DNA from: a virus
DNA: 32,461 nt
IMG/VR virus record: IMGVR_UViG_3300025151_000012
Location: 1-32,461 of that record
Reading direction: 5' to 3' (one strand)
Shown here: piece by piece, positions 1 through 32,461 of the stretch
How positions within the stretch are numbered: the first letter of the stretch is position 1
Layout of the letters: each line of letters begins with the position of its first letter
Notes under the pieces: generated by a model
Told to the model about the DNA's origin: nothing
Databases searched by the model: none
What the model saw: only the letters and a program-made list of their open reading frames with translations
Position numbers and translations under genes: made by a program

Positions 1-99
1 AAATACTGCCGTTGGCTCTGTACACACATGACAACATCCTCCTGTTGCCCTGCTATTATAGCATACAGGCAATCAGTTATACGAAACGATAACGTAGTC
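1..99. repeat. Terminal direct repeat, left copy (circle overlap)
   Basis: The first 99 bases are identical to 32363-32461. An exact overlap of an odd, k-mer-like length at both ends of a contig is what an assembler leaves on a circular or circularly permuted molecule. The repeat lies inside a normal operon (HNH stop, promoter, ribosome site and start of the next gene), so joining the ends restores a continuous gene order. A true short packaged terminal repeat cannot be excluded. Confidence 0.9.
55..82 (-). promoter_or_regulatory. Promoter P1 (TATA-type -35, extended -10)
   Basis: On the minus strand a perfect TATAAT (55-60) is preceded by TGC, giving an extended -10. A TATA box lies 21 bases upstream of it (78-81, within CGTATAAC), and no TTGACA is present. 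Initiation near base 48 would give a leader of about 19 nt with an AGGAGG ribosome site (38-43) ahead of the ATG at 29-27 (equal to 32391-32389). It probably drives the 62-residue gene and perhaps the genes beyond. It belongs to a set of four similar sites (16173-16200, 30626-30653, and 3972-3999 on the plus strand). Confidence 0.6.
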
Positions 100-456
100 T
101 GGATTCTGCTCTTTTTTGCGGACTTCTTCGCGGTAGTGCTTGGCTATCTCGTCTCGGATAGCTTTGTTTTCTTTAAGGATACCCCTGCACTTTTCAGTCA
201 GTATTTCCAAGTGCGTAGCGCCTAGCTCAAGCTCTAACCAACCCGCAAAAGCCAGTGGCGATTCCGTGAACGCTCTATGATGATGGTGGCAGAGTGTAAC
301 CGCGTTATCGAGGCTATATCGCACGATGCGCCGTCGTCGGCCATATATGTGTGCGCACTCAAGGCTTTGGTCAGTACCGCAAACGAGACACGCGCCGTCT
401 CTAGCTCTCACTGCTTTGCTAAACCAGATGTCCGCGTTTGTTCTTTTGATTGCCAT
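73..456 (-). CDS. HNH endonuclease-like protein
   Basis: The 127-residue product has an HNH zinc nuclease layout: C23xxC26, C34-A-H36, D50-N51, then C56 followed by a run of histidines (57-60). The N-terminal text (FSKAVRARDGACLVCG) resembles NinG/Rap and phage HNH proteins that nick or cut branched DNA. It lies at the distal end of the DNA-metabolism operon with NinB and a PD-(D/E)XK nuclease, which suggests recombination or replication-intermediate processing. I chose the ATG at 456. An upstream GTG at 486 is possible but would overlap the Zn-ribbon gene even more. The C-terminal third is charged and helical and not recognised. Confidence 0.75.
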   Translation of the reverse strand: MAIKRTNADIWFSKAVRARDGACLVCGTDQSLECAHIYGRRRRIVRYSLDNAVTLCHHHHRAFTESPLAFAGWLELELGATHLEILTEKCRGILKENKAIRDEIAKHYREEVRKKEQNPDYVIVSYN

Positions 457-595
457 AGTAAGTCTCTTTCGTAAATCGGCGCTCACGCAGTATGGCTTTC
501 TCTGTGTGTCCGCAACTGCAAGCCCAGCCCTCTAGCTTGTAGTCCGCTGCCGTAAACATCGGAACCATGCCCTTCCAGCACTTAGTGCATACCAT
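419..595 (-). CDS. Small zinc-ribbon protein overlapping both neighbours
   Basis: A 58-codon open frame begins ATG-GTA-TGC and encodes a four-cysteine ribbon: C3xxC6 near the start and C26-S-C28 about 20 residues later, followed by a basic tail (RERRFTKETYYGNQKNKRG). It starts 14 nt inside the end of the upstream gene (582-824) and runs 38 nt into the HNH gene, filling what would otherwise be a 125-nt gap in a tightly packed operon. The ribosome site is weak. The Cys spacing is typical of tiny phage Zn-ribbon proteins that contact nucleic acid or a host protein. The function is unknown. Confidence 0.55.
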   Translation of the reverse strand: MVCTKCWKGMVPMFTAADYKLEGWACSCGHTEKAILRERRFTKETYYGNQKNKRGHLV

Positions 596-824
596 GCTCT
601 GATCGCCAGTCCTCTACGGTTGTCAGTAACGCTGTCAGCCAGCTAGTAGTGAATGAGTCGATATCAACGTCAATTGTTATGCCCTCGGGACACGCCACGT
701 CAATGTATACGTCAGTCATTTGGTCGTTACGCATATTAGTGGTTGCCGCCATGATTGCCTCTACCCTACAAACAACAGCGCCGCCATCAGGCAAGGGCAT
801 AGACATAATCGGCATTTTGGTCAC
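582..824 (-). CDS. Hypothetical protein, 80 aa
   Basis: This is an acidic small protein with a hydrophobic, beta-like N-terminus (MPIMSMPLPDGGAVVCRVEA) and an acidic middle (ITIDVDIDSF). It probably starts with GTG at 824, whose bases overlap the TGA stop of the phosphoesterase gene, and GAGG lies about 8 nt upstream. An ATG three codons in is the alternative. It sits in the leftward DNA-metabolism operon. No family is recognised. Confidence 0.6.
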   Translation of the reverse strand: MTKMPIMSMPLPDGGAVVCRVEAIMAATTNMRNDQMTDVYIDVACPEGITIDVDIDSFTTSWLTALLTTVEDWRSEHGMH

Positions 825-1978
825 TGTAGCGCCTCGATCCCTACCTTGAAGCGGCTAAACTCGCCATGCTCCTTATCCAATACTACACAAGAAATCGACC
901 GCTGTGCGCCGAAGCCATTTGCTGAGTGCCAAGAATCGACGGGGGGTAACACCGACCACGCCTCCCACGTAAGCCCGCCTAGTTCTTCTGATTGCTTATG
1001 GTGGATGTGGCCTGTCCAAGCAAAGCGGTATTTTGTTCGTCCCCACTGCTCTGCGTAGTCGCGTGTAATGGCCTCGTACAATTGACGGGTGCGGATCTTG
1101 TCGCCGTGATGCGTAACTACGAAGTTTTTGCCCCACTCAAAGGTGATGAATTTGTTAAAGTTGTCGAACACCTTTACCCGCTTATCTTTCTCGTAGTACA
1201 TACGCAGCATCTCGTTAAGCCAGAGTGATGCGTCAGGGTCGTGGTTGCCGCGTGCGTTAATCAACCACACTTCGTCGTACTGCTGCAGCATCCGCGTGAC
1301 AATTATTTGGAATAGGTTGCCTGCGGCTCGTATGGTCTCGCCCTGTCTGCCACTAACGTCAAGAGCCGTCCCTCCGCCTGTCTCGCCTTTCAGCGAGTTA
1401 GCATGAATGAGGTCGCCTACGTTAAGCAACACGCCTACAGCGCAATCCCCAGTGCTTTCGATGAGCTTATCGACGCCCTTAATTAAAGTCTGTTGCGCTA
1501 TCTCTAAATCCCAAGGATCGCCACCTGTTTCGGGACTCCACGCCAACATCCCAAGGTGATGATCTCCCACGATATGGACAGCCATGCGGTTTGCTAACTT
1601 TTGCTTTTTAGATTTTTTTATGGGCTTAGCTAAACCCTCAAGCTCGTCTTTTAGCCCTAGCTTGAAGTGATTTAATGCGACTTGCAGTGCGTGTTCCTTG
1701 TCGCTTTGACTCTTCACCCACTGAGCAACAGGCTTTCCGTCAGTGTACAAGGTCGAGACACCCTTGACCGTAAACCCGTCAGGTACAGGGTGTGTGTAGT
1801 CATGCTCAGGGCTATATCCTTGTTTTGCTGCCACTGCCCTAACCGCTTCAAGGTGCCCTCTTATAGTGCCACGACTTAAACCCAAATCTGCGGCTATCTC
1901 TCGCTGGCTCTTGCCTTCTTCTACTCGGCTAATCACTTCTCTTTGCCTTTCGGTCTTGCAAAACTGCACAAGGCTCAT
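821..1978 (-). CDS. HTH-calcineurin-like metallophosphoesterase
   Basis: The 385-residue protein has two parts. Residues about 8-50 form a LuxR/sigma-like helix-turn-helix (SQREIAADLGLSRGTIRGHL). Residues about 130-345 carry the complete calcineurin phosphoesterase signature: D139-x-H141, G188-D189, G244-N245-H246-D247, H290/H291 and G323-H-I-H-H, which bind two metal ions and hydrolyse phosphodiesters. Phage members are usually annotated as Mre11/SbcD-like nucleases or phosphatases, and the substrate cannot be read from sequence. The gene lies 3 nt after NinB. The HTH suggests the enzyme is directed to DNA. All metal ligands are present, so it should be active. Confidence 0.88.
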   Translation of the reverse strand: MSLVQFCKTERQREVISRVEEGKSQREIAADLGLSRGTIRGHLEAVRAVAAKQGYSPEHDYTHPVPDGFTVKGVSTLYTDGKPVAQWVKSQSDKEHALQVALNHFKLGLKDELEGLAKPIKKSKKQKLANRMAVHIVGDHHLGMLAWSPETGGDPWDLEIAQQTLIKGVDKLIESTGDCAVGVLLNVGDLIHANSLKGETGGGTALDVSGRQGETIRAAGNLFQIIVTRMLQQYDEVWLINARGNHDPDASLWLNEMLRMYYEKDKRVKVFDNFNKFITFEWGKNFVVTHHGDKIRTRQLYEAITRDYAEQWGRTKYRFAWTGHIHHKQSEELGGLTWEAWSVLPPVDSWHSANGFGAQRSISCVVLDKEHGEFSRFKVGIEALQ

Positions 1979-1981
1979 GCC

Positions 1982-2416
1982 TTATCCCCCCAGTTTGCGG
2001 TACTCCGAATTAGTAGGGTTCGTGAGTTTGACTCCCAGATCAATCGCCCACGCCTCTACTTGTTGCATGAAGTATAACATTTCCCCCCTGTCTAGCGTTG
2101 AAGTACCGCGTACCTGTGCGGGTATCGTCGTATTTCCAACCTCTACGTCTTCGGTGCCAAGGAATTTGTATTTCAGCATTAGTTTCAGGTCGTCCTCAGT
2201 ACCCGTGAACCCGCCGCGCTTTTTAAAGTGCCGCGTCATGTCCCTGACCCACACATGGAAAAGGTCATTCTGACTGAGCGAGCGACGTGGCTTATATGCC
2301 TTAACTTGCCACGCTACTGGTTTGTCCCAACACCATTCCGTTTCAAGAAATTTCTTGAAGGCATCCATGCGGTCTTTTATTTCGATCGGGTCTTTAATTA
2401 ACCAAAATTCACCCAT
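1982..2416 (-). CDS. ninB: NinB/YbcN-like recombination protein
   Basis: The 144-residue product matches the NinB (YbcN) family by the block YKPRRSLSQNDLFHVW near residues 41-56, a helical segment with KYKFLGTEDVEVG, and a C-terminal AWAIDLGVKLTNP motif. Lambda NinB/Orf binds single-stranded DNA and SSB and helps load recombination proteins, the equivalent of RecFOR. I chose the ATG at 2416 (GGGAGAGA upstream), which overlaps the preceding nuclease gene by 8 nt. Proximity to an annealing-type protein, an SSB-like protein and nucleases fits a recombination-dependent replication module. Confidence 0.8.
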   Translation of the reverse strand: MGEFWLIKDPIEIKDRMDAFKKFLETEWCWDKPVAWQVKAYKPRRSLSQNDLFHVWVRDMTRHFKKRGGFTGTEDDLKLMLKYKFLGTEDVEVGNTTIPAQVRGTSTLDRGEMLYFMQQVEAWAIDLGVKLTNPTNSEYRKLGG

Positions 2417-2906
2417 CACAAAGTCTCTCCCATAGTGCATCCATCGGAATCATCTCAACATATTTCAGCTTGGCGCTTTGATCGTACTCAGTAAAACCCC
2501 CCTCAGTGACTTGCCCCTTGTCAACTATTTGCGCTTTTTGCCAGAAGTGCTTTTTGTACATCCAACCCATAAACGTCACCTCACCATCTGTGACGTTGGC
2601 AAAAACATAAGCCATCACGTTAAATTTCTGCTGATAGGTATTGATATGCCCCTCAAAGGTACTGCACGGCTGTACGTTGCGCTTCTTACACTTAACGTCG
2701 ACAGTCACCTTGCGGCCCTTTGCGTAGACGATAAAGTCGTAGGGATGATTTAGACAGCCTGTGTGTGTAAACGGTAGCTTGTGCTTCATAAGCTCCAAAG
2801 CAAAAGCCGCTTCGCCTTGCCAGCCTGCTATTTGACCCATTCCGTCGTTGAGAATGGTTCGAGCGTTGTACTTCTTGCCCGAATAGATGCTAGTCACATT
2901 TGTCAT
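2409..2906 (-). CDS. Putative PD-(D/E)XK nuclease
   Basis: The 165-residue protein has the core of a PD-(D/E)XK nuclease fold: E32 in an N-terminal helix (WQGEAAFALEL), then Y56-D57 and the strand V69-D70-V71-K72, which gives E...D...DxK with usual spacing. The family includes Holliday-junction resolvases and phage exonucleases. The small size and lack of other domains favour a resolvase- or restriction-like nuclease. It overlaps the upstream replication gene by 4 nt (ATGA) and NinB by 8 nt. The fold is inferred from motif spacing. Confidence 0.6.
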   Translation of the reverse strand: MTNVTSIYSGKKYNARTILNDGMGQIAGWQGEAAFALELMKHKLPFTHTGCLNHPYDFIVYAKGRKVTVDVKCKKRNVQPCSTFEGHINTYQQKFNVMAYVFANVTDGEVTFMGWMYKKHFWQKAQIVDKGQVTEGGFTEYDQSAKLKYVEMIPMDALWERLCDG

Positions 2907-3277
2907 CGCGTCACCCTCTGCCCGTCATACGTCACATACTGCCCGTACTTCTCAAGGCATGACTGCCTAAAGTGTTCGTTTTGCATAAAGTCGTGCGTCA
3001 GGTCATCAAGCTGCGACCACTGCTTCATAAGCTTTCTGCCTGTTTGCTCTTGCTCTTGCTGTGCAAACGGGCTTCCGCCTTTTTGGTTTGCGCGTGAAAG
3101 CCAGCTTTGGCAGAAGCGCGGCATACCTTTTACGGTTTTGACGCGATTGGGGTTAGCCTCTAACCATGTCGTCATAACATTAAGCTCTGCGAATACGTCT
3201 ACGTCAGGGAAAGCGTGCTGCCAGCTAATCACCTGTTCGTCTGTTGGTTGCCAGTCAATGCCATCTTTAGTGATCAT
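2903..3277 (-). CDS. Replication-associated protein (DnaT/replisome-organizer C-terminal-like)
   Basis: The 124-residue protein carries the block W-Q-P at residues 9-11, a P-x-V-D-V-x-x-EL turn (24-32), M-x-x-WL-x-ANPNRVKT (35-48) and G-M-x-RF-x-x-WLSRA (51-63). This arrangement is seen at the C-terminus of many phage replication initiator/organizer proteins and DnaT-like primosomal proteins. Here it stands alone, without the usual N-terminal winged helix. ATG 3277 has an AGGAGGG site 5 nt upstream and overlaps the Zn-ribbon gene by 11 nt. It may help load the host helicase at an origin in the adjacent non-coding region (inference). Confidence 0.55.
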   Translation of the reverse strand: MITKDGIDWQPTDEQVISWQHAFPDVDVFAELNVMTTWLEANPNRVKTVKGMPRFCQSWLSRANQKGGSPFAQQEQEQTGRKLMKQWSQLDDLTHDFMQNEHFRQSCLEKYGQYVTYDGQRVTR

Positions 3278-3701
3278 AATAACCCTCCTGTATTCTGCGC
3301 AGGGCGTCACATTCGCCACACGCGTCAAATTCATCTTTGAAAAAGCAACGACCGCGCCTAATAGTAAATCGGCCACAATCGCATCGGCATACCCATCTGC
3401 CTCGATGCTCTTTTGACATCCCAAGCACAACTAAACGCCCGCGACGATAATGTGCAAGGTTCATGTGTTTCCGTTGCTCGTATATTTTCTTGATGCTTTT
3501 CATCGGCAAGGGATTACCTTCACCATCAGGTTCCTCTGCTATGTAATCGAAAAACGACTCGTAATACGGCAAAGGCAAATCGCTATCGAATCTTGAGCCG
3601 TGACCTTTTTTTATTGACTTCGATAAACGGTAGTTATCTTTACTTTCAGACGTCACTATTGCCGCTAATTTATTGACCGGCTTAGTGTGATACTCGTCCA
3701 T
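3267..3701 (-). CDS. Zn-ribbon phage protein, 144 aa
   Basis: The first 80 residues are polar and of no recognised family. Residues 88-135 read GRLVVLG...WVCRCDCG...CGECD, a cysteine-rich ribbon with C105, C107, C109, C119, C128 and C131. This C-terminal domain recurs as a small conserved phage protein of unknown role, probably nucleic-acid binding. ATG 3701 is preceded by AAGGAGAAGGGTA, the same ribosome-site block used before the 280-residue gene at 32072. It is the first gene after the 393-base non-coding stretch and is co-transcribed with the replication gene. Confidence 0.65.
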   Translation of the reverse strand: MDEYHTKPVNKLAAIVTSESKDNYRLSKSIKKGHGSRFDSDLPLPYYESFFDYIAEEPDGEGNPLPMKSIKKIYEQRKHMNLAHYRRGRLVVLGMSKEHRGRWVCRCDCGRFTIRRGRCFFKDEFDACGECDALRRIQEGYYDH

Positions 3702-3734
3702 TACCCTTCTCCTTTTTTTTGACAATAGGGATCA

Positions 3735-3869
3735 TTAGAGGCGGTTGTTGCCCTATACAGATCCTAGCTAGTCCATCACCTTCACAGTATCAGTTCAGAT
3801 CATTTACGGCTCTGCCAGACCGCGCCCTTACTACATGGCAACATGACAACTGTTCATCCCCGCCTCTAA
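3735..3869 (-). promoter_or_regulatory. Long-range inverted repeat, possible structured leader
   Basis: On the minus strand TTAGAGGCGG (3869-3860) can pair with CCGCCTCTAA (3744-3735). A second inner pairing, GTTGCC with GGCAAC (3843-3838 with 3752-3747), extends it. The first arm contains GAGG, the ribosome site of a mini-ORF of 8 codons (ATG 3857, stop 3831-3833). This could be the folded 5' leader of the mRNA for the Zn-ribbon and replication genes, or part of a replication origin. It is based on sequence pairing only. Confidence 0.35.
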
Positions 3870-3925
3870 AGGTCGTGAGAGTGATTTGGCTTTCGTGAGC
3901 GGCTGCACCTGAGACAGCACTGTTT

Positions 3926-3943
3926 GACTAGGCTCGACTAGGC
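3926..3943. repeat. Tandem GACTAGGC direct repeat
   Basis: GACTAGGC occurs at 3926-3933 and 3936-3943, a 10-bp period that places both copies on the same face of the helix, as iterons or protein-binding half-sites often are. An inverted CTAGTC occurs at 3768-3773. Two copies are too few to call an origin. Confidence 0.35.
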
Positions 3944-3971
3944 GTACTTTGGTGGGATAAGGAGTTGTGGG

Positions 3972-3999
3972 TATACAGACAGCTAGATTGCTGTATAAT
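3972..3999 (+). promoter_or_regulatory. Promoter P3 of the rightward ncRNA, with operator-like palindrome
   Basis: On the plus strand TATACA (3972-3977) and a perfect TATAAT (3994-3999) are separated by 16 bp. Initiation is expected near 4006, immediately before the first hairpin of the RNA. The spacer is filled by an inverted repeat, ACAGC-N6-GCTGT (3979-3994), a plausible repressor or activator site. Its -35 box matches the TATA-type box of the other three TATAAT promoters rather than TTGACA. Confidence 0.6.
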
Positions 4000-4005
4000 T
4001 TTCCC

Positions 4006-4092
4006 TATCCTTAGCACGCAAACTTAGGATGCCACATGCGCTAACCCTTCCGCAAGTGGTTATGGGCCACCTCCTCAGTGGCCCTTTTTTTT
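4006..4092 (+). ncRNA. Candidate structured antisense small RNA (OOP-like position)
   Basis: The predicted transcript of about 87 nt folds into three hairpins. The first pairs ATCCTTAG (4007-4014) with CTTAGGAT (4023-4030), with one mismatch. The second pairs CCAC-AT-GCG (4032-4040) with CGC-AA-GTGG (4051-4059). The third is the terminator GGGCCAC / GTGGCCC (4064-4070, 4078-4084) followed by eight T. It holds no open frame of note. It is transcribed against the leftward early operon and ends 3 bases from the stop of the 82-residue gene, so read-through early mRNA is fully complementary to it. Lambda OOP RNA has the same place between the cII side and O. GTGG at 4056-4059 could alternatively pair with CCAC at 4067-4070 and open the terminator. 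Confidence 0.6.
4064..4092 (+). terminator. Rho-independent terminator of the rightward ncRNA
   Basis: A perfect 7-bp GC-rich stem (4064-4070 with 4078-4084) with a 7-nt loop is followed by eight T on the plus strand. On the minus strand the hairpin is followed by ATAACC and has no U-tract, so it should stop rightward but not leftward transcription. A strong plus-strand terminator where no plus-strand gene exists is the main evidence that an RNA is made here. Confidence 0.85.
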
Positions 4093-4094
4093 AC

Positions 4095-4343
4095 CTATTG
4101 AATCCTCCACACTCTCAAGTTGCCGAACTCATCAACAGTGCGCGACTTCCCTTTCATGCCAAAACGTCGCAAGGCACGGATCATTTCGTAGCGTGCTTGC
4201 TTAACACCGAAACGCTCATTTATCTCCTTGGCTGTCTCTTTGGTAAGCAAAACGCTATCGCCAACCTCCATGTTTTTAAGGAATTCCCACTTGTATCCGT
4301 GGGGGCCATAGTCGTTCATGTCGATACCCTTCTCAATTTTCAT
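4095..4343 (-). CDS. Small putative DNA-binding regulator, 82 aa
   Basis: The 82-residue basic protein reads like the small regulators found in aquatic phages: MNDYGPHGYKWEFL at the start, VLLTKETAKEINERFG in the middle, a helix with YEMIRALRRFGMKGK, and a closing strand RVWRI. The A-x-x-R-x-G-x-K...RVWR ending is common in short phage proteins with an unproven DNA-binding role. The start at 4343 has GGGAGG 4 nt upstream, and an internal ATG (codon 9) also has a ribosome site. It directly follows the Cro-type gene and ends tail-to-tail with the ncRNA, so it occupies the cII-side position relative to the replication genes. Confidence 0.6.
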   Translation of the reverse strand: MKIEKGIDMNDYGPHGYKWEFLKNMEVGDSVLLTKETAKEINERFGVKQARYEMIRALRRFGMKGKSRTVDEFGNLRVWRIQ

Positions 4344-4344
4344 A

Positions 4345-4554
4345 CTACCTCCCTAACTTCTCAAACTCATCGAGAGACATATTTAACCTGCTGGCTAACT
4401 GCACTACGCGACTAAACTTCATGTCGTCTTTGTGCCGCCAGCGGCATACTTGTACAGGCGTTACACCGAACTCTTTTGCCAGTTCATCATTGCTAACACC
4501 TGCGAGCGCCTGCGCTTTCTTCAGCGCTTTACCGACATCAGAAGGGCAAGTCAT
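4345..4554 (-). CDS. Cro/C1-type HTH transcriptional regulator
   Basis: The 69-residue protein is almost entirely one HTH_3-type DNA-binding domain: DVGKALKKAQALAGVSNDEL, then AKEFGVTPVQVCRWRH with the recognition helix TPVQVCRW, then helices ending SLDEFEKLG. A single-domain protein of this size within the early operon is typical of Cro. No CI-like repressor with a cleavable C-terminal domain and no integrase were found. The ATG at 4554 (GGAG upstream) is preferred over one at 4572 with no ribosome site. It overlaps the SSB-like gene by 17 nt. It may bind the TGTTC-N6-GAACA palindrome at 6025-6040 at the head of its own operon (inference). Confidence 0.8.
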   Translation of the reverse strand: MTCPSDVGKALKKAQALAGVSNDELAKEFGVTPVQVCRWRHKDDMKFSRVVQLASRLNMSLDEFEKLGR

Positions 4555-4801
4555 CTTCGAACTCCACCGCATTTGCTAACGACTGCTTGGCCTGTTGCAT
4601 GCCCTTGTTATGCACCTCATCCTTTGCCGTGGTGCTAAGAGACATAAACGTTTTGCCGTTCTTGTCTTTCTTCAGCCACGCTGACAGCCAGAATTCCGCA
4701 CCACTGCCATCGGTATAGCTACCCTTGTAGTCGGGGTGCGTTTCCTTTTCTTTCCTGTCGTTCTTGAACAGGACGCCTCGGTTGCTGTTGTCATACTGCA
4801 T
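4538..4801 (-). CDS. DUF736/SSB-like single-strand-binding candidate
   Basis: The 87-residue protein begins with N-N-R-G-x-L-F-K-N-D-type text (NRGVLFKNDRKEKETHPDYKG) and a FWLSAWLKKDKNGKTFMSLS strand pair, as in DUF736, and is probably OB-like. It ends EFEDDLPF. A terminal acidic run closing in P-F is the hallmark of bacterial SSB tails (DDDIPF), which dock PriA, RecO, RecQ and Exo I. It lies 1 nt after the annealing-type gene, the usual place of a phage SSB in recombination modules. The tail strongly suggests a functional SSB substitute, but the fold is inferred. Confidence 0.65.
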   Translation of the reverse strand: MQYDNSNRGVLFKNDRKEKETHPDYKGSYTDGSGAEFWLSAWLKKDKNGKTFMSLSTTAKDEVHNKGMQQAKQSLANAVEFEDDLPF

Positions 4802-4802
4802 C

Positions 4803-5414
4803 TTACTTCCCTCCTTTGGGATTTATCTTCATACACTTTGTCTCGTGTGGGTTGAATACGCCGCCCTTAGTGTAGGCACGGCTAAACTTTTCTTTGACGT
4901 TGTTGGGCGTCTCTTCGATGATGCACCGCAACGTGTCCCACTCTTCATTCGCCACCGCTGACTTAACGCTAGCCACGAAATCAAAATGCTCGTCGATAGC
5001 GTGGATGTAAGCAACCAACTGCGCCACCAGTGAATCGGTGTAGTCGTCGGATTCGTCTTCTGAGTACACATCACCAGAAACGCCAATCAGCTTTAAAATA
5101 ACGCGATCCTTGGCGCGTTTTTCTGCCATCGCAAACGGGTAATCGTTGCGGCAGTTCTTGGCAGACACCTCGCCAATACTCCACTCTTGCCTGTCGCCCA
5201 AGCGCCCCGTCACCTGTATAACTACCTCCTTGCTGGCAGGATTCGTTAGCAGGTGAACAGGCTCTTCGAATTTTATGCCCTGCTTTGCGGCAATCTTCTC
5301 TAACGCCTTGTGCAGTACGACGGGTGTGCCGTGACAATCCCATGTGGCAGAGCCTACAGTTTCGTCAACGTCTGTCAGCGCCTTCTGTAGCGCCTCGGGT
5401 ATTTGCCTAGCCAT
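4803..5414 (-). CDS. Putative single-strand annealing protein (Rad52/Sak-like)
   Basis: The 203-residue product has an N-terminal alpha/beta region with a WSIGEVSAKNCRNDYPFAMA segment (about 88-107), followed by EKRAKDRVILKL and a G-DVYSEDESDDY element. This YP-x-AMAEKRAKDR block recurs in phage proteins adjacent to SSBs and resembles the conserved segment of Rad52-family annealases (RYPYAMAEKRA type). The C-terminus is a charged helical tail. It starts with TAATG coupling to the previous gene and has GGAGGC upstream. The neighbouring SSB-like gene and NinB support a role in annealing. It could instead be an uncharacterised conserved phage protein. Confidence 0.45.
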   Translation of the reverse strand: MARQIPEALQKALTDVDETVGSATWDCHGTPVVLHKALEKIAAKQGIKFEEPVHLLTNPASKEVVIQVTGRLGDRQEWSIGEVSAKNCRNDYPFAMAEKRAKDRVILKLIGVSGDVYSEDESDDYTDSLVAQLVAYIHAIDEHFDFVASVKSAVANEEWDTLRCIIEETPNNVKEKFSRAYTKGGVFNPHETKCMKINPKGGK

Positions 5415-5701
5415 TATCTGCCTCCTCTGTTTTCGTACTCATAGCAGTCAGCATAGCCAGCGTTATACGCCTCTGACTGCCCCTTCTTGTGCTGCACTCC
5501 TTCCTCCCAGTCTGTCCAGCCGCGTATAAAGTCTTGCTCGGCAAGCTCTAGGAAATCCGCTAGACGCGCCTCCATGTGTGCCTCCTGCGGATGCTTTGGC
5601 TTGCGGATCGTCAGATCACGCAACTGGCCTACTAGCGAATCAAGCTCCTCGATGATGTCTGACTTGATCAGCTTCGGCTCAATAAATTCATTACTCGACA
5701 T
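5414..5701 (-). CDS. Hypothetical early protein, 95 aa
   Basis: This is an acidic, mainly helical protein whose C-terminal half (QDFIRGWTDWEEGVQHKKGQ, then SEAYNAGYADCYEYE) follows a W-x-x-G...G-x-SEAYN-x-GY pattern found in short phage proteins of unknown function. AGAGGGG precedes the ATG. It overlaps the upstream gene by 11 nt and shares an A with the next start, so the three genes are translationally coupled. No function is assigned. Confidence 0.65.
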   Translation of the reverse strand: MSSNEFIEPKLIKSDIIEELDSLVGQLRDLTIRKPKHPQEAHMEARLADFLELAEQDFIRGWTDWEEGVQHKKGQSEAYNAGYADCYEYENRGGR

Positions 5702-6008
5702 AAGTAAACCCCTCTAATTCTGAACATACTTGCTCAGCGTTGATGATGTCGTGGCCATGCCACTTACACGAATGCACACATACGCCGACTTCTTCTACCC
5801 ACTCTGTGCGCCCCTCAAACTCAATCGGATAACGCCCACCTACAGGATGGTAGTAATCGTCGATTGATTTACGATCAACAAGCAGTGTCACAACCTTGGC
5901 CTCTTCGTCGTAGTCGTCTGCAACTGCGGTGCGCTCGATGCCCTCTAACTCATCAACGAACTCATCCCAGTCATCCACCTGCTTGCTTATTCTGATAGCA
6001 ATTTGCAT
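5691..6008 (-). CDS. Hypothetical protein, first gene of the early operon, 105 aa
   Basis: This is a strongly acidic protein (many D/E, for example DDWDEFVDELEGIE) with a beta-rich middle and a C-H-x-x-C/H group (CVHSCKWHGH, about residues 77-86) that could hold a metal. No family is recognised. GGGAGATACAT precedes the ATG. Its position directly after the putative early promoter and operator (6025-6073) makes it a candidate host-takeover protein. That role is inference from position and acidity only. Confidence 0.65.
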   Translation of the reverse strand: MQIAIRISKQVDDWDEFVDELEGIERTAVADDYDEEAKVVTLLVDRKSIDDYYHPVGGRYPIEFEGRTEWVEEVGVCVHSCKWHGHDIINAEQVCSELEGFTYVE

Positions 6009-6024
6009 ATGTATCTCCCTTCAT

Positions 6025-6040
6025 TGTTCCACATAGAACA
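6025..6040. promoter_or_regulatory. Operator candidate TGTTC-N6-GAACA
   Basis: TGTTCCACATAGAACA is a perfect 5-6-5 inverted repeat covering the predicted transcription start of the leftward early operon (about 6039). This is a normal location for a repressor site. The Cro-type protein encoded about 1.5 kb downstream is the obvious candidate ligand. No second copy was noticed in the other non-coding gaps. Confidence 0.5.
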
Positions 6041-6045
6041 TTTAC

Positions 6046-6073
6046 AGAATACACGATTATGGGCAAGGCGCAA
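6046..6073 (-). promoter_or_regulatory. Putative early leftward promoter (sigma-70-like)
   Basis: On the minus strand TTGCGC (6068-6073) and TATTCT (6046-6051) are separated by 16 bp. Both boxes are imperfect. The site sits in the 165-bp divergent gap and would start RNA at about 6039, inside the TGTTC-N6-GAACA palindrome. It differs from the TATA-type promoter class by its TTG-containing -35. Confidence 0.4.
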
Positions 6074-6081
6074 CCACTTTT

Positions 6082-6122
6082 AGATAACTTTTTTGCATTT
6101 GATGTTAAATTAAGTATTGACA
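6082..6122 (+). promoter_or_regulatory. AT-rich divergent control region of the rightward cassette
   Basis: This stretch carries AGATAACTTT followed by TTGCA (6082-6097), a combination also present at 32112-32131, and a perfect TTGACA (6117-6122). No good -10 lies 16-18 bp after that TTGACA, so the exact promoter of the rightward cassette cannot be placed. The shared AGATAACTTT block suggests a common regulator. Confidence 0.3.
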
Positions 6123-6173
6123 GGTATTAACACTTCAGGGCAAACTGGCTTCATCAACTTATGGAGATATGAC

Positions 6174-6662
6174 ATGACTTTACTACTTACTCAAATTCAA
6201 AACGCTTTCGCTAAGGCTGACGCTGAGTCAATTGCAAATCTGCCAGCGACTATTATCGAAGCTCGCGCCGCATACCGAATTGCCAAAGACAAGGTTCTTG
6301 CTACTCGTATGTACACTGAAGAGCGTTACGCCGCTGTCGAAGCTAAGAACGCAATGTTTTCTAAGGCTTTCCAAAGCGACTTTGATTGGGGCGAAGAGCG
6401 TCACATCGAGCGCGCAATCGTCAGCCTTCAGAAAACTCACGAAGCTCGCAACGCTCGCATCCACAAGAAGATGGCCGACGCAGGCATCAAAAACATCGAC
6501 GCCGACAACTTCGAAATTGTTTGGGGCGAAGACTTCGAAGGATTCTGGGTAATCGACGGCTTCAACGTCCGAATCAATGTGATCTGGGCTGGCGGCTACA
6601 ACATCCAACGCCTTCACCATCGAGTTTTAGTTAACGTCAAAAAAGCAAAACTGGCCGCGTAA
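6174..6662 (+). CDS. Hypothetical protein, 162 aa, rightward cassette gene 1
   Basis: This is a helical protein (residues 1-110, many K/R/E) ending in a compact beta-rich domain with FEIVWGEDFEGFWVIDGFNV and AGGYNIQRLHHRVL (about 119-155). The 'AGGYNIQR-LH-R' ending recurs in conserved hypothetical proteins of aquatic phages. The function is unknown. The start at 6174 has GGAGATATGAC just upstream, and the in-frame extension to 6117 has no ribosome site. The stop codon lies in the loop of a GGCCGC/GCGGCC hairpin. It opens the only plus-strand coding cassette. Confidence 0.7.
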   Translation: MTLLLTQIQNAFAKADAESIANLPATIIEARAAYRIAKDKVLATRMYTEERYAAVEAKNAMFSKAFQSDFDWGEERHIERAIVSLQKTHEARNARIHKKMADAGIKNIDADNFEIVWGEDFEGFWVIDGFNVRINVIWAGGYNIQRLHHRVLVNVKKAKLAA

Positions 6663-6672
6663 GCGGCCCTTT
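6653..6672 (+). terminator. Hairpin with stop codon in the loop (weak terminator or 3' stabiliser)
   Basis: GGCCGC-GTAA-GCGGCC is a perfect 6-bp stem with a GTAA loop at 6653-6668, followed by CTTT. The TAA stop of the upstream gene (6660-6662) is in the loop. The T-tract is short, so it probably attenuates or protects the 3' end rather than stopping transcription completely. It resembles the terminator at 31218-31238. Confidence 0.5.
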
Positions 6673-6688
6673 ACTGAGGGGTAATCAC

Positions 6689-6919
6689 ATGCAAAATCGA
6701 GTAGTCAAAATGAAGCCGCGCAAGCCCGTGTGGGATCGTGTGGCACGAAGCGCCCTAGTCCTATGCAGTAACGAGGAATGGCTAGAGGTAATTGCAGAGG
6801 CGCAGGACAGAGGCATTATCCCACGCGACACGTTCATGCGGGACATCGTGGCCTTCAACGAGCGGGCCAGTCAGTTCGATGGTACTGTCAGGGAGTTTCT
6901 TGCAGGAGGTGCGGCATGA
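6689..6919 (+). CDS. Hypothetical protein, 76 aa, rightward cassette gene 2
   Basis: The 76-residue protein has a basic N-terminus (KMKPRKPVWDRVARS) and an acidic helical remainder. GAGGGG lies 8 nt before the ATG. Its stop overlaps the next start (ATGA), so it is coupled to the HEWSH gene, and the two may form a pair. No family is recognised. Confidence 0.65.
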   Translation: MQNRVVKMKPRKPVWDRVARSALVLCSNEEWLEVIAEAQDRGIIPRDTFMRDIVAFNERASQFDGTVREFLAGGAA

Positions 6920-7320
6920 GGCAGGACATCGGCGAGGCGTATCGGCGCGTCATGGGCAAGGCTTGGCAACCAAGCAAGGAGCAAGGTGTTAAGCTTAAGC
7001 CGTTAACAGCAGGCAGGGCGAGAGCGTACTGCAAGGCAACGCTCAAGCTGTGGACAGAGGGGCGCGTGACATTCAACCCAAAGGCTTACGAGATTATCGA
7101 GGCGACAGGCAACCACTATCGGACGTGGAATAGGACGATTGCATTGAGCAACTGGGAGGATCTAAACCACGAATGGAGTCACTGGTGCTTTATGCGGTAC
7201 GGCCCGATCAGGCGCAAGGTCAGCGGGCTAAATCATCACTGTGCTTATCATCTTGAATGGGAGCGCAGCGGGGCGCTTTGGATCTGCCGCCGTCAGTTAG
7301 AGTCAGATTTTAGGCTTTAG
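6916..7320 (+). CDS. Putative zinc metallopeptidase-like protein (HEWSH motif)
   Basis: The 134-residue product contains H85-E-W-S-H89, which fits the HExxH zinc site, followed by H107-H108 and E114. Similar conserved phage proteins show W-x-x-L-x-H-x-x-SH...H...LE with the same spacing, so metal binding is plausible. Whether it cuts protein is unknown. The true start is ATG 6916, overlapping the previous stop (ATGA) with GGAGG upstream. The gene ends at 7318-7320, and the endolysin stop on the other strand is at 7317-7319, so the two genes overlap tail-to-tail with no terminator between them. Confidence 0.6.
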   Translation: MRQDIGEAYRRVMGKAWQPSKEQGVKLKPLTAGRARAYCKATLKLWTEGRVTFNPKAYEIIEATGNHYRTWNRTIALSNWEDLNHEWSHWCFMRYGPIRRKVSGLNHHCAYHLEWERSGALWICRRQLESDFRL

Positions 7321-7673
7321 CCATAGGTCCACATGACAGGTGTGGTCGTGCGCATATCGACGTGTACGAATGTGCGGGCTACCCCGATACCTGAAAAGCC
7401 CATAGCCAAGGCTTCCTTGACGATCTTCATCCGCTCAACGCCGTTAGAGACAGCGATGTCGGCGGCAATACCCTGCGTATGCGTGCCTTTTTTTCCGACA
7501 GGCTTATTGCGCTCGGCTGTGTGATTTACTGACCTATAACCACTTGTGATTTTAAAGGGAAAGCCGCATCGCTCGCGTAGTTCGTCAAGCATGAATAAAA
7601 ACGAGCTATCCATTGATAGCTCCCCAGATTCTCTACAGCGAAATTCTGACTCGGAAAAGTGCTTATAGGTCAT
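7317..7673 (-). CDS. Endolysin, peptidase M15 family
   Basis: The 118-residue enzyme has the M15 (D-Ala-D-Ala carboxypeptidase / L-Ala-D-Glu endopeptidase) zinc site: S44-GYRS, G-T-H65-TQGIAA-D72, and V-H104-V-D106. It cleaves peptidoglycan peptides at the end of infection. It has no signal peptide, so it depends on the holin encoded just upstream. ATG 7673 (AAAGG upstream) overlaps the holin stop by 4 nt. It is the last gene of the long late operon. Confidence 0.9.
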   Translation of the reverse strand: MTYKHFSESEFRCRESGELSMDSSFLFMLDELRERCGFPFKITSGYRSVNHTAERNKPVGKKGTHTQGIAADIAVSNGVERMKIVKEALAMGFSGIGVARTFVHVDMRTTTPVMWTYG

Positions 7674-8017
7674 TTGCCTTTCCACTTAGTAAGCCCACGA
7701 ACTCCGACGCTGCTCGCGACAAGTGCTGCCAACATTGCTCGATAGTAGTCAGGCATGGTTGCCAGAACTTGGAACCCGTCTCGAACATAAGGCACCAAAG
7801 GAGGTACGAAACACATAACAAGAGGAATGCTAAACAGCACAGTAAAAAACTCATCGCGCCAACTATTATTTGCATTGTTAGCGTGAATATTCTCCCAATT
7901 CGCGTCCTGCCTAATTGACTCAATTTTGCGCTCATGTACTGCGCGCTTTTCTTCAGCTTTTCTTTCAAGGTGTCCCCCTACTAGATTGACCACTGGTCCA
8001 ATCAATGTCTGCCACAT
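7670..8017 (-). CDS. Holin (3TM/GTA-holin-like)
   Basis: The 115-residue protein has a charged amphipathic N-terminal half, then DEFFTVLFSIPLVMCFVPPL (membrane segment about 58-76), the family-typical GFQVLATMPDYYR link, and a second membrane segment (about 92-108) ending SVGVRGLTK. This architecture matches the 3-TM holin superfamily found directly before endolysins. It forms membrane lesions that release or activate the lysin. A frame-shifted hydrophobic open frame (7663-7968) is nested in it and is discussed as a finding. Confidence 0.85.
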   Translation of the reverse strand: MWQTLIGPVVNLVGGHLERKAEEKRAVHERKIESIRQDANWENIHANNANNSWRDEFFTVLFSIPLVMCFVPPLVPYVRDGFQVLATMPDYYRAMLAALVASSVGVRGLTKWKGK

Positions 8018-8019
8018 AG

Positions 8020-8742
8020 TTAATCCTTGAGCAAGATAATGTCAAAGTTTGCGGTGACTCGCGCATCATTACTACTGACCTGATCAATGCGAATGTCGAT
8101 GTCTGTTTTTTCTGGCAACTTCAGTGGCACTCTGAAGTCATAACGATAATGACCAGTTGACTCAGCAACGTGCGCAATACGGAACGGCTTGCCGGTCAAA
8201 CGATGATACATAACCACCTGACAAGTCTTTGTGCCGTCAATGGTTGCGTCTAAGGCCACCATATAGCCTGTAAAGCCCGCAGGGATCGTGTAGACCGCCA
8301 TCAAGGTCTGTGCATACCCTGCGTCTATCTTCGCCACAACGGTCCCTGTGCCGCTTGTAACGCGTGCTGTGATGTCACCTACGTTTGCACCGTCTTCGTA
8401 AGTCATGCGAAACACGCGAATGAAAGTGTTGCTGGTTGTCACGGCTGTCGTGCCGGTTAAAGTTACGGTCTCTGTCTGCTGGTCATAATTAGCATCGAGA
8501 CCCTCAATCGTAAGGGTCGCCGTGTCACTGGCACTTGTGCTAATACAGTAGATCGTTTGGGCGCTAGAAAGTGACGACCAAGGGTAAAGCCCGCTGCCGG
8601 TCCAAACGCTTTCGGGATCTGTATTTTGGTCGATGTCGAAGTTTGCGCCGAACTTGTGAATGCTAAGCGCGTTGGGAATTGCACTTCGAGAAACATCTAG
8701 GTAAAACTCGGGTGAAGGTCGCTCGTTATGGAATTGATACAT
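8020..8742 (-). CDS. Conserved virion-associated protein, 240 aa (inferred)
   Basis: This is a beta-rich, soluble protein rich in T, D and G. It contains N-F-D-I-D-Q-N-T-D-PESVWTGSG-Y-W near residue 35, then TLTIEGLDANYDQQTETVTL and an F-R-V-F-R-M strand. The pattern 'DxxxESVW..GG.Y.W...TI.GLD..Y....ETV.L.G' recurs in structural proteins of uncultured aquatic phages. It has no catalytic motif. It lies between the fibre cluster and the lysis genes, so a capsid or tail decoration role is likely but unproven. Confidence 0.55.
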   Translation of the reverse strand: MYQFHNERPSPEFYLDVSRSAIPNALSIHKFGANFDIDQNTDPESVWTGSGLYPWSSLSSAQTIYCISTSASDTATLTIEGLDANYDQQTETVTLTGTTAVTTSNTFIRVFRMTYEDGANVGDITARVTSGTGTVVAKIDAGYAQTLMAVYTIPAGFTGYMVALDATIDGTKTCQVVMYHRLTGKPFRIAHVAESTGHYRYDFRVPLKLPEKTDIDIRIDQVSSNDARVTANFDIILLKD

Positions 8743-8927
8743 TACTTGAGCCAGTCAGCTAAAACTACAGCGCCAAAAATGAAAGGATAAAGAGCAAAGA
8801 CTGCAGTGCGATTGGTCGCTATGTCCTTATGAGCCGCGTCAATCTTTTCATCTAATCGCCTGAGACGCTCCTCGCATAGCTGTTCGTGATGGGCTATTTT
8901 ATTGAGCGCCTCCTCTGCGATATTCAT
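8742..8927 (-). CDS. Small coiled-coil/membrane protein, 61 aa
   Basis: Residues 5-40 form a charged amphipathic helix (HHEQLCEERLRRLDEKIDAA). Residues about 41-59 are hydrophobic (AVFALYPFIFGAVVLADWL) and probably span the membrane. The layout resembles the XhlA-like accessory proteins found beside holins, but no family signature is certain. It is coupled to both neighbours (4-nt overlap upstream, 1-nt junction downstream). It may assist lysis. Confidence 0.55.
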   Translation of the reverse strand: MNIAEEALNKIAHHEQLCEERLRRLDEKIDAAHKDIATNRTAVFALYPFIFGAVVLADWLK

Positions 8928-9397
8928 GACAAAACTTCACCCCGCGAAAAAATCAGTGACAACAAAAAGATTAGTACCATTATACCAACAATAATTATGC
9001 AAAGCCCTAGCAGGTTTGTCCTAAGCTCTTGCTGACGGTATACGGTGCGCTTTCGCTCCCTTACGATTTTTTCTTTCATGGCTCTAAACTCTTGCAAGCC
9101 ATCATCGCCATAGGCGTAGCGAATCATCAGCATGATCTCGCGCTGTTGCTCTTGGCATCTCTTCTTGGCGGCAAACGCCTTTATCGCCTCTTGCTCGACG
9201 CTCTTACTAAATACAATCTTTTTGAAGGGGTTGGGATTACGCGCCTTCTGGTCAGCATACATGACATCGGCGGCATGGCCGTACCACGTCGCAATTTGCC
9301 CCATCGTGTCCTCGACTGACTTGCCAGCCTGCACCATGCCTTGAATCATACCGTAGGCTTTTGCGGCGGCTGCGGCGGCTGTCACTGGATCAATCAT
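8924..9397 (-). CDS. Conserved aquatic-phage protein with C-terminal membrane anchor, 157 aa
   Basis: It begins MIDPVTAAAAAAKAYG, a start shared by a family of unknown proteins in aquatic phages. The middle is helical and charged (EQEAIKAFAAKKRCQEQQRE, then a tract of R and K), and residues about 129-150 are a strong membrane helix. This could be a virion-associated or lysis-accessory protein. The start codon immediately follows the T-tract of a terminator and has no clear ribosome site, so its translation signal is unusual. Confidence 0.6.
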   Translation of the reverse strand: MIDPVTAAAAAAKAYGMIQGMVQAGKSVEDTMGQIATWYGHAADVMYADQKARNPNPFKKIVFSKSVEQEAIKAFAAKKRCQEQQREIMLMIRYAYGDDGLQEFRAMKEKIVRERKRTVYRQQELRTNLLGLCIIIVGIMVLIFLLSLIFSRGEVLS

Positions 9398-9431
9398 AAA
9401 AAAAGCCCGTCAGAGCGAATCAGACAGGCTT
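9398..9431 (-). terminator. Rho-independent terminator after the DUF6447-like gene
   Basis: On the minus strand AGCCTGTC (9430-9423) pairs with GACGGGCT (9411-9404, one G-U pair) and is followed by seven T (9404-9398). It separates the tail-fibre cluster from the membrane/lysis cluster, whose first ATG (9397-9395) touches the T-tract. Lysis genes must then rely on read-through or a local promoter. Confidence 0.8.
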
Positions 9432-9450
9432 ATTTTACCACTGACCGAGG

Positions 9451-9672
9451 TTACTCAGACTCGGAGTCTTCCTCAGTTTCAAGTGATTGCGCTAGTAAAT
9501 TTACGAATGCCTCACGACCAACGACTAGCTGGTCAAGATTAAATCGCATACTTGCTAGCTTGCGGTCTAAGTCACTGACGTGATTGACCATCGCCTGCTG
9601 TTCATCAGTTAAATCTTCAACGAAATACTCGTTGTCGTTCACGGTGATTGGGGTCTTTTCATTTTTTCCCAT
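9451..9672 (-). CDS. DUF6447-like small protein, 73 aa
   Basis: The sequence TPITVNDNEYFVEDLTDEQQ followed by MVNHVSDLDRKL and FNLDQLVVGREAFVNLL matches the short DUF6447-type proteins encoded beside tail fibres in cyanophages and other marine phages. It is a helical, acidic protein, possibly a coiled-coil assembly factor. I chose the ATG at 9672 (AAGGAGG, 5-nt spacing) over the GTG one codon earlier. It precedes a strong terminator. Confidence 0.65.
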   Translation of the reverse strand: MGKNEKTPITVNDNEYFVEDLTDEQQAMVNHVSDLDRKLASMRFNLDQLVVGREAFVNLLAQSLETEEDSESE

Positions 9673-9696
9673 CACTTCCTCCTTGTTGTCGGTTTA

Positions 9697-10014
9697 TTAC
9701 CAAGGCATACCGTCTGCCGTCACAGGTGTCTTCTGCGCTGCAATGTCTGCCGTTAAAGCCGCCTCTGTTGCCGTCTGATCAACGTCAGCGTGTACCCATC
9801 CCAATACAGTCGCCTCTGTGAGGTCGTCGTATGCGATGAATCCGTCAGCACTAGGGTCTGGTGTAAACCCACAAGTGCCATAAGCTGATGCGGTATAAGT
9901 GACTGCGTCGTCACCTGTACCAACTGTTTCTTCTTCAGTAACGCGCCAGTGAGCAACAGTTACGCCGCCGTCTGACACGTTACGCTCTAGGTTTGCGATG
10001 GTCCATGTAGCCAC
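9697..10014 (-). CDS. DUF7936-like tail-associated protein, 105 aa
   Basis: It starts MATWTIANLERNVSDGGVTV-AHWRVT, the conserved opening of a small family in aquatic phages (as I recall, DUF7936). It continues with a beta-rich acidic body containing TYTASAYGTCGF and ends with TPVTADGMPW. It lies in the fibre cluster and is probably a fibre chaperone or minor virion component. No enzymatic motif is present. Confidence 0.6.
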   Translation of the reverse strand: MATWTIANLERNVSDGGVTVAHWRVTEEETVGTGDDAVTYTASAYGTCGFTPDPSADGFIAYDDLTEATVLGWVHADVDQTATEAALTADIAAQKTPVTADGMPW

Positions 10015-10025
10015 GTCTTGCTCCT

Positions 10026-10274
10026 TTAGGCCGTGTAGCCTTGTCCTGATGTAATTGCGGCGTTGGCACTAGTCATGTCTTCGCCGTCCCAATCTGTTTT
10101 TGCAACCATGATTTCAAGGTGCGCCACGTTGCGGTCAACAGTATCCTGCCGCTCGTCAGCTTCCATGTCGTCGTCTTGATTGCCTGCCACGATGTCGTTA
10201 ATTAGGTCAACGCTGTGTCCCATAGCAGTGAAGTCCTGTGTTCGCTCTTCAGCGGTACGTGCTTCTTCAGTCAT
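10026..10274 (-). CDS. Hypothetical fibre-cluster protein, 82 aa
   Basis: This is a very acidic helical protein (EEARTAEERTQDF, DDDMEADERQDTVDRNVAHL). The start shares its A with the fibre gene's stop codon (1-nt overlap), so translation follows the fibre directly. A small protein coupled to a long fibre is often a chaperone of the Tfa kind, but there is no sequence match to Tfa. Confidence 0.55.
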   Translation of the reverse strand: MTEEARTAEERTQDFTAMGHSVDLINDIVAGNQDDDMEADERQDTVDRNVAHLEIMVAKTDWDGEDMTSANAAITSGQGYTA

Positions 10275-13200
10275 TAGTTTTCTCCTTCAAGTTGTGCGAC
10301 TCGCGCACGTAGTGATTGAATTTCTTTTACAAGCATTGGGACTAACTTTGAGTAGTCTACGCCCATCATGTCGTCTTCTGTCTCGCCTTCGGTTACCGCT
10401 TCGGGTGCAACAGTCTGTAGCTCCTGTGCAACCATGCCGTACTTCTGGTGTGACCCATCAGCCTTCCAGTCAAACTTGCGTACTTGGATCGCATCTACAA
10501 CGGCACCGGCATCGTCTGCATCGGCAATGTTTTCCTTGAGGCGTTCATCAGATGAGGTGTTGTAGGCAGTCGCAGATCCAGTAACAGAAATAGTTCCGAC
10601 AGTGGCGTTCGCTTGACGAAACTCTTGAATAACGCCGTTTGAGATGTTTCTATTCAAAAATAACGCTGTGTTGCCATCTACTGTGAAGCGAGCTTGACCG
10701 TTTGACATGAGTCTTGCGCCAACACCGCCAACAGATGTGCTAGTAGTCCCTAGCAAGAGATTACCAAAAGCCGACAGTTGCATTTTCTCACTACCTTGAC
10801 GTTGCCAAATGTGGACATCGTGTACGTTGTAGTAGAGTTTGCCGTTTGTGTTTGTAGCGTTGATTTGCCCGTTGCTATTTCCGTCCTTCAGATTGAGGAT
10901 GCCTGCGTTGGCAGTGCCTGAAAGGTGTAGGTCTGTGTAACGAGCATTAGAAGCGCCTAGAGCAGTTGTGTTATCTGAGCTTGTGCCAGTAGCAGTAGAT
11001 GGACGGATTGAAGCATCATCGAAACGTAATCCTGCACCGCTTCCGTGGAAGCCGCGAATGTAAAAACGACCACTTTCACATCCAGCTTTAGCAACAGTAG
11101 TCCCATCCTTAGCAAAATCGAGGATGTTACCGTCAGAAGTTTTACGATTCAGGAACAATGCACGATTGCCGTCTCTTGATATAAGCGTGTCGCCATCAGA
11201 GCGAACCTCAAAGCCCGCAGTGTTACCGCCTGATGCGGTTTTACCCACAAGAAGTCGGCCCGACGAATCGACGCGCATACGCTCACTAGAACCAACGGTA
11301 GTAAACGTAAGAGCTAAATCTGACCTATCAAACGCAATTTCATGCGCTCCTGCACCAGCTGCATAAAGTGAAATAGAAGGATCACCTGATGTTGTAGTGG
11401 CTACACGTAACTCATTATCGCCGCCTGTTACGTCAGTATGTAGTCTAGTAGACGGACTGCTAGTGCCGATACCAGTATTACCAGAGCTATCAACAACAAC
11501 CCGTGGGTTACCGGCACCGTCTGACAGAACGATATGGTTGTTAGCGGTGCGGATGTCTAGATTGCCTTGGTTACCATTGAAGCGACCAAGGATCGTGTTG
11601 CCATATCCGGTGGTTATTTGGCCTCCAGCGTACTGACCGACGAAAGTGCTGTTGTCAGCCGTTGTTGCTGAGCCACCTGCCGCATCACCGACACATACGT
11701 TATTCGAGCCAGTAGTGATCGCGTCACCAGCGGCAAAACCCAAAGCCGTGTTGCTTCCTCCGGTGGTCAAAGCATCGCCAGCGTTATAGCCGAAAAGTGA
11801 GTTTTGCGAGCCAGTAGTTAAAGAATCACCCGCAAGGCTACCAACAATTGTGTTATTAGCCCCCGCAGTTATTGAGCGACCAGCGTGGTAACCAATAGCG
11901 ATGTTGTATGTCGAGCCAGTGGTATCAAGGTTGTATAGAGCATCGTGACCCATAGCGATATTACGACCAGCGCCACTGCTGTTAGACCGCATGGTCTCTT
12001 CGCCGATAGCGATGTTGTCGTCACCGTTGTCGGTTCTACCTGCCGCAATTCCAATGTAGATTCCGCGATCACCCGCAGTTTTAGTAATGGCCGCATTCTT
12101 ACCAACTGCCGTGTTGTTATCAGAGGTTGTTACGCCACTAAGTGCACTATAGCCAACCGCTACGTTGCCATCACCGGTAGTCAACGCATCAAGGGCAAGG
12201 CCACCAACAACTGTGTTGTTTGTCCCTGTCGTGATAGCGTAACCAGCGTTATAGCCAATTGCCGTCTGGTACATGTGGTTGACAGTAGTGGGCGCAACAG
12301 AATACATGGCGTTATAGCCAACGGCTACGTTACGCTGTGCAAGCTGGTTAGAGCGAAGTGCGCCACGGCCAATTGCTACGTTGTTTGCGGCTTCTGTGCC
12401 CGCCTGACCAGCGTCATACCCAATGTAGACGTTAGATCCACCAGTAGTTGTATAGCGACCAGCGTTGTTACCTATTGCTATACTTTGTGATGCTATAGTT
12501 GATGATTGGAATGCTTGATAGCCAACTGCAACATTGTTTGTACCGGTAGTGTTAGCGCCTAGAGCAATGCTTCCCAAGGCAGTGTTGTAACTACCCGTCG
12601 TATTTCCATCTAATGTGGCTTTACCTACTGCAACGTTGCTCGTACCAGAAGTGTTTGCATAAAGCGCTTGGTAGCCAACTGCTGTATTATCTGCGGCTGT
12701 ATTCGCATAAAGTGCTTGTCGTCCTACTGCAACGTTCGCACCGTTTGTCGTAGTAGTAGCCAATGCTGACGTACCAACTGCTACGTTGCTTCCGGCAGTA
12801 GTAACAGAAGTTAAAGCCTGTTTACCAACTGCAACGTTGCTACTAGATGTTGTCGCCGCCCCTAATGCAGAAACACCGATTGCAGTGTTGTCATTGCCCG
12901 TAGTCAGCGCATCCAGAGCATAATTACCAAGCACTGAGTTGTAGCTACCAGTAGTTGCTGCCTTCATGGCAGATCTACCAACAGCGACGTTATCTGCACC
13001 AGTCGTTAATGCCGCTAATGCCTCAGAGCCTACAGCCGTTGCAGTGACAGTAGCGTTTCCTGCCGCATTCCAACCAACTGCCGTGATGTTAGACGATGTT
13101 GTATTTGCATCTGCCGCACCGTAGCCCACTGCTGTGTTGCGTATGCCGGTCGTGTTTAGGTTTAGGGCAGAGTAGCCCAGTGCCGTATTCTGATTACCTG

Positions 13201-15157
13201 ACGTGTTTGCGCTTAACGTGCCGTAACCCAAAGCAACCTGATACGAGCCTGTGTTTACAGCGTCTAAAGCAAAGGCACCAACGGCTACGTTCTGCGTGCC
13301 GACAGTGGCGTTTTGCATCGCCTGCTTACCGATAGCGACGTTGTGAGAAGCCGTTGAATCCCTTCCTGCACGATAACCGATAGCCACGTTGCCAATTGAT
13401 GTTGTTGCATTCAGCAACGCACTAGCGCCAATCGCAACACTTTCTCCGCCTGTGGTCGCGGCTGACAGCGCATCCAAGCCCATTGCCACGTTGTAGTTTG
13501 CGGTGGTGTTTGCGTCGAGCGCACTTTTGCCCACAGCGACATTACCGTATCCGGTTGTGTTTGCTGTCAGAGCGTTATGACCAATAGCAACATGGCTTGA
13601 TCCGGTATTGTTTTCTAATGCTTGATAACCAACTGCGACGTTACTTGTGCCTGTTTCATTTAGGCGAGACGCATCCTTACCAATCGCGACGTTCTGCGCG
13701 CCTGTTGTGTTTTTGTACGACGCCGCATAGCCGATTGCGATGTTATATGCCGCAGTCGTGTTATCGAACAAAGAGTAGTTACCTATCGCAACGTTGAACT
13801 GACCTGTCGTGTTATCAAGTAGTGATTCATTACCAATTGCGATGTTGTGACTTGCCGTCGTATTTTTGTTGAGCGCGGCATATCCAACAGCGGAATTGTA
13901 CTGACCTGTTGTGTTCTGTTTAAGGGCGTTCGCACCTAACGCTACGTTTCTACTACCAGTTGTATTTGAATAAAGTGCTTGGTAGCCAATACCGGTGAGG
14001 TTAGAGCCGGTTGTCGTGGCGTAAAGGTTTTCATATCCAACTCCAACATTGCTTGAGCCATCTGTATTGTTTCGAAGTGCTCGACGCCCTATTGCGGTGT
14101 TATAGCTGGCAGTCGTGTTTGCTAAAAGTGTGTGATAACCAAGGGCAACGTTATTACTGCCTGTCGTGAGGTTGGCTAACGCGGCTGATCCAATTGCGGT
14201 GTTGTTGTTTCCGGTAGTTAGGTCTTCTAATGCCGAACTACCCAATGCTACGTTTCCAGTACCCGTAGGATAATTACCGTCTAGCTTGATAGAGCCGTCT
14301 ACGTCTAAGGTTGCTGTAGGTGAGCTAGTCCCGATGCCTGCGCGTGTATTTGCCGTATCAAGTACAAGAGTAGAACCAAAAAGTTGGTACTTGTTAGTAG
14401 AACCTACCGCCGAAATACTAGCTACGCTTCCACTTTGCGTATGAGAAACACCGCTTCCGCTACGAGTTATAGTCAAGTGATCGTTAAAATTGGGGCTATC
14501 TACATGAAGACGTGCGGAAGGCGAGCTAGTCCCCAGACCTAGCCGGCCCGATGAATCAAGGCGAGCAACCTCACTGCCGTTGTTATAGAAGCGATGTCCG
14601 CTACTACCAGAGCCGTTGTCGTTGCTCTTGTAGTAAAGCAAGCCGTTTGTCAGTTGGAGATAGCCGTTGCCGCCACTATCAATCAACTGAATAGATGTGC
14701 TTGCGTCGGTGCTTGTAAATCTAGCGACCTCGTTTGATGTGCCGCTGTTAATCTTGAGTAAATCAGCACTAACCTCGCCAGTTACGTCGATGCCTGACGA
14801 AGTTGTCTCCAGTTTTTGATTGCTGTTGTGATACAGCTTGACGTTGTTTGACGATGCGTCGAAGGTCGCCAAGGTAAAGGTTCCATCGTCGATAATGACG
14901 CCAGTTCCGCCATTACTACGGATACGCAAGTTGCCGCCACCTGCGTCTTCGATATAGCTGTTAGACCCATCATGGTAAATCTGTAGGTCGTTACCAGCAC
15001 CGAAGACCGCCTTAGCGTTGTCAGCAAATGACAGGTTGCCGGTGATGCTGTCGCCAGACTTCTCGACCTTATCCGTGTTGAGGTTAGTAAAGTTGCTATC
15101 GACTTCGTTGTTAGTTAACGGTGAGCCTTTGCCTGAGCGTGTTGTGATAGTAGCCAT
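10274..15157 (-). CDS. Giant tail fibre with YadA-head-like repeats and S74 chaperone domain
   Basis: The 1627-residue protein is the largest gene (15% of the genome). Residues 1-120 form an N-terminal attachment region (NNEVDSNFTNLN, DLQIYHDGSNSYI). Residues about 140-298 are beta-rich spacer with GIGTSSPSARLHV-type text. Residues about 299-1195 are roughly 53 copies of a 17-residue unit with consensus N-V-A-(I/V/L)-G-x-x-A-L-x-x-(N/T)-T-T-G-x-x, as in the left-handed beta-roll of YadA-type trimeric adhesin heads. After more spacer, residues about 1534-1627 match the peptidase S74 intramolecular chaperone (SSDERLKENI, DGSHQKYGMVAQELQ, coiled-coil LRARVAQLEGEN), which trimerises fibres and is then cut off before the S-D motif. 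GAGGTAATT precedes the ATG. It is probably the host-recognition fibre. Confidence 0.9.
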   Translation of the reverse strand: MATITTRSGKGSPLTNNEVDSNFTNLNTDKVEKSGDSITGNLSFADNAKAVFGAGNDLQIYHDGSNSYIEDAGGGNLRIRSNGGTGVIIDDGTFTLATFDASSNNVKLYHNSNQKLETTSSGIDVTGEVSADLLKINSGTSNEVARFTSTDASTSIQLIDSGGNGYLQLTNGLLYYKSNDNGSGSSGHRFYNNGSEVARLDSSGRLGLGTSSPSARLHVDSPNFNDHLTITRSGSGVSHTQSGSVASISAVGSTNKYQLFGSTLVLDTANTRAGIGTSSPTATLDVDGSIKLDGNYPTGTGNVALGSSALEDLTTGNNNTAIGSAALANLTTGSNNVALGYHTLLANTTASYNTAIGRRALRNNTDGSSNVGVGYENLYATTTGSNLTGIGYQALYSNTTGSRNVALGANALKQNTTGQYNSAVGYAALNKNTTASHNIAIGNESLLDNTTGQFNVAIGNYSLFDNTTAAYNIAIGYAASYKNTTGAQNVAIGKDASRLNETGTSNVAVGYQALENNTGSSHVAIGHNALTANTTGYGNVAVGKSALDANTTANYNVAMGLDALSAATTGGESVAIGASALLNATTSIGNVAIGYRAGRDSTASHNVAIGKQAMQNATVGTQNVAVGAFALDAVNTGSYQVALGYGTLSANTSGNQNTALGYSALNLNTTGIRNTAVGYGAADANTTSSNITAVGWNAAGNATVTATAVGSEALAALTTGADNVAVGRSAMKAATTGSYNSVLGNYALDALTTGNDNTAIGVSALGAATTSSSNVAVGKQALTSVTTAGSNVAVGTSALATTTTNGANVAVGRQALYANTAADNTAVGYQALYANTSGTSNVAVGKATLDGNTTGSYNTALGSIALGANTTGTNNVAVGYQAFQSSTIASQSIAIGNNAGRYTTTGGSNVYIGYDAGQAGTEAANNVAIGRGALRSNQLAQRNVAVGYNAMYSVAPTTVNHMYQTAIGYNAGYAITTGTNNTVVGGLALDALTTGDGNVAVGYSALSGVTTSDNNTAVGKNAAITKTAGDRGIYIGIAAGRTDNGDDNIAIGEETMRSNSSGAGRNIAMGHDALYNLDTTGSTYNIAIGYHAGRSITAGANNTIVGSLAGDSLTTGSQNSLFGYNAGDALTTGGSNTALGFAAGDAITTGSNNVCVGDAAGGSATTADNSTFVGQYAGGQITTGYGNTILGRFNGNQGNLDIRTANNHIVLSDGAGNPRVVVDSSGNTGIGTSSPSTRLHTDVTGGDNELRVATTTSGDPSISLYAAGAGAHEIAFDRSDLALTFTTVGSSERMRVDSSGRLLVGKTASGGNTAGFEVRSDGDTLISRDGNRALFLNRKTSDGNILDFAKDGTTVAKAGCESGRFYIRGFHGSGAGLRFDDASIRPSTATGTSSDNTTALGASNARYTDLHLSGTANAGILNLKDGNSNGQINATNTNGKLYYNVHDVHIWQRQGSEKMQLSAFGNLLLGTTSTSVGGVGARLMSNGQARFTVDGNTALFLNRNISNGVIQEFRQANATVGTISVTGSATAYNTSSDERLKENIADADDAGAVVDAIQVRKFDWKADGSHQKYGMVAQELQTVAPEAVTEGETEDDMMGVDYSKLVPMLVKEIQSLRARVAQLEGEN
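11575..14262 (-). repeat. About 53 tandem 51-bp coding repeats (beta-roll units)
   Basis: The DNA encoding residues about 299-1195 of the fibre is a degenerate array with a period near 51 bp. Each unit encodes the N-x-A-(I/V)-G core and a T-T-G turn. Copies differ at synonymous and variable positions, so the array is old or diversifying rather than freshly amplified, yet still similar enough for recombination between units. It is a protein repeat, not a CRISPR. Confidence 0.9.
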
Positions 15158-15164
15158 AATTACC

Positions 15165-15608
15165 TCAAGATGCCGAGAGCGATATCGTCCACTTAATCGC
15201 TAGTGAATCATTTGCTTGTTTGTCGATTGCGGTGAAAGTCACGCGACAAAGCATAGTGCCGCCTGTCGATGCGTTGAATATCGCCGCCTCGGTAAGCTGA
15301 CCAGTGGAGTCGCCAGCCTCGAATACCGCTCGATAGAGAATGCTGTTGTCTGTGACGGTAGAGGTCTCAATTAGCTCTCTGCCGCCAAGCTGTGTTTCTA
15401 GCGTCGTGTTACCGGCTACCGGTGCCGTGGTGCCTGTACCCACACCCATGTGCGTCATGACCGTCTCGTCGTCTTTCATGCGGTCAACGATGAAGTTCAA
15501 ACCTGTATCAACGACAAGGTTGCTTGTGGTGACTGACTGCTTAGCTTTGCCCTCACTGTCTAGCAGGGTTAGCTCTGCAACGCCTTTAACTTTAAGTGTA
15601 TCCAGCAT
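15165..15608 (-). CDS. Putative tail/fibre-linked protein, 147 aa
   Basis: This is a beta-rich protein with VKGVAELTLLDSEGKAKQSV near the start, then LNFIVDRMKDDE...THMGVGTGTTAPVAGNTTLETQLGG. The 'GvGtGttApaagdTaLe.El' text is frequent in phage tail-fibre-associated proteins. It ends 7 nt before the giant fibre and starts with GAGGACTGAT-ATG. Probably a baseplate-fibre adaptor. The exact role is unknown. Confidence 0.6.
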   Translation of the reverse strand: MLDTLKVKGVAELTLLDSEGKAKQSVTTSNLVVDTGLNFIVDRMKDDETVMTHMGVGTGTTAPVAGNTTLETQLGGRELIETSTVTDNSILYRAVFEAGDSTGQLTEAAIFNASTGGTMLCRVTFTAIDKQANDSLAIKWTISLSAS

Positions 15609-15616
15609 ATCAGTCC

Positions 15617-15826
15617 TCAGAACGTGTCGATCGTGCCAACATAGTCAGCATCGAAGTAGCTCATGTCACAGTAATCGGTCTTAATCAGATCGCCGCTGTC
15701 TGACAGAGCTACCGTGTCAGTCGTGTTGATGAACTTGATGAACTCATCAATCGTGATTTTTGCAACAAGCGCGGTGTTGCTGATCGCAGCAATAAGACTC
15801 CTACCAACCGCCTTTACATTCATCAT
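15617..15826 (-). CDS. Hypothetical tail-cluster protein, 69 aa
   Basis: This is a small protein with a hydrophobic N-terminal helix (VKAVGRSLIAAISNTALVAK) and an acidic, aromatic C-terminus. The ATG overlaps the previous stop (ATGA). It lies between the BppU-like gene and the fibre adaptor. No family is recognised. Confidence 0.55.
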   Translation of the reverse strand: MMNVKAVGRSLIAAISNTALVAKITIDEFIKFINTTDTVALSDSGDLIKTDYCDMSYFDADYVGTIDTF

Positions 15827-16152
15827 GCGTAATCAGCCCGCAGAAAAAACTCCAGTTCATCAAAAACAGTTTCACGCTTGCCAGAGGCAAACACGACTTC
15901 GATTTCACCAGTGTAGTAGCCTTCATCTATGTCTAATTGAGTGCCACTAAAGTTGAAAAGAGCAATGCCATCGTCTAGGTCGTCATCGCCTGCCACATTA
16001 TCGAGCGAGAAGAGCACCGTCGTGGTGCGTCGCTTTTTAAAGTGCAGCTTAATAGTTGCGCCGGTAAGGTCTTCTGCACTGCCCGTGTCTGCGCGCGTCA
16101 ACGTCGCCTTAATTTGCGGGCCGGTATCGCCCTGTACGAGATTTATGGTCAT
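15823..16152 (-). CDS. BppU-like baseplate upper protein domain
   Basis: The 109-residue product shows the fold signature of the BppU N-terminal domain: VQGDTGPQIKATLTRADTG (strand-turn-strand), then DLTGATIKLHFKK, an ALFNFSGTQLDIDEGYYTGE segment and a final E-LEFFLRADYA strand. In lactococcal phages BppU links receptor-binding proteins to the tail tip. ATG 16152 has GGAGG upstream. Seven in-frame codons further upstream would cover the promoter P4 and lack a ribosome site, so the shorter form is preferred. It opens the fibre sub-operon. Confidence 0.65.
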   Translation of the reverse strand: MTINLVQGDTGPQIKATLTRADTGSAEDLTGATIKLHFKKRRTTTVLFSLDNVAGDDDLDDGIALFNFSGTQLDIDEGYYTGEIEVVFASGKRETVFDELEFFLRADYA

Positions 16153-16172
16153 GGATGCCTCCGCTGTGTCCA

Positions 16173-16200
16173 ATTATATCATCAGCTAGGGGTCGATATA
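16173..16200 (-). promoter_or_regulatory. Promoter P4 of the BppU/fibre sub-operon
   Basis: On the minus strand a perfect TATAAT (16173-16178) preceded by TGA (extended -10) has TATATC (16195-16200) 16 bp upstream. Transcription would start near 16166, giving a short leader with GGAGG before ATG 16152. It lies in the only gap of this region wide enough for a promoter. It is a member of the TATA-N16-TATAAT set. Confidence 0.6.
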
Positions 16201-16377
16201 CGCAAGAATGTCGGGGGTGTTAGTGTCAGGGTTTATAAATGAAGCCAGCCAATAAGTGGCAACGCCAGATGAGGTGTCATCGGCAATCGCTGTTTCTGCC
16301 GCGCCGACACTTTCATAGGTGCCAATCGTTACGTTTTCATCATCCGTTGATCGTGTATAACCTGCAATGATGCTCAT
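16186..16377 (-). CDS. Hypothetical protein, 63 aa
   Basis: This is a small acidic protein, T/D/S rich, without helix-forming runs (SIIAGYTRSTDDENVTIGTY near the start). It starts 4 nt after the J-like gene stop and ends at promoter P4. Possibly a minor tail-tip component. No family is recognised. Confidence 0.5.
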   Translation of the reverse strand: MSIIAGYTRSTDDENVTIGTYESVGAAETAIADDTSSGVATYWLASFINPDTNTPDILAYIDP

Positions 16378-16381
16378 CTGT

Positions 16382-19141
16382 TTACGCCGCCAATATCACT
16401 TGTGCTGTTAACTGGTTAATACCAATGATGCCGTTAGACTTGAAAATCGTATTCACGCGCACCCTGTAGTCTTCGTCATCATCGCTTTTTGCCAATGGCA
16501 AATTTAAAGGCATCGTCGATGTGGTACTGCCTCCTAAACTGCCTGCGATCATTGGACGATAAGGGCCAGCCGCGTCACTTAAAAAGCTACCTGCCGATGT
16601 CCATCTGTCAGGATTGTAGTACAAAGTCCCTGTCGTAATTGTCTGGCTCAGGCTTGTGTAGACAACGCGCGTTCGATCCGTCGATGACTTGTACTCAACC
16701 GACAATGGTTTCTCAATCGTGCTTGGGCTTGTCTGACTCGTAGCAATGCCGCCGTAGCCGTCTATTTCTTTGGCATGATTCCCGCTTACTTCTACATAGT
16801 AATAGTATTGAGTCACCGTCCCATTGGCGACGATAGCGCCGATCTCAGTCCCGCTTGTTACGCCTTTGCTTACCCGTTGCACGTCTATATTTAAAATGCA
16901 TGTGTCTACGTCAGCGTTTGTCGTAAACTTGAGATTGCCGCTTAAATTGCCGTACTTCTTCACGCCGTCCTCAGAAGCAGGTACGGTGAAAGTCCCAAAG
17001 GTAGACGCACTCGATCCCACCGTGTGTGCAGGGAAGTTGACGATACCGACGCTCACGATTTCTGAAACATCACCGTCTATTTCTTCGGATTTCGGAAGCT
17101 GGATTATTTCGTTTTCTGGTCCGACAGTCGTAGACACATTGCCCGAGAAGTCTACGGCCTCAAGCCAAAAATACTTAGTAGTACCTTTGCCTTCGCTTGA
17201 TTGCGCTGGATAGACATACTCGGTGCCGCGCACTTGTGCAGAGGGCGAAGAAGGCTTGGTTACTGTACTTGATATATATATCTGCACGTAGGCAAGATCA
17301 GCGTCAGTCGGGTTAGTCCATTCGAGCGTGATGTTCTTAAGGCCGCGCGTGAAAGTTACGCCGGTCACGGGGCTTGGCGCTGTGGTATCACCCGAGAACG
17401 ACTGATTTAATAATGTCGTGCCGGTGCTTGTGACGCCTAATAAGTTCTGCACCTGAACGCGGAAGTCATAGTTAGACGTGACATCCAACCCAGACAACAA
17501 AATACGCGTTTCCTTTGTCTCAGCGTGGAAATAGTTTGTCGTCCCGTTGACGTTGTAACGCACTTTATAGAAATCAACGAAAGCATCGTCCGGCGCGGTC
17601 CATGTTAGCTCTGTCGTCGTCGTGCTAGAGCCATCAGGACCGAGCAAGCCAATTTCGTTTTTTGCCAAGCTAGTGACGTTATCGACGGTGCGCCCGTCGT
17701 ATAAATCGAGCACTCCACCGCTCAAAAAGTCCTGTTCGTCGCTAGTCGTCCAGTCGTAGATAGCCGATGCTGTTTCGATTAGCTCTAAACTGACAGACAA
17801 ACTGCCGTCAGTTATTGTCAGCGTATAGTCGATTACTTCAAAAATTTTCTCGCTGTAGCCAAGTCGGTCATTGGTTACTTTGATCGTGTCGCCAACTTTG
17901 ACCTGCAAGCCCTTAAGGTTCACGGCCATTGTCAGTGCGACTTGTTGACGGGATTTTAAAAGCGCGATCTTTGCGAGCCGTTGCGCCTGCACGCTGTTAG
18001 TGACGAAAGGCAAAGGCATATCTAAATATATTGGGTCGCCGTCCTCTGCCTCGTATGTAGAGCTAATCTGCGCTGGATAATCGAGAACCTTGTATTCCTT
18101 TTCTTCGGAAACAAAGATTCCCTTGACACCGTTATAGACGCTCCTGCGCGACTGTTTGGTCTGCGTTTGAATTTCAGAAACACAGTCCGCCTCTGTGAAC
18201 GTAAAGGTGGGCGTCTTATAGCCTGCAGCGTCGATGAAATACTTACCACCTGAGTAGGTCAATCTGCCGCCCATAGCCGCTAAAATCTGCTCAATATTGC
18301 CTTTGATCTGATTGGCCGTGTCAATCAATCCATTACAGCGATATCGGTCTTGTGTACCCCCACCCTGTAGCGACACGTCTTCGTCGCACGCGTTCGCTGC
18401 GGCTGTCAACGCGGTAGTGTCAATCGACCCATGAGGCTCGCCAAGGCCGTACTTTTCATTGACTAAGTAATCACGCACGCATAACGCTGGGTTTTGTGAG
18501 TACGTCCATGTGCTTGAGTCAGTCGCACTTTGCCCACTGTCTCTAGGGTCGTATATCTTTTTACCCTTCAGAATAGCAGTGATGTTTGGAACGCCTTGCG
18601 GAAACTTGTTCTGATCCCACTTCAGCTTGAAGTGAGCGTAGGCCATGTCGTTTAAAACGTGATTGTTGGTCCACTGCACGAACTGGCTGACGAGCGTGCT
18701 GTCTGCTGTTGTCTGTGAGCCGTCGAAGGTTGTGACCGTCACTACGTTAGTCCAATCAGAAAGCACTGCACCAGACGCATAGACAGGTTTATCGTTGAAA
18801 AAAAACTCTTCAAATGATTCGATTTCATGTGACGCAAACACGATGACGAGATGCAAATATGTGTTGTCGTCGCCAGAATGACCGATAAACACAACTTGCC
18901 CACCGACACGGATTTGTCCATAAATCAGCTTACGAGAACTGGCAGGGTCACGCGATGTTTGTGTTATGCCCTGTAATCGTGCGCCCAAGTCAGGCTTAGG
19001 TGCTAATGCGCGCGAAACGGCAGATAGGCCAGCACCCAAGGCGAAAGCACCTAACGCAGCTTTCCAGCCTATAAGAAACTTACCAGCTGCGATCATTTTT
19101 GCAGCGACGCCGACTAGCCCCGCAACAGCACTGATAGCCAT
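16382..19141 (-). CDS. Tail tip/host-specificity protein (lambda J-like)
   Basis: The 919-residue protein has a hydrophobic N-terminus (about 5-45, GLVGVAAKMIAAGKFLIG), then a 'RDPASSRKLIYGQIRVGGQ' block, a hub-like region with WDQNKFPQGVPNITAILKGK and the DP-x-x-RDYL-type motif (CVRDYLVNEKYGLGE), a conserved LRF-like middle, and two fibronectin-III-like domains (about 500-590 and 585-680: ELTWTAPDDAFVDFYKVRY; ITLEWTNPTDADLAYVQIY). The end is beta-rich. This is the phage-tail_3/J family forming the trimeric tail tip that contacts the receptor. It lies downstream of the tape measure as in lambda. Confidence 0.88.
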   Translation of the reverse strand: MAISAVAGLVGVAAKMIAAGKFLIGWKAALGAFALGAGLSAVSRALAPKPDLGARLQGITQTSRDPASSRKLIYGQIRVGGQVVFIGHSGDDNTYLHLVIVFASHEIESFEEFFFNDKPVYASGAVLSDWTNVVTVTTFDGSQTTADSTLVSQFVQWTNNHVLNDMAYAHFKLKWDQNKFPQGVPNITAILKGKKIYDPRDSGQSATDSSTWTYSQNPALCVRDYLVNEKYGLGEPHGSIDTTALTAAANACDEDVSLQGGGTQDRYRCNGLIDTANQIKGNIEQILAAMGGRLTYSGGKYFIDAAGYKTPTFTFTEADCVSEIQTQTKQSRRSVYNGVKGIFVSEEKEYKVLDYPAQISSTYEAEDGDPIYLDMPLPFVTNSVQAQRLAKIALLKSRQQVALTMAVNLKGLQVKVGDTIKVTNDRLGYSEKIFEVIDYTLTITDGSLSVSLELIETASAIYDWTTSDEQDFLSGGVLDLYDGRTVDNVTSLAKNEIGLLGPDGSSTTTTELTWTAPDDAFVDFYKVRYNVNGTTNYFHAETKETRILLSGLDVTSNYDFRVQVQNLLGVTSTGTTLLNQSFSGDTTAPSPVTGVTFTRGLKNITLEWTNPTDADLAYVQIYISSTVTKPSSPSAQVRGTEYVYPAQSSEGKGTTKYFWLEAVDFSGNVSTTVGPENEIIQLPKSEEIDGDVSEIVSVGIVNFPAHTVGSSASTFGTFTVPASEDGVKKYGNLSGNLKFTTNADVDTCILNIDVQRVSKGVTSGTEIGAIVANGTVTQYYYYVEVSGNHAKEIDGYGGIATSQTSPSTIEKPLSVEYKSSTDRTRVVYTSLSQTITTGTLYYNPDRWTSAGSFLSDAAGPYRPMIAGSLGGSTTSTMPLNLPLAKSDDDEDYRVRVNTIFKSNGIIGINQLTAQVILAA

Positions 19142-19144
19142 GTT

Positions 19145-19594
19145 TTACCTCAGCATAAGAGAGTGCACGCGCTCTATTTCTTCGAATCCAAGACGCTCAA
19201 GAATAGCGTCGAATGGCTGATGCGCTTTCGTGTTAACGTGTAGTTTCGTAATGCCTTCTTTCGCCAAAGACTCAATCGCAAACTTGATTAACTTTACGCC
19301 CGTTAGTCCTTTGCGAGCGCCTTTAGTCAAAAAGATAACGTCGTTATTGGCAAACAAGTGGTCTCTGTAGTGCAAAGACCTACTGACGATAACGACAAAG
19401 TAACCCATCAGCTTCTCGTCTTTGCGGGCTGTGTAGATTCGTAATGCATTGATCGAATCTAAGTCAGCATAAGCGCGCCAGTCAGGATTAAGTGCGATCT
19501 TATCTTTGTTCAGCGCGATCTCTTTCCAATGCTCTTCAAGCAGTGGCTCGATTTCACGTCGTACTTTAGCCAAATTTTCTAGAGCAAATTTCAT
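19145..19594 (-). CDS. GNAT-family acetyltransferase in the tail module
   Basis: The 149-residue protein has the GNAT core: LRIYTARKDEKLMGYFVVIV (beta2-beta4), then NNDVIFLTKGARKGLTGVKL, where the R-K-G-x-T-G loop replaces the acetyl-CoA Q/RxxGxG/A site, and a final ITKLHVNTKAHQPF-AILERLGF motif typical of GNAT C-termini. It is 3 nt before the J-like gene. Such acetyltransferases recur beside tail-tip genes in siphoviruses and may modify a tail or host surface component. The substrate is unknown. Confidence 0.78.
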   Translation of the reverse strand: MKFALENLAKVRREIEPLLEEHWKEIALNKDKIALNPDWRAYADLDSINALRIYTARKDEKLMGYFVVIVSRSLHYRDHLFANNDVIFLTKGARKGLTGVKLIKFAIESLAKEGITKLHVNTKAHQPFDAILERLGFEEIERVHSLMLR

Positions 19595-19605
19595 GCGAAA
19601 GCTCC

Positions 19606-20229
19606 TTATGGTATGTCAGACGGGTTAGGTTGCGCAGGACCGCCGTCAGAACCAGCAGCAACAGAGACGTTAGAGCGACCCCAAACAATTTCTTTCTCTG
19701 CTATCTCTGCAACAAATTCCAGTCCTTTGTCGTTAGGGTAATCAATCTTCTGGTCTTCAGCGGTGTAGCGTCTTACGCGTGATCTTTCAAATTCAATAAG
19801 CCGGTTTTCAACGGTGACAGCGATCGTTGCTGTGTCGCCGCCGTCGTTTAAAACCATAGTATCCATAAAGCCACTGAACACGATGACAGGATCAGAGACG
19901 ACGCCGTTCGACGCATCCATTGCGCCTAGCAATACTTTGAGTTCGCGCCCTTGGTAGTCTTCATCGCGCGCTTTTGAGATCAGTGGATCAGTGACGCCTG
20001 ACAGCAGAACCGTAATGCCGTTTGCTGACAACTCTGCGCTCTCTGCTACCTGAGTGATTTGAAGTAACGTGCCTGCGCCCACGTAATCAACGCTATCAAC
20101 TGTGAGGTTGCCAATGCCGTTCCAGAGGTTCAGATTCCCGCTGTCGAACGCACATTGGACGAGGACTATTGGGCGAACTAAGTCGGCGGTAACTGCCGTT
20201 TGCATCGCCGATGTCAATGACCTGCTCAT
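19606..20229 (-). CDS. Tail hub/distal tail protein (DUF2163-like position)
   Basis: The 207-residue protein starts MSRSLTSAMQTAVTADLVRP and includes LVQCAFDSGNLNLWNGIGNL, YVGAGTLLQITQVAESAEL and DPVIVFSGFMDTMVLNDG, the strand pattern of phage proteins between the distal tail protein and J. The C-terminal KEIVWGRSN tail is typical of the group. It overlaps the upstream gene by 4 nt. It probably forms part of the tail tip. Assignment is by order and pattern. Confidence 0.65.
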   Translation of the reverse strand: MSRSLTSAMQTAVTADLVRPIVLVQCAFDSGNLNLWNGIGNLTVDSVDYVGAGTLLQITQVAESAELSANGITVLLSGVTDPLISKARDEDYQGRELKVLLGAMDASNGVVSDPVIVFSGFMDTMVLNDGGDTATIAVTVENRLIEFERSRVRRYTAEDQKIDYPNDKGLEFVAEIAEKEIVWGRSNVSVAAGSDGGPAQPNPSDIP

Positions 20230-20762
20230 ATAGCCTCAACGCAAGCAAAAGTGAAACCGTACAGACTAGCCTGATTGATACTCCATCCGATTTCATTAGA
20301 GGCAAGCCGCCACGTTCCTTTAGGCAGTGTAAAGTCGAGTGCAGCACTAGAGGCCGCTGTCCTGAGCGGTGGCATGATATCAATCGACGATGAACTATTT
20401 ACTTCAGTAATAATGTAAAGCTGACTGTTTATTTCAAAATAATCGCCTGCTACAGCGCCGGTAAATGATCCGGTGATCGTAGTAGCGTTTACAGCGCCTG
20501 TGCCGGTTCCTGTCGCAGTGGTGTTGTGCAAAGGGTTGCCCATTGTAAACGTGCTGCCTTGACCTCTTAATGACGCAAAAAACGCCTCGACCTGTTTAGC
20601 GTCCGCTCGCTTTAGGGGTGGCAAAGTCACTTCGGCCTCCCACCTTACGCCTTGATGCTGATGAACCTGCTGGTCAAAGGTAAAAGGTGACGTGCTGATC
20701 GACGTAGCCGAACGCAGGCGCATGGTCATTGAGGTAAAACCGATGTTAGGAAACGCTGCCAT
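20226..20762 (-). CDS. Minor (distal) tail protein
   Basis: The 178-residue product has MRLRSATSISTSPFTFDQQV, then HQHQGVRWEAEVTLPPLKRA followed by Q-VEAFFASLRGQGSTF-MGNP, a motif found in phage distal tail/minor tail proteins that sit directly after the tape measure. The C-terminus (GWSINQASLYGFTFACVEAI) is beta-rich. It shares its start with the tape-measure stop (TAATG). It probably caps the tube at the tip end. Confidence 0.7.
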   Translation of the reverse strand: MAAFPNIGFTSMTMRLRSATSISTSPFTFDQQVHQHQGVRWEAEVTLPPLKRADAKQVEAFFASLRGQGSTFTMGNPLHNTTATGTGTGAVNATTITGSFTGAVAGDYFEINSQLYIITEVNSSSSIDIMPPLRTAASSAALDFTLPKGTWRLASNEIGWSINQASLYGFTFACVEAI

Positions 20763-22555
20763 TATGCACCCACCATTGCCTTACTAAAGCCGCCGCCTCT
20801 CATTCTAGCATCTGCCACGGCTGACTTTGCGGCATTACTAATTTGCGGCAGTAAATTAGCAATCTCTGCCCGTACGGTTTGCTGTACGCCTGTAGTGACA
20901 TTGATGTGCTGGACAACGGTAACACCACCGCCGCCAAGCTGGTCATTAGGCACAACGCGGCCTGTAGTGCTAGGGATGAATAGTTCTGGTCCCTTCTCAC
21001 CTACAATGGCAGGTCGCCCACCAGTTGCTACGCCTCCATTTGCGAACTGAGGCAGGCCACCACCTCCGCCGCCTGACGTTGTAGTGCCGCCGCCGCCACC
21101 TCCGCCGGTAATTGCGTTGAACGCTGCATCGACGAGGTACTTTTGAACAAGTATGCGAATCAGGCTGTCGATGACGCTTTTAGCCATAGACTTGATAGCG
21201 TCTGCAAAGTTTTTCGCGCCGGTAATTGCGTCAGTGAATGACTGCCCCAAACCTGTAATTGCTTGGTCAGCTAGATTTTCGAGTTGTGGCGTTAAGTCAC
21301 CAGCCAAGTCTCTTGTGCGCTTGAGGTTTTCTATAAATGTCTCAAGTGCTGTTGGCACAGTAATGTTAGATAGTGCCTCGCCTGTAGCCGTTGCGTCATT
21401 AGCAGTTTCTCTAACAACACCTGCAACGAGGCGCAATCCGTTGTATGTACTACTAAAGTCTATCTCGCCGATTTTCTCTAGCTGTGTACGCGTAAATTCG
21501 ATTGGCTCTAAATCGAAAGCCTCGAAGTTAAAAACCTCGGCAAAGCCCAGCTTTTGCAGTGCTGTGTCTATCAGCTTAGTGCCTTGCACTAGGACGTTTA
21601 GTTTGCGCTTGATGCCGTTAATCAAGACATCAAAAGCGGCGCCGATAACGTCAAACACTGGCATGACAAAATTAGCGGCTGTGATAACAGCATTGAATGC
21701 TAGTCGTGCCGCCTTAGCAAAACGCTCAAAGTTGTGGATAGTCGCGGCAATAAACTCAATGAAGTTAGCCGCCGCGTTAACAGCAAACTCTCTTACGCCA
21801 CCTTCTGAAGCAAATAACTGACTAGAGAAGTTGGTTAGTTCGTCTGCGGCAAATTTGATTGCTGGTGCAAGTGCGGCTGTAAACTGTGCGACTAAGCCTT
21901 TAGATACTGCAAAAAAGCGCGTTAGTGCATCGTTAGCATTTTCAACACCTTTGGCCGCGTCTGCTGACATCACAAGCCCGAGTGTTTTTGCTTCGCCGAG
22001 CATTTCAGACAATCCTTCGCGGCCCTGCGTAAGCATGTTTACTAACGCGGAGCCTTCAGAATCAAATAGCTTAAAAGCCAACCTAAGTGGATTTATGCCT
22101 TTCTGTTCCGCCTCTTGAAATGCGTCAGCCAAAACTAACATTTGCTGGTCTAGTGGTAGCTTTATAAGCTCACGCGCATCTACGTTTAATTCACGTAATG
22201 CGTCTTTTGCTTCACCTGTACCAACAGCCGCCTCTGACGCTCTACGAGTGAATCGCTGTAGCGCCATGTTCATTGTATTGATTTCGACGCCTGTTAAATC
22301 GCCAACATACTGTAAGGCACTTAATGCTTCGGTCGTCGTCCCTATTTTAGATGCCGTTTTAGCGAGGGCATCAGTAGCCTTCAAGGAGTTAGATATAAGC
22401 AGGCCAAGACCGCCAGCGCCTACAGCACCGACTAGCGCAGTCTTAAAGTTAAAGAATACTTTGGCGAGTTTGCCGAATGCGGCTTGTATTGACCGCAAAG
22501 CTTTTTGCGTTTGGTCAAACGCCTTGATGATAATGCTAACGGACTCAGTTGCCAT
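20762..22555 (-). CDS. Tape measure protein
   Basis: The 597-residue protein is long, helical and alanine-rich, with a TP901-type opening (SIIIKAFDQTQKALRSIQAA), hydrophobic stretches about 30-55 and 290-320, a glycine-rich linker (about 482-505) and a C-terminal GGVATGGRPAIVGEKGPELF motif characteristic of tape measures. It sets tail length, predicted near 90 nm at 1.5 angstrom per residue (family rule). Its ATG lies inside the last codons of the frameshifted GT frame. Confidence 0.92.
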   Translation of the reverse strand: MATESVSIIIKAFDQTQKALRSIQAAFGKLAKVFFNFKTALVGAVGAGGLGLLISNSLKATDALAKTASKIGTTTEALSALQYVGDLTGVEINTMNMALQRFTRRASEAAVGTGEAKDALRELNVDARELIKLPLDQQMLVLADAFQEAEQKGINPLRLAFKLFDSEGSALVNMLTQGREGLSEMLGEAKTLGLVMSADAAKGVENANDALTRFFAVSKGLVAQFTAALAPAIKFAADELTNFSSQLFASEGGVREFAVNAAANFIEFIAATIHNFERFAKAARLAFNAVITAANFVMPVFDVIGAAFDVLINGIKRKLNVLVQGTKLIDTALQKLGFAEVFNFEAFDLEPIEFTRTQLEKIGEIDFSSTYNGLRLVAGVVRETANDATATGEALSNITVPTALETFIENLKRTRDLAGDLTPQLENLADQAITGLGQSFTDAITGAKNFADAIKSMAKSVIDSLIRILVQKYLVDAAFNAITGGGGGGGTTTSGGGGGGLPQFANGGVATGGRPAIVGEKGPELFIPSTTGRVVPNDQLGGGGVTVVQHINVTTGVQQTVRAEIANLLPQISNAAKSAVADARMRGGGFSKAMVGA

Positions 22556-23038
22556 CTTTCGACTCGCTCATGATTTTGAAGTAAGCGAGCCACTCATGAA
22601 ACTCAGTAACCGATATTTGCTCTACTTCTTCAATCGTCTTGTGTAACCGATCAGCCAAGGCAATTAGATTAATCCGAGACTGATCGGCCCTCAGTTTTTT
22701 TCGACATCCTCGAACGGATCTATAGTTCCGAACATCTCATTAGCGATATGCGAAACCACGGTTGTCTCTTCGCCCATCAAGTCGATGCGATCCTCAGCCG
22801 AGGTAAACAGCTTGTCACCGTCTTTGCTCTCAGCCTTCATCAGAATCAGATCAACCATCGCGGAGATGCTTGGGTTCTGCATCACTTGAGGGTGTCGCTT
22901 CTGCAACTCGTTAAGGTCATAGCAGGTCAGAGGCCGACAGTACAAAACGAAATCGCCGTCACCGTCCCCCCATTCTGCAACGCTAATTTTACGACGCGAC
23001 CCCTTTCGGCGTGCTCGTAATTCTTTAGCGAGACCCAT
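22545..23038 (-). CDS. Tail assembly chaperone GT, -1 frameshift product
   Basis: The G-like frame ends GAA-AAA-AAC-TGA at 22691. The slippery heptamer A-AAA-AAC (22700-22694) allows a -1 shift, after which CTG (22694-22692) opens 49 further codons without stop, ending at 22545 over the tape-measure start. The added segment (LRADQSRINLIALADRLH... EFHEWLAYFKIM) has the FHEW-AYF pattern of T domains. The total is 164 residues. As in lambda gpG/gpGT, the minor fusion would bind tape measure and tube protein during assembly. Confidence 0.85.
22691..23038 (-). CDS. Tail assembly chaperone G
   Basis: The 115-residue protein starts GLAKELRARRKGSRRKISVA followed by WGDGDGDFVLYCRPLT, a common opening of siphovirus tail assembly chaperones, and ends FEDVEKN at the slippery site. 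It lies exactly between the tube and tape-measure genes. Its stop codon ends the unshifted frame. The ATG shares its A with the tube gene stop (1-nt overlap). Confidence 0.85.
   Translation of the reverse strand: MGLAKELRARRKGSRRKISVAEWGDGDGDFVLYCRPLTCYDLNELQKRHPQVMQNPSISAMVDLILMKAESKDGDKLFTSAEDRIDLMGEETTVVSHIANEMFGTIDPFEDVEKN
22694..22700 (-). promoter_or_regulatory. -1 ribosomal frameshift slippery site A-AAA-AAC
   Basis: On the minus strand the heptamer AAAAAAC in frame A-AAA-AAC sits one codon before the TGA of the G-like gene, the canonical X-XXY-YYZ arrangement. The same position and logic are seen in lambda G/GT, although the lambda heptamer differs (GGGAAAG). Confidence 0.88.
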
Positions 23039-23439
23039 TAGTTAGTCGCTTCTGTGATCGCGCCCGAACACTGGATACTGAAAGACGCCTCGACTAGGCC
23101 GTCATAAGACGCTGAGACTGTCTTAGCAGTTACCAAGCCGCCGCCTGAGTAATACTTTTCGCCTGTGCCGGTGCCTGTTGGGTGGATCTCCCAATCAATA
23201 TCTACGGCAGTATCGAGGATCAACTGCTGTGCGTCTGAGTCATCCCACAACGCGTCGATAGTCAACGTCGCGTCTGTAAGGCTGCCAAGGTACGACTTAA
23301 CAGTGTCGCCCATCACAGTGTCTTCGATTGTGTCCGCAGTCTCGTCGATCGAGAATGATCGAACCTCGCCGACTGCCGCAACTGAGCCGCCGTTAGCAGC
23401 AATCTTAACGACACCGCTTGAGCCTTTATGTGTAGCCAT
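23038..23439 (-). CDS. Major tail (tube) protein
   Basis: The 133-residue protein has the opening MATHKGSSGVVKIAANGGSV, then EVRSFSIDETADTIEDTVMG and LTIDALWDDSDAQQ, a compact beta-barrel pattern typical of small siphovirus tube proteins. It sits between the tail terminator and chaperone genes. It polymerises in hexameric rings along the tape measure. Confidence 0.85.
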   Translation of the reverse strand: MATHKGSSGVVKIAANGGSVAAVGEVRSFSIDETADTIEDTVMGDTVKSYLGSLTDATLTIDALWDDSDAQQLILDTAVDIDWEIHPTGTGTGEKYYSGGGLVTAKTVSASYDGLVEASFSIQCSGAITEATN

Positions 23440-23451
23440 GTGTTTTCTCCC

Positions 23452-23883
23452 TTACGCGTCACCGCGTGTATATGAGTAAAGAATCTGAACGGTAACGATA
23501 ACGCCGCCAATGGGGTCTATTGTACCATCATCCACCTCAACGCTGATAACCTGCGTGTCTACTGCGTGACCTCCACGCGTTCGATCCTCGTCGAGCTTTT
23601 CATCAATAGCCTCTGCAATCTGGTTGCGGGCTGTGTCAATGTTCTTGTGCTTAACAAAGCAAACAAGCTCGTAGTCGATCGTGCCGTGCCTGCTTGTCAT
23701 GCTACCGCCGAGGCTCGCGTCTTCTCGCGTCTCGTTAGCTGTGCGTACTAAGATAGCCGGAAACTGTGCGTTTGACAGCTTGTCGAAGTCAAAAGGCTCG
23801 CGCGTCACCTTCTTAACTTTAGGTGTCGTGATCGCTTGCAGGGTCGTCACTAGGTTCTTTGCGATGTTCTCTCTCACGCTCAT
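23452..23883 (-). CDS. Tail terminator protein
   Basis: The 143-residue protein starts MSVRENIAKNLVTTLQAI and includes FPAILVRTANETRED and YELVCFVKHKN-D-ARNQIAEAIDEKLDED, the alternating strand/helix pattern of gpU-like terminators. The final strand (GGVIVTVQILYSYTRGDA) is characteristic. It overlaps the upstream gene by 4 nt and lies directly before the tube gene. It caps the completed tail. Confidence 0.75.
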   Translation of the reverse strand: MSVRENIAKNLVTTLQAITTPKVKKVTREPFDFDKLSNAQFPAILVRTANETREDASLGGSMTSRHGTIDYELVCFVKHKNIDTARNQIAEAIDEKLDEDRTRGGHAVDTQVISVEVDDGTIDPIGGVIVTVQILYSYTRGDA

Positions 23884-24311
23884 AACTTAAGCCCCTTAAA
23901 GTACGCATCACGTATAGCGCGGGTATCGCCCCTGTTTAGGCCAAAGAACGGACGACTGCGATTGTTGAGCGCCGCTTTGTTTGACTCTGCTCTGCTGTCG
24001 AAGTAAATCAAGCCGTCTTGACCACGCAAGCCTGACTGCATCGACTTACGCATACGACCTGTGAATATAAGCTTAACCTTATCGACCTGTCTGCCCTTGC
24101 TTTTACGAAACCCTTTATAGGCTTCTGAGTACGGACGAAACGGTTGCTCGTGTATGTCTAAGCCTAGACTCGTGCGCTTCTGTATGCGGTTTAAGCCTTC
24201 TGCTGCCGCTTTGCGCATTGCTCGCTTGTGGTTCTGTGTAAACGTGCGCCCTAGCTTCTGCACTATTTTGCGCAGATCACGGGGCTTCGTGTCGATGCTA
24301 ACTGTAATCAT
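23880..24311 (-). CDS. Tail-completion/virion morphogenesis protein (HK97 gp10 / Mu G-like)
   Basis: This 143-residue basic protein contains an N-terminal helical segment (RKIVQKLGRTFTQNHKRAMR), a mid KSKGRQVDKVKLIFTGRMRKS motif (F-TG-x-M-x-x-S) and a C-terminal SRPFFGL motif, as in phage virion-morphogenesis proteins that join head and tail. It overlaps the genes on both sides by 4 nt and occupies the usual place between the adaptor and terminator. Confidence 0.75.
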   Translation of the reverse strand: MITVSIDTKPRDLRKIVQKLGRTFTQNHKRAMRKAAAEGLNRIQKRTSLGLDIHEQPFRPYSEAYKGFRKSKGRQVDKVKLIFTGRMRKSMQSGLRGQDGLIYFDSRAESNKAALNNRSRPFFGLNRGDTRAIRDAYFKGLKL

Positions 24312-24721
24312 CGGTCAAGACGGTTCAGAGCGATTGGCTCTTTCTCTTTGTTGGATACAGACCCGTCGTCGTTTGCGTCGTACTCCACGCCGTCTTGGAA
24401 TACAGCGTCAAGCTCCTCGCCATAACGTGCCTTGTAGAAGTCGATCATTTGCAAAAAGCGGTCGTCGTCTACCCAGTTAGTTAGCTGCGGTAACGCGTAC
24501 TTCCACAACACAAGGTAAGCACTAGCGCGTGTCCATTGTGCTTCTGTCAGATAGCTAGCATCCATCTCGCCAGCAATGCCCTTGCGATGCCACCATCTAT
24601 TGCGGATTTCACGCTCAACGTCAGCCTGCGCTTTGGCGTGCTCGTCGGTAAACGCTGGTATCCCAAGTTCAAAGATGTCAGGGACAATCGCCTCTAAATC
24701 GTTGTCGGTACTAAATGCCAT
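24308..24721 (-). CDS. Head-tail adaptor (connector) protein
   Basis: This 137-residue acidic helical protein has IPAFTDEHAKAQADVEREIR, LTRA-like WTRASAYLVLWKYALPQL and FYKARYGEELDAVFQDGVEYD, followed by the typical acidic, polar tail (DANDDGSVSNKEKEPIALNR). Proteins of this kind, right after the capsid gene, form the connector ring under the portal (Ad1/gp6-type). Confidence 0.75.
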   Translation of the reverse strand: MAFSTDNDLEAIVPDIFELGIPAFTDEHAKAQADVEREIRNRWWHRKGIAGEMDASYLTEAQWTRASAYLVLWKYALPQLTNWVDDDRFLQMIDFYKARYGEELDAVFQDGVEYDANDDGSVSNKEKEPIALNRLDR

Positions 24722-24725
24722 GTCG

Positions 24726-25004
24726 TCACCACTTTACCTTTGCCGCCCAATACACCGCATCTAAGGGCGTGGCGTTGCGTAAGTTTTTCTCGTGTCTTGC
24801 ATACCAAGCCGCTCGCATAGCCTTGTCGCGTGCAGACTCACCGTCGCGTGGTGGGTAAGTCTTCGCGCCTTTAGCGCCAAATCTAATCAGCTTGATCGTG
24901 CCTTTGTAGCGAGCCAATACCGCGTGCGATTTGTTCGGATGCCGTGGCGTGCGCTTTGCCACGTTGTAATCCTCGAACCGTTCACCGCGATAAGTAACTG
25001 CCAT
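24726..25004 (-). CDS. Conserved small phage protein, 92 aa
   Basis: This is a basic protein with VLARYKGTIKLIRFGAKGAK, then TYPPRDGESARDKAMRAAWY-ARHEKNL and AVYWAAKVKW at the end. The pattern 'FG..G...YP....ar..raWyaRH' is shared by short proteins in many aquatic phages and is linked to head completion by position. The function is unknown. It lies between the capsid terminator and the adaptor gene. Confidence 0.7.
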   Translation of the reverse strand: MAVTYRGERFEDYNVAKRTPRHPNKSHAVLARYKGTIKLIRFGAKGAKTYPPRDGESARDKAMRAAWYARHEKNLRNATPLDAVYWAAKVKW

Positions 25005-25018
25005 GTAAACCTCAAAGT

Positions 25019-25038
25019 AAAACGGGGCCGAAGCCCCG
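25019..25038 (-). terminator. Terminator immediately after the capsid gene
   Basis: On the minus strand CGGGGC-TTCG-GCCCCG (25038-25023) with a UUCG loop is followed by four T. It begins 8 nt after the capsid stop. A partial terminator here would give more capsid mRNA than mRNA for downstream connectors and tail, the usual arrangement in phages. Confidence 0.85.
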
Positions 25039-25045
25039 TGAGAGC

Positions 25046-25882
25046 TTAGAGAGTAGCGTCAAAGAACATCTCAACACCGTAGCTGTCGTCAAGCTCTGCA
25101 ACGCCGTAAACGGCAGTCGCGTTAAGCTCGAAGGCACGGAGTGAAGCATTACGCTCTGTCTCAAGGTTGAACTCGCTCTTCATAGCGATGACCATTGCCT
25201 CTGGTACGAACACACAGCCCTTCGCGTCACCGTTGCCGTCAACAGTGATGTTGGCCGACTGGTATACGTCGATGCCTGCGATTGAACCTACAAAGCCCTG
25301 ACGCATTGCCTCGTTTTGAAGGTCGCCGCCGTTGGGGTTTGCAAAGGTGTTGGTCAGGTTAGCTGACAACTGGTAAGCGTGGTATGGGTGTACCACTGCC
25401 ACAGGTGTGCCAACTGCTTTTGCGTTACGCAGAGTCGCCGCCGCTTTGAAGAAATCAGCCGCAGTGACTTCTGTGCCTGCACCACCCAAAGAGGTAGAGA
25501 AGCCATCAAACAACGCGATGAGGTCGGTGTCGATCTTAGTAGCGATTGCGTTACCAAGAACAGTGCCAAGCTCCTGCGCTACGTTGCCAGAGCCGTATGC
25601 CGCCATGTCAGTCATAACGACTTGCGCACCAACTTCTGCAACAGTTGCTGTGACGCTAGTAGTCGCAACTTCTGTCGCTGACATATCAGTGCCTTCAGTC
25701 AAAGCCGCCGCGGAGATTGCAGGATACTTAGGGATCTGGATAGTTTTGCCAGCAACACCAGCGATGTCGTGACGTGTAACCAAGCCAAGAACAAGTGCGT
25801 TCTCAACGGCGGTATGACGAGCTTGGAGTATGATATTTGCGAACAAATCGTCCAAGGTTGAGCTAGTTGTTTCGTTTGCCAT
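25046..25882 (-). CDS. Major capsid protein (HK97 fold)
   Basis: The 278-residue protein has the HK97-like arrangement: N-terminal arm (TLDDLFANIILQARHTAVEN), an LTEGTDMSATEV E-loop region, ATVAEVGAQVVMTDMA, a P-domain helix with LGTVLGNAIATKIDTDLIAL, the AVVHPYHAYQL strand and a C-terminal FELNATAVYGVAELDDSYGV segment. It follows the scaffold gene and has no maturation protease beside it. GAGG lies 9 nt before the ATG. The hairpin after it supports high expression. Confidence 0.9.
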   Translation of the reverse strand: MANETTSSTLDDLFANIILQARHTAVENALVLGLVTRHDIAGVAGKTIQIPKYPAISAAALTEGTDMSATEVATTSVTATVAEVGAQVVMTDMAAYGSGNVAQELGTVLGNAIATKIDTDLIALFDGFSTSLGGAGTEVTAADFFKAAATLRNAKAVGTPVAVVHPYHAYQLSANLTNTFANPNGGDLQNEAMRQGFVGSIAGIDVYQSANITVDGNGDAKGCVFVPEAMVIAMKSEFNLETERNASLRAFELNATAVYGVAELDDSYGVEMFFDATL

Positions 25883-25907
25883 AATAAATAGCCTCGTAAG
25901 TTAGATA

Positions 25908-26579
25908 TTAAATTTTGCCTGCTAACTTCATCTCGCGATAAAGCCGCTGACCTTCGTCGCCCATTGCGAGCATATCCGAATAACTTAAGGGCTTATTCGT
26001 AGAACCACCACCCACTGCACCTTGTGAACCAGCGCCACCAGATGACGCCTTTACGAAATGCGGGTTTGCGGTCAAGAAATCTCCAACAAGCTGATCCACC
26101 GACAGTGGCTCGCCTTGGTCGTTGTATCGTGGCGTACCGTTCGCATCGTATACCTCTGCGGTGCCGTCTTCAGACAGCCGAACTGACCCACGTAGCAACT
26201 GACTGACTTGCTCTGCCGAAACTGCATTGTTCCGACTTGCCGCTGTCAATAGCGCCCCGTCTACCAATTGGCTTTCGAGACGGTGCTTGTATGTAAGTAT
26301 TTCTTGATCTTTCTTTTGGACGGTCGCTTTTAGGATCTCCTCAAACTCGCCACGCTCTTTCTGCTTCTCAACTTCGGCGTCTGCCTCACGTTGCAAAAGC
26401 TGTTTAGCCTTGTCGAGATCAAGTCCTTCTAGTCGCTTGTCGTATTGTCGCTTAGTGCGAGCAACACGGTCGGCCACTATGCGGTCGAGTTCCTCCTGTG
26501 TGAACGTCTTTACATCCTGAACTTCTGGCGTTTCCGCTACGGCTTCAGTTACCGCGTCATCCATGATTTCATCGCTCAT
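25908..26579 (-). CDS. Capsid scaffold protein (DUF4355-like)
   Basis: The 223-residue protein is acidic at the N-terminus (EIMDDAVTEAVAETPEVQDV), then FTQEELDRIVADRVARTKRQ, a long charged coiled-coil (about 45-105), and a polar, glycine/serine-rich C-terminus. This is the DUF4355/gp20-type scaffold that directs procapsid assembly. It is followed by the capsid gene after 25 nt. Confidence 0.85.
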   Translation of the reverse strand: MSDEIMDDAVTEAVAETPEVQDVKTFTQEELDRIVADRVARTKRQYDKRLEGLDLDKAKQLLQREADAEVEKQKERGEFEEILKATVQKKDQEILTYKHRLESQLVDGALLTAASRNNAVSAEQVSQLLRGSVRLSEDGTAEVYDANGTPRYNDQGEPLSVDQLVGDFLTANPHFVKASSGGAGSQGAVGGGSTNKPLSYSDMLAMGDEGQRLYREMKLAGKI

Positions 26580-26618
26580 GTTGCGTATCCTCTTTCGAGT
26601 AGGGTTAATTGTATCAAA

Positions 26619-26669
26619 TCAGCGTGACTTGCGCTTTTTCTTGCGCTTGTCTTTCTTGTGGTACGGCAT
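26619..26669 (-). CDS. Tiny lysine/arginine-rich peptide, 16 aa
   Basis: A 17-codon frame (ATG 26669-26667, TGA 26619-26621) encodes MPYHKKDKRKKKRKSR. AGGAG stands 7 nt before the ATG and it occupies the 100-bp gap between MuF and scaffold. Ten of 16 residues are K or R. Comparable short basic peptides occur next to head genes in aquatic phages and could bind DNA or capsid. It could also be chance, but the strong ribosome site and gap fit argue for translation. Confidence 0.5.
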   Translation of the reverse strand: MPYHKKDKRKKKRKSR

Positions 26670-26679
26670 GTCGTTTCTC

Positions 26680-27420
26680 CTATTCAGGTACAGGCACCCA
26701 CCAATGGCGGCAGTTGTAGCCGCCCCTTACACGGAATGGATCGCCAGAGCGTTTACCCTGCCACGAGTCATCCCATATCTCATAAATCTCGTCTGTCGTG
26801 TACTCGTTGCCGACGTGCCGCTGACAGAAGGGTCGCGTCGTCTCAATCGTATCACCCTCGTAGCGAAACTTAGTAATGCCCGCTTCTGCCGCCGCTGCCT
26901 GCTGTATCGACGAACTAAACTCGAAAAGCGAGTCGTGCAGTATGGTCTTGGAGTGCCGCGCTAGTGTTGAGTCGAGCAGGTTGTTCATCTCTGCAAGGCT
27001 GGCACTAAACGGCGTGCCGACTACAGTGTTGTTGTATACCTGCTGATACAGCGCCTCGACAAACTCGTCTGCCAGTTGCTCGTGGCCCGTAAAGCTAAAC
27101 TGCTGAAGCTGACCAATTACCGACTGCGGTACACGGAAAGCCGCAAACTGCTCCATAAACTCTTGTGTCAGTTCTACTGCCTGCGGGTACTCACGGATGA
27201 TTGCGTCGATCTCTGCAAGGAACTCTGCTCGGACAATGCCGTCAAGCTCTGCTCGTAGGGCAAGCGCCGCATCTAGGTCAAACAGTACGCCATCACGTAA
27301 CGGTAAGCCTGCAAGCGCGTCTGTCAGCCTGCGCTGTAGTGCAGTAATAGCCTGTGCCAATCTGCGCTCATGCGGATCGGCAATGCTGTTTAGCCTACTG
27401 AGTAGCTCGTCACTGTCCAT
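26680..27420 (-). CDS. MuF-like minor head (head morphogenesis) protein
   Basis: This 246-residue protein has a helical, leucine-rich N-terminus (about 1-190) and a C-terminal MuF motif: RPFCQRHVGNEYTTDEI, then IWDDSWQGKRSGDPF-RVRGGYNCRHWWVPV. The CRH...YNCRHWW pattern is diagnostic of Mu gpF/SPP1 gp7 C-termini. It probably associates with the portal inside the head and may aid DNA injection. It overlaps the portal gene by 11 nt. Confidence 0.88.
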   Translation of the reverse strand: MDSDELLSRLNSIADPHERRLAQAITALQRRLTDALAGLPLRDGVLFDLDAALALRAELDGIVRAEFLAEIDAIIREYPQAVELTQEFMEQFAAFRVPQSVIGQLQQFSFTGHEQLADEFVEALYQQVYNNTVVGTPFSASLAEMNNLLDSTLARHSKTILHDSLFEFSSSIQQAAAAEAGITKFRYEGDTIETTRPFCQRHVGNEYTTDEIYEIWDDSWQGKRSGDPFRVRGGYNCRHWWVPVPE

Positions 27421-28918
27421 TGGTCAGCGTTTGTATCGGCTCTACTAGCTGGTCGCCGCCAGCAATCTCTTCAAGCCCGATCTTCTCACGCACTTCGTTA
27501 GGCGTAACCATTCCGCTGTCGATGTGGTACTTGTAGATTTGCGTCTCTTTCGCAAAGTCACCGACTGCCGTTGTAGCTGTCTCGATCTCCTCGTGTGACT
27601 GAGCAAGCACGCTGTCATCGAGCACAAGGTCAGCAATCTTCTTGTCGATTTCTCGAAGCAAGGTGACTGACTTAACGCCGCTGGCTCGCGTCTGCTGTAG
27701 GAATCGAAGCTCTGAGTCGTAGTCGCGGATGTCAAAGCTGTCAGGGTAGTCAATTTCGACCTCGTGCAACGGATGACCCTGCCACGTACACCACAACTGC
27801 CATAACTGCTCTTCAGCCAACTCAAGGATGTCGGCTTTCTCTGAAAGCTTGGCATTAAGCATTTGAAACTCTGTCTGCATAGCCACGCCTGACTGCGTGA
27901 TTGCCTCTGTGCCGCGCACTGCGCCCATATGAGCCATCCTATTGATCGACTCGATTTTGTCTGTGATAGAGGCTCTGATCGCGTCTAGGTTAGCGCCAGA
28001 GGGTTGCATCTGGTAAGGGCGTAAACCTGCGTCCATGTCGTCGCTGATATTGATGACAGCGCCAGCACCTGCACTTGCGTCGGTGTCGTATGTCTTAACG
28101 AGCGTCGGATGGTTAGAGATCCGAATCAACTGCTCGATCTCTGATAGCTCTTGGTAAATGGCCTGTTGCATGTAGGCGATGTCAGATATGTCACTCACAC
28201 CCATGCCACGCACGATTGATCGGTTAGACGGTAAATGCACTGCGGGTATCTTGCCGATAGGGTTATCAACCACCTCGACTGTGCTTGCATCGCTACCGTT
28301 GTATCGGACTAGCTCAATCCTGTCCTTGTACCAGATACGGAAATACGTTTCTGTCGTCGTGCCGTCAATGCGGTTAATCGACTCGCGCACCTTCATGTAG
28401 GTCAACTCATGGCGACCGCTAGGCATACGCTCGTACTTCCAATCGTAGACGTTCTCAGGCGTGATCAGTGTGACGTATGGACGGATCTCTTGATCTAGCT
28501 CTTCTGCCCTTGTGCCTGCTGACGACTGCGGCTTATCGAGCATGATCCAGACGTGGCCGTAAACGCTCGACCATATCTGCGCCTCGCGCATAAAGCTGTT
28601 GAAGTTTTGGCCGTCAAGATTGGCGTCTTTCATGAACGCCTCTAGGTCAGCACTGCCCTCCATCTGCTGGAAGTTGCGCGTTGGCGGTAAGCGCCAAAGA
28701 AATGACGAGTAGACGTGTACGACGTTACGGCAGTGGTTGTCGAGCGGTGTAAGCTCTAGCCGTCGTGCGTAGGCGTTCTTGTCCTCGTTGAGGTAGTCAG
28801 TCAGATATCGACCATCACGGTAATCCTGTCCCCCCATGTAGCTCCTGACGTAGAACTCCCATCTTGCAATGTTGTTCTCGTAGTCGGGGTGTTGGTATTC
28901 AATATCTTCGTAATACAT
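27410..28918 (-). CDS. Portal protein (DUF4055-like)
   Basis: The 502-residue protein begins HPDYENNIARWEFYVRSYMG and includes YLNEDKNAYARRLELTPLDN, NVVHVYSSFLWRLPP, GRHELTYMKVRE and a QFLSEKADIL-like helical crown (LNAKLSEKADILELAEEQLW). The order after TerL and the W-x-x-x-x-G...Y...RA-type opening match DUF4055 portal proteins, which form the dodecameric DNA channel. The gene starts 1 nt after the terminase stop. Confidence 0.85.
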   Translation of the reverse strand: MYYEDIEYQHPDYENNIARWEFYVRSYMGGQDYRDGRYLTDYLNEDKNAYARRLELTPLDNHCRNVVHVYSSFLWRLPPTRNFQQMEGSADLEAFMKDANLDGQNFNSFMREAQIWSSVYGHVWIMLDKPQSSAGTRAEELDQEIRPYVTLITPENVYDWKYERMPSGRHELTYMKVRESINRIDGTTTETYFRIWYKDRIELVRYNGSDASTVEVVDNPIGKIPAVHLPSNRSIVRGMGVSDISDIAYMQQAIYQELSEIEQLIRISNHPTLVKTYDTDASAGAGAVINISDDMDAGLRPYQMQPSGANLDAIRASITDKIESINRMAHMGAVRGTEAITQSGVAMQTEFQMLNAKLSEKADILELAEEQLWQLWCTWQGHPLHEVEIDYPDSFDIRDYDSELRFLQQTRASGVKSVTLLREIDKKIADLVLDDSVLAQSHEEIETATTAVGDFAKETQIYKYHIDSGMVTPNEVREKIGLEEIAGGDQLVEPIQTLTNGQ

Positions 28919-30130
28919 TTACGTCCACCTCTGCGGGGATTGCGGCGCGTTCGCCTTTCTAATTGGGAATAGATACTCCACCGCATAGCCAAGTGCATCG
29001 TTCATGTGGTCAAAGCCATCCTTTTCAGGCTGACTCGTACCCTCTTTATAGGTGTGGCGTTCCAATGACTCAATCACCTTCTTGCACTTAGGGTCAACGT
29101 ATAAACGCCGGATGCCATCGTTGGATAGTAGCCGACTGTTTACCGCGTTTATTCTGTCTCTTACTGCCGCATGTGAGTTTCGGACGCGTACCTCAAAACC
29201 CGCGTTCTGCAATATAGACAGGTCTGTCCTACCCCCTGCGCTCGTCTTACGTTGCCGAGAGGCAGGGTCAGGATATATCACTATTGTACCATTTCCGTAG
29301 CGTTCGCGAAGCTCTGCGACCATCTCGTCAGTGTTCGACCCAAACATCACGATTTCATCGAATACGTGCAGCGTGTCGCCTTTGCGTGTCATAAGCACGG
29401 CGCTCATAGGATCTAGGTTAAAGTCCATGCCTACGTGTATAAGATCGATATTGTCGGTATGTCTTGCAACGGACTCTTCTCGCTTGAATCCGTAGTAGAT
29501 GATTCCGCTGTAGTTGACAAATCTGGCTTCGTATTCTTGCTGGAATGTTCGTTCGTCCAAGTCCGCTTTAGCTGACTCAATTTCTGACGGTGCAACATTT
29601 CCGCCTTCAATCGTGGTGTATTGATATGCACGCCATCCGTCATCGTGATCTACTCCTTTGCCATATAAATCGTAAAAGTGGTTTCGGCCTTTAGGCGTAC
29701 CAATGAACAGTGCGCCACCTTGCCTATCAGATAAGCTAGGTCTAATGACCTCAAACCACGCCTCCTTACGCATGTCTGCAAACTCGTCTAGTACAACAAA
29801 GTCTAGTGAGCGTCCTCTAAGATTGTCGTGCTTTTCCGCACCTTTAAGCGAAATCGTACTGCCGTTTTTGAGGTTGACGCTCAACATCGTCTCATTGGTC
29901 TTTGCGACGTACTCGTACGGTATCTGCTGAGTCAGCATGTCCCATGCAATGTCGCGAGCCGCTCGAAAGGTGGGGGCCACATACCATACGTTCTGGTTTG
30001 GCTTGCGCAATGCCCTATGTAGTAGCTCTGCCGTGCTAAGAAATGTTTTGCCGAAACGTCTGCCAGCAACGACAACACGAAACCGCTCAGGCGAGACAAA
30101 AATGTCAGATTGCGGACGCGTCAGTTCCAT
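28919..30130 (-). CDS. terL: Terminase large subunit
   Basis: The 403-residue packaging motor has Walker A A22-G-R-R-F-G-K-T29, Walker B F111-V-V-L-D115-E116, the coupling motif IGTPKG (143-148) and an RNase-H-like nuclease domain with D in VGMDFNLDP (about 233-241), YPDPAS (about 286) and D..GYAVEYLFP (about 380). It is slightly short for the family but keeps every catalytic motif. It overlaps TerS by 26 nt. It cleaves and translocates DNA through the portal. Confidence 0.95.
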   Translation of the reverse strand: MELTRPQSDIFVSPERFRVVVAGRRFGKTFLSTAELLHRALRKPNQNVWYVAPTFRAARDIAWDMLTQQIPYEYVAKTNETMLSVNLKNGSTISLKGAEKHDNLRGRSLDFVVLDEFADMRKEAWFEVIRPSLSDRQGGALFIGTPKGRNHFYDLYGKGVDHDDGWRAYQYTTIEGGNVAPSEIESAKADLDERTFQQEYEARFVNYSGIIYYGFKREESVARHTDNIDLIHVGMDFNLDPMSAVLMTRKGDTLHVFDEIVMFGSNTDEMVAELRERYGNGTIVIYPDPASRQRKTSAGGRTDLSILQNAGFEVRVRNSHAAVRDRINAVNSRLLSNDGIRRLYVDPKCKKVIESLERHTYKEGTSQPEKDGFDHMNDALGYAVEYLFPIRKANAPQSPQRWT

Positions 30131-30404
30131 CGGCTAACTTTATGACGATAGGCGGCAAATCGGTGTGGTCTGTTAGGTCTGTTTTAAGGTCAGGCAGGTA
30201 CTTATGCAGTAGCCGGATGCGCTGCTCGTTCGCAGTCTTTAGCTTGTTCAATTGCTTAACGAAATTTTTGTTTCCATCAGGGTTCAGCTTCTCGATTTCT
30301 TCAATGTTATCAATGATTTTCTCGACGCTGTTCCGCTCGGCTGTATATGCTCTAAGCTCGTCTTGATTTACTGCTCTAATTTTCTGCGCTCTAGTCTTCG
30401 CCAT
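30105..30404 (-). CDS. Terminase small subunit (putative)
   Basis: The 99-residue, highly charged helical protein has MAKTRAQKIRAVNQDELRAY, a coiled-coil core (about 30-70), then RIRLLHKYLPDLKTDL near the C-terminus. Position directly before TerL and a 'LLPDLK'-type closing helix are typical of TerS. No distinct HTH is obvious. It starts at ATG 30404, overlapping the previous gene by 14 nt. Confidence 0.65.
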   Translation of the reverse strand: MAKTRAQKIRAVNQDELRAYTAERNSVEKIIDNIEEIEKLNPDGNKNFVKQLNKLKTANEQRIRLLHKYLPDLKTDLTDHTDLPPIVIKLADGTDASAI

Positions 30405-30606
30405 AGTCAAAAGGTGACGGTATACCTTCGGCCCAATAGAGGCCATGTGTTTGCCCGTCTTTCACTTCTCCGCGTTTGATGTCTTGGTCTGACATGGGGT
30501 ATGTCTCTACAGCCCCGTCGTCAAATGCGACGAGGTAACTGCCTTCGTGTCTTGGCATACTGCCCTGTAATACGGGCTGCCAGTCTATAGTCACTGTCTG
30601 CAACAT
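30391..30606 (-). CDS. Hypothetical protein, first gene of the terminase operon, 71 aa
   Basis: The 71-residue protein has two strand-rich parts (VTIDWQPVLQGSMPRHEGSY; LVAFDDGAVETYPMSDQDI) and an acidic tail (SPFDYGED). ATG 30606 has GGGGGAA upstream. In-frame codons further upstream overlap the promoter P2 and lack a ribosome site. The function is unknown. It is expressed with TerS and TerL. Confidence 0.55.
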   Translation of the reverse strand: MLQTVTIDWQPVLQGSMPRHEGSYLVAFDDGAVETYPMSDQDIKRGEVKDGQTHGLYWAEGIPSPFDYGED

Positions 30607-30625
30607 ATAGTGTTCCCCCGCGCAT

Positions 30626-30653
30626 ATTATACTACATATACCAAACGCGTATA
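30626..30653 (-). promoter_or_regulatory. Promoter P2 of the terminase/late operon
   Basis: On the minus strand a perfect TATAAT (30626-30631) has TATACG (30648-30653) 16 bp upstream. It abuts the T-tract of the terminator at 30653-30675. RNA would start near 30619, a leader of about 13 nt before ATG 30606. It is the only obvious promoter for the whole head and tail block. Confidence 0.65.
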
Positions 30654-30675
30654 AAAAAGCCCGCACTAGGCGGGC
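30653..30675 (-). terminator. Rho-independent terminator before the late operon
   Basis: On the minus strand GCCCGC-CTAGT-GCGGGC (30675-30659) is followed by six T (30658-30653). It ends the short sigma-4 cluster and insulates the late promoter P2 from upstream transcription. Confidence 0.9.
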
Positions 30676-30698
30676 AATGGGTTTCTCACACCATCGTG

Positions 30699-30914
30699 CT
30701 ACGGACTGTAGCGGACGATTTCTAAGGGCGGTTCGTTGTTGGTTTTCAGTGGCACTACCCTGTAATCAGTTAAAACTGCCATGTCCTCCTCATGGCGCTT
30801 TGCCATTGTTTGCGCGGCTTGCAACGCAATAACCCAGTTTTCTAGCTCCTCGTCAGTCGCCCGTACAAGCCTCTGAATAAAGTTTTCGCCAGTCAGGATG
30901 TCCGTCTCTGCCAT
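30699..30914 (-). CDS. Hypothetical protein, 71 aa
   Basis: This is an acidic helical protein (FIQRLVRATDEELENWVIAL, then QAAQTMAKRHEEDMA) with a short beta-like C-terminus. ATG 30914 has GGGGGAAG upstream, and an upstream in-frame extension lacks a ribosome site. It overlaps the small membrane-protein gene by 62 nt. No function is recognised. Confidence 0.55.
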   Translation of the reverse strand: MAETDILTGENFIQRLVRATDEELENWVIALQAAQTMAKRHEEDMAVLTDYRVVPLKTNNEPPLEIVRYSP

Positions 30915-31068
30915 TTGTCTTCCCCCAAAGATCAACCATTTCGCAATACTCCTGCTCAATCAGGAGCGCCTCTTCAAAATCACCTTGCCCTGCTATTCCG
31001 AACGCCGTGAAAATCAAGATGACTGCTATAATGCCTAGCGCCATCGCATCCGTCGATAATTCCCTCAT
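30853..31068 (-). CDS. Small membrane-anchored protein, 71 aa
   Basis: Residues about 8-26 (AMALGIIAVILIFTAFGIAG) are a membrane helix or signal anchor. The remainder has C42 and C68 framing YCEMVDLWGKTNGRDGHPDW. The pattern 'YCEMV.LW..T.G..G.PD.......C' recurs in short phage proteins of unknown role, and two cysteines could form a disulphide if it faces the periplasm. GAGGG is 6 nt before the ATG. It overlaps the sigma-4 gene by 89 nt. Confidence 0.65.
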   Translation of the reverse strand: MRELSTDAMALGIIAVILIFTAFGIAGQGDFEEALLIEQEYCEMVDLWGKTNGRDGHPDWRKLYSEACTGD

Positions 31069-31204
31069 ACAAAACCCTCGCTTTTTCGTTATTGCGCAAC
31101 TTGTCTAAAGCCGCTGTCTCGATTTGCTTAACACGCTGACGTGAAATGCCCATCTCTGCGGCTACCTCTGTCAGTGTCATTTGCTCTACGAACTTACTGC
31201 TCAT
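30980..31204 (-). CDS. Stand-alone sigma-70 region-4-like regulator, 74 aa
   Basis: The first 40 residues match sigma-70 region 4.2: MTLTEVAAEMGI (helix) then the recognition helix S21-R22-Q23-R24-V25-K26-Q27-I-E, which corresponds to T-R-E-R-I-R-Q-I-E in RpoD. R22 and Q27 (the usual -35 contacts) are kept, but the acidic contact residue is Q23 instead of E. No region 2 or 3 is present, so it must act with host polymerase or sigma. ATG 31204 follows GGGGGG. It is located just after a terminator. It is the natural candidate to recognise the non-TTGACA promoters of this genome. Confidence 0.75.
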   Translation of the reverse strand: MSSKFVEQMTLTEVAAEMGISRQRVKQIETAALDKLRNNEKARVLYEGIIDGCDGARHYSSHLDFHGVRNSRAR

Positions 31205-31217
31205 TTGCCCCCCCAGC

Positions 31218-31238
31218 AAAAAAGGCCGCTTATGCGGC
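31218..31238 (-). terminator. Rho-independent terminator with stop codon in the loop
   Basis: On the minus strand GCCGC-ATAA-GCGGC (31238-31225) is followed by C and six T (31223-31218). The TAA stop of the 280-residue gene (31232-31230) is the loop. Translating ribosomes will cover this hairpin, so termination may depend on translation of the end of that gene. Confidence 0.8.
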
Positions 31239-32072
31239 TATTGCCTCTGTGATGATTGCGGCTTTTGTAGGCCGCTTGAAAAAACCAAACTTAGCGTCTT
31301 TGTCTGATACTGTCACCGTAGCAGTAAACGTAATGCGGCTCTCGCGCTCTGCATCATCAAGGCTAGAAGGTACTGAACCCCACACTCGAAAGCCACGATC
31401 ATCCTGCACTAGCATCTTGAGAACATCGCCGTACATAGATTCATGACGCTTAAATGCCAGCACAGTGCCAGTGATAACAACGCGGCCTTCTGGTGCATCC
31501 TCGCCAGCCTCATGCGCCGCATCACGCTCTGCACGTTGTGCATCACGTTGCTCTTGAGCGTACTTTTGCAACCTAATCAGATCGCCTACCAGCTTTTCGC
31601 GGATAGCTTCGCAGATATCCTGCGGGCAGTTCGAAACAGTGACATAGCGCATTGGCTTGCCATCTCTGTCGTCAAACGCGCGTGACGCGTAGACGCTAAC
31701 GATCTCGCGAGTCACTGCTGGTAGCTCTTGCCACTGCATCATGAACTTGTCAGCACGATCAGCAGGAACGACAAACTTAGTCTCTTCTCCAAAGGCACCT
31801 AGAGCGACACTTTCGCGCTCTTTAGGGAAGGGCAAATACTGGCCTGCAAGGTAAGCCGCCTCAAACTCGTTGTCGCCCTCCTGCCAAACCCAGACATAGC
31901 CATCGCAAGGCGCGTGTAAACGGCCAGACTTTTCTGAGAAAACAGGCTCTGCACCTTTATTGCGATTAGCCGCCGCACGTTGCAAGCGAGTGTCGTAAGC
32001 CTTAACGCCACGCTGACGCGCAACCTCGTAGTCAGCGATGCGATTTTCTAACCAGTTAAAAAAGCTACTCAT
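31230..32072 (-). CDS. Conserved phage protein with C-terminal OB-like segment, 280 aa
   Basis: Residues 1-190 are mixed alpha/beta with a long charged helix (RLQKYAQEQRDAQRAERDAA, about 165-190). Residues about 196-275 hold GRVVITGTVLAFKRHESMYG, KMLVQDDRGFRVWGSVPSSL and KFGFFKRPTKA. The block 'G-TVL--K......K-LV-DDRGF-VWG-VP' followed by 'FGFF-RP-KA' is common in phages and looks like an OB fold. The function is unknown, perhaps nucleic-acid binding. GGAGAAGGGTA precedes the ATG. Its stop codon is in the loop of a terminator. Confidence 0.7.
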   Translation of the reverse strand: MSSFFNWLENRIADYEVARQRGVKAYDTRLQRAAANRNKGAEPVFSEKSGRLHAPCDGYVWVWQEGDNEFEAAYLAGQYLPFPKERESVALGAFGEETKFVVPADRADKFMMQWQELPAVTREIVSVYASRAFDDRDGKPMRYVTVSNCPQDICEAIREKLVGDLIRLQKYAQEQRDAQRAERDAAHEAGEDAPEGRVVITGTVLAFKRHESMYGDVLKMLVQDDRGFRVWGSVPSSLDDAERESRITFTATVTVSDKDAKFGFFKRPTKAAIITEAIAA

Positions 32073-32104
32073 TACCCTTCTCCATATATTTAGCTATGGA
32101 TACT

Positions 32105-32132
32105 AATCTACAGATAACTTTATCTATTGCAA
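32105..32132 (-). promoter_or_regulatory. Putative promoter with palindromic operator in the spacer
   Basis: On the minus strand TTGCAA (32127-32132) and TAGATT (32105-32110) are 16 bp apart. The spacer is filled by a perfect AGATAA-CT-TTATCT palindrome (32112-32125). It lies upstream of the 280-residue gene in a 130-bp AT-rich gap. A protein bound there would block both boxes. Confidence 0.45.
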
Positions 32133-32180
32133 GCACTTTTTTATCTTGTTATGTAAATAAATAGGGGTTAGAGATGCAAT

Positions 32181-32195
32181 GTGACAAACGTGACA
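32181..32195. repeat. GTGACA direct repeat
   Basis: GTGACA occurs at 32181-32186 and 32190-32195 (period 9) in the AT-rich gap between the 62- and 280-residue genes. It is a possible protein-binding pair upstream of the putative promoter. Confidence 0.3.
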
Positions 32196-32202
32196 TTTTC
32201 AA

Positions 32203-32391
32203 TCACCCGTAATGACGGGCAATCTCTGCGATGAAATAGTCTTCGTTAGGGTGACGCGATAGGCGCTTGAGGTACTCTTCCTCTGTGACGCCCTTATCTC
32301 TACCCAGACGAGACAGTAGCTCTGCGATTCTGTCGGTTACGACAATGTGATGCCGCTCGCCGAAATACTGCCGTTGGCTCTGTACACACAT
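32203..32391 (-). CDS. Hypothetical protein, 62 aa, across the circle junction
   Basis: The 62-residue, helical protein ends RLSRHPNEDYFIAEIARHYG. A block 'AEL...L...KG(V)T.EEY..RL..HP.EDYFI.EIA..YG' is typical of short phage proteins of unknown role. AGGAGG (8-nt spacing) and promoter P1 lie upstream in the repeated 99 bp. A perfect 5-bp hairpin (CCCGT/ACGGG, 32206-32219) covers the last codons but has no T-tract. Confidence 0.65.
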   Translation of the reverse strand: MCVQSQRQYFGERHHIVVTDRIAELLSRLGRDKGVTEEEYLKRLSRHPNEDYFIAEIARHYG

Positions 32392-32461
32392 GACAACATC
32401 CTCCTGTTGCCCTGCTATTATAGCATACAGGCAATCAGTTATACGAAACGATAACGTAGTC
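32363..32461. repeat. Terminal direct repeat, right copy (circle overlap)
   Basis: This is identical to bases 1-99. It holds the start codon of the 62-residue gene (ATG at 32391-32389) and a second copy of the extended -10 promoter (TATAAT at 32417-32422), so the same site appears at both window ends although the real genome has one. Confidence 0.9.

Follow-up and report, generated by a model that had tools for sequence, protein, structure and literature searches.

What is encoded on the plus strand at positions 4006 to 4092 of a viral genome record, in a gap between two leftward genes, and on what would its product act? The DNA in question, called the window here, is the whole stretch that was analyzed, 32,461 nt of IMG/VR record IMGVR_UViG_3300025151_000012. 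An initial annotation recognized a promoter, three hairpins, and a T8 terminator at this locus, and all of them are present where it had placed them (Table 1). The 87-mer folds at -30 kcal/mol, versus -18.5 ± 2.7 kcal/mol for shuffled sequences (z = -4.2). Within the first 12 kb, promoter and terminator matches occur at chance level (11 and 12, versus 12.1 and 12.2 expected); the unit at 4006 to 4092 has the top promoter score in these 12 kb, and its terminator is among the strongest there. It is through conservation among relatives, and not through such matches, that the predicted small RNA rises above chance.

The small RNA forms one end of an intercistronic module of about 370 nt (3702 to 4094). 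Block-piece scans of IMG/VR and profile searches of fetched DNA located this module, whole or in fragments, in 66 other IMG/VR contigs. The conserved unit consists of the small-RNA end (4006 to 4092), its promoter, and a 220-nt domain (3722 to 3943) that is more strongly conserved than the small-RNA end. At 59 loci, the small-RNA side is covered by 200 nt or more; a mechanical promoter/terminator parse succeeded at 52 of them, and 51 of these 52 have exactly three hairpins in 76 to 91 nt, the exception (L152) being an overrun from an interrupted T tract. The seven failures are due to an insert of 43 nt or to an interruption of the T run, and the small-RNA region can be seen by eye in six of them and in the seventh, L167. 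Hairpins and promoter are thus kept in relatives, and the proposal of a separate antisense RNA, running against leftward transcription from a promoter to a terminator of its own, is well supported at the level of sequence and conservation, as is the existence of the small RNA/leader module.

Some contigs show departures from this layout. L159, L047, and L136 have an insert of about 43 nt beside the P5 hairpin, on the leader side, containing an inverted repeat of its own; its sequence is TTTCGAATGACACTTACTGTATTCAAACATACACAAAGTGTATTGA in L159 and L047. Of the seven contigs matched in a scan with the 82-aa neighbor protein, three have the same intergenic block, and the other four have no block. 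L005 to L008 show that the site of the module may be empty, since a close relative of the 82-aa gene is followed there directly by another gene (MSDIPQPVIDVL...).

For the module, searches outside IMG/VR were negative at the sensitivity applied. Two exact-pattern scans of GTDB contigs found no copy of the module in prophages; the DNA of the window matched none of 50,697 isolate phages, and blastn gave no match among 72,556 plasmids. The best terminase relatives are Pelagibacter phages (53%), and the only two Pelagibacter phage records fetched, HTVC111P and DSL-LC06, have zero matches to the domain profile. Rfam 15 returned no match in the window at the gathering score and nothing credible at E ≤ 10 (best match, 16.5 bits against a cut-off of 50), which agrees with the earlier remark that no family matches.

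The sequences fall into three classes with a common layout. Class A is that of the window; class B comprises L160, L161, L162, and L164, and class C comprises L163, L165, and L166, both of which contain the 220-nt domain. The small-RNA ends of class B are nearly, and that of class C (L163) is wholly, unalignable to the window: compared with shuffled controls, similarity is weak between A and B (z = 5) and absent between A and C (L163; z = 0.9). Homology between the small RNAs of classes A and C therefore rests on position and architecture. The order of elements (T run, terminator stem, H2, H1, promoter, long hairpin) is kept in classes B and C, and their predicted RNAs again have three hairpins (fold z = -4.7, -6.3, and -7.0). 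The -10 element is TATAAT or TACAAT in class A, TATAAT in class B, and an extended -10, TGGTAAACT, in class C, with the caveat that the class B and C promoters lie below the scan threshold for both hexamers and that their -10 elements were assigned by inspection.

Within the small RNA, the terminator stem is 100% paired in the alignment count, with both sides changed at four pairs; its variants include GGGCCAC/GTGGCCC, GCCCCGT/ACGGGGC, and GGGCCAG/CTGGCCC, and the T run is retained in all. H1 is paired in 98.1% of cells yet displays zero covariation within class A; in classes B and C, it is re-created with different sequences. The initial annotation had further suggested that GTGG (4056 to 4059) might pair alternatively with CCAC at 4067 to 4070, allowing the RNA to switch between terminating and nonterminating folds. 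Most relatives have lost this alternative pairing, their terminator stem at that place being GCCCCGTT/AACGGGGC, so a switch of this kind inside the small RNA is not conserved and was rejected.

Table 1. Coordinates of the predicted small RNA, the opposed leader, and the adjoining genes in the window.
Feature	Position	Strand	Remarks
Antisense small RNA	4006-4092	+	87 nt, three hairpins and T8
Sigma-70-type promoter, TATACA-N16-TATAAT	3972-3999	+	TATACA 3972-3977, TATAAT 3994-3999
Hairpin H1 (ATCCT/AGGAT)	4007-4030	+	loop holds variable, specificity-like sequence
Hairpin H2	4031-4060	+	pyrimidine-rich loop ACCCUUCC
Intrinsic terminator	4064-4092	+	hairpin 4064-4084, T8 at 4085-4092
Structured intercistronic leader RNA (opposed transcript)	3702-4094	-	ends at ribosome-binding site of next gene
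P3, GCGTGC (4019-4014) with GTACGC (3947-3942)	3942-4019	-	encloses P4 and P5; 97.3% paired
P4, GGATAGGGA (4010-4002) with TCCTTATCC (3963-3955)	3955-4010	-	competes with H1'
P5, TATACAG/CTGTATA hairpin	3972-3997	-	same bases as small-RNA promoter
Helix Y, 3884-3875 with 3785-3776	3776-3884	-	
Helix X, TTAGAGGCGG (3869-3860) with CCGCCTCTAA (3744-3735)	3735-3869	-	crosses Y
Helix X2, TGTTGCC (3843-3837) with GGCAACA (3752-3746)	3746-3843	-	
Direct repeat GCCTAGTCGAGCCTAGTC	3926-3943	-	opens conserved domain; nearly invariant in 49 sequences of all classes
First gene after leader, 144 aa	3267-3701	-	zinc-ribbon/HNH-like; unrelated genes instead in relatives
Gene before leader, 82 aa	4095-4343	-	in most relatives, an HTH gene like that at 4345-4572 here

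The opposed minus-strand transcript has a conserved fold of its own, which the initial annotation had not noticed. Pairwise covariation indicated long-range helices, in which the wobble pairs suit the minus strand (22 versus 2 in helix Y, 14 versus 4 in P3, and 26 versus 0 in ATAGGG/CCCTAT), and a structured RNA on the plus strand was rejected on this ground; the RNAalifold energy difference between the strands (-171 versus -161) was given no weight. When 63 pairs were counted in 43 sequences, 92.9% of cells were paired, versus 34 to 47% when slid, and double changes affected 17 of the 63 pairs and 163 cells, versus 54.6 cells in shuffled and 14 to 35 in slid controls. P3 is paired in 52 of 54 cells, a level reached in 0 of 2,000 permutations. 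The loop of H1' (ATCCT/AGGAT), the first leader hairpin, occurs in six types (GCGTAC, GCGTGC, GCACTC, GCACAC, GCATAC, and GCACGC), each with a matching P3 partner. This partner lies at least about 70 nt away and tracks the loop via G-U intermediates that pair on the minus strand, as evidenced by the joint changes GCGTAC/GTACGC, GCACTC/GAGTGC, GCACAC/GTGTGC, and GCATAC/GTATGC. P5 is 100% paired, with one pair going from A-U to G-C in 16 sequences, and P4 is 66.6% paired on the sequence alignment, a value lowered by indels, and is retained in single-sequence folds.

Further downstream, helix Y has changes on both sides in 6 of its 10 pairs (0 of 300 permutations) and is re-made in divergent members as TCATTCCTAC/GTAGGAATGA and TCAATCTAC/GTAGATTGA. 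Helix X is re-made in other members as AGAGGCGG/CCGCCTCT, GAGGACG/CGTCCTC, GAGGGCGG/CCGCCCTC, and AGAGGAC/GTCCTCT, and helix X2 is re-made as GTTGCC/GGCAAC and, in class C and L039, as GGTGAC/GTCACC. The arms of Y, X, and X2 match within their own sequence far better than between sequences; the text patterns of this test mis-cut some arms (the Y3 arm in several sequences and the window's X2 5' arm), which weakens rather than inflates the result. Since Y crosses both X and X2, what is conserved is either a pseudoknot or a pair of alternative folds. Also, some of the conservation in the leader could serve DNA sites, for example, repeats or an origin.

Other accounts of the leader were considered and rejected. 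A DNA operator is inadequate as the sole cause of the TATACAG/CTGTATA palindrome, the arms of which lie inside the covarying P3/P4; the class C equivalent of this stem co-changes (TGC/GCA to TGT/ACA), and the window has no second full copy. The evidence favors RNA as the level at which the palindrome acts, and an additional repressor site there is conceivable. Attenuation by an intrinsic terminator was discarded since the module contains no minus-strand terminator; it contains no minus-strand sigma-70-like promoter either, and the leader is therefore likely to belong to a longer transcript. A group I intron or another known ribozyme was rejected given the absence of an Rfam match.

At its downstream end, the leader runs into a ribosome-binding site (AAAAAAAGGAGAAGGGTAATG in class A), behind which different relatives have different small genes, from at least 13 unrelated families in total. 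Ten representatives of these downstream genes, compared with Pfam, gave one weak PDDEXK match and otherwise none, and no match to a replication protein. This variation of the flanking genes indicates that the module is selected for itself rather than for one gene. On the other side, the T tract of the small RNA ends 2 nt before the stop codon of the 82-aa gene, upstream of which the window has a further, HTH gene (4345 to 4572). A separate minus-strand gene at 31230 to 32072 has the same GGAGAAGGGTAATG start region (ribosome-binding site near 32072 to 32085) as the postleader gene and lacks the module; it is possibly a second target of the small RNA, or the two may have a common translation signal.

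H1' and P3/P4 use overlapping bases, are mutually exclusive, and are both conserved. In every sequence listed, P3-P5 far outweighs H1' in energy (-21 to -29 versus -4 to -8 kcal/mol), so a switch between them would depend on kinetics. The small RNA is complementary to the first 87 nt or so of the leader, including bases needed for P3 and P4: it covers H1', the 5' arm of P3, and most of the 5' arm of P4 (4010 to 4006 of 4010 to 4002). Because these 5' arms are covered, duplex formation by the small RNA and the leader would eliminate P3 and P4, and we infer that it would do so inside cells. With moderate confidence, we propose that, in this leftward phage operon, folding of the structured leader is under the control of an antisense RNA encoded in cis. 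Support comes from the conserved three-hairpin architecture together with the covarying leader helices, from the co-change of P3 with the H1 loop, and from the retention of the whole module while flanking genes change; points against are the lack of class A covariation in H1, the energy balance in favor of P3-P5, the lack of a conserved replication gene after the leader, and the DNA sites that part of the leader conservation might serve. Systems of like build, RNA I/RNA II and CopA/CopT, act by antisense on a leader (PMC12361487, PMC5717011).

The mechanism and output that we infer run as follows. During leftward transcription, H1' would be the first structure to form, and P3/P4 would then capture its loop and 3' arm once the downstream partner had been transcribed. 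Were the antisense RNA to arrive first, a loop-loop contact between H1 and H1' would give way to a full duplex, likely followed by RNase III cleavage. In an antisense-bound leader, P3-P5 would be blocked, and the pseudoknotted domain beside the ribosome-binding site would misfold or be cut off; as a result, the first gene, and perhaps the whole operon, would be expressed less. Since every copy of the phage genome would make the small RNA, it could act as a copy sensor or confer RNA-based immunity between phages of the same loop type.

The phage precedent named in the initial annotation is lambda OOP, which acts through RNase III on the cII mRNA; it furnishes the first of the rival explanations, in which the small RNA merely destabilizes an early mRNA via RNase III and the leader fold is incidental. 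The two RNAs are alike in size (about 80 nt; OOP is about 77 nt), in having their own promoter and an intrinsic terminator, and in lying downstream of HTH regulator genes, opposed to an early transcript. The comparison drawn in the initial annotation holds for position only: the small RNA does not overlap the 3' end of the regulator gene, and in relatives, too, its terminators abut the upstream gene without overlap. Unlike OOP, which faces a coding 3' end, it faces a structured leader, one with a strongly covarying fold whose pairing is coupled to changes in the H1 loop. We therefore judge this explanation unlikely. The defining target of OOP is the cII mRNA (PMC12197685, PMC3985674).

An explanation that we find improbable to a similar degree is control of priming as in ColE1, where the leader would be an origin preprimer and replication would be limited by the small RNA. 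As with RNA I, a short antisense RNA that has three hairpins and a promoter and terminator of its own lies over the 5' part of a long structured RNA. The latter has mutually exclusive pairings, H1' versus P3/P4, which the antisense RNA might influence as it does in RNA II; the direct repeat is invariant, and an A-run stands at the leader end in class A and most of class B. However, L162 and class C have only a short A-run or none, the leader is succeeded immediately by a ribosome-binding site and start codon, the plasmids searched by blastn show no similarity, and no sign of an origin appears in the GC skew at 4 kb. The small RNA is also shorter than RNA I (87 versus 108 nt), and, unlike RNA II, the phage leader runs directly into varied protein genes and shows no conserved RNase H/primer end.

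Action in trans is quite unlikely, in our estimation. Here, the pyrimidine-rich loops (H2, ACCCUUCC; H3, CCUCC) would bind Shine-Dalgarno sequences, chiefly that of the next gene (GGAGAAGGGUAAUG). C/U-rich loops occur in every class, the H2 loop matches GAAGGGU of the next gene, GAAGGGTAATG is common to this gene and the gene at 31230 to 32072, and the letters of H2' and the ribosome-binding site are associated (T/T 33, A/A 8, T/A 8, A/T 0), although this association is confounded by relatedness. Moreover, Shine-Dalgarno sequences match any C-rich loop, and the next gene ranks only 4th of 44 in pairing with the H2 loop. Collision, in which the conserved promoter opposes leftward transcription and the small RNA is a by-product, has been proposed for the lambda pO promoter (PMC3985674), but the three hairpins are kept well beyond promoter and terminator, in the divergent classes too, making it very unlikely here. 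Finally, a chance assembly of promoter-like, hairpin, and terminator-like sequence, although single-sequence scans do not exceed expectation, is refuted by conservation and covariation across about 60 contigs and has a negligible probability.

The proposed antisense control of the leader has its nearest parallels outside phages. CopA/CopT of plasmid R1 (IncFII) and the Inc RNA of IncB/I plasmids likewise oppose a leader between operon genes, and some relatives of these systems have a pseudoknot adjoining the start site. In contrast to CopA/CopT, the phage leader is followed by no rep or leader-peptide gene. The P1/P7 c4 RNA, P4 CI RNA, and P22 sar RNA are also small phage antisense RNAs that control phage genes; the c4 and CI RNAs arise by processing of transcripts from the strand that also encodes their targets, and the module has no Rfam match to any of these families. 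By analogy, the locus is best read as a switch built like RNA I/RNA II or CopA/CopT that would belong to neither of them, nor to OOP.

Plasmids classically count themselves with an antisense RNA that acts on a folded leader, and to our knowledge few phage examples are understood. The kind of control is thus known, mainly from plasmids; for the leader fold, the phage setting, the exchangeable downstream gene, and the sequence classes, Rfam 15 and a literature search yielded no description. The module offers a good candidate for a new RNA-based switch in bacterial viruses. More tentatively, and with somewhat less than even confidence, it may represent an undescribed phage RNA control system, made up of a pseudoknotted leader from a new family and its own diversifying antisense RNA, which switches it, for genome-copy sensing or loop-type-specific RNA immunity, as a portable cassette before exchangeable small phage genes. 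If uncultured phages have a conserved and modular version in which the loops diversify, the structured RNA families would gain a new member, and reporter fusions in laboratory E. coli would make RNA-level copy sensing or superinfection immunity in phages directly testable.

Other features of the window were recorded in passing. The minus-strand gene at 821 to 1978 encodes an SbcD-like exonuclease (phrog_704, 6e-90) with an N-terminal HTH/sigma-region-4-like segment. GC skew changes sign at 6001 to 8000, around a plus-strand ORF of 180 aa (6778 to 7320) with no PHROG match; this interval is a candidate early control region or may simply hold the only rightward gene. Positions 1 to 99 and 32363 to 32461 form an exact 99-bp terminal direct repeat, so the window probably represents an entire genome of about 32.36 kb, either circularly permuted or terminally redundant.
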